A stretch of 64,000 nucleotides of DNA from Trichocoleus sp. (GTDB taxonomy: Bacteria; Cyanobacteriota; Cyanobacteriia; Elainellales; Elainellaceae): positions 248,001 through 312,000 of the forward strand of contig DATNQD010000059.1 in the NCBI GenBank assembly GCA_036702865.1, written 5' to 3'. Below, piece by piece: positions 1-64,000 of this stretch. The notes below the pieces were generated by a model, which was not told where the DNA came from, made no database searches, and worked only from the letters and a program-made list of their open reading frames with translations. Both the position numbers and the translations under genes were made by a program. Within the stretch, counting starts at the first letter, position 1. Each line of letters begins with the position of its first letter.

Positions 1-1374
1 CGTGATCCTGCCTGTACCTCGGAGCAGCGATATAACCTGCAAATTATCAACCGCAGTGGCGAACATCTCCTAGGGCTGATTAACAGCGTTCTGGATCTAT
101 CAAAAATTGAAGCCGGACGCATGGAACTGATCGAAACGAGCTTTAATCTGCATCATCTCGTCGATATGGTTGCAACCATGCTCTACGAACGAGCCATTTC
201 AAAAGGCTTGCAGCTGCAAATTAAGATTGCTCCGAACGTTCCTCAACAAATCGCCGCTGACCCCAGCAAACTGCGTCAGATTTTAATCAACTTAGTCGGC
301 AACGCTATCAAATTTACCGATCGCGGCAAGATTACAATCCATGTTCAATCAAACTACGACATCTCAAGTCAGAGCCATCTTGCTGCCAAAAGTTCTCTGC
401 TTTTTCCCACCCCGATCGTTCTCCGCTTTGAGGTGGAAGATACGGGAGTAGGCATTCCGACCGCAGATTTGGACAAAATTTTTGACGCGTTTGAACAAGC
501 TGGTTCAGGCAAAACGCTGACGGAAGGAACAGGACTAGGGTTAACCCTAACGCGCCGATTTGTTGAACTGATGGGTGGCGAAATCTCAGTACAAAGTATG
601 GTTGGCCAAGGTAGCCGCTTCACCGTTGAAATTCCAGTCCGTTTTGCCAACTTTAACCCTACAGAAAATGTCCAATCCCCAGATGCGATCATCAGCCTTC
701 TCCCCAATCAGCCGATCTATCGCATTCTGATTGTGGACGACCAACGCGACAATCGTGAACTGGTGGTCAAACTGCTAGAGCCGATGGGCTTTATTGTCGA
801 TCGGGCAGCGAGTGGGCAAGAGGCAATCGAGCAATGGCAGCAGCATCGTCCGCACCTGATCCTGATGGACATCCAAATGGCTGCTCTAAGTGGGCTAGAA
901 ACCACCCAGAAAATCCGAGCACAGGAACAAACATTAACTGCCCATTCCCCAACTCGAATCATTGCGCTCTCTGCCAGCATTCGACAGGACGATCGCACCC
1001 AAGCGGCAGCCGTCGGCTGTGATGATTTCCTACAAAAGCCTTTTTGCACGATCGATCTCTTTGACAAGCTGTCTCACCATCTACATCTCAGCTACACCTT
1101 CACCGAACCCGATCGCAATTTTGCTGGACCAATTTGCCATCCTGCACCAGCCAGATTGCTCCATCCTGAACTGCTGGAAACAATTTCTCCTGATTGGATT
1201 GAGCAGCTCCGTGAGGCGAGTTTGGTCGGAGATGATGCCGAAGTTTTCTCACTTCTTGAGCAGCTTACCCCAGAGCATGAGTGTCTCACTGCGGGGCTGC
1301 GTGACCTCGCTTGCCAGTTTCAGTTCGATCGCATTCTCTCCCTGCTTGAAACTCCTCTGACCCCCGATCCCTAA
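1..1374 (+). CDS. Hybrid sensor histidine kinase, C-terminal part (5' truncated by window edge)
   Basis: The frame is open from base 1, so the gene begins before the window. The first ~40 codons read as the second helix of a HisKA dimerisation domain (SGEHLLGLINSVLDLSKIEAG), but the phospho-accepting His lies upstream. A HATPase_c domain follows, with the N box (LVGNAIKFTD), the G1 box (DTGVGIP) and the G2 box (GTGLGLTLTRR). A receiver domain then starts near ILIVDDQRDN, with the likely phospho-acceptor Asp in LILMDIQM and the conserved Lys in LQKPF. About 90 residues follow with no recognised domain. The ligand or input is unknown because the sensor region is missing. It converges on the EVE gene and overlaps it by 4 bp. 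Confidence 0.93.
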   Translation, partial: RDPACTSEQRYNLQIINRSGEHLLGLINSVLDLSKIEAGRMELIETSFNLHHLVDMVATMLYERAISKGLQLQIKIAPNVPQQIAADPSKLRQILINLVGNAIKFTDRGKITIHVQSNYDISSQSHLAAKSSLLFPTPIVLRFEVEDTGVGIPTADLDKIFDAFEQAGSGKTLTEGTGLGLTLTRRFVELMGGEISVQSMVGQGSRFTVEIPVRFANFNPTENVQSPDAIISLLPNQPIYRILIVDDQRDNRELVVKLLEPMGFIVDRAASGQEAIEQWQQHRPHLILMDIQMAALSGLETTQKIRAQEQTLTAHSPTRIIALSASIRQDDRTQAAAVGCDDFLQKPFCTIDLFDKLSHHLHLSYTFTEPDRNFAGPICHPAPARLLHPELLETISPDWIEQLREASLVGDDAEVFSLLEQLTPEHECLTAGLRDLACQFQFDRILSLLETPLTPDP

Positions 1375-1832
1375 CCTCTGCTGCCTACAGCCTGCAAAAG
1401 TCGCTCTGCAACTGCTTCCGGTACTGGCATGACTGAAAGGCGATTGCCCTGACGCACCACCCATAGCTCTTCTGGTGAGAAAGTTTGTCGCAACCAATCC
1501 AGCGAGATGAGCTGCGGAAATTGCTCAACAAATGCCACTTTTACAGTCTGCCAGCGGGGAGCATCCGGTTGAGATTTAGCATCAAAATATTCGCTCTGTG
1601 GGTCAAATTGGCTGGGGTCAACCACACCTGTTTGGACGACTTGCATCAGCCCGACAATGCCCGGTGGTGTTGTGTTGGAGTGATAGAAAAACGATCGATC
1701 ACCCACCTGCATCGATTGCAAAAAGTTTCTCGCCTGGTAGTTTCGCACTCCATCCCAGAGGGTTTCCTTGTCTTGTTCCAGGTCTGCAATGCCATACACT
1801 GCAGGTTCCGATTTCATCAGCCAGTAATTCAT
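1371..1832 (-). CDS. EVE domain protein (thymocyte nuclear protein 1-like)
   Basis: This is a 153-residue protein that is essentially one EVE domain. It starts MNYWLMKSEP, has the typical LWDGVRNYQARN and FFYHSNTTPPGIVG motifs, and ends with a WVVRQGNRLS-type strand. EVE domains have the PUA-like fold and are thought to bind modified bases in DNA or RNA; the target here is unknown. I chose the ATG at 1832 because the family begins at this MNYWL motif. The frame is open for 50 more codons upstream, but that stretch runs into the end of the CorC-like gene and does not look like family sequence. Confidence 0.88.
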   Translation of the reverse strand: MNYWLMKSEPAVYGIADLEQDKETLWDGVRNYQARNFLQSMQVGDRSFFYHSNTTPPGIVGLMQVVQTGVVDPSQFDPQSEYFDAKSQPDAPRWQTVKVAFVEQFPQLISLDWLRQTFSPEELWVVRQGNRLSVMPVPEAVAERLLQAVGSRG

Positions 1833-1875
1833 TTGCAGTTTTGAATGGAGCGTGAACGCTAAACTTGAGCCGACC

Positions 1876-3405
1876 CTAGCGAATCCGGTGTTCCTGCGAC
1901 TGAGAGGGATCAGTATCATTGAGCAAATCGTCGTTGGTTTGAGGCGTATCCCAGACATCGCCGCCAGGCTCAGCTGCTTCAAAATCAGCAGTCTCTTCTA
2001 ACGGAATCTCTTCCAGGTCGATCGTGGGTTCCAGGCGGTGGATCAAGATATGCTGTAAGCGAGGTCCTTCAGCCGATTCCACTGTTATTTTGTAATTGCC
2101 ATACTGCAGTTCTTCACCTGTCACCGGAATCTTCTGCATCTGATAAATCAAAAATCCACCCAGTGTTTGGTAGTCCTCCAAGAGCGGCAAATCCAGATTC
2201 AGCAGTTCATTGACTTCTTCAAGGTCGGTCTTCGCTTGAACGCGGAAGGTTGCTTCGTCTAGCGTTTCGACGTCTGGTTCTTCCAGGCTTTCGGCTTCAT
2301 GCGTATCGCCAATAATCTCGGCTATTAGATCCTGGAGGGTGACTAAACCTGCGGTGCCGCCAAACTCATCTACTACGATCGCCATTGCCTGACCCGATCG
2401 CTGCATCAATTGGAGTAATTCGCTGAGCGGGATGTTCTCTGAGACAAACTGAGCCGGATGAACCCAGGCTTGCAAATCACTAGTGAGGGTAAGGGTTCCT
2501 TGTTCGAGTGGTTCCGCTAGTTCTTTAAAGTGAAGAATGCCGACAATGTCGTCCAACGATTCGCCTGTGACCGGATAGCGGGAATGCCCAGAGGTGACGA
2601 CTTCATGCAGTAGCTCCTGAAAGGTGGCATCTTTGGGTAGAGAAACAATGCTGATGCGAGGAACCATCACTTCCCCTGCTGTCACGTCTGCAAACGCAAA
2701 GACATTACTGAGCAGCTCTCGCTCTTCTGCTTCTAGTCCAGGAGACTCTGTTGAAGTCGAGATGATCAACTGCAGCTCTTCGGGGGTGACGCGACTATGC
2801 CAGCCCTGCCCCGTATAAGGGATACCTGCCAGCCGCATCAGCAGCCGCGTGGATTGGTTCAGTACCCAAATAAAGGGATTAAAAAATCGAGCGATCGCTA
2901 GACTGGGTGAGCCCAAAAACCGGGCAAGCTGCTCTGGATAAAGTAGGGCAACCGATTTAGGGCAGAGTTCACCCAGCACAATTTGCAGATAAGCAATCAG
3001 CAGAAAGGCGATCGGCACTGCCAGTGAATGAGAGAGAAAACTACTCGTACCCGTGGGCAGAGGTAGCCTTGCCAGGAGGGCAGCCAGGAGTACCGCCATC
3101 GTGCTTTCGCCAATCCAACCTAGCGCCAGACTGGACAAGGTAATACCAATTTGGGTCGTAGACAAAAGCCGATCTAACCCTCGTTGAAGGTCTTGTACCG
3201 TTTTCGCCTGCACATCCCCGGCAGAGACTAGCTGGTTGATTCGCGATCGACGTACTGAAACAATTGAAAATTCAGCCGCTACAAAGAAAGCATTAATTGT
3301 AATCAGCAGCAATACTGCCAGGACTCGCAGCACAACATCGGAGCCGCTGAGGGCAGACACAGAATCGACTGCTAACGGACTTGAAGCAAGCAGCACCATC
3401 AACAC
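1876..3405 (-). CDS. CorC/HlyC-family (CNNM) membrane protein with CBS pair
   Basis: This 509-residue protein has the standard order for the family: an N-terminal CNNM/DUF21 membrane domain (about residues 25-200, opening with LLLITINAFFVAAEFSIVSVR), a tandem CBS pair (about 215-350, with VMVPR and the second-CBS DEFGGTAGLVT motif), and a CorC_HlyC domain (about 365-450, with FRVQAKTDLEEVNELL and YQTLGGFL). A ~50-residue acidic tail follows. Such proteins are linked to Mg2+/Co2+ export or resistance; the old 'hemolysin' name is not evidence of haemolysis. It sits in the inner membrane. The EVE gene lies 43 bp downstream on the same strand. Confidence 0.9.
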   Translation of the reverse strand: MLMVLLASSPLAVDSVSALSGSDVVLRVLAVLLLITINAFFVAAEFSIVSVRRSRINQLVSAGDVQAKTVQDLQRGLDRLLSTTQIGITLSSLALGWIGESTMAVLLAALLARLPLPTGTSSFLSHSLAVPIAFLLIAYLQIVLGELCPKSVALLYPEQLARFLGSPSLAIARFFNPFIWVLNQSTRLLMRLAGIPYTGQGWHSRVTPEELQLIISTSTESPGLEAEERELLSNVFAFADVTAGEVMVPRISIVSLPKDATFQELLHEVVTSGHSRYPVTGESLDDIVGILHFKELAEPLEQGTLTLTSDLQAWVHPAQFVSENIPLSELLQLMQRSGQAMAIVVDEFGGTAGLVTLQDLIAEIIGDTHEAESLEEPDVETLDEATFRVQAKTDLEEVNELLNLDLPLLEDYQTLGGFLIYQMQKIPVTGEELQYGNYKITVESAEGPRLQHILIHRLEPTIDLEEIPLEETADFEAAEPGGDVWDTPQTNDDLLNDTDPSQSQEHRIR

Positions 3406-3459
3406 CCGTGACTGAGACAGTGTAAATTGAAGCGAGAGGGAATGAAGGGCGATCGAGAA

Positions 3460-3738
3460 CTAGTTGGCATTTGCCCCCCCACTACCTGCATCGATCTTGG
3501 CTTTCACGTTCTTAAGAATGTCTTCTTCCTTAAGAAAAGTTAAGCCTTCTCGTTTGATCGGCTTCCCTTTGCCGTCCATCATATTGTTGACTGGACGAGC
3601 ATCCGGCTGAGTAATGCCTTTAAGGGCTTCCCGTCCGGTTTTATAGCCCCAGGTTGCACTGGTCAAACCAGCCCCGACCATTAGCGTCAGCAAAATCAAA
3701 GTTAATACAACTGTTAAATTCACTCTTGTCGCTGTCAT
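3460..3738 (-). CDS. Conserved small membrane-anchored protein, function unknown
   Basis: This 92-residue protein has one N-terminal hydrophobic segment (about residues 8-28, VVLTLILLTLMVGAGLTSA) followed by a polar, lysine-rich domain (GYKTGREALKGI, DARPVNNMMDGKG, FLKEEDILKNVKAKID). The layout fits a single-pass protein with a soluble C-terminal part. I used the ATG at 3738 (MTATRVNLT); an in-frame codon at 3759 would add MYPGARR. I recognise it only as a typical small conserved cyanobacterial protein. It lies between the CorC-like gene and the tRNA gene. Confidence 0.7.
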   Translation of the reverse strand: MTATRVNLTVVLTLILLTLMVGAGLTSATWGYKTGREALKGITQPDARPVNNMMDGKGKPIKREGLTFLKEEDILKNVKAKIDAGSGGANAN

Positions 3739-3783
3739 TCTTCTTGCCCCAGGATACAATAGAAGCCAAATTCATGAAATCAA

Positions 3784-3856
3784 CCAGGGTTGGCCGAGCG
3801 GTTTAGGCAGCGAACTCATAATTCGCCACAGGCGGGTTCAACTCCTGCACCCTGGA
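3784..3856 (+). tRNA. tRNA with CAT anticodon, tRNA-Ile(k2CAU) or elongator tRNA-Met
   Basis: A full 73-nt cloverleaf can be folded by eye. The acceptor stem is CCAGGGT/ACCCTGG with discriminator A at 3856. The D arm is GCC..GGC. The anticodon stem GCGAA/TTCGC encloses the loop CTCATAA (anticodon CAT), and the T arm is GCGGG-TTCAACT-CCTGC. CCA is not encoded. The D arm (TGGCCGAGCGGTTTAGGC) and the AACTCATAATT anticodon arm resemble plastid trnI-CAU more than plastid elongator trnM, so the lysidine-modified Ile tRNA is my first choice. The anticodon alone cannot decide. Confidence 0.93.
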
Positions 3857-4264
3857 CTTTTAATCTCATCACATTCGCTTTCGCTGCGTTAAGATTCTCC
3901 AGTTTAAGCGACTCTGCTCAAAATCGATCGCGCCGGAATTTCCTTTTACTCGACGCCGAGTAGACAGTAGAAGATTCCTCGATCGGTGCTTAAGAATGAA
4001 GCTTATAGCGCTTGCTTCAGCAATTGAAGTAAGAAAATTAATGGTTTGTGCCTAGTGTCAGAGGCTCTAGACGAGACAAGCAGAGGTAAACTAGACGGAA
4101 AAGGATTTGGATACCAAATCGGGTTGCTTCTGCTGGAATCAAACGGATTACATGGAAAAATGTGATCTGAAGGCTAGAATCAAACCGAAAGACTAGTAAA
4201 CCAAGAAGACTCAATTTCTGAGCCTATCTTCTTAGCCCCAAAAGCTTGTACGATTTTGCGCCGA
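3857..4264. other. Intergenic region, no gene seen
   Basis: About 400 bp lie between the tRNA gene and the FHA gene. There is no convincing ORF. A weak stem (CTTGCTTCA/TGAAGTAAG, near 4011-4034) is visible but lacks a T-tract, so I do not call it a terminator. The promoter of the FHA gene presumably lies here, but I cannot assign it. Confidence 0.6.
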
Positions 4265-4720
4265 ATGACTTCAGCACCGCATCAAAGCCATTTACTGATC
4301 ATTGAGGACGACAAAGGGCGACGAGAGTATGCCCTAGACAACCCCGTTTACTCGGTGGGTCGAGATCCAAAATGTGATATTCGGCTTGTCTCTCAGTTTG
4401 TCTCTCGTCGTCACGCCACCCTAGTTCAACTTCCTAACGAAGATGGCAGCCACTATTACCGCATTGTGGATGGTAATCTCAAGGGAAAACCGAGCGCGAA
4501 CGGTCTATTAATTAACGGTCGGAAGCTTCAGGCACACGATTTGAAAGACCAGGATCGGGTTGTCTTTGGACCCCAGGTGCAAGCCATCTACTATTTGCTC
4601 AAGCGGGATGCAATCACCACTGTTCCGCCGGATGAATATGACATCACCTTAATTAGCCCCAATATGACAGGTGACCCTGAAGACGATGAAGATGACCTGG
4701 ATGAGGATGACGAAGGATAA
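4265..4720 (+). CDS. FHA domain protein with acidic tail
   Basis: This 151-residue protein is a single forkhead-associated domain that binds phosphothreonine peptides. The key residues are visible: GRD (residues 32-34), the SRRH motif (47-50) and SANGLLINGRKL further on. The last ~15 residues are almost all Asp and Glu (DPEDDEDDLDEDDEG). I chose the ATG at 4265; a TTG lies three codons upstream at 4256. With no kinase or phosphatase adjacent, its partner is unknown. The window does carry other FHA proteins, two PP2C-type phosphatases and a Ser/Thr kinase. Confidence 0.9.
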   Translation: MTSAPHQSHLLIIEDDKGRREYALDNPVYSVGRDPKCDIRLVSQFVSRRHATLVQLPNEDGSHYYRIVDGNLKGKPSANGLLINGRKLQAHDLKDQDRVVFGPQVQAIYYLLKRDAITTVPPDEYDITLISPNMTGDPEDDEDDLDEDDEG

Positions 4721-4783
4721 GAACTAGAAATAGAGCCTGATTGTTATTCTGTTTTCCAGAGTCGGTTTCTCAGGATAAAGTCT

Positions 4784-5020
4784 TTAGAGTTGCCCTTCTT
4801 CGCCTGGCTTAGGTGGAACCGGATCATAGCCACCTGGATGGAAAGGATGACAGCGCAGAATTCGTCGCACAGCCAGCCAACTGCCTTTGATTGCACCAAA
4901 GCGACCGATCGCCTCGATCGCATATTGAGAGCAGGTCGGGTGATAGCGACAAACTGGCATGAACAGGGGTGAGATAAGCCAGCGGTAGGCTTGAATCAGC
5001 CAGATCAAAATTGCTTTCAT
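4784..5020 (-). CDS. yidD: YidD-family membrane protein insertion efficiency factor
   Basis: This 78-residue protein has the family signature: an N-terminal amphipathic segment ([16 protein letters not shown]), [11 protein letters not shown] with the conserved cysteines, the central [24 protein letters not shown] block, and a short tail. YidD acts at the inner membrane with the YidC insertase. The usual neighbours rpmH, rnpA and yidC are not here. The start at 5020 (MKAILIWL) matches the family; the longer in-frame extension to 5077 is not expected. Confidence 0.93.
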
Positions 5021-5098
5021 ATCTTCAATTTTATCGTTGGTCGTCAGGATGGTTGAGACAAGCAGACTGTCTCCCATAACCCCTACTTAAACCCCTGC

Positions 5099-5686
5099 TT
5101 AAAACAGGGAACATTCTTGCTGTAATGCTTGATGTAGCAGCCTTTGATACGCTCGATCGCTCACTTCATAAGAGCCAAAGCGCTCCAGGTGAGGATTGTT
5201 CATCTGAGCATCAAACAAAACAAACCGACGCGATCGAAGCCTTTCAACCAGTTTTACCATTGCCACTTTTGAGCCCTCTGGAATTCGGTAAAACATTGAC
5301 TCCCCAATGAATGCGCCGCCAATCACAATACCCAAAATTCCTCCGGCTAATTCGTCTCCCTGCCATGTCTCAAAGCTATGTGCCCAGCCTCCCAGGTGCA
5401 GCTTCCAATAAATGTCTTTGAGTTCGCTCGAAATCCAGGTGGTTTCTCGATTGGCGCAGCCCTCCACGACTTCCTGAAATGCCCGATCGACGGCAACGGT
5501 GAACCGATTCTGATTTAACACTCGCTGCAGCGATCGAGGATAGCGGAACCGTTCATCAAGCGGGATTAAAGTGCGCTCCCGGCTAGAATACCAACTCAGG
5601 TTTTCCCCCGTTTCATCTGCCATGAGGAAATAGCCCTGAGCGTAGCCCTGAATGAGATGCGTCATGTCGTACTGGTTCTGAGTCAC
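5099..5686 (-). CDS. aat: Leucyl/phenylalanyl-tRNA--protein transferase
   Basis: This 195-residue protein transfers Leu or Phe from tRNA to N-terminal Arg or Lys of proteins and so feeds the N-degron pathway to ClpS/ClpAP. Family motifs seen: [14 protein letters not shown] near the N-terminus, [12 protein letters not shown], the central [24 protein letters not shown] block (shown here in part), [20 protein letters not shown], and [13 protein letters not shown] near the C-terminus. The length fits the shorter cyanobacterial form. The frame opens at a GTG at 5686; an ATG seven codons in (5665, MTHLIQGY) is an equally good start. It lies just upstream of yidD, same strand. Confidence 0.92.
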
Positions 5687-5814
5687 CGGGCGATCGATTG
5701 CCTTGTTTGAGAAAAGCGGATAGTCTTCAGCCTATCGTGATTCAGCGTATAGTCTATCGTCCAAACTCCCGCTACGATAAACATATTGTTTGTTTTGTGA
5801 GATGAGGGGGTTGC

Positions 5815-6147
5815 ATGGCTGAACCCATCGAGGCAATTACACTCCCGCCTGCAAACAATCCACAACAGGAAGGGGAATGGCTCCAAGCAAGTTTGCATCG
5901 CTGGCTGGATGAGGAATTTATCCCAGAATCTGTGAACCAGCAGATTGCTGCCAGAGCCGCTCAGGTGTTTGTCCGGCAGCGCATGGAAGGTGAGAACGAT
6001 GTTGGCTCCCTGGTGATTGCCATCGTCACAGAAATGCAGGCGTTTGACTTTTCCAGAAGCTTCTTCAGTGAGTTTGCTGTCGCCAATGCTGTGAGTGATT
6101 TACTGCTGGATAGCTTAGGCATCGATCGCTGCTGCGGACAGGGATAA
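5815..6147 (+). CDS. Conserved cyanobacterial protein, function unknown
   Basis: This 110-residue soluble protein has no signal peptide or membrane segment. It is mostly predicted helical, with motifs such as WLQASLHRWLDEEF and QQIAARAAQVFVRQRMEGENDVG. The ATG at 5815 follows a purine-rich GAGGGGG site at good spacing. It is divergent from aat and precedes the sphR-sphS pair on the same strand by about 190 bp. I do not recognise a characterised domain. Confidence 0.72.
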   Translation: MAEPIEAITLPPANNPQQEGEWLQASLHRWLDEEFIPESVNQQIAARAAQVFVRQRMEGENDVGSLVIAIVTEMQAFDFSRSFFSEFAVANAVSDLLLDSLGIDRCCGQG

Positions 6148-6337
6148 CGCAGAACTTTTCTCTCTCAGTTCTTAACTCAACCGTCACTTGACCGTCGCAA
6201 TCAGCGCAAAGATTTTAGTTAAGCCAGTTTATGTATCCTGGATAACAGAAGAAAAACAAGGAAATTGTTTCACAAGTCGAACAGGCTCCCAGGACTCTGA
6301 TAAGATGGGCTTGAAGGACTGCGATGTAAGCAATTAT

Positions 6338-7099
6338 ATGCTAACCACCCTATCGCCAGAAGCTACAAAGTTACAGCAAGAGGTTAAATTAGGGCAGGTT
6401 TTGCTCGTCGAAGATGAAGAATTAATTCGTGAGACGATCGCGCTTGCGCTTCAAGAAGAAGGGTATGACGTGGTGACGGCAGAAGATGGGCGCAAAGGAC
6501 TGGAGCTTATCTGTAAGTCGGGCGAGTCTAAATACGCAGAGTCTCTGCCTTTTGATCTGGTCATCCTTGATCTAATGCTGCCTTATGTCAATGGGCTAGA
6601 CCTATGTCGCCTCATCCGCCATGAAGGAAGCAGCGTGCCAATCTTGATGCTCAGCGCCAAAGGGAGCGAAACCGATCGAGTTGTAGGCTTAGAGGTGGGT
6701 GCAGATGACTACCTGACCAAGCCCTTCGGTATGCGAGAACTGATTGCGCGTTGTCGGGCACTGCTGCGGCGTCATCGTCATGCTCCCCATCAAACTCAAG
6801 AATCTACTCTGCGCTTTCATGAAATCGTGCTGTATCCACAGGAATGTCGGGTGATGGTGCGTGGTGGCGAAATCAATTTGTCACCAAAAGAGTTTCGGAT
6901 TCTCGAATTGTTTATGTCTCACCCGCGTCGGGTCTGGTCAAGAGAACAACTGATTGAACGGATCTGGGGACCAGACTTTATGGGCGACAGCAAAACGGTG
7001 GATGTGCATATTCGCTGGTTGCGCGAAAAATTAGAGCTTGACCCCAGCCATCCTGAGTATTTATTGACTGTTAGAGGGTTTGGCTACCGCTTTGGCTAA
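6338..7099 (+). CDS. sphR: OmpR/PhoB-type response regulator, probable SphR
   Basis: This 254-residue protein has a receiver domain (about residues 20-140) with acidic pocket EDE at 25-27, phospho-acceptor Asp78 (LVILDLM) and Lys128 in TKPF. A winged-helix DNA-binding domain (about 155-254) ends TVRGFGYRFG. The next gene on the strand encodes a PAS-containing kinase of the SphS/PhoR type, so the pair most likely controls the phosphate-starvation regulon. The ATG at 6338 is used; in-frame starts at 6305 (ATG) and 6188 (TTG) would add 11 or 50 residues that are not family-like. No convincing Pho box array was found upstream. Confidence 0.83.
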   Translation: MLTTLSPEATKLQQEVKLGQVLLVEDEELIRETIALALQEEGYDVVTAEDGRKGLELICKSGESKYAESLPFDLVILDLMLPYVNGLDLCRLIRHEGSSVPILMLSAKGSETDRVVGLEVGADDYLTKPFGMRELIARCRALLRRHRHAPHQTQESTLRFHEIVLYPQECRVMVRGGEINLSPKEFRILELFMSHPRRVWSREQLIERIWGPDFMGDSKTVDVHIRWLREKLELDPSHPEYLLTVRGFGYRFG

Positions 7100-7286
7100 C
7101 TCCTTGACAGATCAGACTGGCAGATCAGACTGAAAAATCGGCTAAAAAATTAACGATCGACCCACCTGTCAGATTCATTGTCTCTAGTGAGAGCGCCTGA
7201 TGACGATCGGTCTTAAACCGGAAGCTTAGCGGTACGCTAAAGAGGAGCACCACCGAATCATTCGACCTTTTGCAACAAACTGAGCT

Positions 7287-8678
7287 GTGGCAATTTTAAG
7301 TTTCCTACTGGGGCTACTCATTGGGTTGGCACTTTTGAGTTGGCAACGATCGCGCTCAAATGCCAGGCTAAAGAAAATGCTGCAGCATTTCGGCTCGGAT
7401 GTTCAAGAAACTGCCTTTTCAACGACCTCTAAACTGGCAATTGCCATCTCCCAAAGCCGTCAGGTGCAGCAGCAGCTTGAACAAGAAATTTTTGCTTATC
7501 AACAAATTCTTCAGGCGGCTCCCGTTGGCTACCTTCAGGTGGATGATGAGAATCGGCTGATTTGGTGTAACGGACAGGCGCGATCGCTGTTAGGGATTAG
7601 TGCTGAGCAACCCAGTACAAAGCCCCGTTTGCTACTAGAGCTGGTGCGATCGTATGAGCTAGATGACTTAATCGAGCAAACCCGTATTGCTGGAAATCCT
7701 TGTCAGAGCCGCTGGACGTTTTATCCCGTAAATGCTGATCCTTCTCGGCTCTCCGAGCAGCAGGCTTACGCTGTATGTGGTTATGGAGTGCCCCTGCAAG
7801 CAAATCAAGTCGGCATCTTTTTGGAGAATCATCAAGAAGTTCTGGCGCTGCTTCAGCAACGCGATCGATGGGCATCTGATCTGGCGCATGAGTTCAAAAC
7901 GCCACTGACCTCAATTCGTCTGGTAGCAGAGACGCTGCAAACTCGTCTAGAACCCACTTTGCGAGGTTGGGTCGATCGCTTAATTGATGAAACCATTCGG
8001 TTGAGTAATCTTGTTCAAGACCTGCTCGATCTCAATCGCCTGGAGCGCGGCACATTTCACACACTTCAGCTTAAAACAGTGGACTTGGTACAATTAATTC
8101 AGGGAGTGTGGGAAAGTCTAGAGCCGCTTACGCGGAAAAAGCATCTTCACTTTGACTATTCTGGTCCCGACTCGCTCCTCGTTCAGATTGACCCTGCCCG
8201 AATTCATCGCCTTTTTGTGAACTTGCTGGACAATAGTATTAAATACAGTCCAACTGATGCCGTAATCCAGCTAAAAGTCTCGGTTGAAGATGTGCCCCCT
8301 GGAGAGGTTCGGATGGAAGAACGGCAAATTCGGATTGATATTATTGACTCTGGCTCTGGCTTTCCAGAAAAGGCTCTACCCCATGTGTTTGAGCGATTTT
8401 ACCGAGCTGATCCATCGCGGGCACGTTCAACATCAGACCCTTCAATGAACCCTGCTTCAAGGGCTGAGGTCGCCGCGATCGATCGCTACAACCCGCTAGA
8501 CTGGCACACACAAGGCGGCAGTGGTTTAGGTTTGGCAATCGTGCGGCAAATCGTCGAGGCGCATCATGGCTCGGTTAGTGCCCGAAATCACCCTGAAACC
8601 GGTGGCGCATGGCTGCAAGTCCGGCTTCCCTGGCAGCTTGTCGAAACTTCCTCTCGCTTGTCTTCTTCAACTCCTTAA
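7287..8678 (+). CDS. sphS: PAS-domain sensor histidine kinase, probable SphS
   Basis: This 463-residue kinase has one short N-terminal hydrophobic segment (residues 2-18) and a PAS domain (about 65-180; ILQAAPVGYLQVDDENRLIW). The HisKA domain has phospho-accepting His201 (DLAHEFKTPL). The HATPase_c domain (about 300-455) shows the N box NLLDNSIKYS, DSGSGFPE and GGSGLGLAIVRQIVEAHHG. One membrane segment plus PAS and no periplasmic domain is the SphS layout. It starts with GTG at 7287, 187 bp after the regulator gene and on the same strand. SphS senses phosphate supply through the Pst system and PhoU in model cyanobacteria; that role is inferred here. Confidence 0.83.
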   Translation: MAILSFLLGLLIGLALLSWQRSRSNARLKKMLQHFGSDVQETAFSTTSKLAIAISQSRQVQQQLEQEIFAYQQILQAAPVGYLQVDDENRLIWCNGQARSLLGISAEQPSTKPRLLLELVRSYELDDLIEQTRIAGNPCQSRWTFYPVNADPSRLSEQQAYAVCGYGVPLQANQVGIFLENHQEVLALLQQRDRWASDLAHEFKTPLTSIRLVAETLQTRLEPTLRGWVDRLIDETIRLSNLVQDLLDLNRLERGTFHTLQLKTVDLVQLIQGVWESLEPLTRKKHLHFDYSGPDSLLVQIDPARIHRLFVNLLDNSIKYSPTDAVIQLKVSVEDVPPGEVRMEERQIRIDIIDSGSGFPEKALPHVFERFYRADPSRARSTSDPSMNPASRAEVAAIDRYNPLDWHTQGGSGLGLAIVRQIVEAHHGSVSARNHPETGGAWLQVRLPWQLVETSSRLSSSTP

Positions 8679-8813
8679 GCAGAATTAGTTTGTCAGTCCC
8701 CTCCTTCTTGTAATATTTGTATACATACCCAAAAAACTCTGCTCGATCGCTCATTCTGTTTTCTGCTCGCGTCTACCTCTAATTGCCCATAAACTCCTGG
8801 TTCTGTTTCTTCT

Positions 8814-9614
8814 ATGGCTGAACGACTGCAAAAGATTTTGTCTCAGTGGGGAGTTGCCTCGCGCCGTCAGGCAGAGCAAATGATTTTGGCTGGGCGTGTG
8901 CGGTTGAATGGGGCAGTGGTGCAATTGGGGCAAACGGCTGATCCAGAGGTTGATGCGATCGAAGTAGACGGTGCCCTGATTCAGCCTGAAAATCGTCCTG
9001 AACGCCTTTATCTGTTGCTGCATAAGCCTATGGGGGTGGTTTCAACCTGTCATGACCCGCAAGGACGATCGACAGTGCTTGATCTGTTATCTCCGTCGCT
9101 GCGTTCTCAGTTGGGGATTCATCCGGTGGGGCGTTTGGATGCTGCTTCAACAGGGGCATTGCTCCTGACGAATGATGGCGAAATGACGCTCAGTTTGACT
9201 CACCCTCGGCATTCCATCACCAAAACCTATCATGTTTGGGTTAAGGGACAGCCGACTGAGGCGACACTCAACCACTGGCGGCAGGGGGTCAATCTGGAGG
9301 GGCGGCAAACACGTCCGGCAACGATCGCTATTCTCAGGGTTGATTCGGGGAAAACGCTGTTAGAAATTGGGCTACAAGAAGGAAGAAACCGCCAGATTCG
9401 CAAAATTGCTGCACTGCTAGGCTGTCCTGTGGTGCATCTCCATCGAGTGGCGATCGGCAAAATTCAGTTGGGTGACTTGGCGAGTGGGCAATACCGTTCC
9501 CTGACGCCTGTTGAAGTGGCGTTTTTGAAGCTGCAAGTTCAGCCTCAAGCGAACCAGGGCAGGCAACAGCCGCATGATGAGCATCGTGAGCGAGTGATAG
9601 TAAGGGCTAGATGA
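8814..9614 (+). CDS. rluB: Pseudouridine synthase, RsuA/RluB family
   Basis: This 266-residue enzyme isomerises a uridine in ribosomal RNA to pseudouridine. An N-terminal S4 RNA-binding domain (about residues 3-60; LQKILSQWGVASRRQAE) is followed by the catalytic domain. The catalytic Asp lies in HPVGRLDAASTGALLLTND, and the downstream motif is EGRNRQIRKIAALLG. Among the family it best fits RluB (23S rRNA), although RsuA-type specificity cannot be excluded by eye. Its stop overlaps the start of the RodZ-like gene (ATGA), so the two are probably translated together. Confidence 0.9.
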   Translation: MAERLQKILSQWGVASRRQAEQMILAGRVRLNGAVVQLGQTADPEVDAIEVDGALIQPENRPERLYLLLHKPMGVVSTCHDPQGRSTVLDLLSPSLRSQLGIHPVGRLDAASTGALLLTNDGEMTLSLTHPRHSITKTYHVWVKGQPTEATLNHWRQGVNLEGRQTRPATIAILRVDSGKTLLEIGLQEGRNRQIRKIAALLGCPVVHLHRVAIGKIQLGDLASGQYRSLTPVEVAFLKLQVQPQANQGRQQPHDEHRERVIVRAR

Positions 9615-10483
9615 TTATGACAAGAGACTCCTCCCTACGACAGCAAGAGCAAAGCGATAAGCTGATGCAGATTGGGGCATACCTGCGTCAAGTCCGAGAA
9701 GACTATGGCTGGTCACTGGAAGAGGTGGCAGGTAGAACACTGATCCAGGCGCGTTTGCTGCGGGCGATCGAAGATGGCAAGATCCAGCATTTGCCGGAGC
9801 CTGTCTATATTCAAGGCTTTATTCGTCGCTATGCCGAAGTACTGGGATTAGATGGCTCAGCCTTTGCTGATGCCTTTCCAACACAAACCACGATTCGGTT
9901 TGGTGTCCCTTCCTGGAAGGAGTCTCCAGCAGCTCAACTGCGCCCACTGCACCTGTACGTTGCCTATATTGCGCTGATTGTGGCATCGGTTAGCCTGCTG
10001 TCTCACATGGTGAATCGTTCGGCGAGCACCCCTTTAACCAGTTCTGGAGCCAATTCTCAAATACTTGTGGGTAGCACAGGGCAAGCCGTAACCTCTGCCC
10101 CTGGAACTGCAAGTGCAGTGAAGCCAACTACCGTCAGGACAGGCTTGAATGCGGTAAATTCCGTAAATCGTCCGCTCGATCGTTTAGACGGGGATCAGCC
10201 AGTACGGGTTGAGATCAAGCTAACGGCGCAATCCTGGCTGGAAGTGGAGGTGGATGGGGATGTCAAACTGGCAGATGTGCTGCCTGAAGGAACTGAGCGT
10301 TCTTGGACAGCCAAATCTCAATTGCGGCTACGGGCGGGTAATGCAGGCGGTGTGATGCTGACCTACAATGGCGGTCGTTCCGAGCAGATGGGACCTCCCG
10401 GAGCCGTCGAAGAAAAGGTATTCTCAGCTCCCAAAGACACAGCTAGCCTACCTCCTGATCAAATTCCGATCGTGGCACGCTAA
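9611..10483 (+). CDS. RodZ-like protein (HTH plus DUF4115)
   Basis: This 290-residue protein has an N-terminal xre-type HTH (about residues 18-85; IGAYLRQVREDYGWSLEEVAGRTLI). A single membrane segment (about 117-135) is followed by a Thr/Ser/Ala-rich linker and a C-terminal DUF4115 beta domain (about 195-265; QSWLEVEVDGDVKLADVLPEG, shown in part). This is the RodZ layout, in which the cytoplasmic HTH contacts MreB and the periplasmic part supports cell shape. A role with MreB is inferred. It overlaps the pseudouridine synthase gene by 4 bp. Confidence 0.83.
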   Translation: MIMTRDSSLRQQEQSDKLMQIGAYLRQVREDYGWSLEEVAGRTLIQARLLRAIEDGKIQHLPEPVYIQGFIRRYAEVLGLDGSAFADAFPTQTTIRFGVPSWKESPAAQLRPLHLYVAYIALIVASVSLLSHMVNRSASTPLTSSGANSQILVGSTGQAVTSAPGTASAVKPTTVRTGLNAVNSVNRPLDRLDGDQPVRVEIKLTAQSWLEVEVDGDVKLADVLPEGTERSWTAKSQLRLRAGNAGGVMLTYNGGRSEQMGPPGAVEEKVFSAPKDTASLPPDQIPIVAR

Positions 10484-10808
10484 CAATAGCGAATGGTGGT
10501 GCGATCGAGGCTTGATGAACAGGGCATCTGTGATAGTAGCTATCTGAATATTAGTTGTCTCAAGGGTTTTGATAACTGAATTGGGCAGAACTTTGAGCAG
10601 AACTTTGAGCCACAAAATAAATTCAGCAGAATTGCTCAACTGATAGTCTGCTTCTGTGCAGTGCCATACCCTTAACAGAAAAATTTGCAAAAGTCACAAG
10701 GGGATCGCAATGCAGGTTCTAGAATGGCAATATTGTCACTTCCCAGCGACAGACGTTTGGTTGCTTTTTCATTAATCCACCTCTTCATTTAAGACACCCT
10801 GATTCCCT
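10484..10808. other. Intergenic region upstream of leuA
   Basis: This 325-bp stretch has no supported gene. A short direct repeat (CAGAACTTTGAG, twice in a row near 10588-10611) is visible. It presumably carries the leuA promoter. I cannot identify a leader peptide or a riboswitch. Confidence 0.6.
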
Positions 10809-12428
10809 ATGAACACCCCGTCTAACCCCGATCGCATCATCATTTTCGATACCACCCTCCGCGATGGCGAACAGTCTCCCGGTGCAACCCTAAACGTGGA
10901 TGAGAAACTGGCGATTGCGCGTCAACTGGCAAGGCTAGGGGTAGATGTGATTGAAGCAGGGTTTCCCTTTGCCAGCCCTGGTGACTTTGAAGCAGTCAGC
11001 AAGATTGCTCAACAGGTTGGTACAGAAGCAGGTCCAGTCATTTGCGGTTTAGCCAGAGCCACACGACAAGATATTGAGACTGCTGCAAAAGCGCTGCAGC
11101 CTGCTGCCAGACCTCGGATTCATACGTTTATTGCCACGTCAGATATTCACCTGGAATACAAGCTGAAGAAGACTCGCCAAGAAGTGCTGGAAATTGCGCC
11201 GGAAATGGTTGCTTTTGCCAAAAGCTTCGTTGACGATGTGGAATTTTCCCCGGAAGATGCGGGACGCTCTGATCCAGAGTTTCTTTATCAAGTGCTGGAA
11301 CGGGCGATCGACGCAGGCGCAACGACGATTAATATTCCTGATACGGTGGGCTACACAACACCAGCAGAATTTGGTGCTTTGATTCGCGGTATCCGAGAAA
11401 ACGTCCCAAACATTAACAAAGCGATTATTTCAGTTCATGGGCATAATGACTTGGGCTTGGCAGTGGCAAACTTTCTTGAAGCAGTCAAGAACGGGGCGCG
11501 TCAGCTTGAATGCACCATCAACGGCATCGGTGAACGGGCAGGGAATGCGGCTTTAGAAGAATTGGTCATGGCACTGCATGTCCGCAGGCAATATTTCAAC
11601 CCGTTCCTGGGTCGTCCGATCGATTCAGAGGCTCCTCTTACCAACATTGATACGCGCCACATCTACAAAACTTCTCGTTTAGTGTCCAATCTAACGGGGA
11701 TGCTGGTACAGCCGAATAAGGCGATCGTGGGAGCGAATGCGTTTGCTCATGAATCAGGCATTCATCAGGATGGCGTGCTTAAGCACAAGCTGACCTATGA
11801 AATTATGGATGCTCGATCGATCGGCTTGACGGATAATCAGATCGTTTTGGGCAAGCACTCCGGCCGAAACGCTTTCCGTACCCGTTTGAAGGAATTAGGC
11901 TTTGATCTGTCTGATCAAGAGCTAAACCGGGCATTTCTGCGCTTTAAGGAGATGGCGGACAAGAAAAAGGAAATCACCGACTGGGATCTGGAAGCGATCG
12001 TCAATGATGAAACTCAACAGGCTCCAGAACTGTTCAAGCTTGAGCATGTGCAGGTTTCTTGCGGCGATCATGCCCGCCCAACCGCAACCGTAATGATTCG
12101 GACGCCTGATGGTCAAGAGCTAATGGATGCAGCGATCGGGACTGGTCCTGTTGATGCAGTTTATAAAGCGATCAATCGAGTGGTGAATGTGCCGAATCAG
12201 CTGATCGAATACTCAGTGCAGTCAGTGACAGCCGGGATTGATGCGCTGGGAGAAGTGACGATCCGCCTCAAACATGACAATCGGCTGTTCTCTGGTCATG
12301 CTGCCAACACGGATATTATTGTGGCTTCGTCTCAGGCTTACATGAATGCGCTGAATCGGCTTTACGCTAGCCTGGAGCAAGGAAAATCGCTGCATCCGCA
12401 GCACGGGGAAGCACAAGCAGTCAGCTAG
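10809..12428 (+). CDS. leuA: 2-isopropylmalate synthase
   Basis: This 539-residue enzyme condenses acetyl-CoA with 2-oxoisovalerate, the first committed step of leucine synthesis. The HMGL-like TIM barrel opens with [12 protein letters not shown] (metal Asp and catalytic Arg). It has the metal-binding HGHNDLGLA, the [12 protein letters not shown] motif and HESGIHQDG. The C-terminal regulatory LeuA dimer domain spans about residues 390-515 and normally gives leucine feedback inhibition. Length and architecture are normal. It is followed by a strong intrinsic terminator and stands alone, as leu genes usually do in cyanobacteria. ilvC, from the connected branched-chain pathway, lies at 34627-35622. 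Confidence 0.97.
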
Positions 12429-12449
12429 TCTTGTGACATAACGATCGCG

Positions 12450-12483
12450 GGTGGGTGATAATGGGTCACTCACCTTTATTTTT
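12450..12483 (+). terminator. Rho-independent terminator after leuA
   Basis: A 9-bp stem GGTGGGTGA/TCACTCACC (one G-U pair) with a 7-nt loop is followed by TTTATTTTT. It begins 22 bp after the leuA stop and ends before the next start at 12501. Confidence 0.88.
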
Positions 12484-12500
12484 GGGTTTCTGGGGCAAGT

Positions 12501-13403
12501 ATGGGTGATCCGATGGTGTATCGCAAAGACTATCGCCGCAAAGAAAAGAAGCGAGAATTCTCCTTCTTGCCCCAAAAGCTGCCTGCTATCTGGCACTCGA
12601 TCGGCACCTATATTTTGTTAGGGGTAATTGCGCTGGTGATGCTGCTGCCGCTGGTCTGGCTCGTGAGTACGGCATTCAAGTCTCCCACTGAAGACATTTT
12701 TCAGTTTCCGCCGCGCCTCCTGCCTGATCAACCCACGCTCAAAAACTTTGTTGAAGTCTGGCAGACCAATCCCTTCGGGCGCTATCTATTTAACAGTACC
12801 CTGGTTGCGGTTTTGACGGTTGGCTTGAATTTGCTGTTCTGCTCTTTGGCAGCTTATCCCCTAGCGAGGCTCAACTTCCGAGGACGCGGTGCCTTGTTTA
12901 CGCTGATCGTCTCAACAATTTTGATCCCATTCCAGATCGTGATGATTCCGCTCTACATTCTTACGGTGCAGTTGGGTTTACGAAACTCCTATTTAGGGCT
13001 GATTTTTCCGGCGATCGCTTCTGCTTTTGGCATCTTTTTGCTGCGTCAAGCATTTCAGGCAGTACCCAAAGAACTTGAAGAAGCTGCCCGGATGGATGGC
13101 TGTTCGGAGCTTGGAATTTGGTGGTTTGTCATGCTGCCGTCGATTCGTCCGGCACTTGTCACATTGGCAATCTTTGTGTTCATTGGTGCCTGGAGCGATT
13201 TTCTATGGCCCCTGATCATTCTGGATCAGCCAGACTATTACACCCTGCCCCTTGGTGTGGCAAAACTGGCGGGTGCTTTCTCGCTGGATTGGCGATTAAT
13301 TGCTGCAGGCTCCGTTATTTCGATCGCCCCCATTCTGATTTTCTTCCTGGTAATGCAGCGATATATTGTCCCAACGGAGACGGGCAGTGGGGTCAAAGGC
13401 TAA
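12501..13403 (+). CDS. Carbohydrate ABC transporter permease, MalG type
   Basis: This 300-residue inner-membrane protein has six predicted segments. The EAA loop (ELEEAARMDGCSELGIWWFVMLPSIRP, residues ~190-215, shown in part) is the contact site for the ATPase. The first segment follows a basic N-terminus (KDYRRKEKKRE), and the protein ends YIVPTETGSGVKG, typical of the MalG/UgpE branch. No substrate-binding protein, second permease or ATPase gene lies nearby, so partners must be encoded elsewhere and the substrate cannot be named. Its stop codon directly abuts that of the convergent ftsX gene. Confidence 0.92.
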   Translation: MGDPMVYRKDYRRKEKKREFSFLPQKLPAIWHSIGTYILLGVIALVMLLPLVWLVSTAFKSPTEDIFQFPPRLLPDQPTLKNFVEVWQTNPFGRYLFNSTLVAVLTVGLNLLFCSLAAYPLARLNFRGRGALFTLIVSTILIPFQIVMIPLYILTVQLGLRNSYLGLIFPAIASAFGIFLLRQAFQAVPKELEEAARMDGCSELGIWWFVMLPSIRPALVTLAIFVFIGAWSDFLWPLIILDQPDYYTLPLGVAKLAGAFSLDWRLIAAGSVISIAPILIFFLVMQRYIVPTETGSGVKG

Positions 13404-14306
13404 TTAGCGTAGTGCAAAGCGTCGGACGGCAAACAGACTACCCAGCAACCCGACACAGCTACCCAGCGCCAGCAGCGACAGTGGCAAGAGAACGGACTCA
13501 ACAGGGCTTAGCTGCAGTCCATTCGTCAAAAACTGAATCAAGGCAGGCTGCTGCACCAGTAAGTTCTTGATAAATCCCTGCATTGCCCAAATCAAGCTCC
13601 AGGCGATCAGCGCACCCACAATTCCCAGCGTCAGCCCTTGCAAAATAAATGGCAGGTAGATCCAGCTTGTTGTTGCTCCGACTAACTGCATCACTTCAAT
13701 CTCCCGTCTTCTTGCCATCACAATTAAGCGAATCGTGGTTGTGGTAACAGCAATGGCGGTCAGTGTGAGCACCGTTGTTAAGGTGAAGCTAACCCAATTT
13801 AAGCCCTGGTTTAATTGAGCAATGCGCTGAACTGCTTCATTCACAAACTGCACCTCATCCACTCCCTGAAGCTGAGATAGCTTTTGGGCGAGAACTGGAA
13901 CTGATGCCGCATCCGTTGCCTTTACCTTCAACTCATCAACCAGCGGATTACCGTCCAGTTGATCGGTGGCTCCAGCAATTTGAGACAGCCCCATCTCTGC
14001 TAACAAGTTTGCCCAGGCGTCTTCTTTAGAAATCGCTGCGATCGATCGCACTTCCGGTATTGCCGTAACGACCGCCCTTAAATCTTCTGCCTGCACCCCT
14101 GTATCCAGGTAAACGGATACCTCCAACTGGCTACCAAACTGATTCAGTAGCCCCTCGACCTGCCAGGAGGTCTGTAAACTGATGCCAAATAAGAACAGCA
14201 GCACTGTTACTGTACTGACTGCAGCCCAGTTCATCCAGCCGCCTCGTCGCAGCCCTAACATTGTCTCTCGCAGCAAATAGTCCGATCGGGTCAACCACTG
14301 CAACAT
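13404..14306 (-). CDS. ftsX: FtsX-family permease-like cell division protein
   Basis: This 300-residue protein has the FtsX plan: a first membrane segment (about 28-48), a periplasmic domain (about 50-165; LEVSVYLDTGVQAEDL, with EVQFVNEAVQRI at the end), then three C-terminal segments. MARRREIEVMQLVGATTSWIYLPF is the conserved cytoplasmic motif (shown in part). With FtsE it forms an ABC-like complex that controls peptidoglycan hydrolases at division. ftsE is not adjacent in this window. It ends back-to-back with the MalG-type permease and faces def divergently at the other end. Confidence 0.9.
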   Translation of the reverse strand: MLQWLTRSDYLLRETMLGLRRGGWMNWAAVSTVTVLLFLFGISLQTSWQVEGLLNQFGSQLEVSVYLDTGVQAEDLRAVVTAIPEVRSIAAISKEDAWANLLAEMGLSQIAGATDQLDGNPLVDELKVKATDAASVPVLAQKLSQLQGVDEVQFVNEAVQRIAQLNQGLNWVSFTLTTVLTLTAIAVTTTTIRLIVMARRREIEVMQLVGATTSWIYLPFILQGLTLGIVGALIAWSLIWAMQGFIKNLLVQQPALIQFLTNGLQLSPVESVLLPLSLLALGSCVGLLGSLFAVRRFALR

Positions 14307-14501
14307 CGCTCACGCCTCACCAATAACAGAACAATTGTAAGAACGAAGGGCAAATGATGAGGAATGAAAAGAAATCTTTAGAATCTGGGAAGGTCGGTCT
14401 TCTGGACTAGGGAAGATTATTTCCCACCCTGCATCAGTCATGATTAACTAAGATGGAGAAAGCAGAATTGTAATCATTGTTCATTCCGCAAGTATGGGGT
14501 C

Positions 14502-15065
14502 ATGACATCGCAAATCCTGGTTGAAAAAAAGAAATTAAATAAAGCGCCGCTAGAACTACACTACCTGGGCGATCGGGTACTGCGGCAGCCAGCTAAGCGC
14601 GTCTCAAAGGTTGACGATGAGATTCGGAAACTGGCGCGGCAAATGCTGCAGACGATGTACACCGAAGATGGCATTGGTCTCGCTGCTCCCCAAGTTGGAG
14701 TGAACAAGCAGATCATTGTCGTGGATCATCAACCGGATGAAGCGGCAAACCCTCCTTTGATTCTGATTAACCCGGTGATTACAGGTGCCAGTCAAGAGCT
14801 ATGCGTTGTTCAAGAGGGCTGCCTTAGCATCCCCAGTGTGTTTCTTGATGTGGTTCGGTCTAAGGTGATCGAAGTGTCTTTTAAGGATGAACACGGACGA
14901 CCTCGTAAAATGACAGCGGATGGACTCTTAGCAAGAGTAATTCTGCATGAAATTGATCACCTGAATGGCGTGATGTTTGTCGATCGCGTGGATAATGCGC
15001 TGGCGATGAATCAGGAATTGTCGAAGCACGGCTTTTCTGCCAAAGATGTTAAACCCATCTCCTAA
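14502..15065 (+). CDS. def: Peptide deformylase
   Basis: This 187-residue metalloenzyme removes the formyl group from the N-terminal Met of new proteins. All three motifs are present: GIGLAAPQVG, EGCLSIP (metal Cys) and HEIDHL (metal His residues and catalytic Glu). The ~20-residue N-terminal extension (MTSQILVEKKKLNKAP) is common in cyanobacterial type 1B enzymes. The ATG at 14502 is the first in frame. It is divergent from ftsX. Confidence 0.97.
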   Translation: MTSQILVEKKKLNKAPLELHYLGDRVLRQPAKRVSKVDDEIRKLARQMLQTMYTEDGIGLAAPQVGVNKQIIVVDHQPDEAANPPLILINPVITGASQELCVVQEGCLSIPSVFLDVVRSKVIEVSFKDEHGRPRKMTADGLLARVILHEIDHLNGVMFVDRVDNALAMNQELSKHGFSAKDVKPIS

Positions 15066-15177
15066 GATGTCTGGTGGAGCAAAGCGCTCGGTTGCTCGAA
15101 GGTGTGATTCTCCACCTGCTTAGTTTTGGTATAAGAATATTCAAACTTCTGTCTGTGAATCAAAGGTAGGATCTCCA

Positions 15178-15372
15178 GTGACTCCAAAAAGTGGTGTGTT
15201 TCTTGCAGGTTCTTGTGTCGCGGCGATTGCCGCAGTGGGTTCGGTGTTTGAACTCTCTTCAGGAACACCCCAACTGGGGACACTAACAACAAGTGTGATT
15301 CTGGCGCTGGCAATCCCGCTGACTGGGCTGTTTTTTTATGCCGCAGTTCAAGACGCGAGAGCAAACCAGTAG
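15178..15372 (+). CDS. Small two-segment membrane protein, function unknown
   Basis: This 64-residue protein has two hydrophobic segments (about residues 6-24 and 38-56) joined by SSGTPQLGTLTT, and ends FFYAAVQDARANQ. It starts with GTG at 15178, preceded by AGGTAGGA at suitable spacing, which supports it being real. It lies between def and the FHA-PrsW gene. It resembles small conserved cyanobacterial membrane proteins, but I cannot assign a function. Confidence 0.68.
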   Translation: MTPKSGVFLAGSCVAAIAAVGSVFELSSGTPQLGTLTTSVILALAIPLTGLFFYAAVQDARANQ

Positions 15373-15414
15373 ATGTTACGCCATTTTTGTGCTCTTTATT
15401 GATCTCTGCCAGCG

Positions 15415-16794
15415 ATGCCTGGATCTTGTCCTTCATCTGCGTTGCTGCGGCAAATTCTTCCTTTGGGTAAGGCTGGCTTAACGCCGATCGCTTATGTGCT
15501 GATAACGCCGACGCCAATCTTGGTTGGGCGAGATCCTCGCTGTCAAATCGTATTGGACTCGGAAAATTACGGTGGGGTTTCGCGTCAGCATGTGCGGGTT
15601 GCTCCCTCACCCTATTCGCCTTCTGGCTGGGAAATCTGCGACCTGAGCAGCGCCAACGGAACTTATGTAAATGGGCAACGCCTGCAAGGATGTCGCTTTC
15701 TTAGAGATGGCGATCGAGTTGTGCTGGCAAAAGACGGACCTGAGTTTCGATTTGAGCTTCAGCCTGTAATGAATGTTGAACCTCTTCCTCGTCCGACCGT
15801 TCCTTCGGCTTCCCGTCAATTGGCTCCTGCAACCCTACCAGCGGAAGATCCCGATCGCGCTCCGCCTGATGCCGTTACATTCAGTCAACTCTTTCCGATT
15901 ATCTCAACTGGGCGCGATCTGACACGCAAAGCCTATCTGGTGCCAGGAATCATCACGGTGGCGTTTGTTGTGCTGATGTTCCTGTCCATTGGTAATCCTG
16001 CTTTTTTTAATTTGTTGGTGGCAGCTTATGTTGCAGGCATCGCCTACTATTTTGTTTATCAACTCTGCGGCAAACCTAAACCCTGGTGGGTGATTGTTGG
16101 GTCAGCTCTGACGACAATGCTGCTGTTGGCAAGCCCTGCTTTACCGCTGTTCATTCTGGTATTCCGGAAGATTCTACCAGGTGATATTCCTCAAATCGGT
16201 GATTCGATTAGCTTTCCGGTGCTGCTGGTGCGAATGCTGTTTGGTGCAGGGCTGATGGAAGAGCTACTGAAGGCAATCCCAGTGCTGCTGGCTTATACGA
16301 TTGGAACGAAACTTCGATCGCCTCGCAGAGAGCAAATCGGCGTATGGGAGCCACTCGACGGTATCTTGCTTGGTACAGCGTCTGCGGTAGGCTTTACACT
16401 TCTTGAAACGCTGGGACAATATGTACCGGGGATTGTGAATGATGTGACGCTTCAGGCAGGCGCAGACTATGGGGAGCTAGTAGGACTTCAACTACTGATT
16501 CCACGACTGCTCGGCTCGATCTCCGGACACATGGCTTACAGCGGTTATTTGGGCTATTTCATTGGTTTGAGCGTTTTAAAGCCGACCAAGCGCTGGCAAA
16601 TTCTGGGAATTGGGTATCTAACGGCAGCAGTGCTACATGCACTCTGGAACTCGACTGGAATGATTAACCTGGTGGTTTTAGCGGTGGTTGGAGTGGTTTC
16701 TTATGCGTTTCTAGCAGCGGCAATTCTCAAAGCTAGAGCTTTATCACCCACTCGGTCTCAAAACTTTGCAACTCGGTTCTATCGATCGCGCTAA
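15415..16794 (+). CDS. FHA domain fused to PrsW-family intramembrane protease
   Basis: This 459-residue fusion has an N-terminal FHA domain (about residues 25-115; GRD at 38-40, SRQH at 56-59, SSANGTYVNGQRL) linked through a Pro/Ala-rich stretch to a multi-pass membrane domain. The membrane part has the PrsW glutamic protease signature: EELLK at 282-286, the second-motif Glu (FTLLE, ~331), GH at 371-372 and HALW at 408-411. PrsW cuts the anti-sigma factor RsiW in Bacillus. Here phosphothreonine reading may steer the protease, but that is inference. The ATG at 15415 has no strong ribosome site. Confidence 0.87.
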   Translation: MPGSCPSSALLRQILPLGKAGLTPIAYVLITPTPILVGRDPRCQIVLDSENYGGVSRQHVRVAPSPYSPSGWEICDLSSANGTYVNGQRLQGCRFLRDGDRVVLAKDGPEFRFELQPVMNVEPLPRPTVPSASRQLAPATLPAEDPDRAPPDAVTFSQLFPIISTGRDLTRKAYLVPGIITVAFVVLMFLSIGNPAFFNLLVAAYVAGIAYYFVYQLCGKPKPWWVIVGSALTTMLLLASPALPLFILVFRKILPGDIPQIGDSISFPVLLVRMLFGAGLMEELLKAIPVLLAYTIGTKLRSPRREQIGVWEPLDGILLGTASAVGFTLLETLGQYVPGIVNDVTLQAGADYGELVGLQLLIPRLLGSISGHMAYSGYLGYFIGLSVLKPTKRWQILGIGYLTAAVLHALWNSTGMINLVVLAVVGVVSYAFLAAAILKARALSPTRSQNFATRFYRSR

Positions 16795-16870
16795 GGAACT
16801 CCAGCCCTCAAAGTGAGGTAATTGACAGAGATAGTTGACTTTGAATCTCAAATTAACCCATTGAGCAGTA

Positions 16871-17500
16871 CTATTCTTCGGTTTTAGCAGGCATTTGGGC
16901 AATTGCATAACGGGCGATCGCCAGGCTGAGACGAGCTTGCTCAATTCCAGAGAGGTCTGTCCAGGCAGCACAGCGAACCGATCGCAGGGCAGATTCTAGC
17001 ATTTCAGATTCTGCACCGCCTCGCATCGCATAGGCAAAAGGACGGGCTAGAACCTGTAGATCTTCTTCTGCCCAGTTTGGCAGACATTCTTGAACGGAAT
17101 GCACTAGCTGATCCGCCAGCGACAAGTTAGAAGACATGACACGACGAGCCCGCGAGACGATCGCATCGATCATTTGCTGCGGTACTTGAGCCGTAAACTG
17201 CTGGAACAGATCAGACAATCGAGGACTTTGAGCCAATTCAACGACAGGAGCTTCAACCGTTTCAGTTACCCATAGCTGATCAAACGTTGTTGCGAGGCGT
17301 TGTCCCGCTTCAGTCAGTTCAGCCGACGTCCATCCAGCATTCATGACTTCTTGTTCTAGAGCCGCAAAATATGCTTCTGCTTCCGGGTCAGCCGGATTCC
17401 AGGGGTAGCTTGCAGTTTCATCGAGAATTAGGTTTAACAGCTCCAGTTCAATTTGGTTGGGGAACGAAGAAGTCAGGGAACGGCTGGAATCGTGAGTCAT
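16871..17500 (-). CDS. Conserved cyanobacterial protein, function unknown
   Basis: This 209-residue, mostly helical, acidic soluble protein has no membrane segment or signal peptide. Recurrent motifs include LELLNLILDETASYPWNP, AEAYFAALEQEV and ARPFAYAMRGGAESEM. The ATG at 17500 is clean. It lies 304 bp upstream (in transcription sense: downstream) of the CHAT-FHA gene on the same strand, so a link to that gene is possible. I do not recognise a characterised family. Confidence 0.75.
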   Translation of the reverse strand: MTHDSSRSLTSSFPNQIELELLNLILDETASYPWNPADPEAEAYFAALEQEVMNAGWTSAELTEAGQRLATTFDQLWVTETVEAPVVELAQSPRLSDLFQQFTAQVPQQMIDAIVSRARRVMSSNLSLADQLVHSVQECLPNWAEEDLQVLARPFAYAMRGGAESEMLESALRSVRCAAWTDLSGIEQARLSLAIARYAIAQMPAKTEE

Positions 17501-17804
17501 TGGTTTACTCCTAAATCGTCGCTGGGTCGAAGGTTCTGCTTTTGATATCGATTACTACAGTTAGGGTTCAGCCAGTTCCGCAATTGGACTGGAAAATTTG
17601 GGGAAAGATCTGCAGGCGGGATCAGGGGTTCGCAATTGGGGATCGGGGAGATGAAATTTGTAAACGGGAAATTGATGAGCTGAGAGCCGGGGGATGTTGG
17701 TCAGTCTAGCGGAGGTTAAGGAGTGGACGGTTGCTAAATTGGATAGGTCAAAAGGGTGAATTCTATAGTCTAATCCGTTGTGTCTGCACTGCCTGTGAAC
17801 TACA
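17501..17804. other. Intergenic region, no gene seen
   Basis: About 300 bp lie between the CHAT-FHA gene and the following unknown gene. It is G-rich in the plus strand (17580-17720). I see no supported ORF, hairpin terminator or RNA gene. Confidence 0.55.
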
Positions 17805-19445
17805 CTACACTGCACCTTCAATAATAAATTCCAGTGCATGACTGCGGGGGTTGCCAAACTTCAGCTGAGTTCGTGAATGGATCGTCACTTCCTGGTGATG
17901 AACTTTGTGCCAGCCATTGGTATCAAGTACCCAGGTTCCATAACGCGATCGATCGCGCAGCAGATAAATTGGTTCATCTTCTTCTTCAGACGAATTGCGG
18001 CAAAAAATTTCAGCATGTTCACGTGACATGCCTACATGCTGCAAGATCACATCATTGCCTTCCCCTCGCCCGACTCGCATAATGCCACCGCGAAGCGACC
18101 AAACTTGAGTGGGTGTCACCACCGATCGCAAATAGGCGTTTGGCGTTTGGCGACCAAGCCAGCTTGCCGACTGATCCGGAATTTCAGTGACGCCTTCAGT
18201 AAAGGGACGAATTAACTCCCCGTTGAACTCCGGGTGCATATAGAGAATAGGCAGCGTCCAGGCAGGCTGATTGAACTTAAATAGAGTTAGGAGATGTTGA
18301 CGGGCAAGCGCAACTGCTTCATCAATGGGCGATCGACGAGCCAGTGCTTGAGCCAGTGCTTGAATAAAGCTGATTGCCTCCTGGTCTGTAATCGTGTCGC
18401 GCATCGCCAGGACTGCTGGCACACCGTGATGGATCAGCACTTCTGACAGGCTGCTGCGAGGAATAATCTGCTGATCGCGTTGGTCGGGCTGTGCGCCCCA
18501 GCAGGAATTGAAGACAGCTAGCTTAACCTGACAGCGAACTAAAACCTGTGCCAGTTCTGTGCCATTAATTGCTGCATCAGGACGGAGGAACAGTAGCCCG
18601 CCATCCGGAGCGGGTGCGCCATGTCCGCTGTAGAACAAAATGTTAAATAGCCCCGTTTCCAGAGCTTGGGTCAGTTCTGCGGGGGTGGGCTGAATCAGGG
18701 TTGTTACCTGACAGGGCGCAGTAGAGCCATAAGAATCAATATCTGTGGCGCTCTCCAGAACCTTTGAGAGGGCATCTGCTTCTTGCTCCAGCGCCAACCG
18801 AGAACCAGGAATGAGCGAAGGGTCATTTGCGCCGACATCAGAATCTTGCCCCTGAACCAGCAAAATGTTCAAGAACTGATCCGATCGCAGCGGCGGCAAT
18901 GGATCGACATCGCTAGTGGTGCGGCTAAATAAAAGCTGTTGACTGAGAGAAACTGCCTGCCTGCCGGGTTGAGGCTGCATAATCTCCCAGGGAAGCTCAA
19001 TTATGTTTGGGTCTCGAATTTCAATTCGCAACCGTAAAGGACGACCCTGCCCCATTGCAATGCCCTGGCTTTGGCTAAAGCTGCCTTGAATTGAACCATC
19101 AAATACCCACTGCCAGAGGCTGACCCCCAAACTTTGCATCAAGCGAGCGCTATAGGGAGCCGCCGGACCTGATGCAGGGGGCAGCGTTACTTCTGGGCTG
19201 GTAAAAAATTCTGGTAGCGGTGGAAAGTCGTGAGCAGGGGGAACATGGGGAACACTCGGCAATCGACGAGACGGGAAAAAACTCTGCCAAGCTTGCCAAA
19301 CAGCCGTTAGTGATTGTGACCACAGTCGATCATGGTGAACATATCCCCCTGGATAGGGAGCCTGCCACACCCAAACGGCGTAGTGCTGCGGCTCGGCAGC
19401 CGTTAAGTGCGTGATCGCTAAACTGAGACAGGGATGGTCAGGCAT
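17805..19445 (-). CDS. CHAT-domain (caspase-like) protease with C-terminal FHA domain
   Basis: This 546-residue protein has a CHAT domain at about residues 190-400. The catalytic dyad is visible as His275 in FYSGHGAP and Cys315 in FNSCWGAQ. An FHA domain spans about 440-546, with GR at 459-460, SREH at 474-477 and DRSRYGTWV. The N-terminal 180 residues include the LPWEIMQPQ motif usual before CHAT cores. CHAT proteases cut partner proteins in several bacterial systems, and the FHA domain should bind phosphothreonine. The PP2C phosphatase gene immediately upstream on the same strand suggests phospho-control. The target is unknown. Confidence 0.9.
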   Translation of the reverse strand: MPDHPCLSLAITHLTAAEPQHYAVWVWQAPYPGGYVHHDRLWSQSLTAVWQAWQSFFPSRRLPSVPHVPPAHDFPPLPEFFTSPEVTLPPASGPAAPYSARLMQSLGVSLWQWVFDGSIQGSFSQSQGIAMGQGRPLRLRIEIRDPNIIELPWEIMQPQPGRQAVSLSQQLLFSRTTSDVDPLPPLRSDQFLNILLVQGQDSDVGANDPSLIPGSRLALEQEADALSKVLESATDIDSYGSTAPCQVTTLIQPTPAELTQALETGLFNILFYSGHGAPAPDGGLLFLRPDAAINGTELAQVLVRCQVKLAVFNSCWGAQPDQRDQQIIPRSSLSEVLIHHGVPAVLAMRDTITDQEAISFIQALAQALARRSPIDEAVALARQHLLTLFKFNQPAWTLPILYMHPEFNGELIRPFTEGVTEIPDQSASWLGRQTPNAYLRSVVTPTQVWSLRGGIMRVGRGEGNDVILQHVGMSREHAEIFCRNSSEEEDEPIYLLRDRSRYGTWVLDTNGWHKVHHQEVTIHSRTQLKFGNPRSHALEFIIEGAV

Positions 19446-19582
19446 TGAGAGCGACGAAATTCAAAACCCAGCGAGGTATTAGTGCAAAACGTACCTTTAT
19501 CAGTCTATCTGGTCTGGCTCATGCCGTTGAACGGGATTTTTAATCCTAGTGAGTAGAAAAAGCAGAAATGGAGTAAATCGAG

Positions 19583-22033
19583 CTAACTAGAAGGACTGGC
19601 TGTTGGAGTAGGCTGGGCGGGAGTAGGCTGGGCAGGAGTAGGCTGGGCGGGAGTAGGTTGGACACAGGCTCTGCGCTGAGCATCAGATTGATTTGGGATG
19701 AGCGTTACGATCGGCAGCAGGTTTCCTTCTTCAATCCAACCAATTTGCCCAGGTAGGATAGTGGGAAGCGGGCTGGTCGGAGTGGCTTCGGGGGAGGTGG
19801 GGGAAGCCGCAGAAGAATTGCTGGAACCAGGAGCAGGAGCCTCTGGCGTAGAGCAAACCCGCAGTTGCACCCATTGATCTTGAGCCGTTGCACCTTGTTT
19901 GCTAACTACTTCTAAGACTGTACCTGGGAAAATTCTGCCCAAAGAGACAGCAGGTTCGGCTGGGGGTAGTGCTGGATCAGTCACAGCAGCAGGGCGGGAT
20001 TGCAAAACAGGGACGATCGCCGCAGTTCCGCTTGGCGTCTGAGCAGGCTGCACCTGAAGCAACGAACTAATTTCGAGAGCAGTAAGCGGTGAGGTAGACG
20101 GAGTGGGGCTGACAGGAACCGAGCTTTGCAGAGGGCTTGGATCGGTACGAGTAGCAGTGCGATTGAAGCGGCTAAACAGATCAGGAAACAGCTCAGGAAA
20201 CAGAAAATAACTGAGTCCGGCAGCGACACCCAGCAGCGCCACAATTCCCAGAAGCAAGGGCAGGAGCCGGGGCTGCGTAGAGGGGGGTGAAATGATGCGC
20301 GTCTTCTCAGTTGAGTGACTCGATAGCGGGACAGTGCTGGTTCTTGGATCTGAGTTAAGTGGTGCGACGACTGCAGTTGCAGATTGGGGAGGGAGGGTGG
20401 TGGGTTGTTCGATCGATGGCAAATCGGGCAAAGTGGGAATTGGGTGGCTGTCTTTCACCTGGCAATAGATTAGCCCCACGGTGACATTGTCATAACCGTT
20501 GCGAGTGTTGCCGATTTCGATCAATCGATGACCGATCGTCAATAAATCAGTTTTTCCATCCAGTAAGGGCAGAATCTCGGCTTCCCACGACTCCTCAACT
20601 CGATCGTTATCGCTCAGCCCATCTGAGCAGAGCAGAAAGATGCTGTCCTCATCCAGCAGAAAACGCTGCACGTTTGGGTAAAGCATCGAAGATGCACCCA
20701 TACCCAAGGCTTGAACAAGAGAGCCAGAACTTGGCTGCTGCAATGCCTGACGGTAGGAATTAAACCCTAGCCGCACTTCTCGTGACGCCACATCATCATC
20801 AACGGTAATTTGGTGGCAGCCCCAACGGGTAATCCAATAAGCACGGCTATCGCCAACATGAGTGACATAGAGTTCATGATTGCGAATCAGCCCCATCACC
20901 AGGGTTGTCCCCATCCGTTGTCGATCAAGCCGATTTTCGCTGTCGTTGCGTTCGCTAATCAAATCATTGGCAAGACAGGCAGCCCGTTCCAGTTCGATCG
21001 TTAGAGAGTTGGGGTCAAGTGATTCTGCCAGCAGCTCAGTTGCTCGTTGTTCCACCGCTTCGATCGCCAGATGGGAAGCCACATCACCGCCCTGATGTCC
21101 TCCAATGCCATCGCAGACGATCACAAGGGACGATTGATCTACCCGTTCAACCGTACCGCTGGCTGGGTAACAGGCATCTTCGTTCCGTTGACGAGTCGGT
21201 CCCTGATCTGTACGAGTGGCGATCTGAATTTGCCTTGTCTGGGATTGAGCAACCAGGGCAATGGCGCTGTCAAGTCGTTCGATTAAAATTTCGGAATTAT
21301 AAATCTGCTCCCCAATCAACTGCTGACAAAGTTGCTGTAAAAAACGCTGAAGTTCAGGTCGAGCATTCTCAATCCATTGGCTCCAGTACTGTCCAAGGTC
21401 AGTCAGAGTCGGGGTCGAACGACCAGCAGCGAAGTTAAGCTCTAAGATTCGCAGTAGCCCCCCTTCAACTCGAACCAAATCTGGAGTGAGCAGTGTTGCT
21501 GCAAGCTGTTCACTGCTTAAGGGTTGCCAGAGATTGGCAATTTGCCAGAGCCAGTGAAGCTGCCGCAGGGGTGGGGCTTGTTGCCAGGCAGATTCTAGCT
21601 GAGGAAAGATCTGAACATCGCTCTCGGTTGGCTCATCACCTGGATTGATGCCATGTTCAATTAAGCTATCGCGGAGATAGAGCGGTGCCTGATCGAGAAA
21701 AAGCAGTGTTGCTTCGGGTGTGGGTGAATCAAACTGGAGCCAGTCATAAACTTGGGGAATATGAAGCTGGTAAGGCGAGAGCCTTAAATAAGGCAAAAAC
21801 CAGTCTGGAACTTCAAAGAAGTTGGTGGGTGGTAATCCTGGTTTGGTATCGAGAAAAATGTGCGAACGCTTGCACAGAAACCGATCGGCGAGCAAATCAC
21901 CCGATCGATAAGCTGATGCATTTGCCCCCACTGCCCATAGGTACCGCCTGACCAGAGGGCTACGGCACTTCTGACAGAATCGGTGGTTTTCGGGGTTGGG
22001 AGCCTGACAAGCAGGGTTAGAACAGTAGAGCAT
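19583..22033 (-). CDS. Zinc-ribbon, PP2C phosphatase and membrane-anchored SH3-like multidomain protein
   Basis: This 816-residue protein begins with a zinc ribbon (C4, C9, C20, C23). A ~200-residue region (45-250) with some layout resembling a degenerate kinase lobe follows. A PP2C Ser/Thr phosphatase then spans about 270-525 with its metal motifs intact: DGIGG at 308-312, GDSRAYW at 394-400, SDGLSD at 470-475 and YDNVT at 514-518. A membrane segment (about 590-612) leads to a Pro/Ser/Thr-rich linker, a small SH3-like beta region (~695-780) and a C-terminal PTPAQ tandem repeat. The phosphatase should be cytoplasmic. It is encoded next to the CHAT-FHA gene and divergent from moxR. Confidence 0.9.
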   Translation of the reverse strand: MLYCSNPACQAPNPENHRFCQKCRSPLVRRYLWAVGANASAYRSGDLLADRFLCKRSHIFLDTKPGLPPTNFFEVPDWFLPYLRLSPYQLHIPQVYDWLQFDSPTPEATLLFLDQAPLYLRDSLIEHGINPGDEPTESDVQIFPQLESAWQQAPPLRQLHWLWQIANLWQPLSSEQLAATLLTPDLVRVEGGLLRILELNFAAGRSTPTLTDLGQYWSQWIENARPELQRFLQQLCQQLIGEQIYNSEILIERLDSAIALVAQSQTRQIQIATRTDQGPTRQRNEDACYPASGTVERVDQSSLVIVCDGIGGHQGGDVASHLAIEAVEQRATELLAESLDPNSLTIELERAACLANDLISERNDSENRLDRQRMGTTLVMGLIRNHELYVTHVGDSRAYWITRWGCHQITVDDDVASREVRLGFNSYRQALQQPSSGSLVQALGMGASSMLYPNVQRFLLDEDSIFLLCSDGLSDNDRVEESWEAEILPLLDGKTDLLTIGHRLIEIGNTRNGYDNVTVGLIYCQVKDSHPIPTLPDLPSIEQPTTLPPQSATAVVAPLNSDPRTSTVPLSSHSTEKTRIISPPSTQPRLLPLLLGIVALLGVAAGLSYFLFPELFPDLFSRFNRTATRTDPSPLQSSVPVSPTPSTSPLTALEISSLLQVQPAQTPSGTAAIVPVLQSRPAAVTDPALPPAEPAVSLGRIFPGTVLEVVSKQGATAQDQWVQLRVCSTPEAPAPGSSNSSAASPTSPEATPTSPLPTILPGQIGWIEEGNLLPIVTLIPNQSDAQRRACVQPTPAQPTPAQPTPAQPTPTASPSS
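19600..19662. repeat. 15-bp tandem repeat inside the PP2C gene
   Basis: Four near-identical copies of GTAGGCTGGGCGGGA lie in tandem and encode PTPAQ repeats at residues ~793-812 of the phosphatase protein. Copies differ by single bases (gcgggag/gcaggag). The unit is a multiple of three, so copy changes would keep the frame. Confidence 0.85.
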
Positions 22034-22173
22034 TGCTGCGGCGAATTAGATGAAGCCAGCGATACAGCAGTCCTATCAGGATATCTTAGACCCAGGAGCA
22101 AAGCGAACATGAAATCCTTTTTCAGAAATTTTCTGGCGCAAAATCCTTTATCCTCGACTCCCAATTTCCCACT

Positions 22174-23124
22174 GTGAACGATATTTACACAACTTTTATC
22201 CGTTTAAAAAACGCTTTGAGCCAAATTATCGTCGGGCAGTCTGCTCTGGTACAGGAGCTGTTAGTTGCCTTGCTGGCTGGGGGTCACGTCATTTTGGAAG
22301 GCGTTCCCGGAACCGGAAAGACCCTGGCTGTTAAAGCCATAGCGCGGCTTGTAGAAGCAGAGTTTCGTCGCATTCAACTAACGCCTGATGTTTTACCTTC
22401 CGATATTTTGGGCACCAATATTTTCGATTTCAACAGCCGTGAGTTTATTCTCAAGCCTGGTCCCATTTTTACCCAGATTTTATTGGCAGACGAAATCAAC
22501 CGAACGCCGCCCAAAACGCAGGCTGCCTTGCTAGAGGCAATGGAGGAACAGCAGGTGACTCTGGACGGAGAAAGCTTGCCTTTGTCCCCGTTGTTCTGGG
22601 TCATTGCGACTCAAAACCCGCTGGAGTTTGAAGGAACCTATCCGCTGCCAGAAGCCCAGCTCGATCGCTTCCTGTTTAAGCTGCTGGTCGATTATCCAGA
22701 GGCAGGAGCCGAGAAACAAATGCTGCTGAACGCTCAGGCAGGTTTGCAAACCAAGCGGCTCGATCTGGAAACCCTAAAGCCGATCGCTACTGTAGAACAG
22801 ATTATTGCTGCTAGAGAAGAAGTCCGATCGGTGCGGGTAGCAGAACCGCTGGTTGACTATTTGCTGGCCTTGGTGCAGCGAACTCGACAGCATCCTGATC
22901 TCATTTTAGGCGCTTCGCCGCGATCGGCAGTGGCATGGCTGCAAGCAAGCAAAGCCCATGCCTGGTTATCTGCTCGAGATTATGCGACTCCTGATGACGT
23001 GAAGGCGGTTGCTCAGCCGCTCCTGCGACATCGATTGATTTTGCGTCCAGAAACACAGCTCGATGGGCTGGTCGTGGAGAGTGTGATTATGTCGCTGTTA
23101 GGGCAGGTGGCAGTCCCAAGGTAA
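22174..23124 (+). CDS. MoxR-family AAA+ ATPase
   Basis: This 316-residue ATPase has Walker A GVPGTGKT (residues 43-50), Walker B LLADEINRTPPKTQAALLEAMEE (shown in part), sensor 1 WVIATQNP and a C-terminal lid with ILGASPRSAVAWL. MoxR proteins act as chaperones that load or activate partner proteins, usually with VWA-type partners. The next gene is a DUF58 protein, which is the classic pairing. It starts with GTG at 22174 and is divergent from the PP2C gene across 140 bp, so the two promoters share that gap. Confidence 0.93.
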   Translation: MNDIYTTFIRLKNALSQIIVGQSALVQELLVALLAGGHVILEGVPGTGKTLAVKAIARLVEAEFRRIQLTPDVLPSDILGTNIFDFNSREFILKPGPIFTQILLADEINRTPPKTQAALLEAMEEQQVTLDGESLPLSPLFWVIATQNPLEFEGTYPLPEAQLDRFLFKLLVDYPEAGAEKQMLLNAQAGLQTKRLDLETLKPIATVEQIIAAREEVRSVRVAEPLVDYLLALVQRTRQHPDLILGASPRSAVAWLQASKAHAWLSARDYATPDDVKAVAQPLLRHRLILRPETQLDGLVVESVIMSLLGQVAVPR

Positions 23125-23159
23125 GGAGAGGGGAAGGGGAAGTGCTAGGGGGGATAAAA

Positions 23160-24485
23160 ATGGTTCCTGCGGGGCGAGTTTACTGGGGATTGCTGCTGGG
23201 GTTAGTAGGGTCGTTGGGGATAGCGATCGGGGGAGATTCTTTCTCATCAGCAGCATTGGAAGTGGCGCTGGGGCTGCTGCTTCTCTGGGATGGGGGATTG
23301 TTGATGGCGATGGTCTGGGATGGGAGGCAGGCGCGAGCAAACCCAGTGCGGGTAACGCGGCAGTTGGCGGCTCGGCTGTCGATCGGGCGAGAGAACGGGG
23401 TAACGTTGCGGGTAGAAACAGGAGATCGATCAGCAACGGTGCAGATCCGTGATTTTTATCCCTTAGAGTTTGAGGCGCAGCCAGAGATGCTGTTTGTCAC
23501 CTTGCCGCCCCACGCTCAGCAAGATCTCACTTATACAGTGTTGCCACGACAACGGGGCAAGTATACCTGGAGCAAGATTCAGGTGCGGCAACGGGGAGCT
23601 TGGGGGTTGGCTTGGAGCGAGCAATTCATAACTCAGGCACAAACGATCGCAGTCTATCCAGATTTGCTAGGGCTACGATCGCTCTCAGTCCGGCTAACGC
23701 TGCAAATGGCAGGAAATCTGCGACGAATCCAGCGATCGGGGACGGGCACAGAATTTGCGGAACTGCGAGAATACAGCACTGGAGATGATCCCCGTTTGAT
23801 TGACTGGAAGGCAACGGCGCGGCGCAGTCGGCTTTTGTTGCGCGTTTTGGAACCAGAACAGGAACAAACTCTGATTATTTTGCTCGATCGCGGTCGATTG
23901 ATGACGGCTCAAGTCCGGGGACTGGCTCGATTTGACTGGGGCTTGAATGCAGCACTGGCGTTGGCACTAGCAGGATTACATCGGGGCGATCGCGTGGGCA
24001 TTGGTGTATTCGATCGACAGATGCATCTCTGGATTCCACCCGAAAGAGGACAGCGACAACTGCCTCGCCTGATTGAGCAAGTCACGCCAATTCAGCCCGT
24101 TCTGCAAGAGCCAGATTATTTAGGAGCCGTGAGCACTGTGACGCGACAGCAAACCCGTCGGGCTCTGGTGGTACTGCTCACAGATATCATCGATAAAACC
24201 GCTTCAGCAGAGCTACTGGGGGCAATGGGACATCTTGCGCCCCGCTATTTACCTTTCTGTGTGACGCTCCGCGATCCGCAGGTCGATCGACAGGCGCAAA
24301 CCTTTACCCCTGAAGTGGACAGCACATACAGCCGAGCCGTTGCCCTGGATCTCCTGGCACAGCGACAGGTGGCTTTTTCAAGCCTCAAACAGAAGGGCGT
24401 TTTGGTTTTGGACGCGCCTGCTCATCAGGTCACAGAATCACTGGTCGATCGCTATCTCCAGCTAAAAGCTCGAAGTTTGCTGTAG
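23160..24485 (+). CDS. DUF58 (VWA-like) protein
   Basis: This 441-residue protein has two N-terminal hydrophobic segments (about 8-25 and 30-50), a beta-rich region, and the DUF58 core. The motif EFAELREYSTGDDPRLIDWK (near residue 205) is diagnostic. A VWA-like fold follows (LIILLDRGRLM). It is the usual partner of MoxR, 36 bp downstream of it on the same strand. I use the ATG at 23160, which follows a GGGGGG site; a GTG at 23142 would add six residues. Confidence 0.9.
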   Translation: MVPAGRVYWGLLLGLVGSLGIAIGGDSFSSAALEVALGLLLLWDGGLLMAMVWDGRQARANPVRVTRQLAARLSIGRENGVTLRVETGDRSATVQIRDFYPLEFEAQPEMLFVTLPPHAQQDLTYTVLPRQRGKYTWSKIQVRQRGAWGLAWSEQFITQAQTIAVYPDLLGLRSLSVRLTLQMAGNLRRIQRSGTGTEFAELREYSTGDDPRLIDWKATARRSRLLLRVLEPEQEQTLIILLDRGRLMTAQVRGLARFDWGLNAALALALAGLHRGDRVGIGVFDRQMHLWIPPERGQRQLPRLIEQVTPIQPVLQEPDYLGAVSTVTRQQTRRALVVLLTDIIDKTASAELLGAMGHLAPRYLPFCVTLRDPQVDRQAQTFTPEVDSTYSRAVALDLLAQRQVAFSSLKQKGVLVLDAPAHQVTESLVDRYLQLKARSLL

Positions 24486-24508
24486 AAGGGCGTCGGGGAT
24501 AGAGAAGA

Positions 24509-25903
24509 TCAAGCCAGCCGTTGACGGGCGGCAGTAAGTGCTTGTCTAACCTGCTCAAAACCAGTGCCGCCGTAGCTGTTCCGGGCAGATACTACCTGAC
24601 GTGGCGCGATCGCTTCGTAAATATCTGCCTCAAATGCTGGATGAATTGCTTGCCACTCTTCCAGGGTCAGGTCTTTGAGCAGCTTACTGGAAGCCAGAGA
24701 AGTTTTGACCACTTTGCCGACCATGTTATAGGCTTCGCGGAACGGTATGCCTTTGGCTGCAAGATAGTCTGCAACATCTGTGGCATTGGAAAAGTCTTCG
24801 GTGACAGCACTGTTAAGGCGATCGGTGCGAAACTCTAAGCCTTCCTGCATCAAAATTGTCATTGCTTCCAGGCAAGCCTGTACAGTTTTGACGGCATCAA
24901 ATAAGGCTTCTTTGTCTTCTTGCAAATCTTTGTTATACGCGAGAGGCAGCCCTTTCATTAGCACCAGCAGCGCCTGAAGATGCCCGAAGACCCGTCCTGT
25001 TTTGCCACGCACCAGCTCTGGCACATCTGGATTTTTCTTCTGCGGCATAATGCTCGATCCGGTAGAGCAGCTGTCATTAAGGGTGACAAAGCGAAATTCT
25101 TCTGATGCCCACAGAATAACTTCTTCAGACAAGCGCGACAGATGCACCATGATTAAACTAGCGGCACAGAGAAACTCGATCGCAAAGTCTCGATCGCTGA
25201 CCCCATCCAGGCTGTTGGCATAAACACGACCAAATCCAAGCAGTCCGGCGGAGTAGTGGCGATCGATCGGAAACGTTGTGCCAGCTAACGCTCCCGAACC
25301 CAGTGGCAAAATATCGACCCGCCGATACACATCGCCAAGCCGTTCCCAGTCTCGGTTTGCCATCTCGATATACGCCAGCAAATGATGCGCCAGGCTGAGC
25401 GGTTGTGCTCGCTGCAGGTGCGTATAGCCAGGAATCAGCGTTTCAATGTTTTGCTCTGCTAGTTCCAATAAAACCGTTTGAAACTGGCACAACTGTTCCC
25501 GGATCTGCTGGATTTGCTCTCGCAAATAAAGACGGGTGTCTGTGCCCACCTGATCATTGCGCGATCGGGCGGTATGCAGCTTTTTCCCAACATCTCCGAC
25601 AATTTCGGTCAGCCTGCGCTCGACGGCAAAGTGAACATCTTCGGCGTCAATTCCTGGTCTAAAGAAACCCTGGCGATATTCCTGCCGAACTTGCTCTAGC
25701 CCTGAGACGAGCTTTTCACCTTCCTCAGCGGAAAGAATGCCTGTCTTTGCCAGCATTCGGGCATGAGCCTGAGAACCAGTCAAGTCATACTCAATGAGTT
25801 CAATGTCAAAACTAATGCTGGCATTAAAGCGAGCAATTGCCGGATGCAAGGCAGTTTCAAATCGTTGGCTCCAGGTTTGGGAGGAGGGCGGTGTATTCGT
25901 CAA
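24509..25903 (-). CDS. argH: Argininosuccinate lyase
   Basis: This ~464-residue enzyme splits argininosuccinate to arginine and fumarate, the last step of arginine synthesis. Family motifs seen: [11 protein letters not shown] at the N-terminus, [26 protein letters not shown], and the signature loop [12 protein letters not shown] with the catalytic Ser. No ATG is available at the right place. I chose TTG at 25903 because AGGTGAG lies at proper spacing before it and the protein then begins [14 protein letters not shown], as family members do. TTG at 25921 and GTG at 25912 are the alternatives. Confidence 0.95.
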
Positions 25904-26016
25904 GCTACTCACCTGATGCAATGGAAACGATGCTATTTTATAGCGTTCCTTCCCTTGATAGATGTTTCAGCGCGACGAATTTTGTCATTCTTTGACCCAC
26001 TCATTCCCGTTGAGGC

Positions 26017-26292
26017 TCAACCGTAGCTTGTTAAGCCCCGAATGATGTAGCCCACAATCAGCCCGATCAATAATGCCCAGACTTGTCCGGACTTAATAAA
26101 GTTATTGAGAATGGTGCGCGTTCCCTTAAAGACATCCGTATCAAATGTTTGAGCCAGATGGGGGTCGATTGACAGATCAAAGGGAAGCTGTCCAAGAATC
26201 GTTTGGCTCAAATCACTTCCGGCAGAAAGCTGCCACAGCGAGGTATCTGAGAGCCAGGGAGTTGCATGTTCAATGAGATGAATTACGGTCAT
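26017..26292 (-). CDS. Small membrane protein, function unknown
   Basis: This 91-residue protein has a polar N-terminal part (HLIEHATPWLSDTSLW) and one hydrophobic segment near the C-terminus (about residues 68-87, VWALLIGLIVGYIIRGL), so it is probably tail-anchored. I use the ATG at 26292; a start at 26337 would add 15 residues. It sits between argH and the SpoIIE-type phosphatase gene on the same strand. I do not recognise a family. Confidence 0.65.
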   Translation of the reverse strand: MTVIHLIEHATPWLSDTSLWQLSAGSDLSQTILGQLPFDLSIDPHLAQTFDTDVFKGTRTILNNFIKSGQVWALLIGLIVGYIIRGLTSYG

Positions 26293-26428
26293 GCTAAATG
26301 AACCCTCACACAATATTGGTTTGAGGCTTGTCGCCAATCGACCTTAGTTTGCCACAGTTCCTACAGAATAAACTCTGAATCAATCAGGAATTTAGCGATT
26401 TGTCATATGGATTTATCAATGTGTTGGG

Positions 26429-27901
26429 TCAATCGGCTGCTTCTGGCTGAACCTGCATCACAATCAAGGTCATATCATCTTCGTTGTGGCGATCGACCCC
26501 GATAAACCGTTGTACCTGCTCATACAGGTATTCCAAGATTGCATTTGGGCTTTCGCAGTGACGGCAAGCCCACTGAAAATGACGCGTGAGATTCTCTTCA
26601 TCAAAGCGTTCGCCTTGCTGGTTTGCTGCGTCCGTGAAGCCATCAGTGTAATAGATAATCGTGTCCCCGGGTTGAAGCTGCACCTGGGTTTCGTAGTACT
26701 TGTTGTCCATATCCAGCCCAATCAGCATTCCCAGCGTGTCGAGTCGTTTGATAGTTCCAGTCGATGCCTGCCAGAGCAAGGGAGGATTATGAGCAGCGTT
26801 ACTAAAGGAGAGGGTGCGGGTTTCGCTGTCATATTCAGAGTAGAACAGCGTCACAAACCGGTTGGAGTTTTCCAGATCCGCATACATCACATGGTTCAGG
26901 TGCTGCAAAATTTTTGAAGGTGAGTGGGCGTTGAGCACTTCTGCCCGCAGCATTCCCCGCAGCATGGTCATGATTAGTCCGGCAGGGACGCCTTTGCCCA
27001 TGACATCCCCGATCGCTACACTCCAGCGACCTGCCTCAACCTTGCCCGATTTGGTTCGGCGGATCTGGTCATAGTTAGCAGGAATGAAATCATAGTAGTC
27101 TCCGCCCACCCGACTAGCGGTTTTACAGCGAGCCGCTAATTCCAGACCATCAATTTTCGGGCACTGACGCGGCAATAGCTGAAGCTGAATCTCTGCCCCA
27201 ATTTCCAGTTCTCGATCGAGCCTTTCTTTCTTACGGAGTTCTACCGTTAGCTCATCGTTTTCGATCGCCACTGCTGTTTGGTCTGCCACCAGGCGCACGA
27301 GCTTTTGGCGCGTATCTGTCCAGGCATATTCCGGTTCGCGGCTGAATACATAGAGCCGACCCCGCTCTACATTTTTCGTCAGGATAGCAGTGCCAAATAA
27401 ATGCACCGAAGACCCAAGGAAGGTATTGACGTGATAATCCAGAGCTGCTGTACGGCTGGGGAAGGGAGCTAGCTTGCCATTTTGGTTGGGATTTGCAGCG
27501 GCAGCAGTCAGTTGGCGGGTAGCAGCTTCGATCGCAATTCGTACATCCTGACATTGATTATCCTGACAGTGCAGCCGTTCCAGGCGCATTTGCCCATTGG
27601 GTTTAAACAGCACCAATGCACCGCCATCAGCGTCCGTTACTCTCGCTGCAATCAGGGGAGTTAGCTCTAGAAATTGATTTAAGTTCTTGAAACTGCGGAG
27701 TGCAAACCCTAAAGAACTCAGTAAGTCCTGAATTTTAGTCTGCTCCCGGTGCAGGCGAGACACCAGTTCCTTGAGGGCAAAGACAGGTGTAATGTCTGCT
27801 GGCGTTGAGTCACCAGTGAAATCGGGCGGTTGGGAAGGCTGTCGAGGAACAGGCACAGCAGTCATCAACGTAGAGGTAGGATCAGGTGGGCGAACAGACA
27901 C
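26429..27901 (-). CDS. GAF domain and SpoIIE/RsbU-type PP2C phosphatase
   Basis: This 490-residue protein has a short coiled region, a GAF domain (about residues 60-215) and a SpoIIE-type PP2C domain (about 240-485). Motifs include GGDYYDFIP, GDVMGKGVPAGLIMTMLRG and YYTDGFTDAANQQGE. Such proteins dephosphorylate anti-anti-sigma factors (RsbV or SpoIIAA type) in response to a signal bound by GAF. No STAS or RsbW-like kinase gene is nearby. The frame opens at GTG 27901; an ATG 12 codons in (27865) is possible. Confidence 0.88.
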   Translation of the reverse strand: MSVRPPDPTSTLMTAVPVPRQPSQPPDFTGDSTPADITPVFALKELVSRLHREQTKIQDLLSSLGFALRSFKNLNQFLELTPLIAARVTDADGGALVLFKPNGQMRLERLHCQDNQCQDVRIAIEAATRQLTAAAANPNQNGKLAPFPSRTAALDYHVNTFLGSSVHLFGTAILTKNVERGRLYVFSREPEYAWTDTRQKLVRLVADQTAVAIENDELTVELRKKERLDRELEIGAEIQLQLLPRQCPKIDGLELAARCKTASRVGGDYYDFIPANYDQIRRTKSGKVEAGRWSVAIGDVMGKGVPAGLIMTMLRGMLRAEVLNAHSPSKILQHLNHVMYADLENSNRFVTLFYSEYDSETRTLSFSNAAHNPPLLWQASTGTIKRLDTLGMLIGLDMDNKYYETQVQLQPGDTIIYYTDGFTDAANQQGERFDEENLTRHFQWACRHCESPNAILEYLYEQVQRFIGVDRHNEDDMTLIVMQVQPEAAD

Positions 27902-28362
27902 AGAACAAGTAATCGGGGAAGTAAGAATGCCTTAATATAGGGCAGATTTCAGAAGAGACGGGCAGTATGGGATAAATTCTAACGAATGCTCGTTCAATCG
28001 CTATCAGTATTCCTGCAATTTTCCGCCATTCTTGATCTCTAGGTTAGGCATCCGGTTAAACACAGTAAAATTTGCGGTTTTGGATGCATGATAGGCGATC
28101 GGCGGAAAAATTGCTCACATTTAAGTTGCTCAGATTATTCACGGGGCAACTGTCACTCGTCAATCCTGCGCTGCATGATCGGGTAATTGCTTCTCAAACT
28201 TCACTAGAGTTTAGATTTTCAGACAAAGACTGCTCGAAAATTATCAAGTTATCCTAACTTATGCATTAAAAATTGGGACGGAGCGTAAAGGCGATCGACC
28301 AATAACGATAGCGTAGACTCGCAAAAAAGCCTTTGAGATATAAAACACTTGAAATAAAAACA
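27902..28362. other. Intergenic region between divergent genes
   Basis: This 461-bp gap separates the SpoIIE phosphatase gene from ribD. A 61-codon frame at 28072-28257 has no recognisable protein features. I looked for an FMN riboswitch before ribD and do not see its conserved elements. Promoters for both genes probably lie here. Confidence 0.55.
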
Positions 28363-29493
28363 ATGGACGAGAAAGATACGTTCGATCGACAAATGATGCA
28401 GCGTTGCCTGGATCTGGCACGTCGAGCGTTAGGGCAGACGGCTCCAAACCCGCTGGTTGGTTCAGTCATTGTGAAGCAGGGGCAGGTAGTCGGAGAGGGA
28501 TTTCATCCGGGGGCAGGTCAGCCTCATGCTGAAGTATTTGCCCTGAGAGCAGCCGGGGCAGAAGCAGCAGGCGCAACCGCTTATGTCAACTTAGAGCCTT
28601 GCAGCCACTTTGGGCGAACGCCTCCCTGTGCCAATGCGCTAATTGCCGCAGGTGTTTCAAAAGTCGTTGTTGGTATGGTTGACCCCAACCCTAAAGTCGC
28701 GGGAACAGGAATCGATCGCCTTCGACAAGCAGGGATTGAAGTCGTTGTGGGGGTAGAAGAAGCAGATTGTCAGGCGTTAAATGAACCCTTTGTTTTTCGG
28801 ATGCAGCATCAGCGACCTTTGGGCATCTTGAAATACGCGATGACGCTAGATGGCAAGATTGCTGCGACCACAGGACATAGTGCTTGGGTTACTGCTGCCA
28901 CAGCTCGATCGTGGGTGCATCAGCTTCGAGTTGGCTGCGATGCGATCGTCATTGGCGGCAATACGGTTCGGCGAGACAATCCCTTTCTCACCAGTCATGG
29001 GCAGGGAAGCCATAACCCGCTACGAGTTGTGATGAGTCGATCGCTCGATCTCCCAGCGCAGGCAAACTTGTGGCATACGGCAGCAGCCCCGACCCTTGTT
29101 TTTACAGAAATTGGCAGGAAACCTGATTTTCAAGAGGCTTTGAGGCAGCAAGGCGTGGAGGTGATTGAACTTGCGGCTCTAACCCCTAGCGCAGTCATGA
29201 CAAACTTAGCCGATCGCGGCTTTCTCTCAGTGTTGTGGGAATGTGGCGGCACCCTGGCAGCAAAAGCAATTGCCGATGGCGCAGTCCATAAAGTCCTAGC
29301 ATTTATTGCCCCTAAAATTATCGGTGGAGCAATGGCTCCCTCACCTGTGGGGGATTTGGGACTGAGCAAAATGAGTGAGGCGATCGAATTAGAGAGAGTG
29401 AGATGGCGATCGATTGGGACAGATCTGCTGATCGAAGGCTACTTGCCCATTTCGCCTGTCTCTGAAATCAAAATGGAACAGGAAACACACTGA
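28363..29493 (+). CDS. ribD: Bifunctional riboflavin biosynthesis deaminase/reductase
   Basis: This 376-residue enzyme carries out two successive steps of riboflavin synthesis. The N-terminal zinc deaminase has HAE at 55-57 and the two Cys ligands at 80 and 89 in PCSHFGRTPPC. The C-terminal reductase (about 145-365) has KYAMTLDGKIAA and GGNTVRRDNP. The full domain pair and normal length suggest an active enzyme. I use the ATG at 28363; a TTG ten codons upstream is less likely. The other rib genes are not in the window. Confidence 0.95.
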   Translation: MDEKDTFDRQMMQRCLDLARRALGQTAPNPLVGSVIVKQGQVVGEGFHPGAGQPHAEVFALRAAGAEAAGATAYVNLEPCSHFGRTPPCANALIAAGVSKVVVGMVDPNPKVAGTGIDRLRQAGIEVVVGVEEADCQALNEPFVFRMQHQRPLGILKYAMTLDGKIAATTGHSAWVTAATARSWVHQLRVGCDAIVIGGNTVRRDNPFLTSHGQGSHNPLRVVMSRSLDLPAQANLWHTAAAPTLVFTEIGRKPDFQEALRQQGVEVIELAALTPSAVMTNLADRGFLSVLWECGGTLAAKAIADGAVHKVLAFIAPKIIGGAMAPSPVGDLGLSKMSEAIELERVRWRSIGTDLLIEGYLPISPVSEIKMEQETH

Positions 29494-29540
29494 AGTTATC
29501 GCAACGCTAGCCGAGCAAGCTTGCTTATCAACGAGCAGGC

Positions 29541-30215
29541 TTATCGAACGGAGTTCGTCTGGAAATTTGACTGTAGCGTTAGGTTTAAGTCTGTTGTCGG
29601 GTCAACCACCACCATTTCCACATCCTTACGACCTCGCAGCAGCACTTCTGCCAGTGCTCCCAATCCTGCACCTCCAACAACTTCCCAAACGTCGATTCTG
29701 CCAAAAATTTCAGACAAAATGGCGGCGGCTCCTGCCCCGATCGCAGCTCCTCGGAAGATATTAGGGTTGGTGCGGCGGCTCACTGCTTCCGTGCGGGTAA
29801 TCACCTGCGAAGTCGCATTCAATGGAACAGGCTGGGCGTCTTGGTAGAGCGTCACTTCTTCAGCAACAAACTGAGTGCCACCCGCCGCAGGCTTGAGATT
29901 GCCCTTAATTTGACTCCCGGCAGGAATCATTGTTGTGCCTCTGCTGCTGGTAATGTCGCTGCTGACCGTCAACGTTATAGGCACCGTCTCTTCCTTGGTC
30001 AATACAATTTTGTCTTTGTCGTAGCGGGTTGGAATCACTGTACCTGCTGGAACGACTGCCACGCGCCAGGAATCTGGAAGGCGTTGAGCAACAAGATAGC
30101 GATCGGGTGTTGCGGCGATCGATTTTGCCATTGAAAGAGGAATCGCAGCGGTAAAAGCAGACAGAAAAGCTAGCATCAGAGCGGTACCAGACTGCCAGCG
30201 GTACAGAAATTGCAT
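29541..30215 (-). CDS. Secreted protein, function unknown
   Basis: This 224-residue protein has an N-terminal signal peptide (about residues 1-35, cleavage near SIAATP). A beta-rich domain follows (VVPAGTVIPTRYDKDKIVLTKEET shown in part, MIPAGSQIKGNLKPAAGG), then a glycine/alanine-rich stretch (FRGAAIGAGAAAILSEIFG, VVGGAGLGALAEVLL) and a short C-terminal strand region. It resembles proteins with a hydrophobic glycine-zipper segment. It converges on ribD, whose stop lies 47 bp away. Function unknown. Confidence 0.75.
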   Translation of the reverse strand: MQFLYRWQSGTALMLAFLSAFTAAIPLSMAKSIAATPDRYLVAQRLPDSWRVAVVPAGTVIPTRYDKDKIVLTKEETVPITLTVSSDITSSRGTTMIPAGSQIKGNLKPAAGGTQFVAEEVTLYQDAQPVPLNATSQVITRTEAVSRRTNPNIFRGAAIGAGAAAILSEIFGRIDVWEVVGGAGLGALAEVLLRGRKDVEMVVVDPTTDLNLTLQSNFQTNSVR

Positions 30216-30375
30216 AGGTTGAGTCTCCAGAGATGAGATCCGAGTTTGAGGATGATGACTTTTCTAGTCAACAGAAAGTTCCTCAAGTGGATCTTTTTTT
30301 AGCATCAATCTTAAGCATGAGTTGAGCGGTCAGAAATTGATAATCGAAACGATCGACTGAGACGATCGAACACTA

Positions 30376-30768
30376 TTACCCATTTTCCAAAACCGCATCT
30401 AGCACCAGGGCGCGACAGCCCTTTAGCCCCAAACTCGGATCTTGCTGATAGGCTGTCTCTGGAACCCAGACCTGGATCTGGCGATCGGAGCCGATCGAAT
30501 AAAGATATTGCACATCGGGGTAATACCCCAGACCCACCTTTAAGTTGGAATAGTCGTCTTCACAAATCTCAAAGCCAAAGCGCACCACGATCTGAGCGAC
30601 TAAACATTCGGGCGTATCGCAGATTTCCCCAGAAATATCTCGCTCTTGCCAGAAAGTTTCTAAAAACCGATGTAGCAAAGGCAGAACCTTATCGGGTGTT
30701 CCATTGCGGCTGGCATAGACGATCGCCGGATTTCCTTCAACAATGATGTGACATGAAGTAGTAGCCAT
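30376..30768 (-). CDS. Conserved cyanobacterial protein, function unknown
   Basis: This 130-residue soluble protein has an AAGGAG ribosome site before the ATG at 30768, which supports the start. Distinct blocks are IIVEGNPAIVYASRNG, ICDTPECLVAQIVVRFGFE and YYPDVQYLYSIGSDRQIQVW. No signal peptide or membrane segment. I do not recognise a family. It is just downstream of larB on the same strand. Confidence 0.75.
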   Translation of the reverse strand: MATTSCHIIVEGNPAIVYASRNGTPDKVLPLLHRFLETFWQERDISGEICDTPECLVAQIVVRFGFEICEDDYSNLKVGLGYYPDVQYLYSIGSDRQIQVWVPETAYQQDPSLGLKGCRALVLDAVLENG

Positions 30769-30816
30769 TGAATTTGCTCCTTAGTCGATCGAGACTCCGA
30801 GACGCTGAGAGGAATG

Positions 30817-31728
30817 CTATATCATCTTGTGCTGCAATTTCTGTCCAGTTCGGAGAATTTGACCAGCCAGGACTGCCGCCCCAAAGCCGTTGTCAATATT
30901 CACAACTCCAATCCCTGCTGCACAAGAATTGAGCATGGTCAGTAGAGGAGCCAGTCCATTAAAGCTTGCTCCGTATCCAATGCTAGTTGGCACCGCAATC
31001 ACTGGGCAGTCGGCAAGTCCCGCAACCACACTGGGTAACGCTCCCTCCATTCCAGCGACCACAATCAACACATCAGCATCTGTAAGCATTTGGCGGTTGC
31101 TGAGCAAGCGATGAATTCCGGCAACGCCCACATCCCAGAGACGCTTAACCTCAAATCCAGACAGTTCAGCGGTCACGGCTGCTTCTTCTGCCACAGCAAG
31201 ATCAGCAGTTCCGGCAGACAGGAGGGTAATCGTTCCGGGAAATCGAGGCTTCAAATCGGGCGGGACGATCGCACAGATTCGCGCCAGTCGGTAATAGCGC
31301 AGATCAGGAACACGTCCTTGAATCTGGACATATACTTCTGGTTCGATCCGGGTTGCCATCACCACCGGATTGCGCCGACGCATCTTTTGCATAATTTGTA
31401 CGATCTGTTCGGGAGTTTTGCCGGGCCCCCAGATCACTTCTGGAAAGCCAGTTCGCAATGCCCGGTGATGGTCAATGTTGGCAAATTCATCGACTGGCTC
31501 AAAGTCAAAATGCTTGAGCTTTTCCAACGCAGAGTCGGGAGTGACGTTGCCTTGAGCAACAGCATGGAGGAGGTGGCGGAGAGCTTCGGGTGAGGTCACA
31601 GGCAGGTGGGGGATGAACTTGGGATGGGTGCTGGATTCTATTGTAAGGGGGAGGTGTAAGGGGGAGGGCGCTCGACTCTGTTGTGGTACGCCTGGATTGA
31701 TCTGGGTACGCTTACCTGTAAGGTGCAT
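30817..31728 (-). CDS. larB: LarB-type nicotinate dinucleotide carboxylase/hydrolase
   Basis: This ~303-residue protein has the PurE-like (AIR carboxylase) domain of LarB in its C-terminal two thirds, with LLSAGTADLAVAEEAA, VAGMEGALPSVVAGL and VPTSIGYGASFNG. LarB carboxylates and hydrolyses nicotinate adenine dinucleotide in making the nickel-pincer nucleotide of lactate racemase-type enzymes. larC and larE are not here. I use the ATG at 31728; a TTG at 31746 would overlap the neighbouring 5' region. The N-terminus is ~40 residues longer than usual and low-complexity. It is divergent from the TRYPCO1 gene with almost no gap. Confidence 0.9.
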   Translation of the reverse strand: MHLTGKRTQINPGVPQQSRAPSPLHLPLTIESSTHPKFIPHLPVTSPEALRHLLHAVAQGNVTPDSALEKLKHFDFEPVDEFANIDHHRALRTGFPEVIWGPGKTPEQIVQIMQKMRRRNPVVMATRIEPEVYVQIQGRVPDLRYYRLARICAIVPPDLKPRFPGTITLLSAGTADLAVAEEAAVTAELSGFEVKRLWDVGVAGIHRLLSNRQMLTDADVLIVVAGMEGALPSVVAGLADCPVIAVPTSIGYGASFNGLAPLLTMLNSCAAGIGVVNIDNGFGAAVLAGQILRTGQKLQHKMI

Positions 31729-31748
31729 CAAACTTAAGGAAATCAATC

Positions 31749-32219
31749 ATGCTTCAACTTATTCCGGTGCAATTGGATGACGGAACGCTGATTTATATTG
31801 AGGCGATCGAAAATAGCATCCCTGTTCACGCTTCTGAGATAGAGGAAGATGAACCAGAGGAGCAGCAGCGATCGGGTGGCAAGGGCTTTGTGCAAGATAC
31901 GCTTAAAACAATGCGGCAGGGTAGTCTGAGCCTGAGTGCAGAAGATCAAGCTCTCCAGAGTTTTAAGGCAGTCCAGAGTACGATTCGGGCATATACCACC
32001 TACACACTCAATGCCTTTCGCAACATGGCAGCCGCAGAAGTACAAAAAGTGTCTCTGGAGTTTGGCGTTAATGTCAGTGGCGTGAGTGGCGTACCTTACA
32101 TTGCAACAGGCACAGTCGGCTGCAATCTCAAAATCAATGTGGAATGTACTTTTCCGCCTCGTCCTCCTGCTGCCCCTGCTTCGCGTCCCCCTGCTCCTCC
32201 TGCTTCTCCGCAGGCATAA
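31749..32219 (+). CDS. Protein with a trypsin-co-occurring (TRYPCO1)-type domain
   Basis: This 156-residue protein opens LIPVQLDDGTLIYIEAIE, the strand pattern of the CU044_2847/TRYPCO1 family. An acidic Glu-rich spacer, a helical middle (SAEDQALQSFKAVQSTIRAY) and a beta-rich FGVNVSGVSGVPYIATGTVGCN stretch (shown in part) follow, then a Pro/Ala tail (about 135-156). That domain has been found next to trypsin-like proteases and conflict-type genes in other bacteria. No such protease is nearby here. The start has AAGGA at good spacing. Confidence 0.75.
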   Translation: MLQLIPVQLDDGTLIYIEAIENSIPVHASEIEEDEPEEQQRSGGKGFVQDTLKTMRQGSLSLSAEDQALQSFKAVQSTIRAYTTYTLNAFRNMAAAEVQKVSLEFGVNVSGVSGVPYIATGTVGCNLKINVECTFPPRPPAAPASRPPAPPASPQA

Positions 32220-32319
32220 GCTTTAAGCAATAGCCAATCCTTAATCTGGCAGATGATTTGCTAGACAATTTGCGATTCACTGCTAAAGTCGGCATCAACT
32301 ATGTTGTGAGCTTGTTTGC

Positions 32320-33738
32320 ATGAATTCTGTTGATTTGGCATTCACGTCTGCATTGGATCAGGCGAGGCTAATTCGTTCTAAAGAAGTTTCTCCTCTGGAA
32401 CTGGTAGAGCTATACCTGGAGCGGATCGAACGCCTGAATCCTCAGCTAGGCAGCTTCTTTACCATAACTGCCGATCGCGCCCTTGCAGATGCGAAAGCCA
32501 AGACAGATCAGTTAATGCAGGCTGACCTCGCTGCACTGCCCCCTTTTTTTGGTGTCCCGACTGCCATTAAAGACCTGACTCCTGTAGCAGATGTCCCCTG
32601 TAGCTATGGGGTCAAAATCATTCGCAAGCGGATTGAAATGCAGGATGCTGGAGTTGTAACGCGCATCAAGGACGCAGGCTTTGTTCTGTTAGGCAAGACT
32701 GCCACTTCGCAAATTGGCTCGACTCCCTACACCGAACCGCCCGGATTCCCCCCGGCTCGCAACCCTTGGAACCTTAGCTATACGCCTGGTGGATCGAGTG
32801 GTGGCTCGGCAGCAGCAGTTGCAGCAGGGCTTGTACCGATCGCACATGGTACAGATGGTGGGGGTTCTGTGCGTGGACCTGCTTTCTGTTGTGGGTTAGT
32901 GGGAATTAAGCCTGCTAGAGGTCGCGTTTCTCATGCCCCAGTGGGCGATCGGCTGAGTGGCTTGGCGACGGATGGTTCGCTGGCTCGAACGGTTTCTGAT
33001 GCAGCGGCATTATTGGATGTGATGGCTGGCTATACGCTGGGCGACCCCTACTGGCTCCCCGACCCCAATCCTTCGTTTTTAGCCGCAGCCGATCGATCGC
33101 CTGGAACGCTCAAAATTGGCTATATTACTCAGCTGCCGCCGCTTGGTCAGGCAGACCCAATTTGTGTACAGGCAGTGCTGGATACGGCAAAATTGCTGGA
33201 AGGATTAGGGCACTCCATCGAACCGATCGATCTGGATTTTGGCGATATTGCGGAACCGCTGGTTGCAGTCTGGCAGGCGGGCGTCGATGTGGGAGTTCCC
33301 TGGATTTTTCTAAACCGTTTTAATCGCTGGCTGTTGCGGCGATCTCGGTTGCGATCGAGCGGTCGGTATCTGCAAGCTGTCTCTAAAATGCAAGCAGCAG
33401 CTCGCCGGATTGTTGCTGCTCTGAGTCCGTTTGATGCTGTAATCATGCCTGTTTTTATGCATCCCACGATTCGGATTGGCGAATGGGCAAATTTGCGATC
33501 GGCGACAACGCTAGAAAAAATCATTCACTGGGTTGCACCCTGTCCGCCGATTAATGCTACAGGACAGCCCTCGATCGCCATTCCCACTGGATTTTCGCCC
33601 CTCGGATTACCGATCGGAGTACAGCTTGTTGGTCGTCCTGCAGGTGAAGAATTGTTGATTTCGCTGGCAGCCCAAATCGAACAGGCAAATCCTTGGAGTC
33701 ATCACCGTCCCTCGATCGCAGTGACCACATCGCCCTAG
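32320..33738 (+). CDS. Amidase of the amidase-signature family
   Basis: This 472-residue enzyme has the Ser-cisSer-Lys triad: Lys in [11 protein letters not shown] and the two Ser in the [14 protein letters not shown] loop. The downstream motif [11 protein letters not shown] is also present. These enzymes hydrolyse amide bonds; the substrate here is not clear. It differs from GatA by lacking the usual gatCAB setting and by its length and order of motifs. It stands alone, upstream of psaL. Confidence 0.9.
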
Positions 33739-33860
33739 GGAGAGGATAAAAATCTCTCTTTAAGTCGATCCCTGACCTTAAAACTCTGCCGCTTAGGAAA
33801 GACGACTTGGCGCAAAAAGCTGATTACTATGCTTCCAATAGTATTTAGCGACAAAAGATT

Positions 33861-34400
33861 ATGGTTCAAGCAATTAACGCGATCGACCAGTCTAAGGATC
33901 GTCCTCGTGACCCACGTAATAAAGAGGTAGTTCATGCTGCCTCTAACGATCCACAGATTGGCAATCTGGAAACTCCAATCAACGCTTCTCCTCTGGTCAA
34001 AGCCTATATCAATAACCTGCCTGCCTATCGTCAGCACTTGTCTCCGCTGCGGCGTGGGCTTGAAGTGGGTCTGGCACATGGCTACTGGCTGATTGGTCCT
34101 TTCTATGAGTTCAACCCGCTACGCGAAACTGAAGTTGGCTCTCTGGTTGCTCTGCTCTCCACGATCGGCTTGATCCTGATCTCGACGCTGGCAATCTCCC
34201 TCTATGCATCCAGCAGCCCCCCTCAGCCTACGGCAACCCTGACCACCCCCAATCCTCCTGCGGAGCTGAGAACTCCTACGGGCTGGAGTGAGTATGCAAG
34301 TGGTTTCTTTATTGGTGGCGTTGGTGGCGCAATTTTCGCTTATGCGATCGTCTCGAATATTGATTTACTCAAGAATGTCTTGAATGCGGCTGGCTTCTAA
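33861..34400 (+). CDS. psaL: Photosystem I reaction centre subunit XI
   Basis: This 179-residue protein forms the trimer contact region of photosystem I. The PsaL signature is clear: TPINASPLVKAYINNLPAYR, HLSPLRRGLEVGLAHGY and GPFYEFNPLR, followed by two further membrane segments (about residues 95-115 and 143-170). The N-terminal extension (MVQAINAIDQSKDRPRDPRNK) is polar and somewhat long. psaI, often next to psaL, is not seen in the flanking sequence. No HLR1 element was recognised in the 122 bp upstream. Confidence 0.97.
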   Translation: MVQAINAIDQSKDRPRDPRNKEVVHAASNDPQIGNLETPINASPLVKAYINNLPAYRQHLSPLRRGLEVGLAHGYWLIGPFYEFNPLRETEVGSLVALLSTIGLILISTLAISLYASSSPPQPTATLTTPNPPAELRTPTGWSEYASGFFIGGVGGAIFAYAIVSNIDLLKNVLNAAGF

Positions 34401-34562
34401 GAAGTTTGACAAGCCGTAGATGGATTTGATCCCCCTGACTCCTGAAGAAAAGGGTAGTGCATCGCTCAAAGTCCCTTTTTGAATTGGAAAGGGAGATTGG
34501 GGGATCTGATCTTTAAGACTATTCTTAAGACGATAAAAACCAGAATCTCCTAACAACAAATA

Positions 34563-34597
34563 AGGGACGAAAGATAAAATTCCTATCCTTCATCCCT
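34563..34597 (-). terminator. Likely terminator after ilvC (minus strand)
   Basis: Read on the minus strand, AGGGATGAAGGATA pairs with TATCTTTCGTCCCT using two G-U pairs. It is followed by TTATTTGTTGTT and lies 30-64 bp after the ilvC stop. On the plus strand the same stem has two mismatches, so it is directional to ilvC. Confidence 0.72.
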
Positions 34598-34626
34598 ATT
34601 TTTTCGGCTTTTACTCTTTTACTGAG

Positions 34627-35622
34627 TTAGACCTTCTTCAACCAGCTAAACATTGCCCGCAGATCCTTACCGACTTCTTCGATCGGGTGTTCTGCTTCAC
34701 GGCGACGCATTGCGGTAAATCCGGGCTTACCAGACTGATTCTCAAGAACGAACTCACGGGCAAACTGTCCGGTTTGAATTTCGTTGAGAATCTTCCGCAT
34801 TTCGGCGCGGGTAGCGTCAGTGACGATGCGAGGTCCACGAGTCAGATCGCCATATTCCGCCGTGTTAGAGATGCTGTCACGCATGGTAGCGAGTCCGCCT
34901 TCCACAATCAGGTCAACGATGAGCTTCACTTCATGGAGGCACTCAAAGTAGGCGAGTTCGGGCTGATAGCCAGCTTCCACCAGCGTTTCAAAGCCAGATT
35001 TAATGAGGGCGCTCAAGCCACCGCAGAGAACGACCTGTTCACCAAACAAGTCAGTTTCGGTTTCTTCACGGAATGTGGTTTCGAGGATTCCGGCACGAGT
35101 GCCGCCCACTCCCTTAGCGTAAGCCATCGCTCGATCGCGTGCCTGACCTGTCGCATCTTGATAGACTGCAAACAAACAGGGAACCCCTTCGCCCTGCTCA
35201 TAAGTCCGACGCACTAAATGTCCGGGTCCCTTAGGCGCGACCATAATTACGTCTACATCAGCCGGAGGCACAACCTGGGCAAAGTGAATGTTGAAGCCGT
35301 GAGCAAATGCCAGAATCTTACCTGCACTCAGGTTGGGTTCAATTTCTTCTTTATAAACCGTTTTTTGGACTTCATCCGGCAACAGAATCATGATCAGATC
35401 TGCTGCGGCGGACGCATCTGAAACGGATTTGACCGTCAACCCGGCTGCCTCTGCTTTCGCTGCCGATTTGCTTCCCGGATAAAGACCGACAATTACGTTC
35501 AAACCGCTGTCTTTGAGGTTGAGCGCATGTGCATGTCCCTGGGAGCCATAGCCGATAATGGCGATCGTTTTTCCGGCTAATATATCCAAATTTGCGTCAG
35601 CATCATAATACATCCGAGCCAT
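34627..35622 (-). CDS. ilvC: Ketol-acid reductoisomerase (NADP-type)
   Basis: This 331-residue enzyme makes dihydroxy-isovalerate or dihydroxy-methylvalerate in valine, isoleucine and leucine synthesis. The Rossmann motif [13 protein letters not shown] and the [18 protein letters not shown] block are present. The metal-binding [12 protein letters not shown] and [14 protein letters not shown] motifs are normal. The short length is the class I form. The N-terminus [15 protein letters not shown] is typical of cyanobacteria. It supplies the precursor used by leuA at 10809-12428, but the two are not linked in an operon. Confidence 0.97.
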
Positions 35623-35768
35623 AGATCTCTCCGTCCAGCGATCGATTGATTTACCACAAGCTCATGATCATATCAAACTTTGAGACGCAAGATCCCAAAG
35701 GGAGAGACTGTCTGTTTTGTTTGTAACAGAAAAATTTGGCTGAACTGTAGATGGGAGTTGAGAACGGA

Positions 35769-36302
35769 TTAGCGGCTAGGTAGGAGCGGCTTCACAACCA
35801 AAAATCCGGCTCCAAAGGCAGTGAAGATGATGGCAATCACTGTGAGAGTAAGCCAAATGCCACCTAAGTCTTTTGGTTTTGCAGTCTTTGAGATCTGCTG
35901 GGGTCGAGCGGGTTCTTCGGTAAAGAGTTCTTCAGAGATCACTGGATTTGCGCTTCTGAGCTTGGCTGCCATGTCCTCAAACTCCGGTTCCTCTGGTGCA
36001 GCCACAGGTTGAGAAACGGGCTGGCTAACTGACTGGCTAAACGATGACGCTGGTTCTGCAACTTGCCGTAAGTGAAGCGCAGACTGGACAAAGCGATCGA
36101 TTTCGTAGCGAAGCTGCTGATTTTGTTGAGTAAGCTGCTGGTTTTTAGCATGAACAGTGTCCAGCATGGCTTGGGTTGCTTGCAGTTCTGCTGCGAGTTC
36201 CCGGTAGACCGAAATCGGTACGGAAGCAGCCTGATTACTGGTTGCTTGAGCGGAAGATTTGGGGGATTGCGCCGCGGAATCGAGGTTCGACCTGGAGTTC
36301 AT
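35769..36302 (-). CDS. Coiled-coil protein with one C-terminal membrane segment
   Basis: This 177-residue protein starts at the ATG at 36302. It has a Ser/Ala/Gln-rich N-terminus, a coiled coil (about residues 28-75; ELAAELQATQAMLDTVHAKNQ shown in part), a Ser-Gln-Pro-rich repeat (SFSQSVSQPVSQPVAAP) and an acidic linker. One membrane segment lies near the C-terminus (about 148-170). The layout is that of a tail-anchored cytoplasmic scaffold. Family unknown to me. Confidence 0.72.
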   Translation of the reverse strand: MNSRSNLDSAAQSPKSSAQATSNQAASVPISVYRELAAELQATQAMLDTVHAKNQQLTQQNQQLRYEIDRFVQSALHLRQVAEPASSFSQSVSQPVSQPVAAPEEPEFEDMAAKLRSANPVISEELFTEEPARPQQISKTAKPKDLGGIWLTLTVIAIIFTAFGAGFLVVKPLLPSR

Positions 36303-36561
36303 TGTTATAGGAATAGAAGAATTGGATAAATTACAGCATATTCAAGGAATTTATGCCCATGAATCTTAGTCGAATTTAGAAATTTTGGCATCGGGTTGGG
36401 TGGATTAGATAATTAAGGATATGTGCAAAGAATAAAATCTTTTGCGTTCGCTTCCTAAATTCCAGAATTTCAAAGCCTTTAAAGGCGGAGTTGGGCGCGG
36501 GGTACGAGTGAGAACGCTAGACTAGAAAGCTGGAAATTCATCATATCGATTGACTGTCATC

Positions 36562-37005
36562 ATGAGTTCAGCTGCTCAACCTGAAACGATTTCATCTGAG
36601 ACTACAAATGCCGCAGCCGCGCAGCTGCCCGAAGTGAAGTATGGTGAACGCCTCATTGCAGAGGGTGAGCTAATTACGTTCCCAAATCCGCGTCCGGGTC
36701 GCCGCTATACGATTCAGATCAGTCTGCCTGAGTTCACTTGTAAATGTCCGTTTTCTGGCTATCCTGACTTTGCCACAATTCACATTCAATATGTGCCAAA
36801 TGAACGGGTTGTAGAACTGAAAGCAATCAAGCTGTATATCAACAGCTACCGCGATCGATACATTTCGCACGAAGAATCGGTGAATCAAATTTTGGATGAT
36901 TTTGTTGCTGCTTGCGATCCATTAGAAGTGACCGTGAAAGGCGATTTTTCACCGCGTGGGAATGTGCATACGGTCGTAGAAGTAACGCATCAGAAACAGG
37001 GATAG
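36562..37005 (+). CDS. queF: NADPH-dependent 7-cyano-7-deazaguanine (preQ0) reductase
   Basis: This ~147-residue enzyme reduces preQ0 to preQ1 in queuosine synthesis. It is the short, YkvM-type QueF. The catalytic Cys lies in EFTCKCPFSGYPDFATI, and the downstream block ELKAIKLYINSYRDRYISHEE is typical. I use the ATG at 36562; a TTG at 36550 would add four residues. No preQ1 riboswitch was recognised in the 259 bp upstream. Confidence 0.95.
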   Translation: MSSAAQPETISSETTNAAAAQLPEVKYGERLIAEGELITFPNPRPGRRYTIQISLPEFTCKCPFSGYPDFATIHIQYVPNERVVELKAIKLYINSYRDRYISHEESVNQILDDFVAACDPLEVTVKGDFSPRGNVHTVVEVTHQKQG

Positions 37006-37118
37006 ATCGCTTGAGGGATAGGGGAGCCTTGATTCTGCAAGTTTTGAGATTCTGAACTAGGATAATCAACACTGACTATTCCTGTTCACTCCCCTCATTA
37101 CACACAGCATAAACAACG

Positions 37119-37874
37119 ATGAATCTCCTCACACAAGCCCTTCATCTTGTTGGATCTGGTGCAGTTGCATACATTACAGCAGCCCAGATCCGCGACCCCG
37201 AAACGCGACCCAATTTACTGGCAGGCTTTCAACTCGCTGAATCGGGTTCTGTTCCTTTTCTCAAAGCCTTGAGCGATCGAGCGGCTGAGGAAGGGGATAC
37301 CTGGCTATCGGAGCGGTTAGCGGCTCATGCTCAAGACGAACAGCGCCACGGACAGATTTTTGCACATGCGCTGAAGCAATTGAATAAACAGGTGATTGAC
37401 TTCAAATCTCTGCCGCAAAAGCAAGCCGATGGCAAACCGGATGAGCGTCGCCGCAGCCCGTTTTTTGGAGAATATTACAAAGGGCTTGACTTCAAAGACT
37501 TAGCACCCGAACGGATTGATTGGCTGGTGTTTATGGGCAGCACCTATATTTTGGAACTGGATGCCTGCAAAGATTTTGTGCGGATGGCAAAAGCACTTCC
37601 AGATGATGCACTCAGCCTCAATCTGCAAAAGGGATTACTCAGCATTGCCAAAGACGAACAGGGACATGCCGCTTATTTGCGAGAAGCAATGGAACGGCGG
37701 CTCTCTTATGCTGAGGCTGAGGCGCTGGTTGATGAATGGCGGACGCGCAAAGTCAACGCACTGCTGGCAATGACAACTGATTTGATTCAGAAGGGCGGCA
37801 AAATGACTTCGCTGGCTCGAGATGGGGTTCCAAATGAGCTATCTGACGCAGAGAAAGATCTCGCGATCGCCTAG
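37119..37874 (+). CDS. Ferritin-like di-iron protein, function unknown
   Basis: This 251-residue, mostly helical protein shows two DEQxHG-type metal motifs: HAQDEQRHGQIF (near residue 82) and AKDEQGHAAYL (near 185). Glu residues in helix 1 (QLAESGSVPFL) and helix 3 (STYILELDACKDF) could complete a di-iron centre. This is the four-helix ferritin-like fold, without features of bacterioferritin or Dps. Substrate or partner is unknown; oxidase or iron-handling roles are possible. Confidence 0.8.
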   Translation: MNLLTQALHLVGSGAVAYITAAQIRDPETRPNLLAGFQLAESGSVPFLKALSDRAAEEGDTWLSERLAAHAQDEQRHGQIFAHALKQLNKQVIDFKSLPQKQADGKPDERRRSPFFGEYYKGLDFKDLAPERIDWLVFMGSTYILELDACKDFVRMAKALPDDALSLNLQKGLLSIAKDEQGHAAYLREAMERRLSYAEAEALVDEWRTRKVNALLAMTTDLIQKGGKMTSLARDGVPNELSDAEKDLAIA

Positions 37875-37985
37875 GGTGGCTTCTAAGAAGAATATCTTTT
37901 GTTTAGGGGCAGGTTTGGCTGAGTAAAAGTTGAGTAAAAACAATTAGTCAACTTCTTTTCGGCTAAATCTGCTCCAACATTTCTG

Positions 37986-38014
37986 CTCCAATCCAACATT
38001 GGAGTATTTTTTTC
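37986..38014 (+). terminator. Rho-independent terminator after the ferritin-like gene
   Basis: CTCCAA (37986-37991) pairs with TTGGAG (37999-38004) around a 7-nt loop, followed by TATTTTTTT. It lies 112 bp past the ferritin-like stop and before the next gene. Confidence 0.78.
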
Positions 38015-38143
38015 TAAAAATTTCCTTACAAAGAAATAACCGATCGGTCACCCACTACCATTACGAACTGGCTTCAAGATAGAGGGAAAACCAGGGCAAC
38101 CTCTGTTATGACGATCGAATAACCCCTCGCTTCCACAATTCTG

Positions 38144-39517
38144 ATGCGCTTCGATCGATTGACTCGTTCTCTCATTCTTTCAGTTCTGACTGGCTTTGCT
38201 GTGGTTGCTTGTAGCATTGCGAGTGAACCAACTCAGCCGACAAACCAATCGCCCAGTGTTGCTGCCTCACCTGCGATCGTGGCTCAAAGCCCAACAAATC
38301 AGCCAACCAAAAACCTGATCCGAACTCAGACTCTGACGCCGGAAAAGTACCAAATTCGCCTCAACGATCTGCCTCAACCTTTCGCTTCAGATAGTGCGTC
38401 CAAACCGCCGCAGGTGCTCCCAATTCCTCAAAATCCGGTGCTCAATGTTCCTGCTGGTTTTGAGGTGAATGTTTATGCAGAAGGACTCGATCGCCCACGC
38501 TGGTTGGCTTTAACCCCGACAGGAGAGGTTTTAGTCACGGAAACTCGGCAGAATCAGATTCGGATGTTGAGCGATCGAGATGGGGATGGTGTAGCGGAAG
38601 TGAATCAAGTCTTTGCCACCGCAGAAAATGGGCTAAATCAGCCATTTGGCATGGCATTTGCCGAAAATTCCTTCTTTTTGGGCAACACCAATGCAGTGCT
38701 ACGTTTTCCTTATCAGCAAGGACAGACGACTATCACGGGTCGAGGCAACAAGATTGCTGATCTCCCGGCAGATGGCTACAACAACCACTGGACAAGGAAT
38801 GTGGTGGCGGCTCCAGATGGACGCAAACTCTATGTCTCGATCGGCTCTGCATCCAACGTAGATGAAGAACCTTTGCCCCGTGCTTCTGTTCAAGTGATGA
38901 ATTTGGATGGTTCCGATCGCCAGACTTTTGCCTCTGGGCTGCGAAATCCCGTCGGTTTGGATTTTCATCCACTCACAGGCGAACTCTATACAGCAGTGAA
39001 CGAACGCGATGGCTTGGGCGATGATCTGGTTCCAGACTATTTGACTCATCTCCAGTCAGGCGAGTTTTATGGCTGGCCTTATACCTATCTAGCTTCAGCA
39101 AAGCTTGATCCGCGTCGTTTGGTGGATGGTCGCCCAGCGAAGCCTGATCTGGTCGCACAAACTAAAACGCCTGATGTGCTGTTTCAGGCTCATTCTGCTG
39201 CACTAGGCTTGCAGTTCTATGATGGCAATACCTTTCCCGAACGATATCGCAATGGGGCGTTTGTCGCGTTTCGTGGCTCGTGGAACCGCAATCAGGGAAC
39301 CGGCTACAAGGTTGTGTTTGTACCGTTTGATGCCAAAATCAATCGTCCCGCAGGTAGCTACGAGGATTTTGTGACCGGCTTCCTGACGCAACCAACGGTT
39401 CCTGCAACTTGGGGTCGTCCAGTCGGATTGCTCACGCTTCCAGATGGCAGCCTCCTATTTACTGAGGAAGCAAATGGGCGAATTTATCGGGTGCAGTATC
39501 GAGGGAATGCAGGTTGA
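38144..39517 (+). CDS. PQQ/sorbosone-dehydrogenase-like lipoprotein
   Basis: This 457-residue protein has a lipobox-type N-terminus (GFAVVACSIAS, Cys ~23) and so is exported and lipid-anchored. After a ~75-residue Thr/Pro/Ser-rich region comes a six-bladed beta-propeller of the glucose/sorbosone dehydrogenase family (about 105-455). Motifs include EVLVTETRQNQIRML, SDRDGDGVAEV, YVSIGSASNVDEE and GFLTQPT. Cofactor ligands cannot be confirmed by eye. The sugar substrate is unknown. Confidence 0.85.
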   Translation: MRFDRLTRSLILSVLTGFAVVACSIASEPTQPTNQSPSVAASPAIVAQSPTNQPTKNLIRTQTLTPEKYQIRLNDLPQPFASDSASKPPQVLPIPQNPVLNVPAGFEVNVYAEGLDRPRWLALTPTGEVLVTETRQNQIRMLSDRDGDGVAEVNQVFATAENGLNQPFGMAFAENSFFLGNTNAVLRFPYQQGQTTITGRGNKIADLPADGYNNHWTRNVVAAPDGRKLYVSIGSASNVDEEPLPRASVQVMNLDGSDRQTFASGLRNPVGLDFHPLTGELYTAVNERDGLGDDLVPDYLTHLQSGEFYGWPYTYLASAKLDPRRLVDGRPAKPDLVAQTKTPDVLFQAHSAALGLQFYDGNTFPERYRNGAFVAFRGSWNRNQGTGYKVVFVPFDAKINRPAGSYEDFVTGFLTQPTVPATWGRPVGLLTLPDGSLLFTEEANGRIYRVQYRGNAG

Positions 39518-39595
39518 GGAACTCGGAGCGGTGAATGATTGAATCAGGCGATCGATTCTAACCCGTTGAGGACAGCAAGATGAGACGTGCTTATC

Positions 39596-40078
39596 TTATT
39601 TGGGTAGGTCAGGGCAAACAAACTCTTGCTCGACAGCAGTGAGTGTGATCATTTGCGTTTCATTGCTGGGAATGAGCTGCCTTTGCAGCCTTAATGTGCT
39701 GTTTGTCAGTTCTACAATCTCGGCAGTGTATGCAGGCTGACCATTCTCACTGACCTGTAAAACTTGGGGTTGATCCTTGTCAATTGTCCAACCGAAGATG
39801 GCATAGGTTTCAACGCAAGAAGTTTGCAGCAGCGTTCCGTTTGGTAAGAAAACGAAAATACTGCCTGATGCAGGCTGTGAAGGTGGATTTGTCACTCGCC
39901 AAATCTTGCTGAACAGGGGCGTGAGATCGCGTCCTGGAGACGGAACAGGCGTGGTGCTCGATGTGGGATTAGCGGAAACGGGGGGCTGTGCTGTTGTTTC
40001 TCGAGGTTGAGTGCAAGAAATAAGTGCCAACAGCGAGAGGCTAACCGTAAGCAGCAGGCGAGAATTACCAATCGTCAT
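39596..40078 (-). CDS. Lipoprotein, function unknown
   Basis: This 160-residue protein has a signal with lipobox LLALISC (Cys ~22) and then a Thr/Pro-rich spacer. A compact domain follows with RVTNPPSQPASGSIFVFLPNG (shown in part), LLQTSCVETYAIFGWTID and an EFVCPDLPK end, giving two Cys in the mature domain. It converges with the sugar dehydrogenase-like lipoprotein gene. I do not recognise a family. Confidence 0.75.
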   Translation of the reverse strand: MTIGNSRLLLTVSLSLLALISCTQPRETTAQPPVSANPTSSTTPVPSPGRDLTPLFSKIWRVTNPPSQPASGSIFVFLPNGTLLQTSCVETYAIFGWTIDKDQPQVLQVSENGQPAYTAEIVELTNSTLRLQRQLIPSNETQMITLTAVEQEFVCPDLPK

Positions 40079-40298
40079 TTTGTCCTTCCTTGCTAAATAG
40101 TCTCAACGTTTTGCTAAACAGAGTTGGCTCAAAATTTGGCTTAAACGGCACAACTCAATCTTCAAAACACTTCAATACAGATGCGATCGCTGTCCATCTT
40201 GTTGCTGAGAATCCACAATAAAAAGCCATCTGTACCTTCAGGTATAGACGACTTCTAAGAAATTTCACAAGAAAAAGGAAAAACGGTTTCTATGTCAA

Positions 40299-40811
40299 TT
40301 AGAACGGAATTTCGTCGTAGTCTACTGGATCAGGAGCGGGTGTATAAGCAGGCGTTTTGGCAGCTTCGGCGGTGGAGCGAGCAGAAGCCGATTTTGCAGC
40401 AGGCTTGGCGGCTGGGCTAGCAGGAGCAGCACTAGGAGCAGCGCTAGGAGTGGAGGCAGTGGAGGCAGTGGAGGCAGTTGGGACTGTGGTTGAGGTGAGG
40501 CTGGCATCTGCACCCAGAAGATGGAGCCGTTGGGCAGTCAGTTCGGCTCGTTTTTCCTTGAAGCCTTCTGGACGGTCGACGGTGTTGATATTCAACCGTC
40601 CTTCCACAATGACCCGATCGCCAACGTGATAGCGTTCTTGGATCTCTTGTGCCAAATTTCCCCAACCCACAACTTTTAGCTTGGAGGGCGGATCTTCTTC
40701 CCGGATGCCTGAAAACTGCACCCACATTTCAGTTACAGGCGTTTGATTGTCTGGGGTGTAGCGCAGCTGTGGGTCTTGAACGACCTCCGCCATTAGGATG
40801 CAGTTGTTCAT
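40299..40811 (-). CDS. ssb: Single-stranded DNA-binding protein
   Basis: This 170-residue protein has an OB fold at about residues 1-105 (VIVEGRLNINTVDRPEGFKEK region). A long Ala/Pro/Ser/Thr-rich linker follows, and the partner-binding tip is DPVDYDEIPF. The tip is close to the canonical DDDIPF that binds replication and repair proteins. The linker DNA contains short GCCTCCACT-type repeats (40450-40480). The start MNNCILMAEVVQDPQLRY is typical of the cyanobacterial family. Confidence 0.95.
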   Translation of the reverse strand: MNNCILMAEVVQDPQLRYTPDNQTPVTEMWVQFSGIREEDPPSKLKVVGWGNLAQEIQERYHVGDRVIVEGRLNINTVDRPEGFKEKRAELTAQRLHLLGADASLTSTTVPTASTASTASTPSAAPSAAPASPAAKPAAKSASARSTAEAAKTPAYTPAPDPVDYDEIPF

Positions 40812-40902
40812 GGGTTCTCAGGCTCCTGACTGTACAAATGTATTATTCCAAAATTACTATTTAAATTTAGATCAAAGCTGTGGCGATCGACAGCAGAATT
40901 TT

Positions 40903-41340
40903 TTATGGCTGAAGTCGGACGAGTAATTGTACTGCGTCTTCAGTCGTGCGGTGATATCCACTGAGCTTGTCTTTGACGTCGGGTGAGATTGAAAAGTCCA
41001 AGCTGGGTGGCGCAAAGCCATAGCTGCCATAAAAATCTTGCATCGTGGTAGAAGGTGAGCAGTAAACAATATGGTAGCTCTCTGCCTCTTTCAGCAAGAA
41101 TTCTAGCGTTTTGGTAGCGACTCCCTGCTTGCGAAAATTTGGCACAACATAGATGCCGCCAAGTTCTGCGGTACGTTCATCAAGCTTAATCAAACGCCCT
41201 AACCCGGCTCGCTCTCCATCTAGCTCCGCAATTGCAATCACCTCACCATCAAAGTTGGCACGCTTAAAGCCAGCCTCATCATAGCGATCGTTAATCCAAG
41301 CCATTTCTTGACGGAGTGCCCTACGAACCGTAAGTACCAT
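40903..41340 (-). CDS. GNAT-family N-acetyltransferase
   Basis: This 145-residue protein has the acetyl-CoA binding core near GGIYVVPNFRKQGVATKTLEF (shown in part). The preceding strand AIAELDGERAGLGRLIKLD and a C-terminal GSYGFAPP motif are also GNAT-like. The start at 41340 is fixed by the strong site AAAGGAGGT just upstream. The longer frame to 41451 is in the neighbouring gene's tail and is not needed. The acceptor is unknown. It lies downstream of the nucleotidyltransferase fusion with 19 bp between them and may be cotranscribed. Confidence 0.92.
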   Translation of the reverse strand: MVLTVRRALRQEMAWINDRYDEAGFKRANFDGEVIAIAELDGERAGLGRLIKLDERTAELGGIYVVPNFRKQGVATKTLEFLLKEAESYHIVYCSPSTTMQDFYGSYGFAPPSLDFSISPDVKDKLSGYHRTTEDAVQLLVRLQP

Positions 41341-41359
41341 TGCAACCTCCTTTCGATCT

Positions 41360-43921
41360 TTATTCAACAAGCTCCATGGCGTTTTCTTCAATCCCATGGG
41401 TTTGATCGACAAAACCCTGCACATAGGCGCGGTATTCGCGTAACGTTTCATCTACCCAACCCCGATCGTGGCTATCAGCGTAGAGGTGAACCAGCGGCTC
41501 CCCGGCGTCGGGTAAAACAAGCACCCAACTATCATAGTGGGGACTAAATATTTTTACACCGTCCGTCAGGTCGAGGCTGTCTGGTGAATGTGTCTCTACT
41601 AAGTGGCGCATCAGGGTTCCTTTCACTGCCCAGGGACAGCGCACCGTGAGCGATCGGTGAGAAACGCGAGGCAGCTCTGCCCGAATTTGCCCCAAGGTGC
41701 GGGGTGTCCCGTAAGCGTCTTGCTGCTGCAGCGAGAGTAATTCAATCAGCTTGGCAATGCAGAACATGGCATCGAATCCGGGGTGCAATTGCGGGAAGAT
41801 AAACCCAGTGTCACCGCTGCCGCCTAGCACTACATTTGGGTTTGTATGGCAGGCTTCCATCAACGCAGTTGGGCTGGCTTTGGTGCGAATGACCCGACCA
41901 TCATGACGACGCGCAATCTGCTCGACCACACTAGAAGCATTCACCGGAACCACAACCGTTCCTCTGGGGTGATCCATCAGCATCATGTGAACCATCAGCG
42001 CTGTCAGCATTTCGCCCCGGATCGTATTGCCTGACTCATCCACCAAAATTAACTGTTCGCCATTGGCAGCAACCTGAACCCCCAAATTTGCCTTTAATGC
42101 TTCAACTACATGCCCCAACTGATTGAGCAGCACTTCTCGATCGGCGCTAGAAGGAACCATGTGGCTTAAGCTGGCATTGAGCACAACGGCATCACAGCCA
42201 AACTTGCCCAGAATTTGCGGCAGCACTGCTCCAGAAACAGCGTAAACATAGTCAATCACAACCTTAGCGTTGCCATTCCGCATGGCAATTGCATTCAACA
42301 GTCGCTCGAAGGTGGCACTGTAGATTTCATTCGCTTGAGGAGCATGTACCACATTCCCGATTTCCTGAATCTGTGCTCGCCGGAAATCTTCTTTGAAATA
42401 AGCGCCTTCAATTTTCTTTTCCCTTGCCTTGGATAAATTAATGCCCTTACTGTCAAAAAACTCAATCAAGATATGATCCGATCGATCGGGATGCACCCGG
42501 ACATGGATACCCGCTGCAACTGCAAAGGTTGGGGTAACCGTTCGAGAAACGGGAATTGCCGTTGCTTCTAAATTTTGGACATTAATGCCAACAGACATCA
42601 GCCCGGCAATCAGCGATCGAGAGACCATCCGCGCAATCGCTCGTTGATCGCGAGAGACAACCACCTGTGCCCCAGGCTTCAGCGTTGAGCCAAAAGCTGC
42701 CCCTAACCGAACGGCAAATTCAGGCGTGATATCGACATTGGCTAACCCGGAAACGCCTCGCTGACCAAATAAGTTTCGATGCGCCGCATGTCCCCAAATC
42801 AGGTTCATGTTAAGGGTTGCCCCTGGCTCAATTCGCTTGCTGGGCCAGATTCGCACATTTGGACTCACCAAAGATTCTTCGCCAACGGTAGACAAAGACC
42901 CAACGATCGCCCCTTCCAGCACATTTGCCCGCCGATCAAACCGGGTGCCTCTCGCAGCCACGCAAGCCCGAAGATGTGCCTCTTCTCCAACAATCACACC
43001 ATTCCAGATAATTGGGCGCTTGAGATTGGCATCTGTGCCAATGCTGACGTTGTCGCCAATTACCGTTCCAGATGAGATTTGAGCACGGGCAGCAATGCGG
43101 CAGTTATGTCCGATTAAGGCAGGCGGGTCAATATGGGCAGAGGGGTCGATATAGGTGTTTTGCCCCACCCAGATTCCGGGCGATCGCTCGAGGTAGTCAA
43201 ACTCCAGCTTTACCTTTTGATAAAGCGCCGCATATTGTGCTTCCCGATAGGCATCAAGATGTCCGACATCGCACCAGTAACCATCTGCCACAAAACCATA
43301 CATTGGCTCACCTTTTTCGAGCAGCAGCGGGAACAGATCTTTCGAGAAATCGGTTTCCTGGTTTAGTGGCAAATAATCCAACACTTCGGGTTCTAGAATG
43401 TAAGTCCCTGTGTTGACAGTATCCGAAAAGATTTCGCTGCTGGAAGGCTTTTCTAAAAAGCGCACAATCCGGCGCTGTTCATCGGTAATGACGACGCCAA
43501 ATTCGATCGGGTTGGGAACGCTGGCAAGCACAAGGGTTGCTTTTGATCGTCGTTCCTTGTGAAAGCGAATTGCGGCGGAAAGGTCAAAATCGGTAATGCA
43601 ATCACCGCTAATAACAACAAAGGTTTCGTCTAGCAGTTCGGCGACATTGCGAACGCAGCCTGCCGTTCCCAGCGGTTGGTCTTCTTCAACGGCATAGGTC
43701 ATTTGCACGCCAAACTCGCTGCCGTCCTGAAAGTAATCCCGCATCACATCAGGCAGATAGTGCAGTGTAGCGATCACCTCTGTAATACGATGCCGCCGCA
43801 ACAGGTTAATGATGTGTTGGGCGATCGGGCGATTCAGGATGGGAACCATCGGCTTGGGCAGGTCACAGGTCAAGGGTCGAAGTCTTGTCCCTGAGCCACC
43901 CGCCATCAGCACTGCTCTCAT
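41360..43921 (-). CDS. Sugar-1-phosphate nucleotidyltransferase fused to a degenerate phosphomannomutase-like domain
   Basis: This 853-residue protein has an N-terminal nucleotidyltransferase (residues 1-230; MAGGSGTRLRPLT, PKPMVPILNRP, GDCITDFD). A left-handed hexapeptide beta-helix (about 250-375) and a phosphohexomutase-like region (about 380-840) follow. The first part looks active and is usually named mannose-1-phosphate guanylyltransferase. The mutase part lacks all four expected loops: no TASHNP serine (about 470-485), AANGEQ at 618-623 in place of DGDADR, GGSGDTGF at 700-707 in place of a GExSGH, and no RxSGTEP near 803-815. It probably is not a working mutase. GGAGG precedes the ATG. 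Confidence 0.9.
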   Translation of the reverse strand: MRAVLMAGGSGTRLRPLTCDLPKPMVPILNRPIAQHIINLLRRHRITEVIATLHYLPDVMRDYFQDGSEFGVQMTYAVEEDQPLGTAGCVRNVAELLDETFVVISGDCITDFDLSAAIRFHKERRSKATLVLASVPNPIEFGVVITDEQRRIVRFLEKPSSSEIFSDTVNTGTYILEPEVLDYLPLNQETDFSKDLFPLLLEKGEPMYGFVADGYWCDVGHLDAYREAQYAALYQKVKLEFDYLERSPGIWVGQNTYIDPSAHIDPPALIGHNCRIAARAQISSGTVIGDNVSIGTDANLKRPIIWNGVIVGEEAHLRACVAARGTRFDRRANVLEGAIVGSLSTVGEESLVSPNVRIWPSKRIEPGATLNMNLIWGHAAHRNLFGQRGVSGLANVDITPEFAVRLGAAFGSTLKPGAQVVVSRDQRAIARMVSRSLIAGLMSVGINVQNLEATAIPVSRTVTPTFAVAAGIHVRVHPDRSDHILIEFFDSKGINLSKAREKKIEGAYFKEDFRRAQIQEIGNVVHAPQANEIYSATFERLLNAIAMRNGNAKVVIDYVYAVSGAVLPQILGKFGCDAVVLNASLSHMVPSSADREVLLNQLGHVVEALKANLGVQVAANGEQLILVDESGNTIRGEMLTALMVHMMLMDHPRGTVVVPVNASSVVEQIARRHDGRVIRTKASPTALMEACHTNPNVVLGGSGDTGFIFPQLHPGFDAMFCIAKLIELLSLQQQDAYGTPRTLGQIRAELPRVSHRSLTVRCPWAVKGTLMRHLVETHSPDSLDLTDGVKIFSPHYDSWVLVLPDAGEPLVHLYADSHDRGWVDETLREYRAYVQGFVDQTHGIEENAMELVE

Positions 43922-44451
43922 ATTTCCTCCTTAACAGTTCACCATCTTCCGGCTCTTGAGGGTGCTATCTCTGTTGAGTCCTGCTGCCCCAGTTCTATTG
44001 TCTCCCCAGTCTCCTATAGAGCAGAGTAACGGGGTTATCCGTCTGGAGGGATAACTCTATCAGCGAAATAATTCGTTACAACTGGGAAAACATAGAGAGC
44101 AAAACGAACTTCGCTGTTCTAAGCCAAATTAGCTAGATGAGAGCGGTCGTTACAAATTGCAATAACTCATGATCTTGGGCTGTTGCCCGCTGAGAAATCA
44201 GCAGATAAAAAACAGACCAACAGCGTTCCACCCCAGATAGACCCATTGAAATTTGTAGCAGGAGGAATGGATGCCGCCTCAGAGTTGCAGAAAAGCTTCA
44301 GGTTCAACCGACTGACTGGGGATTATCGAAAATCGGCGAATAGACGAGAATAGAGACAGACTATAACTTTGAGACTGAATAACGAGCCTCACTCTTTAAA
44401 GTTTAGTGTTAATTGTTGGAAGCCGTCGATTTGAAAAAGGAGTTGTTGACG
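43922..44451. other. Intergenic region between divergent genes
   Basis: This 530-bp gap contains the GGAGGA ribosome site of the minus-strand fusion gene (43922-43930 region) and, on the plus side, AAAAAGGAG before 44452. I see no supported ORF, tRNA or riboswitch in the middle. Promoters for both genes probably lie here. Confidence 0.55.
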
Positions 44452-44631
44452 ATGGAACTACTGGGATTTGCTGCATTTGTTGCCTATCTGGGTGGAGTCT
44501 GGAAATTTTGGAAAGGCTTTCACCGCACAAACTTCAGCGAGGGCAAAGTCTATCTGTCGTTGCTGTGGCCTGTCTTGCTGGTGGCAAACAAGTCCTATCG
44601 GCAAAACTTCAATCGGGCTCTGAAAGGCTAA
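44452..44631 (+). CDS. Small hydrophobic protein, function unknown
   Basis: This 59-residue protein opens MELLGFAAFVAYLGGVWKFWKGF and has a second hydrophobic stretch near KVYLSLLWPVLLVAN. It ends with a basic tail (KSYRQNFNRALKG). The AAAAAGGAG site about 11 bp upstream of the ATG at 44452 supports translation. It resembles small conserved cyanobacterial membrane proteins. No function can be assigned. A methyltransferase gene starts 59 bp downstream. Confidence 0.72.
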   Translation: MELLGFAAFVAYLGGVWKFWKGFHRTNFSEGKVYLSLLWPVLLVANKSYRQNFNRALKG

Positions 44632-44690
44632 TCACCTAGATTCGTTGGATGAGCCAGCACAAAATAAACCAGTTGAGGTTGTAAGCGTTC

Positions 44691-45425
44691 ATGGCAAAAG
44701 GGAAAGGCAAAGCGGAAGGCGATCGACTCAGAGAGGTGTTGAGCAACCAGCCTGAAAACTGGCAATCTCTCCTTGATCCGGTTACCCAACGGTTTAATCG
44801 AGAGTATCGCCGCGAGTCCTTTGAGCTACCGCCCGAAGTAGAAGCGATGCCGATCTTTCGGGAATGGGCAGCCGGGCACCTCACCAGCCAGCTCACCTCT
44901 CCCTTTTGGGAACTGGCGAAGCCGCAAAAAAATCAGAAATGCCTGGATGTGGGTTGTGGTGTCAGTTTTTTGATTTATCCTTGGCGCGATTGGGATGCAC
45001 AGTTCTATGGGCAAGATGTTAGCAGCGAGGCAAAGGAAATTCTGACGACTAGAGGTCCGCAGTTAAACTCCAAATTATTCAAAGGCGTGCAACTTGGCGC
45101 TGCTCACGACCTGAAATATGACCCAGCCCAGTTTGATCTGGTTATCGCCACCGGATTTAGCTGCTACTATCCATTAGACTATTGGCGGCTGGTGCTGGCT
45201 GAAGCGAAGCGCGTCCTCAAGCCGAACGGGTTCTTTCTGTTTGACTTGTTAATTCCCAATGCCCCGATCGCCGAAAACTGGGCAATTCTGGAAACCTACC
45301 TGGGCGCAGAAGTCTTTTTAGAGCCGTTGCAAGCCTGGCAAAAAACGATCGAATCCGCCGGAGCAAAGGTTGTCAAGACGCTGCCTGGAGAACTCTTTCA
45401 ACTCTACAAAGTGCGATTTGTATAA
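44691..45425 (+). CDS. SAM-dependent methyltransferase, class I
   Basis: This 244-residue enzyme has motif I CLDVGCGVSFLIYPW (about residues 83-97), the acidic end of strand 2 near FYGQDVSSEAKE, motif IV FDLVIATGFSCYYPLDYW and the post-motif LAEAKRVLKPNGFFLFDLL (shown in part). This is a typical small-molecule-type fold. The substrate is not recognised. The basic start MAKGKGKAEGDR has a good ATG. It converges on the C39-peptidase gene. Confidence 0.87.
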   Translation: MAKGKGKAEGDRLREVLSNQPENWQSLLDPVTQRFNREYRRESFELPPEVEAMPIFREWAAGHLTSQLTSPFWELAKPQKNQKCLDVGCGVSFLIYPWRDWDAQFYGQDVSSEAKEILTTRGPQLNSKLFKGVQLGAAHDLKYDPAQFDLVIATGFSCYYPLDYWRLVLAEAKRVLKPNGFFLFDLLIPNAPIAENWAILETYLGAEVFLEPLQAWQKTIESAGAKVVKTLPGELFQLYKVRFV

Positions 45426-45454
45426 TGTCAGATCCCCTCTGGGTTAAGCGTTCT

Positions 45455-46576
45455 CTAGTCTTGCCAGCGGATCTTGCCCATGCCTGCTGCTCCTGTGCCT
45501 AGCTCTACTCCCGGAAACGTGATGATGGGGCGATCGAGTGTGGGGACATCAACCAAAAACTTTCCGCTGAGCAGCAATTCTGTTGTGGGATTCAGTTGAC
45601 CTGTTGTAAGTACCCCAACGGTTGCTTGAAACTTGCGAATGGCTGTTTCTAAATCGGAGTCAGAAATATGGGTCGAATGCCCCAAAAATCCAAGTCGATG
45701 TAGATAGTCGGCAACCTGGGTCGAAGGCAGCATCAGATCGGTGGGACGCAGCACGGCAACATATTGTTTGCGCCAGATGCGATCGAATTCAGCTTTGGGT
45801 AGGCGAAAAATTCTGCCACTGTCTGGGTCTGCGATCGTGGCGGTCTGGTTGTCCATTGCCAGCAGTCCAACTGCATGAGCGGCTTTGCTGCCGTCTCGCA
45901 AATCAAGCCAGGTTGCCAGAACACCCGGTCGGTTAATTTGCTGCATTTGTGCCCAGGTCGGTGAAAGCTCGACACCTGCCAGCCCCATTTTTTGCAGTGC
46001 TGTCACCAGTTGCGGCATTGAGGTTCCCAGACGGCTTGTTCCTGCCAGTTGCGCCACACTCGATTCTGTTGCATTAACGCCCCAAAGTCGCAAAACGGTT
46101 GCTAATGCAGAAGGGGCACAACTGCTGTCAGAAGTCTGCCGGAAAACGCCATTGGGCAGTAACTTATCCTCTAACGAAGCCGCGATCGGCGCGAGAAAAT
46201 ATCCCTCTGCCCGGTGGAATGCAGCAAAGCCTAGAAGTCCGAGCAGAACGATCGCTACAACCTGGATACGGGCTGTTCGCCAACTGACTACCAGCGCCAA
46301 GCCGCAAAATCCCATCAACATAATCTGCATTGTTGTCCAGGTGATTCGCATCCCATAGACCCGCCATTCCAGCGGTAGCCCTCGTAGCTGCGATAGAGAC
46401 GCTACCAGCACCAGCATTGCTAGATATAGCCCCAAAAATGCCAGCGAAGCCCAATCTTTTCCTTTAAATAGGTCATTTGCGGTCGCGCCGCGCCGTACCA
46501 GCAATCGCCCGACTCGCATTCCCCCCAAAAATGCCAACCCGCCTAAAAAAATCGTTACGATCAATTCAGCTAACAT
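45455..46576 (-). CDS. Membrane C39-type cysteine peptidase with peptidoglycan-binding domain
   Basis: This 373-residue protein has four hydrophobic segments in residues 1-120 and then a papain-like C39 domain (about 135-280). The likely active residues are Gln147 and Cys153 (FRQTSDSSCAPSALA), His234 (KAAHAVGLLA) and Asp250 (ADPDSGR). A peptidoglycan-binding-type domain (about 285-340; LHRLGFLGHSTHISDSDLE shown in part) follows. C39 domains normally sit at the N-terminus of bacteriocin ABC exporters to cut double-Gly leaders. Here there is no ATPase, and the protease would face outward or inward depending on topology. The substrate is unknown. Confidence 0.83.
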   Translation of the reverse strand: MLAELIVTIFLGGLAFLGGMRVGRLLVRRGATANDLFKGKDWASLAFLGLYLAMLVLVASLSQLRGLPLEWRVYGMRITWTTMQIMLMGFCGLALVVSWRTARIQVVAIVLLGLLGFAAFHRAEGYFLAPIAASLEDKLLPNGVFRQTSDSSCAPSALATVLRLWGVNATESSVAQLAGTSRLGTSMPQLVTALQKMGLAGVELSPTWAQMQQINRPGVLATWLDLRDGSKAAHAVGLLAMDNQTATIADPDSGRIFRLPKAEFDRIWRKQYVAVLRPTDLMLPSTQVADYLHRLGFLGHSTHISDSDLETAIRKFQATVGVLTTGQLNPTTELLLSGKFLVDVPTLDRPIITFPGVELGTGAAGMGKIRWQD

Positions 46577-46870
46577 GAGGCGATCGAGTTGTCTCCCTGC
46601 TGATTTTGCTCAGTTTTTTGTGGCACTCTTCTTACTGTGATAGCAGCTGCTGCAAATGATTTAGAAAATCGATCGAATTAAACTCTATAAAAACTTTGAA
46701 TTATTAGATAAACAACCTTCTTTCCCCACCCTCTGTCTCTTATCCCCGGCTCACTGCCCTAGCTTTCCCCAAAAGGCTTGAAATGTGCCAATCCTAGATT
46801 CGTCCTGCCGGAAAGAGAGGCGCAAGCTGGGCTAAGGTAAAAGAGTGCTACAGTACTGGACTTCGCCACC

Positions 46871-47344
46871 ATGACCCTCGATCTCCTGTTTAACGGTGCA
46901 AACTTATTTGTGCTGCCGTTCTGGTTCTTGATGATTGTGCTGCCGAACTGGGGCATAACTCGCAAAATTATGGAGTCTTTTCTGCCATTTGTGGCACTTG
47001 CGGGCGTCTATATTTATCTGTTTGCGAATAGTCTTGATCCAGAAACAGCACAGTCTTTTGCGAACCCGCAACTTTCCGATTTAGCCCATTTGTTTGCCGA
47101 TGAGCGAGTGACGGCAACAGGATGGATTCACTTTTTGGTTATGGATTTGTTTGTCGGTCGCTGGATTTATTGGGAAGGTCAACGTACAGGCGTTTGGACG
47201 ATTCACTCCCTTGTTTTTTGTTTGTTTGCGGGGCCGATCGGCTTGCTATCTCATATCGTGACTCAGTGGACTACACAGCGGTTTTTTCCGCGTGATGCTG
47301 AAGGCAAAACAGTCGATCGTTCTGCCAACACAACGCCAACCTGA
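46871..47344 (+). CDS. ABA4-like (DUF4281) membrane protein
   Basis: This 157-residue protein has about four membrane segments. The family motifs are FVLPFWFLMIVLPNWGITR, DERVTATGWIHFLVMDLFVGRWIYWE (shown in part) and FAGPIGLLSHIVTQ. Plant ABA4 acts in neoxanthin formation; the cyanobacterial role is less clear. It precedes the TonB-like gene by 32 bp, and the two share the strand. Confidence 0.85.
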   Translation: MTLDLLFNGANLFVLPFWFLMIVLPNWGITRKIMESFLPFVALAGVYIYLFANSLDPETAQSFANPQLSDLAHLFADERVTATGWIHFLVMDLFVGRWIYWEGQRTGVWTIHSLVFCLFAGPIGLLSHIVTQWTTQRFFPRDAEGKTVDRSANTTPT

Positions 47345-47376
47345 CCGCCTGAGCGAATGCTCGGCAACGAGTTGAA

Positions 47377-48510
47377 ATGCCTGATTTAACCCAGAAGACT
47401 CCTCTCACCTCTCAGCGTTATTTCCGGAGAACAGGGGATGACCCTGCCTGGCTCTGGTGGTTTGTGATGGGTGGATCGATCGCCCTTCACCTACTTTTGT
47501 TGAAGATTGCCTTACCGATTGCCAGTGGTTCCTCTCCTCGCCCTCAAGCAGCGCAGTCAATTCCCGTTGATTTGATTGAACTTGCTCCGGCTCCCAGCAA
47601 ACCTGCTTCTACCAAACCTGCTGCTAATCCTGCATCATTCAAAGCGCCTGCTGCTACCACAGAAACGGCTCAACGCGCTGGACAATCTGCACCGTCACCT
47701 GTTCGTTCTCAACCGCAAGCCGCACCTCTGTCTGAGTCTGATATTGCTCTTGCGCCCAGCCCTTCTGCAATTCGACCCACACCGATCGCGCCTGCTCCTG
47801 CTGCTGAAACCGTGACTCCACCTGCCCCAACCGCAAGCCCTGCCGCTCGATCGCTCAATCCTGCTCCAGCCACTACGCCTGAACAGCCTCTTCCCCTACC
47901 CTCTGTTGCTGCTGCTCCAGTTGCCCTTCCCTCCCCAACAGTGCCTGAACAGCCTCTTCCCCTGCCCTCTGTGACTGCTGCCCCGGTTGCCCTGCCTACA
48001 CCTACACCCAGCGCAACACCCACCAGTCCTCCTTTCACCACCTTGACGATCGATACCCCTGTTCCTGATGTTTCTGGAACGCTGGCTATACCATCAACTG
48101 CTGCTAATCCTGCTGATCTGGCTCAAGTCGAAGCTTCCCGTCTGGCGGTTCCTGCGCTGCTGACTGCCCAAATTACAGCAACGCCCATGCCTGCCGAGCA
48201 ACCAGAAACCATGCCAGATACGATCGCCCGCCCCAAAGACGAGTCGCAAACCTTCTCCGCCGACCCCACCACATCGCTTTGCCGCATTACTCCTGAAGCT
48301 GCCCGCTATCTTGGCTCAACTGTTGCAGTGCAAGTTGTGACGAATGAAACCGGACAAGTGACTGAGGCGATCGTCCGTCAATCGAGCCAAAATTCTGCCT
48401 ACGATGAGTTAGCGACCTGTATGGTGAAGCAATGGCAGTTTGAGCCTGCAACAAAGCAAGGGCAGCCTGTTCAAAGTGATGCTTTGATTGTGGCAATTCG
48501 GATTAGCTGA
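47377..48510 (+). CDS. TonB-family energy transducer
   Basis: This 377-residue protein has a membrane anchor near residues 26-48 (WFVMGGSIALHLLLLKIAL), a long Pro/Ala/Thr-rich periplasmic spacer (about 55-280) and a C-terminal TonB-like domain (about 300-375; AVQVVTNETGQVTEAIVRQSS and CMVKQWQFEPA, the QW motif). The spacer holds two copies of PEQPLPLPSVxAAPVALP (DNA 47880-47990). TonB couples inner-membrane ExbB-ExbD energy to outer-membrane receptors. Neither exbB/exbD nor a receptor gene is nearby. It overlaps the convergent MFS gene by 8 bp. Confidence 0.83.
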   Translation: MPDLTQKTPLTSQRYFRRTGDDPAWLWWFVMGGSIALHLLLLKIALPIASGSSPRPQAAQSIPVDLIELAPAPSKPASTKPAANPASFKAPAATTETAQRAGQSAPSPVRSQPQAAPLSESDIALAPSPSAIRPTPIAPAPAAETVTPPAPTASPAARSLNPAPATTPEQPLPLPSVAAAPVALPSPTVPEQPLPLPSVTAAPVALPTPTPSATPTSPPFTTLTIDTPVPDVSGTLAIPSTAANPADLAQVEASRLAVPALLTAQITATPMPAEQPETMPDTIARPKDESQTFSADPTTSLCRITPEAARYLGSTVAVQVVTNETGQVTEAIVRQSSQNSAYDELATCMVKQWQFEPATKQGQPVQSDALIVAIRIS

Positions 48511-49735
48511 TGGATTGCTTCTCCCACAGCGCTTTGTTTGAAAAAGTCATGATGGCAAGCCATAGTGCGATCGCAAATAGCCCTGCGCCCAAGAGAAACG
48601 GCACTTCGGGTAAGTGGAAAGGCGCTTGCGCTGAGACAAAATAACCGAATAGACCAGTGGCAACAAAAGGACCGATAATGCTGGTGAAGGCAGTCTGGCT
48701 GGCAATGGCTCCCTGTAGTGCTCCCTGTTCTCTGGCATTAACCTGCATGGAGAGAATGCCCTGTGCTGTGGGTTTCACCACGAAATCAAACCCGTTGAGC
48801 AAAATGACGCCGTACATCAGCCATCCCTGATCCACGACTGCATACAGCAAGTAGCCGATCAGGCAGAGGACTAGCCCAATCACGATCGTTCTTCGTTCGC
48901 CAAAGCGACTAATAATGTGACGCATCACGCCGCCCTGAACGATGGCAGTCACCAAACCCAGCAGTGCCAAAGACAAGCCTACTTCGATCGTTGTCCATTG
49001 AAACTTATAGGACGTAAACAAGACCCAGGTGCTAATTAGGCACTGTAGCGCCAAGTCATTACAGAAAATCACCATTGCTAAGCCGAGAACTGCTGCATTC
49101 TTGCGGAGAAACAACAGTGAGCCGATCGGGTTTGCCCGCACCCAGGAAAACGATTGGCGATGCTCTGGCCTGTGAGATTCAGGCACAAACAGTAAGCCAT
49201 AGAGCAGGTTTAGAAAGCTGAGAATGGCTGCAATCAGAAACGGCACGCGCAATCCGATACTGCCGAGCAGACCCCCCAACGCTGGCCCCAATACCCAGCC
49301 GATACCAATGGTTGCTCCCAATAAGCCAAAATTCTTCGATCGCTCCTCTGGACCGCTGATATCAGCAATATAGGCACCGGTAACGGCAACACTGGCTCCG
49401 GTTAAGCCATTCATCATCTGTGCTGCAAAGATCCAGGGCAGGCTCGGCGCAAGCGTTAAAGCGATATAGCTTAATCCTGTGCCCAATAACGACAGCAGCA
49501 AAAGCGGTTTCCGCCCAAAGCGATCGGACAATCCACCTTGAATGGGAGAGAACAAGAATAGCATCAGGGCGTAGAGCGTCATCACTGCCCCAAAGTAGAC
49601 TGAAGTGGTGGAGATGTTGTCTACATATTGACCAATCAGCGTAGGTAAAACTGGGTTGCTCAACCCAACACCCATCACATCAATAAACAGAGTAAGCAGA
49701 ACGAAGATGAGTCCGGGTGCTCGGCGTGATTTCAT
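48503..49735 (-). CDS. MFS transporter, TetA-like
   Basis: This ~410-residue membrane protein has 12 predicted segments. The family motif GGLSDRFGRKPLLLLSLLG (shown in part) sits between segments 2 and 3. FIDVMGVGLSNPVLPTLIG near the N-terminus is typical of the tetracycline-resistance-type branch. The real substrate cannot be inferred. The ATG at 49735 gives a family-normal length; an in-frame start at 49855 would overlap the preceding gene's end and add 40 atypical residues. It is the last of a same-strand group with the beta-barrel protein. Confidence 0.88.
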   Translation of the reverse strand: MKSRRAPGLIFVLLTLFIDVMGVGLSNPVLPTLIGQYVDNISTTSVYFGAVMTLYALMLFLFSPIQGGLSDRFGRKPLLLLSLLGTGLSYIALTLAPSLPWIFAAQMMNGLTGASVAVTGAYIADISGPEERSKNFGLLGATIGIGWVLGPALGGLLGSIGLRVPFLIAAILSFLNLLYGLLFVPESHRPEHRQSFSWVRANPIGSLLFLRKNAAVLGLAMVIFCNDLALQCLISTWVLFTSYKFQWTTIEVGLSLALLGLVTAIVQGGVMRHIISRFGERRTIVIGLVLCLIGYLLYAVVDQGWLMYGVILLNGFDFVVKPTAQGILSMQVNAREQGALQGAIASQTAFTSIIGPFVATGLFGYFVSAQAPFHLPEVPFLLGAGLFAIALWLAIMTFSNKALWEKQSIS

Positions 49736-49854
49736 TAGGGGCAGGAGCAGGGAATAGAGGGACAGGGCAAAAGATACCTCTGTTACTGTGCGGGTAAAAG
49801 GGGAGGAGCGACAAGTTTCTGGGGATAGAGGTAAGTCTTGGTAATTTAGGAGCA

Positions 49855-51108
49855 CTAGAACAGGGTAAGGCTGGCGCTGAGGGAGACTCCTATAATGCTG
49901 CTGTTGAAGTTAATGTTTGAGTCAGACGATCGCCCAAAGCTGAAGCCACCATACAGGCTCACCTGGCTGTTGCGCGAAAGACTGTAGCTGAGTTGGGCAA
50001 GTAGCTGATGATAGCTGTCTTCTCGCTCTTGCTGCGTAAAGTCGGTGAGAATGAACTGGTAGTCTAAACCGACATCTAGGTTGGGCTGAATTTCATAGTT
50101 CAAGTAAGTCCCTACCGTGTTCGATAGACGGCTGCGATCGGCAGGATCAGTGAAACTGAGGCGAAACTGGTAGAAGCTATCCAGGGTGAGACGAGAAGCC
50201 AATCGATCGCGGCGCGACACCGACAGCCGCAAGGAATGATCATTGAGAAACCTTGCCCCGTTCACTTCAAAAAATTGCTGATTGCTCCAGCTAATCTCAC
50301 CAAAGGTGCGGGGAAACAGCCCTTGACGAATGCCAAGCCGAAATTGCACATTGTTGTAATCCAGGTCTGAAAGATTTTGATAACGAGCCAGATCGCCGCC
50401 GATCGAAGCAACGAGCTGAGTTTGCGGTCCCAGGCTTGGCGCAGCCAGCAGCGATACACCTGCTGTTAGCAATTGATCATCAACCGGATCAAAATCGTTG
50501 AGCAGGATATTGTCGCTGCTGAAATAATCAACCCTGCCAAATAAAAAGACATAGGGTTCTCGTTTTGCGGCAACCTGTCTTTCCCGTAGTCGTAACCTGC
50601 CCAGTTCTGGATCGATCGCTGGGGAGTTTTGTGAGTCTTCTGATGCGGGAGCAGGCACACTTTCCGGCTCGGTCGCAGGAATGACCGGAATCTCATCAGG
50701 AATTGGCGCTGGAACAGGCTGTTCGATCGAGGCTTCGGTCTGTTGCTGGGGACGAGATGGCTTCGGTTTGTTTGTTAGCGGGTCTGTTGGCGGGTAAGAA
50801 ACAGATTGAGAGACATTGAAGCGAACAGCGGCAAAATCAGGCATTGTAGCCAGGTTGCCTGATCCAAAAGATGCCAGTTGGGGAGGCAAAAATTCAGCAG
50901 GCGCAATATTGCTGATCGGCGCAACTGAACGAGCCTGATCATTTTCTGTCAGTGGAGATGAGCGATCGGGTGATGGAGATTGCGGGGCATTGGGTGTTGA
51001 GGCAACTGGTAAAACAAATGATGCTTCAGCATTGGCATATCCGGCGCTACTGAATAAAACACCAATCCAGATGACCGAATAACTCAATAAACCAGTCTTT
51101 AAATTCAC
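49855..51108 (-). CDS. Outer-membrane beta-barrel-type protein
   Basis: This 417-residue protein has a signal peptide (about residues 1-26) and a ~150-residue Pro/Ser/Ala-rich spacer. A C-terminal ~240-residue region follows with alternating polar and aromatic strands (YVFLFGRVDYFSSDNILLNDF shown in part, QLSYSLSRNSQVSLYGGFSFG) and ends in a Phe, as barrel proteins do. It is probably an outer-membrane barrel of unknown function. The FecR-repeat gene lies immediately upstream on the same strand. Confidence 0.8.
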   Translation of the reverse strand: MNLKTGLLSYSVIWIGVLFSSAGYANAEASFVLPVASTPNAPQSPSPDRSSPLTENDQARSVAPISNIAPAEFLPPQLASFGSGNLATMPDFAAVRFNVSQSVSYPPTDPLTNKPKPSRPQQQTEASIEQPVPAPIPDEIPVIPATEPESVPAPASEDSQNSPAIDPELGRLRLRERQVAAKREPYVFLFGRVDYFSSDNILLNDFDPVDDQLLTAGVSLLAAPSLGPQTQLVASIGGDLARYQNLSDLDYNNVQFRLGIRQGLFPRTFGEISWSNQQFFEVNGARFLNDHSLRLSVSRRDRLASRLTLDSFYQFRLSFTDPADRSRLSNTVGTYLNYEIQPNLDVGLDYQFILTDFTQQEREDSYHQLLAQLSYSLSRNSQVSLYGGFSFGRSSDSNINFNSSIIGVSLSASLTLF

Positions 51109-51210
51109 GTTTCAATCTCTAATTTGAAATTATTGAGTGTCCCGTTTACAAGTATTGTCAGGTCAAATGTTACTGCCAGCACCACTATTTTTCATTGTTT
51201 TCCTGATTTT

Positions 51211-53304
51211 TCACTGTTTTCCTGAATAGTCGTCCATGTTTGGTCTAAAACTGCCATAGGCAAGATCACTGTTCGTCTTCGGTCGATCATTTGCCCGATC
51301 GCCCACGTTTGGTCTAAAGCTGCCATATCCGCGGTGGTTGCTGCTAGATCGGTTGTTTTCCGAACGCTCGCCAATATCAGGTCTCAGGCTGCTATATCCG
51401 TGGTGATTGCCATGCCCCATACGATCGCCTGTATCAGCGTTGAAGCTGCCATATTCACCATGGTTGCCTATGCCGATTCTGTCATGAACATGGACATGCT
51501 CATGTTCTGGACGATCGCTCATATTGGGTGGGTGATTCTCATATCCAGGACGATCGCTTATGTCAGGCTGATCCTCATGAGAATCAGGGTTCTCGGCAAT
51601 GCTGCCATCTGTGGAGCTACCTGATCCATCATCATCATTTCCATGGTTCGCATAATCATCGGTATAGGGTCGATCGCTCCCATTTGCCTGATTCGGTCTG
51701 CCATTTCCCGAATTGCCGTTGCCCGAATTACCGGGTCTGCCATTTCCCGAATTGCCGTTGCCATTGCTATTGCCCGAATTACCGGGTCTGCCATTTCCCG
51801 AATTACTATTCCCGTTCCCGTTTCCATTTCCCGAATTACCGTTGCTATTGCCCGAATTACCCGGTCTACCATTTCCTACATTGCCGTTCCCATTCCCATT
51901 CCCATTTCCATTCCCATTTCCATTCCCAGGATTGCCGTTGCCGTTCCCATTTCCAGGATTGCCGTTGCTATTGCCTGGATTGTCAGGTCTACCATTTCCA
52001 TTTCCATTCCCAGGATTGCCGTTGCCGTTTCCCGGATTATTAGGTCTACCGTTCCCGTTGCCCGGACGATCGTCTATGGTGGGTCCACCGCCATTATCAC
52101 CAGGGCGATCGGGATTGCCATTCCCCGGATTATCAGGTCTACCGTTCCCGTTGCCCGGACGATCATCTACAGCAGGTTGACCACTGCCATATCCAGGGCT
52201 TTCGTTTACATCATCGCCTGGACGAGCACCTCCACCAGGTTGAGCAGTGCCATAAGCGGGATTACTGGGTCCATCAATGATGGGGGGATTGGGTCTACCC
52301 ACGCCCGGATTGTCAGGCCTACCTGCACCAGGACGATCGCTGTCAGAATTCTGTCGATCGTCTGCTCGCGGATCAGTTATGACCTGTTCTAAGCGGTTTT
52401 GAGAAGAAGGGGCAGACTCTAGATTAAGCCGATCCAGTGGTTCACTGGCAGAACCTTGAGCCGGATTACTAGGAGTTGCCTCAGGGGCACGATTTGCAGG
52501 GCGGGCGGGCTCTTCAGCAGAGGGCTCGGGTAATCGGACGAAACTGGGAGTGTCGATCGTTTGACTAACTGGTAGTATCGGCTGCTGTTCGATCGCAGTT
52601 TGCATCTCTGCCTGAACCTCAACCATTGCTCGGCGCTGTTCATTCTGCCCAGGGTTGCGCTCCGTTGTCTCTGCTGAAGCTGGTCTGCTAGTAGGTGCAA
52701 GCCCTCGAACTAGTTCGCTGGTTTCATAGAAGGTTCTAAGATCGAAATCGTAGACGCGCTCAATTTGATCACCGATCGCCACTGCAATCTGCCCGCCACG
52801 GAGCGGCTGCCGCTGTGATGCATCGCGATTGAAAACTTCAATGCCGCTATCCGTTAAGGCTCCAATGAGCGTTGTATCGGTTTCGGGAATGTAGCGAACG
52901 AATAAAGCAGAACCCTGAATTCCCGCAGTGGCATTGGGCGTTTGGACGCGGGTTCTTCCTTGTCCTGGTGGAATTAAAAACAGAGCAGTTCCATTGGAGA
53001 GGCGAAAATTGCGGCTTCCAGGGGTAAACCAAAACACCGCCTGTTCGCCCAGTCGTCCCAGAGAGCCATCATTGAAGCGAAGCTCTGCCAGCGATGCCCG
53101 CGCCGTTGATACCCCTTCACCCGGTGTCACGACGTCCGAGATGCGCGCCGATCGAGGAGACTGATCCCGTCGTAAGACCTGAACCTGATTCCGAACTGCC
53201 TCAAGCACCGCACGATTCAAGGAAGTTTCAGCCTGAGCATTCGCTGAAAACACCAGCGTGCCAGATAAAACCGTGACAAAAAGGGCAATCGAGTGACGAA
53301 TCAT
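51211..53304 (-). CDS. Secreted FecR-domain protein with long Asn/Gly-rich and YGSF repeats
   Basis: This 697-residue protein starts at the ATG at 53304, after a GGAAAG site. It has a signal peptide (about 1-26), a FecR domain (about 65-170; LAELRFNDGSLGRLGEQAVFWF shown in part) and a Pro/Glu-rich linker. About 160 residues are almost all NGNGN, NPGNG and RPGNSG repeats (384-542). The last ~80 residues carry four YGSF/YSSL-type repeats separated by acidic D/H-rich sequence. Most FecR proteins act with sigma factors at the inner membrane, but no sigma factor is near; the repeats suggest an extracellular or wall-located protein. Confidence 0.85.
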   Translation of the reverse strand: MIRHSIALFVTVLSGTLVFSANAQAETSLNRAVLEAVRNQVQVLRRDQSPRSARISDVVTPGEGVSTARASLAELRFNDGSLGRLGEQAVFWFTPGSRNFRLSNGTALFLIPPGQGRTRVQTPNATAGIQGSALFVRYIPETDTTLIGALTDSGIEVFNRDASQRQPLRGGQIAVAIGDQIERVYDFDLRTFYETSELVRGLAPTSRPASAETTERNPGQNEQRRAMVEVQAEMQTAIEQQPILPVSQTIDTPSFVRLPEPSAEEPARPANRAPEATPSNPAQGSASEPLDRLNLESAPSSQNRLEQVITDPRADDRQNSDSDRPGAGRPDNPGVGRPNPPIIDGPSNPAYGTAQPGGGARPGDDVNESPGYGSGQPAVDDRPGNGNGRPDNPGNGNPDRPGDNGGGPTIDDRPGNGNGRPNNPGNGNGNPGNGNGNGRPDNPGNSNGNPGNGNGNGNPGNGNGNGNGNGNGNGNVGNGRPGNSGNSNGNSGNGNGNGNSNSGNGRPGNSGNSNGNGNSGNGRPGNSGNGNSGNGRPNQANGSDRPYTDDYANHGNDDDGSGSSTDGSIAENPDSHEDQPDISDRPGYENHPPNMSDRPEHEHVHVHDRIGIGNHGEYGSFNADTGDRMGHGNHHGYSSLRPDIGERSENNRSSSNHRGYGSFRPNVGDRANDRPKTNSDLAYGSFRPNMDDYSGKQ
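51679..52155 (-). repeat. Asn/Gly-rich low-complexity repeat in the FecR protein gene
   Basis: This ~480-bp stretch, read on the minus strand, encodes NGNGNGN, NPGNG and RPGNSG units. Unit lengths are multiples of three, so copy changes keep the frame. The opposite strand gives long open frames rich in Pro/Phe or Ile/Arg, which are artefacts of the repeat. Confidence 0.88.
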
Positions 53305-53731
53305 GCAAGCTTTCCAGGTGATAATTTCAGGCGATAAATCAAGCAGCAATGTCTAAAGTTGAGAATGTTGCAGGTTTATGGCATTCCTACAATCGAATTT
53401 CTGCTTTTTGAGGCTATTCCTTAAGCAAGTATAAAAACTCTCCCCCTCATTCGGAAGCTTTTGTAAAAAGTATGCCTTACTTCAGACTGTGAAGTCATTC
53501 GGTGCGTTCCCTGATCCACTCAATTCATTACAGGTGATAGGTGTCAGAGAAGAGGGCACAATCGCAATCCTGTCTGTTCAAAGCCTTGGTTTCTCTCGAT
53601 CGCCTTGTTCTAACCTTTACAGCGACACATCAAAATCATTAGATTGAAGGAGCTAGTCCTCATTTGATTGATTCATTTGACTGATCCGATCGCCCCACTA
53701 CGAGGTAAGGGCTAATCAGTTCTGTAGCACC
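53305..53731. other. Intergenic region, no gene seen
   Basis: This 427-bp gap lies between the CHASE2-kinase and FecR genes (both minus). I find no supported ORF, terminator hairpin with T-tract or RNA gene. It presumably holds the FecR gene's own promoter, if the two are not cotranscribed. Confidence 0.55.
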
Positions 53732-56101
53732 CTATTGGTTTAACCAGTCTTCTGGAAGCGGCATCGTTACTCCCTGTAAAGCCTCTTCCTCTTCCTCTTC
53801 CGGATTGAGTGTTTCGTTGAAAACATCTCCCTTTGTTGTTTCCTTTTTCAGAAGGGTGTTTGTGTCATCAGGGAAATTCATGAGTGGGTAGAGTGCTTCC
53901 AGATCAAGCTGTACGTCCTGAACCGATCGATACCGTTGCATAAAATCGTGATGCACCATTCGATCGAGGATTGTTGCCAGCTTTGAATCGACAAATTCAG
54001 CTTGCTGCCTCCAGCGAATTTCGCCTGTTTTCGGGTTTTGGTTGAAAGTATGCGGCGATTCTCCGGTTAAGGCTTCAATGGCAATCATTCCAAGCGCATA
54101 GATATCGCTATTGAAATGGGGTCTACCCGCAGATTGTTCACTGGGCATATAGCCAGGCGTGCCAACCGCAATCGTAAACTTTGTGTTGCTGCTTTCTGCA
54201 AGCTGGTTTGTAATTCTTTTTGCAACGCCAAAATCAATCAAAATCAGCTTATCGTCTGCCTGTCGCCGAATAATGTTGGAAGGCTTGAGGTCGCGGTGAA
54301 TCACCCCTTGACTGTGAACAAATGACAACACATTAAGTAGGTCATGCAGCAGCTTCACGACTTTTGCTTCAGACATTGCTCGACGCGGCAGGATCTCCAT
54401 CACCAGAGGATGCCCTTCCACATATTCCTGCACTAGATAAAACTCATCGTTTTCATCAAAAGATGCCAGCAGTTGCGGAATTTGCTCATGCCGTCCTAAC
54501 CGTTCTAGCGTTTCTGCCTCGATCGCAAAGAGCCGCTGTGCCTGTTTGAGCGTATTGGGATTATCACTAAATACTCGAAGTTGCTTCACAACGCACTGAG
54601 GCTTGCCTGGTCGCAGTAAGTCAACAGCAACATAGGTTTCACTAAACCCTCCTGACCCCAAGACGCGAACAATTTGATACCGACTTGCCAAAATTTTGCC
54701 CGCCAGGGCTAACTCGCGCTCTCGCAACAAATCCTGTAAATCATCATGCTGGCTAATAATCTCCTGGACGATCGGAGAAGTAACATATTGCTTCAGCGTG
54801 TCGCGAAGTTGCCGCTTGGTGAGCTGTTCTTTAACGGTTCCAGCCACCAATTGAGATAAACCGCTCAACACCAACACGCCCACCGGAACTGCCGTGGGTA
54901 TCAGGATGCCTGCCTGAACAAACAAACCATAGCCCACCCCCATCCAAACGGCTGCCAGACCGATCGCCCACCCCAAACGACGCAAAGGCGACTTCGATCG
55001 AGTGAAGACCCAACCAGCACCCACCACCCCAACAAACACAAACAACCCCCTCAGTGGAGCCTGCGGCATTGCCTCCCGAATGGCTCTACCTTCTTGCAAT
55101 GTTGCAATTGCATTCGCGTGAATTTCAACACCAGACATCGGCTGTGGATGAAGCCAGCTCTTGGAGAAAGGAGCCGCATGAAAGTCTTGATGGATGCTGG
55201 CAGTCGAACCAATCAAAACAATTTTGTTCTTAAAGAGGTCACCCGATCGCAGCGTTGTTTTCCAGGCACTGGGGTCAAGGACTGTCCAAAATGGGATGTG
55301 CTCAAAGGTCTGGGCAGGGCCGTAGAAAAAGATTGATTCGCCAATATCTGGGCGATGAGGCATTTGGGCGACCTGCAACGTTGCAGCATCCAAGGATGGA
55401 ACTTGGGGCAAACTCTCTTCTGGAGTATTGATTAAAAGCTGCTGCAAGAACTGCTCACTGAATCGATGAATTCGGTTGTCTGGTTCAATCAAGTAATTAA
55501 TGAACCCGGTACAGTCTGAACGATCGCAAAACGAGGGTAGGGGCGTTGTGAGTTGAACGCTATAGCCTTGCGGAGTTTCAGTCTCAGCATATCGGGCGGC
55601 TAAAATAACTCGCTCTTTGTGTTGCCGAATTGTCTGAGCCAGCACCCGATCGTCTGCTTCCCCATAGCTGCTTGGCGTGGAAAACAACACATCGATCGCC
55701 ACGGCTTTTGCCCCTGCCGCCATGACTTTGTTAATAACCGCAGCATAAGCAGCACGCTTCCACGGCCAAGCTTGAATTGGCTCCAGTGCAGTATATTTTT
55801 GCGGGTCAGAGTGATAAAATTCGCCCTGTGACAGCGAGCTTTCGTCGATCGCTAGAATCACAATGTTAGACGGTGGTGTGACTGTTCCACGCACATCAAA
55901 AAACAGAGTTTGCCCCTGCCGTTCTAGCAACTGTACCAGTCCCAGATTAAGAGCAGTTGCCGCCGCCGCCGAAATTGCCCAAACTCCAACCAGTCTTCGT
56001 CCCCAGTCTCCTCGTTTGAACCAGCGACGATCGGCAGCCGTCGTTCCACGCTGAGCAGAACTGTTTGCTTTCGCAGCTAAAGAAGATGAGTTTTTGTTCA
56101 T
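53732..56101 (-). CDS. CHASE2-sensor Ser/Thr protein kinase
   Basis: This 789-residue kinase has an N-terminal extracytoplasmic CHASE2 domain (about residues 65-345), three membrane segments (about 350-422) and a cytoplasmic kinase domain (about 475-745). Kinase motifs are intact: G-loop GSGGFSETY (482-490), Lys506, HRDLKPSN (602-609) and DFG (623-625), with PGYMPSEQS as activation-loop follow-on. A first segment at ~34-52 precedes CHASE2. The CHASE2 signature is the IVILAIDESSL motif (residues 80-90). The ligand is unknown. It lies upstream of the FecR and beta-barrel genes on the same strand. Confidence 0.93.
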   Translation of the reverse strand: MNKNSSSLAAKANSSAQRGTTAADRRWFKRGDWGRRLVGVWAISAAAATALNLGLVQLLERQGQTLFFDVRGTVTPPSNIVILAIDESSLSQGEFYHSDPQKYTALEPIQAWPWKRAAYAAVINKVMAAGAKAVAIDVLFSTPSSYGEADDRVLAQTIRQHKERVILAARYAETETPQGYSVQLTTPLPSFCDRSDCTGFINYLIEPDNRIHRFSEQFLQQLLINTPEESLPQVPSLDAATLQVAQMPHRPDIGESIFFYGPAQTFEHIPFWTVLDPSAWKTTLRSGDLFKNKIVLIGSTASIHQDFHAAPFSKSWLHPQPMSGVEIHANAIATLQEGRAIREAMPQAPLRGLFVFVGVVGAGWVFTRSKSPLRRLGWAIGLAAVWMGVGYGLFVQAGILIPTAVPVGVLVLSGLSQLVAGTVKEQLTKRQLRDTLKQYVTSPIVQEIISQHDDLQDLLRERELALAGKILASRYQIVRVLGSGGFSETYVAVDLLRPGKPQCVVKQLRVFSDNPNTLKQAQRLFAIEAETLERLGRHEQIPQLLASFDENDEFYLVQEYVEGHPLVMEILPRRAMSEAKVVKLLHDLLNVLSFVHSQGVIHRDLKPSNIIRRQADDKLILIDFGVAKRITNQLAESSNTKFTIAVGTPGYMPSEQSAGRPHFNSDIYALGMIAIEALTGESPHTFNQNPKTGEIRWRQQAEFVDSKLATILDRMVHHDFMQRYRSVQDVQLDLEALYPLMNFPDDTNTLLKKETTKGDVFNETLNPEEEEEEALQGVTMPLPEDWLNQ

Positions 56102-56196
56102 GGTTAGGGGGTTCCACCGACTCCATGTAAGAGCTGCTTGCAGCAGATGTAGCGTTTCAACCAGGGAGTAGATGCACCTAAATCCATGCGCCCATC

Positions 56197-56628
56197 CTAA
56201 ACCCGATCGCCAATTTGGGCATATTCCACTTCTCCGAAAATGGCAGATGGATAAACATAATATTTGAACTCCATCAGGTTATAAAACGGGTCTTCCAAAA
56301 AGAAGGTGCGGTGTTCGAGCGGAGAGTTGGGAAAGCGATGCTTGGGCTGTTGATAAAATTTGAGTGTTTGATGCTGAGCACGATCGAGTAAATTTTCCCA
56401 ATCTGTTGCTGCCGTGAAGATCAATCCAAAATGGCGAGGGTAGATGCCCTTCTGGGGCAGGAGCGGTTCTGAAGTAAGATGAGCAACCAACTGATGACCA
56501 CACAAACTTAAGATAATCGAGTGCTGATTTTCGCGCCCCACTGCACAGCCTAACCCATCGACATAAAACACCTTCGTTTGCTCAATGTTAGTGACTGGAA
56601 ATGCTAAATGAAACAGTGCTGCATTCAT
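56197..56628 (-). CDS. VOC-family (glyoxalase-like) protein
   Basis: This 143-residue protein has the paired beta-alpha-beta-beta-beta modules of the vicinal oxygen chelate fold. The first His is in LFHLAFPVTNIEQTKVFY. DPFYNLMEFKYY carries the C-terminal Glu ligand, and HFGLIFTAATDWENLL sits in between. These are metal-binding dioxygenases, isomerases or resistance proteins; the substrate is unknown. It lies upstream of the kinase gene on the same strand, with 95 bp between. Confidence 0.85.
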   Translation of the reverse strand: MNAALFHLAFPVTNIEQTKVFYVDGLGCAVGRENQHSIILSLCGHQLVAHLTSEPLLPQKGIYPRHFGLIFTAATDWENLLDRAQHQTLKFYQQPKHRFPNSPLEHRTFFLEDPFYNLMEFKYYVYPSAIFGEVEYAQIGDRV

Positions 56629-56796
56629 CTGTTGTGCCTCTCATGCTTCCTGCTCCCTAATCTACTGAATTTTAGGAGTGGGTCAGTCGTTTAGGCAACG
56701 GATTAAAGCCCGCTTAAGCTACTGAGTCGTGTCATTTCAGCTCAACGAAGTTAGATAGATTAGCTGGATTCAATTGTCTGGACTAAGCTGTCTAGA

Positions 56797-57657
56797 TTAA
56801 GCCGAACGATCGCCATTGCTGCCAGGAACCGAGGCGGCTGGGGTTGCGCTAGGGCTGGGTGCACCACTCTCAACCGATCGCACCACTTCAACCCCATATT
56901 GCTCAAGAACGACTACTGGCTCAGATCCCGCATTCATTTCAATTCGTCTGACTAGCACTTGCCCATTTGAGAGCCGTTGCCCTGCTTTCACATAGCGGCT
57001 GTTCGGTTCATTCGGAGCATTGACGATCGCAAACGCAGTATTGCCAATTTGCACGACACCACTAACCAGCACAGCTCTTGCCAAATCAGGCGATGGAGGC
57101 GGTGGAGCGATCGGAGTGGTGGGAGCACGCCCAACTAGGTTGGGAATGGGGGCGAGAGTTCCGGGTCGATTTGGCGAACGATTGCTGCGCGAGGTTTGGG
57201 TGTTGCGACTGGGAGCGCGTGAGGTTTGAGTGTTGCGACTGGGAGTGCGTGAGGTTTGGGTGTTGCGACTGGGAGTGCGCGGCGCAGAAGCTGTGCCTGG
57301 AAAAGGCGAGGATGTGGGCTGTTGTTGTATGGGCTGCCCATTTGCATCTCTGGTTAGCTCAATCGTCGGCGTTGTTGGGATGAGGGCAAAAGGATCAGGA
57401 CGGTTACTTTCAATCTGCTGTACCCGCTGATTTGGATCAGTGGAGCTAATCAAGTCTGGTAGAACAATGCCTCTTGCCTGATTTCGCCCTACTGGGGTGC
57501 TCGTTGGAGTTGGAGAGGGCTGTGTAGTTGGAACAGAAACCACACTGGGAGACTGGGAAACGGTTGTATCCGTACCAGTATCTCCCCCGCCAAAATCACA
57601 GGCAGTTGTGGTGAGTGCTAAAGCAGTTGATAGTGTGACCAGTAAAACTCGACGCAT
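56797..57657 (-). CDS. Lipoprotein with tandem SRNTQTSRTP repeats, function unknown
   Basis: This ~286-residue protein has a lipobox TTTAC (Cys ~20) and then a Thr/Ser/Pro-rich region. It contains three or more tandem copies of SRNTQTSR(T/A)P (about residues 128-160) before NRSPNRPGTL. The C-terminal part (about 180-265) is a beta-rich domain with VVQIGNTAFAIVNAPNEPNS and ASGSEPVVVLEQYG-type strands. I use the ATG at 57657; the longer frame to 57777 adds a non-signal stretch. Its role is unknown. Confidence 0.78.
   Translation of the reverse strand: MRRVLLVTLSTALALTTTACDFGGGDTGTDTTVSQSPSVVSVPTTQPSPTPTSTPVGRNQARGIVLPDLISSTDPNQRVQQIESNRPDPFALIPTTPTIELTRDANGQPIQQQPTSSPFPGTASAPRTPSRNTQTSRTPSRNTQTSRAPSRNTQTSRSNRSPNRPGTLAPIPNLVGRAPTTPIAPPPPSPDLARAVLVSGVVQIGNTAFAIVNAPNEPNSRYVKAGQRLSNGQVLVRRIEMNAGSEPVVVLEQYGVEVVRSVESGAPSPSATPAASVPGSNGDRSA
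57185..57280. repeat. 30-bp tandem repeat inside the lipoprotein gene
   Basis: Units of GTTGCGACTGGGAGTGCGTGAGGTTTGGGT and close variants are repeated about three times in the plus-strand reading. They encode the SRNTQTSRTP repeat on the minus strand. The unit length is a multiple of three. Confidence 0.8.
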
Positions 57658-58066
57658 ACCCCATCCCCAAACGCTTCTTTTTCCAGAATAGTGCAGCTTT
57701 TTCTGTTTTACCTGAGAAGACCTACTGAGTGTTACAGCGACTTCATCAATTGGGCAGCATGAATTGAACGACTGCACATTTTTATAAGCAGAAAAGACTC
57801 TACTTAAATGTTAACGGATAGCGCTGTCTAAAATCGATCGAAACAAAAGACTTCTGCTACATCAACTTGGAATTGCTTGAGCCTGAGTTGCCAGAATAAA
57901 ACGCTTCAGCTCGACTGTTCGTTCGATTCTTGAGAAGAGCCAAAATCTGCCTTTTTCTCGTCCTATAAATTTGCTGAATCTTCAGCCTGAAACAAATCTG
58001 AAAAAAAGAAGACAAATGAGACGTCATCCGTTTAGCTAAACCCAAGCAATTCACCCAATAAAATAA
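57658..58066. other. Intergenic region, no gene seen
   Basis: About 400 bp lie between two minus-strand secreted-protein genes. A 65-codon frame at 57857-58054 has no protein-like features. No RNA gene or terminator recognised. Confidence 0.55.
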
Positions 58067-58669
58067 CTAGCGTGTAGGCTGCGTTGAAGGCGACTGGGCT
58101 GAGTTTTGCAGCGGCAGTGAAAAGGGGAATGTTGCAACCGGATTTTGATCGTCCAGAGTCCCAGTTAGCGTTTGGGTAGTCCCCTGAACGAGGAGGGTGA
58201 GGTTGAACGAAATGGGGCCAGAACTGTTGCAGCGTGTGTAGAGACTAACGGCGATCGAATAGTTGCCTTGGGGAGCGCGTCCGGTCGGCCAAAAGACATT
58301 CTCAATTGGAGAAGAGGTACTGGTGACACAGCCAGCGTTCGCGTCTACATCAAGCGTTCCACCGGATGGAACATTGGGGTTAGAGAACGTGACCGTATTA
58401 CCGCTGGGATCAGTGATTGCCATATCCAGATCGTCGGGGCTCGTCCATCTCAAGGTTGCCTGAATGTCACCCGTGCCCAGTTGCGGTGTCGCGCTGGTCG
58501 CTATCGAGTTTGTTGAAGGACAGAGTTCAGATAAATCGCGCAGTGAACCAGCCGCATTGACCATAAAACAGCCCTGCCGTTCTTGAGCGAGAGCAGGGGC
58601 ATGATAGCTAGATGTCAGCGGCAGCAGAATAGGCGAGAGCAGCACGATCGATTGCAGGATTTTGTTCAT
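58067..58669 (-). CDS. Secreted protein with YfaP-like beta domain
   Basis: This 200-residue protein has a signal peptide (about residues 1-28) and a beta-sandwich-like domain (about 70-180). The motif LRWTSPDDLDMAITDPSGN is close to the YfaP/DUF2135 type, with Cys114 and Cys140-region residues that could pair. A low-complexity Ser/Pro tail ends the protein. Function unknown. It stands between other envelope genes. Confidence 0.75.
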   Translation of the reverse strand: MNKILQSIVLLSPILLPLTSSYHAPALAQERQGCFMVNAAGSLRDLSELCPSTNSIATSATPQLGTGDIQATLRWTSPDDLDMAITDPSGNTVTFSNPNVPSGGTLDVDANAGCVTSTSSPIENVFWPTGRAPQGNYSIAVSLYTRCNSSGPISFNLTLLVQGTTQTLTGTLDDQNPVATFPFSLPLQNSAQSPSTQPTR

Positions 58670-59172
58670 GGCAGGAAATGAATGAGCGTGGCGTTAAGGG
58701 TGACTCAATCCCAGCAAAAATTGCCTTGAAAAGAGTCAGGAGCAGGGACAGGACAAAAGAAGGCTTTGAAGCATCACGAATTGCACTAATCTGTTCTAGA
58801 ATGCCCCTTTCGCTTAGATCATTATCATCAAGTTTTTGTTAAACGCTAGGCGAGCAAAGAATGCTTAACCGAGAGTGAGATTGCAGTTCGATCGCATCTA
58901 GAGTTTCCCCAATATTTTTCGTTACGCTGAATAGTCAACCCAGAGTAGATTTCTGGGCAGTTAGTAGCCCTTAATTAAACCGATCGCCTCATCCGCTTTC
59001 TCCTGAATCAGCCCCATTATTCCTGGGTTAAGAAATATAAATTATGAACTGATGAAAGCGGTTTTTCTATGGCTGGATAACTCCTAGAAAACAGTGGTTT
59101 TTTAGAAAGGGTTGCGTTATCGTTTGTGGGATGATTACGTCTACTATTGGTGGTTTTTGGAGGAGGAGTTGT
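58670..59172. other. Intergenic region, divergent promoters expected
   Basis: This ~500-bp gap separates the YfaP-like gene from the next plus-strand gene. It is AT-rich at 58800-58860. I see no supported ORF or RNA gene. The plus gene has GGAGGAGGAG just before its ATG. Confidence 0.55.
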
Positions 59173-59715
59173 ATGAATGCTCAAAACAGTGGGCATCAAT
59201 GGTTAGGAAGCCAGGCAATTGGTCTGGCAAGCCTTGCCCTCGCTGCAGGAATGACTCTGGCAACATCGTCGGCTGCTTCGGCTCAAGCTGCTTATGGCAG
59301 CTACATTGGGATTGGCGGTTCTGTTGGTGTATCGGGTGGATCGAATGGTGGTAGTCAGGCAGGGGGCGTCGTTGCGGCGCGATATCGCTTTTTAGAGGTA
59401 CCGCTTTCCTTACGTGCCCAGGCATTAATTAGCGATAACACCGCTTTCGTTCCCACGATCTCCTATGACATTCCACTCAATTGGCAAACGGATGCCTACA
59501 TTGGGGCAGGAGTTGCTCTGCAGACGGGTGGGTCGGATAGTAGTTCTTCGCCGATCGGCAATCAAACGGCTTTTGTGATCCAGCCTGGTGTGGATTACAG
59601 CTTTCCTTACAGCAACCTAGTGCTATTTGGAAATGCCATTATTGCCTTTGATGCTTATCGAGATGAGAACCGGACGGGGGCTTCAGTTCAAGGCGGATTG
59701 GGTGTGAGGTTTTAA
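59173..59715 (+). CDS. Small outer-membrane beta-barrel-type protein
   Basis: This 180-residue protein has a signal peptide (about 1-38, SAASAQAA). A mature part with alternating strands follows (IGIGGSVGVSGGSNGG, YRFLEVPLSLRAQ, FVIQPGVDYSF) and ends VQGGLGVRF, a terminal Phe. The ATG at 59173 is preceded by GGAGGAGGAG. It may be a small barrel or a secreted adhesin. Function unknown. Confidence 0.78.
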   Translation: MNAQNSGHQWLGSQAIGLASLALAAGMTLATSSAASAQAAYGSYIGIGGSVGVSGGSNGGSQAGGVVAARYRFLEVPLSLRAQALISDNTAFVPTISYDIPLNWQTDAYIGAGVALQTGGSDSSSSPIGNQTAFVIQPGVDYSFPYSNLVLFGNAIIAFDAYRDENRTGASVQGGLGVRF

Positions 59716-60497
59716 GGCGTCCCTGAAGCTCGTCGATAAACGAGAGTTGGGGTTGCTTGGTCTGTGGGCATGACTAATATTTCGTTGATATTGACGTGAG
59801 GGGGACGAGTCGCACAAAACAAAACAACGTCTGCAATATCGTCAGCCGTTAGGGGTGTTGTATCCTGATAAACTTGCTTGGCGCGTTCTGCATCTCCGTG
59901 AAATCGTACTTCACTGAACTCGGTCTCAACCATCCCCGGATCAACAGAACTGATGCGGACTGGTGTTCCCAGTAGGTCAATCTTCATTCCTTCTGAGAGT
60001 GCCCGGACTGCTGCTTTCGTCGCGCAGTAAACGTTGCCGTTGGGATAAGTTTGGTGACCGGCAACAGAACCAATATTGATGATGTGCCCTCGTGCTCGCT
60101 GTACCATTCCGGGTAGGAGGGTGCGCGTTACATATAGCAAGCCTTTAACATTAATATCAATCATTTCCTCCCAATCTGGAATGCTGCCCTGATGGAGTTT
60201 GCTCAGCCCTCGGCTTAACCCTGCGTTGTTGATGAGAATATCTATCTCTGACCAGGGTTCAGGAAGATTCAGAAGGGTGGATTCAACCTGAGAACGATCG
60301 CTCACATCAAGTTGAAGGAGATGTGTCTCGGTTCCATGGGCCTGGTTTAATGCTGCTGCAAGATTTTCAAGGCGATCGAACCGTCTGGCTACTAGAATGA
60401 GTTTCGCGCCTGCTTGGGCAAAGGCTTTAGCGCAGGCTGCCCCAATGCCACTACTGGCTCCTGTAATCAGCACAATTTGATTTTGCGTCGCCATCAT
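59712..60497 (-). CDS. SDR-family oxidoreductase
   Basis: This 261-residue enzyme has the cofactor motif TGASSGIGAA (about residues 13-22), NNAGLSRG, the Ser in INIGSVAG and the active YxxxK (YCATK). It is the classical SDR layout. The substrate is unknown; the closest well-known relatives are general NADP-dependent dehydrogenases of the YdfG type. It starts MMATQNQ at 60497 or 60494. Its stop overlaps the preceding barrel gene's end by 4 bp. Confidence 0.92.
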   Translation of the reverse strand: MMATQNQIVLITGASSGIGAACAKAFAQAGAKLILVARRFDRLENLAAALNQAHGTETHLLQLDVSDRSQVESTLLNLPEPWSEIDILINNAGLSRGLSKLHQGSIPDWEEMIDINVKGLLYVTRTLLPGMVQRARGHIINIGSVAGHQTYPNGNVYCATKAAVRALSEGMKIDLLGTPVRISSVDPGMVETEFSEVRFHGDAERAKQVYQDTTPLTADDIADVVLFCATRPPHVNINEILVMPTDQATPTLVYRRASGTP

Positions 60498-60638
60498 GGT
60501 TAGCTTGTTTCAAATATTTACAATTCCGCCTTAAGAATAAGAGATTTTTGTCCCTTTCCGTTGCAGAAAACTAGAAATAGTGTTGGAATGGGTTGAGATC
60601 AGGTACAATCAATTCCCGTGATACTTGATTAAACAGTC

Positions 60639-60722
60639 GGGGGCGTGGCGGAATGGTAGACGCTGCGGACTTAAAATCCGTTGACTGATGAAGTCGTGAG
60701 GGTTCAAGTCCCTCCGCCCCCA
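60639..60722 (+). tRNA. tRNA-Leu (TAA), without group I intron
   Basis: An 84-nt class II tRNA can be folded by eye. The acceptor is GGGGGCG/CGCCCCC with discriminator A at 60722. The D arm contains GGCGGAATGGTAGACGC. The anticodon arm has loop CTTAAAA (anticodon TAA). The long variable arm (TGACTGATGAAGTCGTG) and the T arm AGGGTTCAAGTCCCT complete it. CCA is not encoded. No intron interrupts the anticodon loop, where many cyanobacteria and plastids carry a group I intron. Confidence 0.96.
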
Positions 60723-61570
60723 TTTAAGGAACTTAGATCCAGTAAGACCGCCAGCATTGCTAGAGGAAGTTTCGTGCACAGCTACAAAATGTGCAGTGAT
60801 AGATAACTGCGATCGCTCCTCCTGCTCTATTCCTTGGCAAGTTGTTACCCAATCGTAATTTTGTGGCAGCGAAGAAGTAACACTGAATAAACAAATTGAG
60901 TGATTTCCTTGCCGGAGTGAAGCGAACCGGATTTGGCAAAGGGAATGAATTAGAAAAGAGATTTAAGGCTGTTGAATCAAGTAATAAGTAAGCAGAATTT
61001 TGTTGATAAAAGCTCCGTAGTTTGAGTACGTAGATTCAAACAACCTCAAATTTACAAAGCTACTCATAGTTCTATTAGACTTTTCCGAAACGAATTCGTT
61101 CAAGCTGTTTGCTTAGTCTAACTCGTCTCTGGTTCGATCCCTACATCTAGTGTCTTTAATCCAGTTCTTACGCTCGATCTCCTCTGTCTCTCTAGGGAGA
61201 GCGTTGGGGAGTAGGGGCTTGTCATAATGAGGGCAGGTAAAGGGGGTAGGGGGTACCTCTAAACTCCTAGCACTTTAACTTGCTTGTGAAGATTCTCCTA
61301 AACTCCTCTTAAAACATCAGGGTTTTGAGTGATTTAGTACGCAAGCTCCTGCAATCCAAAATGGTATTAGAAAGGCACATTCTAACCGTCAGACTTCCAT
61401 CCTTACTTTCTATTGCCTCTCTCTCTGACCTTAGCTGCCTACTTCGTGAAACAGTAGCCAATCCCCCAGATATAGAGTAGTATGATCTAGCTACAGCGGA
61501 CTCATCGCTACTGGTAGAGTTACAACCGCTGTAAATCAACGCCTGTCGTTACCACAACGAGGATGCACTC
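60723..61570. other. Long intergenic region upstream of nrdJ
   Basis: This is 848 bp with no supported gene. It contains a perfect 12-bp palindrome AACGAATTCGTT at 61089-61100 and a possible stem (TTGCCGG..CCGG..GGCAA near 60912-60943). I searched by eye for a cobalamin riboswitch B12 box and found none. A 76-codon frame at 61309-61539 (minus) is not protein-like. It may hold a long nrdJ leader or a small RNA. Confidence 0.6.
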
Positions 61571-63868
61571 ATGGTTCAAGACCTCGAACGTACCCGCCAA
61601 TCTCGCCCGTTTTCAGAATCTGCGCCTGCTGCGAATCCTGTGTTCTTCCGCACCTACAGCCGTCGAGGAGAGAAAGCGGCAAATCTGCGAGAGCCTTGGA
61701 ATGAAGTGTGCGATCGAACCTTGCGCGGCATCATTGAGCTGGGTAATTTGACTGCTGAAGAAGCCGATTTATTGCGACGGATGCAGCAAGAACTCAAGAG
61801 CTTGCCTTCGGGTCGGTGGCTCTGGGTTGGTGGAACTGCCTGGATTGAGAAGCCAGAAAACTTCTCCGGTGCCTACAACTGTACCAGCACAAATGTTGTG
61901 GACTGGCGTGCCTTTGGTCTGATGATGGATCTTGCCATGATGGGCTGCGGTACGGGTGCTATGCTAGAGCCGAAATATATCAATCAACTGCCACCGATCC
62001 GTAATCGGTTAACGGTGGTGATGCAAAGCGAAATTGGCGCAACGCCTTTAGAGCAACGGCAAGATCAAACTGAGGTTACCGTAAACGGCGATCGAGCTGT
62101 GATCCGAGTTGGGGATAGTCGGCATGGATGGGTTGATTCCTATCAATCGCTGTTAGAACTTTCAACCGACGATCGCTTTTCAGGCGAAGTTCAAGTGACG
62201 ATCGATCTGAGCCATGTTCGTCCAGCAGGGGAACGGCTAAAAGGATTTGGAGGTGTCGCTAATCCAGTCCGCTTGCCTGCTCTCTATCAACGATGCGCAA
62301 CGATTTTAAACAAAGCAATTGGGCGACAGCTGACTTCAGTAGAGTGCTGTTTGTTGATTGATGAAGCCGCTGCCTGTGTCGTTGCCGGAAACATTCGACG
62401 AAGCGCGGGAATGCGTCAGTTTGATGCAGAAGACAATCTCGGCGCAACTGCTAAAGACAATCTCTGGATGCAGGATGCTGAGGGCAACTGGCGGATTGAT
62501 CCCGAACGCGATGTTCTTCGCATGGCAAACCATACCCGCGTGTTTCACCGAAAGCCAACGTTACAGGAATGCGTTGATGCGGTTCGGAAACAATTTTACT
62601 CTGGTGAGGGAGCAATTCAGTGGGCAGGCGAAGCCCTGGCTCGTTCTAATGTCGATTTGCTCAATACCGCAGAACTCAAAGCAGAGTTTCTTAAAGCGTA
62701 TGACCAGGGCAATGGAAAGCAATGGCTCCAGGCGAAGTTCCCTATGCCAGTTGAAGAATTGGAACACCGCCTCGGTCGTTATGGGCTAAATCCCTGTGGC
62801 GAAATCTTAGGCGAGAATTTCCACTGCAACCTGGCAGAGGTTCATCTGAATCAACTGGATCCGCAGGATCTTAAGCAGCAGGAAGAAGCCTTTACCGCAG
62901 CTGCCCTCTCTGTAGCAGCTCTCTTAAACCATCAGTTTCAAGAATCCCGCTATCAATATTCTCGATTAATCGACCCGATCGTAGGGGTTTCTTTCACAGG
63001 GCTGTTTGACTTCTTTGTGCAAGCCTTTGGTGTGGAGTGGCTGCACTGGTGGGAGCAGGGTCGTCCTGATACAATGGCGGGTCTGGAATTTAAGCAAAGA
63101 GAGCAAGAATATCTCACTCGCTGGAAGGAAATTGTGCATCGGGTCGTCTGGGATTACTGCGATCGACATAACCTGCAGCGCCCCAATCGCTGTACCACTG
63201 TGCAGCCTGCTGGAACTAAATCTCTTTTGACGGGGGCAAGCCCGGGCTGGCATCCACCCAAGGCTCAGCGGTTTATCCGCAGAATCACGTTCCGCAAAAA
63301 TGATCCGGTTGCCCTAGCTTGTCTAGATTATGGCTATAAGATTGTGCCTTCGCAGTCTGACAAAGACGAGCAGGGACGCTTACTAGATGATCCCTTTGAT
63401 CCACGTTGCACAGAATGGCTGGTTGAGATTCCGGTTGAAGTTCTTTGGGCAAACCTGCCGGGAGCTGACCAGATTGATATCTCCAAGTTCTCGGCTCTGG
63501 CACAGATGGATTTCTATATGCAGGTGCAGCGACACTATACAGCGCATAATACTTCGGCAACGATCGAACTGCGCGAAAGTGAAGTGGAACCGCTTGCAGC
63601 TCGGATTCATGAAGTAATTCAAAACAACGAAGGCTACATCTCTGCCGCCTTGCTGGCTCGGTTCGACGACCACCAAACCTTTCCGCGTCTGCCCTTCGAG
63701 CCAATTTCTAAGCAGGAATATGAGCAGCTGAAGCAAGATGTAGTGCGGCGTCGGCAGTCTAATGATTTTCACCTAACGCTCAGCCGCTATGATTCTGGCG
63801 AGTTAACTGAAGCGGGTCCTGCTGGCTGCGACAGCGACAAATGCATGATGCCAGAACAAAAGGGCTAA
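61571..63868 (+). CDS. nrdJ: Adenosylcobalamin-dependent ribonucleoside-triphosphate reductase (class II)
   Basis: This 765-residue enzyme makes deoxynucleotides using vitamin B12 chemistry, of the monomeric Lactobacillus leichmannii type. Key residues are visible: Cys104 (YNCTSTN), the radical Cys409 with Glu411 (NPCGEI) and Cys419 (FHCNLAEV). The C-terminal shuttle pair is in CDSDKC, near the end. The specificity region is intact. No intein interrupts the gene, although inteins occur in this family in some cyanobacteria. The ATG at 61571 is the first in frame. Confidence 0.96.
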   Translation: MVQDLERTRQSRPFSESAPAANPVFFRTYSRRGEKAANLREPWNEVCDRTLRGIIELGNLTAEEADLLRRMQQELKSLPSGRWLWVGGTAWIEKPENFSGAYNCTSTNVVDWRAFGLMMDLAMMGCGTGAMLEPKYINQLPPIRNRLTVVMQSEIGATPLEQRQDQTEVTVNGDRAVIRVGDSRHGWVDSYQSLLELSTDDRFSGEVQVTIDLSHVRPAGERLKGFGGVANPVRLPALYQRCATILNKAIGRQLTSVECCLLIDEAAACVVAGNIRRSAGMRQFDAEDNLGATAKDNLWMQDAEGNWRIDPERDVLRMANHTRVFHRKPTLQECVDAVRKQFYSGEGAIQWAGEALARSNVDLLNTAELKAEFLKAYDQGNGKQWLQAKFPMPVEELEHRLGRYGLNPCGEILGENFHCNLAEVHLNQLDPQDLKQQEEAFTAAALSVAALLNHQFQESRYQYSRLIDPIVGVSFTGLFDFFVQAFGVEWLHWWEQGRPDTMAGLEFKQREQEYLTRWKEIVHRVVWDYCDRHNLQRPNRCTTVQPAGTKSLLTGASPGWHPPKAQRFIRRITFRKNDPVALACLDYGYKIVPSQSDKDEQGRLLDDPFDPRCTEWLVEIPVEVLWANLPGADQIDISKFSALAQMDFYMQVQRHYTAHNTSATIELRESEVEPLAARIHEVIQNNEGYISAALLARFDDHQTFPRLPFEPISKQEYEQLKQDVVRRRQSNDFHLTLSRYDSGELTEAGPAGCDSDKCMMPEQKG

Positions 63869-64000
63869 CTCCCTAGATGCATCGCTGAATGCATAACTGA
63901 CAGGAACAATCCTTCATCCCTAGTCCTTCTCTCTTGCTTTCACGCTAGGATGGGCTAGGGTTTTAGCATTAAGGGACATTACTGATGTTTATGACCGAAC

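Follow-up and report, generated by a model that had tools for sequence, protein, structure and literature searches.

Regulatory subunits act in both ADP-glucose and GDP-mannose pyrophosphorylases, and GMPPA is the non-catalytic allosteric partner subunit that controls GDP-mannose pyrophosphorylase. Within the phosphohexomutase fold, PGM5 (6y8x, matched in our structure comparison) is not known to have mutase activity. The conserved domain cd05805, whose title we take to be 'MPG1_transferase', presumably corresponds to the mutase-like part at the C-terminus of such nucleotidyltransferase fusions as the one described here. Database entries with this architecture carry the annotation sugar phosphate nucleotidyltransferase or mannose-1-phosphate guanyltransferase. 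Among the matches listed in a search of the open-licence literature by title and abstract opening, no paper dealt with this fusion or its dead mutase half. In PMC9426568, cd05805 is named among the subfamilies left out of that study and is placed beside subfamilies that have other sugar specificities and are 'known to catalyze distinct reactions'. CugP, the cyanobacterial UDP-glucose pyrophosphorylase, is sll1558 according to PMC7401256, and sll1558 was dropped as a candidate fusion.

The window, i.e. the whole stretch of 64,000 nucleotides of Trichocoleus sp. that was analysed, holds on its minus strand a gene (41360..43921) for an 853-residue fusion of a sugar-1-phosphate nucleotidyltransferase, a beta-helix and a pseudo-phosphohexomutase, as judged from the open reading frame, Pfam, an AlphaFold model and structural alignment. 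All features of the gene given below are on the same strand. A ribosome-binding-like GGAGG (43926..43930) stands 4 bases before the ATG. The nucleotidyltransferase domain (residues 1-235, 43217..43921) matches Pfam NTP_transferase over residues 3-231 of the fusion with 205.8 bits, and its motifs AGGSGTRLRPLT..PKP, SGDCITD, EKP..SDTVNTGTY and YWCDVG are intact; the whole consensus GGxGTRLxPLTxxxPKP, GD, EKP and YWxDxG is present, as the first-pass annotation had stated in calling this part intact. By its motifs the N-terminal part would be a working sugar-1-phosphate nucleotidyltransferase that makes an NDP-sugar. A left-handed beta-helix linker domain follows (approximately residues 246-372, 42806..43186), recognised by Pfam LbH_EIF2B at 250-349 and by short strands in the model.

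The C-terminal half is a complete phosphohexomutase fold (residues 383-841, 41399..42775). Pfam PGM_PMM domains I (383-514, 96.2 bits), II (534-631, 41.7 bits) and III (636-735, 26.5 bits) are all over cut-off; no match to domain IV is listed, yet the structural alignment extends to residue 838, and together these place the half in the alpha-D-phosphohexomutase superfamily. The AlphaFold model, built on a 64-row alignment, has a mean pLDDT of 90.1 and a pTM of 0.67, and the mutual packing of the two halves is not fixed by it. Residues 383-838 of the model superpose on Thermococcus kodakarensis phosphoglucomutase 9du5 (Z 46.4, rmsd 2.4, 441 residues), and the model likewise matches Pyrococcus horikoshii PMM/PGM 1wqa (Z 45.8, rmsd 2.7, 445 residues). 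Residues 1-375 match the GDP-mannose pyrophosphorylases 7whs (Z 39.8, rmsd 2.7, 352 residues) and 7d72 (Z 39.7, rmsd 2.4, 346 residues). The latter is human GMPPA/GMPPB, which shares the nucleotidyltransferase and beta-helix with the fusion over these residues. In GMPPA/GMPPB, however, the partner is a nucleotidyltransferase paralogue on a second chain, whereas here it is a dead phosphohexomutase on the same chain. PGM5 resembles the C-terminal half in being a pseudo-phosphoglucomutase, but it is unfused and eukaryotic, and CugP, unlike the fusion, has no mutase-like half. We note that a listed GNAT reading frame (40903-41451 of the window, minus strand) and the end of the fusion overlap, which a start codon further in, near 41340, would abolish.

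The first-pass annotation had described four altered mutase loops, and a residue-by-residue alignment with 1wqa bears this out. The former phosphoserine loop reads VRVHPDRSD (residues 474-482, 42476..42502); TASHNPP of 1wqa lies opposite RVHPDRS, and Ser101 opposite His477. The metal loop DGDADR has become AANGEQ (618-623, 42053..42070). The sugar loop GGEENGG is aligned with GGSGDTG from residue 700, the altered loop being GGSGDTGF (700-707, 41801..41824), and the phosphate loop RASGTEP is aligned with LPDAGEP (803-809) in the stretch LPDAGEPLVHL (803-813, 41483..41515). No gap adjoins any of the four loops, i.e. the positions are unshifted. Catalytic residues at shifted positions, which were to count against a dead domain, were looked for both by alignment and by structural superposition; none was found. 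The window protein has neither T/S-A-S-H-N-P nor DGDxDR, the Glu of GGE or RxSGTEP, and it keeps 0/8 of the core catalytic residues (Ser, His, the three Asp and the Arg of the metal loop, the sugar-loop Glu and the phosphate-loop Arg). Other mutase genes with normal loops are present in the same genome, three of which served as a yardstick (L001, L002 and L004, the last poorly aligned at the phosphate loop). The description 'non-catalytic' is strongly supported, as far as phosphohexomutase activity is concerned, by alignment, model and relatives, and on these grounds we regard it as very probable that the C-terminal half is not a mutase.

The alteration of the loops is not a matter of chance, because it recurs in the residue counts of 247 distinct fusions (251 minus 4 duplicates) aligned with 4 active mutases. 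Each active mutase has 8/8 core residues, and no fusion has more than 3/8. The phosphate-loop Arg is absent from all 247 (two rows have gaps there), as are the three metal-loop Asp taken together; the sugar-loop Glu occurs in 6 and the His after the Ser position in 1. Ser itself is retained in 87/247, as RxSPxDP and similar rather than TASHNP and mostly outside the class of the window, the first metal-loop Asp in 102, the metal-loop Arg in 92, and Ser together with the first Asp in 63. By sample, Ser is kept in 6/69 cyanobacterial fusions (including L036, L038 and L039, the three that belong to the window's class), in 30/75 from a contig scan, 32/49 from Actinomycetota, 19/49 from Bacillota and 0/4 from plasmids. 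In other words, the catalytic set is gone in every fusion, though the loss is uneven from residue to residue. Since Ser and the first Asp are kept in these numbers, some fused relatives could, to judge from their sequences, retain a partial and different chemistry. Some letters of the new form are widely kept, the Asp of LPD in 225/247 and a Glu in the metal loop in 217/247. In the window's class, which is taken as that of oxygenic cyanobacteria, the new letters are largely constant: HVRxHPDR, SANGEQ, GGSGxxGFIFPQ and LPDAxEPxVH.

An alignment with other cyanobacterial fusions had been proposed as a check, and the loops proved degenerate there too: 0 of 69 fusions of the same phylum have normal loops (one of these is a half gene, and one has no phosphate loop in frame). 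These two copies are broken, possibly through sequencing error, and were kept in the counts. L079 (genome G141), with its frame split in the beta-helix, entered with its second half only, and L080 (G137) stays in frame up to residue 724 only, residues 787-843 being found in a different frame. Four fusions of the Bacillota sample (L280-L283, 743-761 aa) lack any residue at the sugar-loop columns, a further erosion of the dead domain.

The contig scan was made with an alignment of 13 fusions and with patterns in the nucleotidyltransferase half only. Of its best 80 loci 77 were usable, and none of these has the normal loop set; L088, where the frame breaks early, and the incomplete L112 and L164 were left out. 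The best loci come from at least about eleven phyla by record titles or NCBI ranks: Campylobacterota, Aquificota, Deferribacterota, Myxococcota, Armatimonadota, Chloroflexota, Actinomycetota, Bacillota, Eremiobacterota/Vulcanimicrobiota, Pseudomonadota (one bin) and Cyanobacteria. Metagenome bins make up most of these records, and the labels of some could be mistaken. A plasmid search, of which four sequences were examined, gave full-length fusions on plasmids of Streptomyces, Nonomuraea and Sulfuricurvum. Matches at E<=1e-100, not all of full length, occur in 53/119 genomes of an Actinomycetota sample (the phylum of G146) and in 65/119 of a Bacillota sample (that of G148, by title). In the phylum of the window 79/146 genomes have a match at E<=1e-60 and 73/146 hold the fusion by row count (one split, one broken), while five genomes of family f19 and G021 show an unfused relative only. 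With about eleven phyla, and with Actinomycetota and Bacillota samples rich in the fusion, the earlier term 'cyanobacterial fusions' is too narrow; the altered mutase half is no local decay and is far older and wider than the cyanobacteria. Some genomes (G149, G318 and G356) have two full-length fusions. In G016 a GlmM match lies inside an 838-aa open frame (L205) that may be another fusion or just a long frame.

A quick maximum-likelihood tree puts 56 sampled fused domains together in a single clade (SH-aLRT 100) against 5 active mutases, which alone make up the root and two of which are on long branches. The groups of fused domains broadly match phyla. The catalytic loss was probably a single, early event. 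Median dN/dS of close pairs, which are not independent, is 0.041 for the nucleotidyltransferase (75 pairs), 0.072 for the beta-helix (89) and 0.041 for the mutase-like domain (47). Constraint on the dead domain equals that on the catalytic one, and purifying selection on it is strong. The dead domain therefore does something, the nature of which dN/dS does not tell.

The distribution of conservation along the domain was compared between 30 GlmM and 28 fusions (27 and the window), largely from the same genomes though not one to one. Overall the fused domain is as highly conserved as GlmM (median identity 0.684 vs 0.636). Ranked by window conservation, the four GlmM loops reach the 98/90/97/97th percentile, with 0/20000 random draws as high, whereas those of the fusion reach the 41/79/72/90th (p 0.09). 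The former loops, in contrast to GlmM, are no longer the most conserved part, which is how a domain kept for something besides mutase catalysis should look. No significant excess of conservation at the old active site over the rest of the domain was seen in this control (p 0.09), nor in another test (p 0.20) in which the cyanobacterial-phylum set also took in 11 contig-scan loci (L089-L099). This argues against a ligand site built mainly of the loops and makes a purely structural role possible.

We consider it likely that the protein combines a sugar-1-phosphate nucleotidyltransferase with a C-terminal half that is an ancient pseudoenzyme, kept for control or assembly of the nucleotidyltransferase. 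That a dead partner is kept in many bacteria, often beside glycogen-type genes, suggests such reuse. The most economical role that can be given to the dead half is control or assembly of the pyrophosphorylase, which would be the cause of its retention; the first-pass suggestion of a 'regulatory or oligomerisation module' is plausible. A sugar phosphate might, for example, bind the reshaped cleft of the dead mutase, and the signal might then pass through the beta-helix to the nucleotidyltransferase, as in the regulatory subunits of the ADP-glucose and GDP-mannose pyrophosphorylases. We would give control by ligand sensing about an even chance. The dead mutase could also be a structural module only, which sets oligomerisation or serves to dock another protein, without binding any small ligand; this is a genuine possibility, though we lean against it. 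It agrees with the lack of significant extra conservation at the loops and with the location of many of the 45 most conserved positions elsewhere (R424, D425, R460, K502, E505, R515, C762, K767, G768, M771 and R772 among them), and GlmM solved in complex with CdaA (7olh, 7ojs) indicates that the fold can be a docking surface. On the other hand, H473, E622, F709, P804 and D805, in or beside the loops, are also among these 45, and the wide retention of the LPD Asp and the metal-loop Glu suggests a local site that has been kept.

Would a mutase with an unusual site still work, so that the protein is a bifunctional mutase/pyrophosphorylase? The complete fold and the Ser kept in 87 relatives speak for it, and PMC9426568 lists cd05805 with the subfamilies 'known to catalyze distinct reactions'. 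But the phosphate-loop Arg and the full set of Asp are found in no fusion, His beside the Ser position is found in one, and the window protein has His for Ser. A working mutase is contradicted by the loop residues of the window and of the 247 fusions, and we regard this reading as highly improbable. A new catalytic activity on phosphosugars, to which the letters recurring at the old loops (HxRxxPD, GE[RQ], LPDxxEP) might point, appears very improbable, as the loop letters differ between lineages and L280-L283 have none at the sugar-loop columns. Neutral decay of a once useful partner accords with the lost catalytic loops and with the broken copies in two genomes, but a dN/dS as low as in the catalytic domain contradicts it, as does the presence of the fusion in half of the genomes sampled from the phylum and commonly elsewhere; we find it hardly credible. 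The first-pass observation was thus right, and the kind of role that it proposed is probably right for a phenomenon older and wider than the cyanobacteria.

The substrate was examined through profiles and gene context. The best NCBIfam match of the fusion, NF052502 (mannose-1-phosphate guanylyltransferase), reaches 247.2 bits against a cut-off of 440, and TIGR02091 (GlgC ADP-glucose pyrophosphorylase) 119.6 against 424.9. 8x7s (tlr0611; UTP--glucose-1-phosphate uridylyltransferase) aligns at 35-37% identity, and the closest unfused paralogue of the fusion in the genome is the CugP-like L007 (39% over residues 1-342). The genome also has a ManC-like nucleotidyltransferase (L209, 274.4 bits to TIGR01479, cut-off 372.95), gmd over cut-off and a stand-alone mannose-isomerase-type cupin (L168). 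With L209 and gmd present, a requirement for GDP-mannose cannot decide the substrate, and with L209 and the cupin present, the fusion as the sole GDP-mannose enzyme of the genome is unsupported. A mannose substrate finds no support in the context elsewhere either, where the neighbours are alpha-glucan genes or a phosphoglucomutase; in several lineages glucose 1-phosphate is more likely than mannose 1-phosphate.

Downstream of the fusion in the window, on the same strand, are a GNAT acetyltransferase and an SSB gene. SSB also follows the fusion in other cyanobacteria (10 contig-scan loci; 9/29 cyanobacterial loci) and says little about function. An alpha-glucan gene within about 1.5 kb was seen at 1/29 cyanobacterial loci (L030, GlgP). 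As the window has no alpha-glucan neighbours and its genome has its own GlgC (L011), an alpha-glucan reading is unsupported in the window itself. In the 77 contig-scan loci, with up to 5 kb per side and raw counts, 26 have at least one of GH57, a GalT-like gene, glycogen phosphorylase, GT5 and GH77 beside the fusion: 19/24 of L089-L113 (Campylobacterota, Aquificota, Deferribacterota and Myxococcota-type) and 7/53 of the rest (L121, L123, L127, L129, L133, L143, L149). These neighbours include GH57, GlgP, GalT and MalQ, and at the Campylobacterota-type loci GH57 is usually directly downstream on the same strand. GlgC at E<=1e-60 was found in 0/20 tested alpha-glucan-context genomes (of 26), mostly metagenome bins that may be incomplete, against 7/14 control genomes.

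The Bacillota sample (30 loci, raw counts) has a GlgA-like glycosyltransferase neighbour at 23, GH57 at 10 and GalT at 1, and GlgC over cut-off in 5/26 genomes. In five of these transferases the GT4-type Pfam models are best and the starch synthase domain is weaker, so 'glycogen synthase' is not established. The Actinomycetota context (30 loci, raw counts) is not alpha-glucan: a CDP-alcohol phosphatidyltransferase occurs at 26 loci and a phosphoglucomutase beside the fusion at 19, with TASHN in 18/19.

In the alpha-glucan-context lineages, the fusion may act as an NDP-glucose pyrophosphorylase whose pseudo-mutase half serves for control or assembly. The fuller proposal, which we put forward tentatively and think doubtful, is that a widespread pseudo-phosphoglucomutase senses a glucose phosphate (glucose 1,6-bisphosphate, glucose 6-phosphate or glucose 1-phosphate, for example) and controls the fused NDP-glucose pyrophosphorylase, which in GlgC-less bacteria would be the missing alpha-glucan (glycogen) pyrophosphorylase. 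If the nucleotidyltransferase serves glucose, it is a testable candidate for the alpha-glucan entry step in GlgC-less bacteria, and evolution has broadly turned the fold of a metabolic enzyme to new use in control or assembly. Should the mutase half be dead in all members, any mutase reaction assigned on the basis of this domain is wrong. PMC9426568 counts this domain among mutase subfamilies with distinct reactions, whereas the loops described here argue that its fused members are pseudo-mutases.

Two fusions have an extra C-terminal DUF5752 match (L115:3877-6747 and L144:3978-6827). A recurrent gene order, a PgsA-type gene, the fusion, a phosphoglucomutase and then DUF881 genes, was seen, where the flank permitted, at L122, L125, L128 and the Actinomycetota loci L212-L241.
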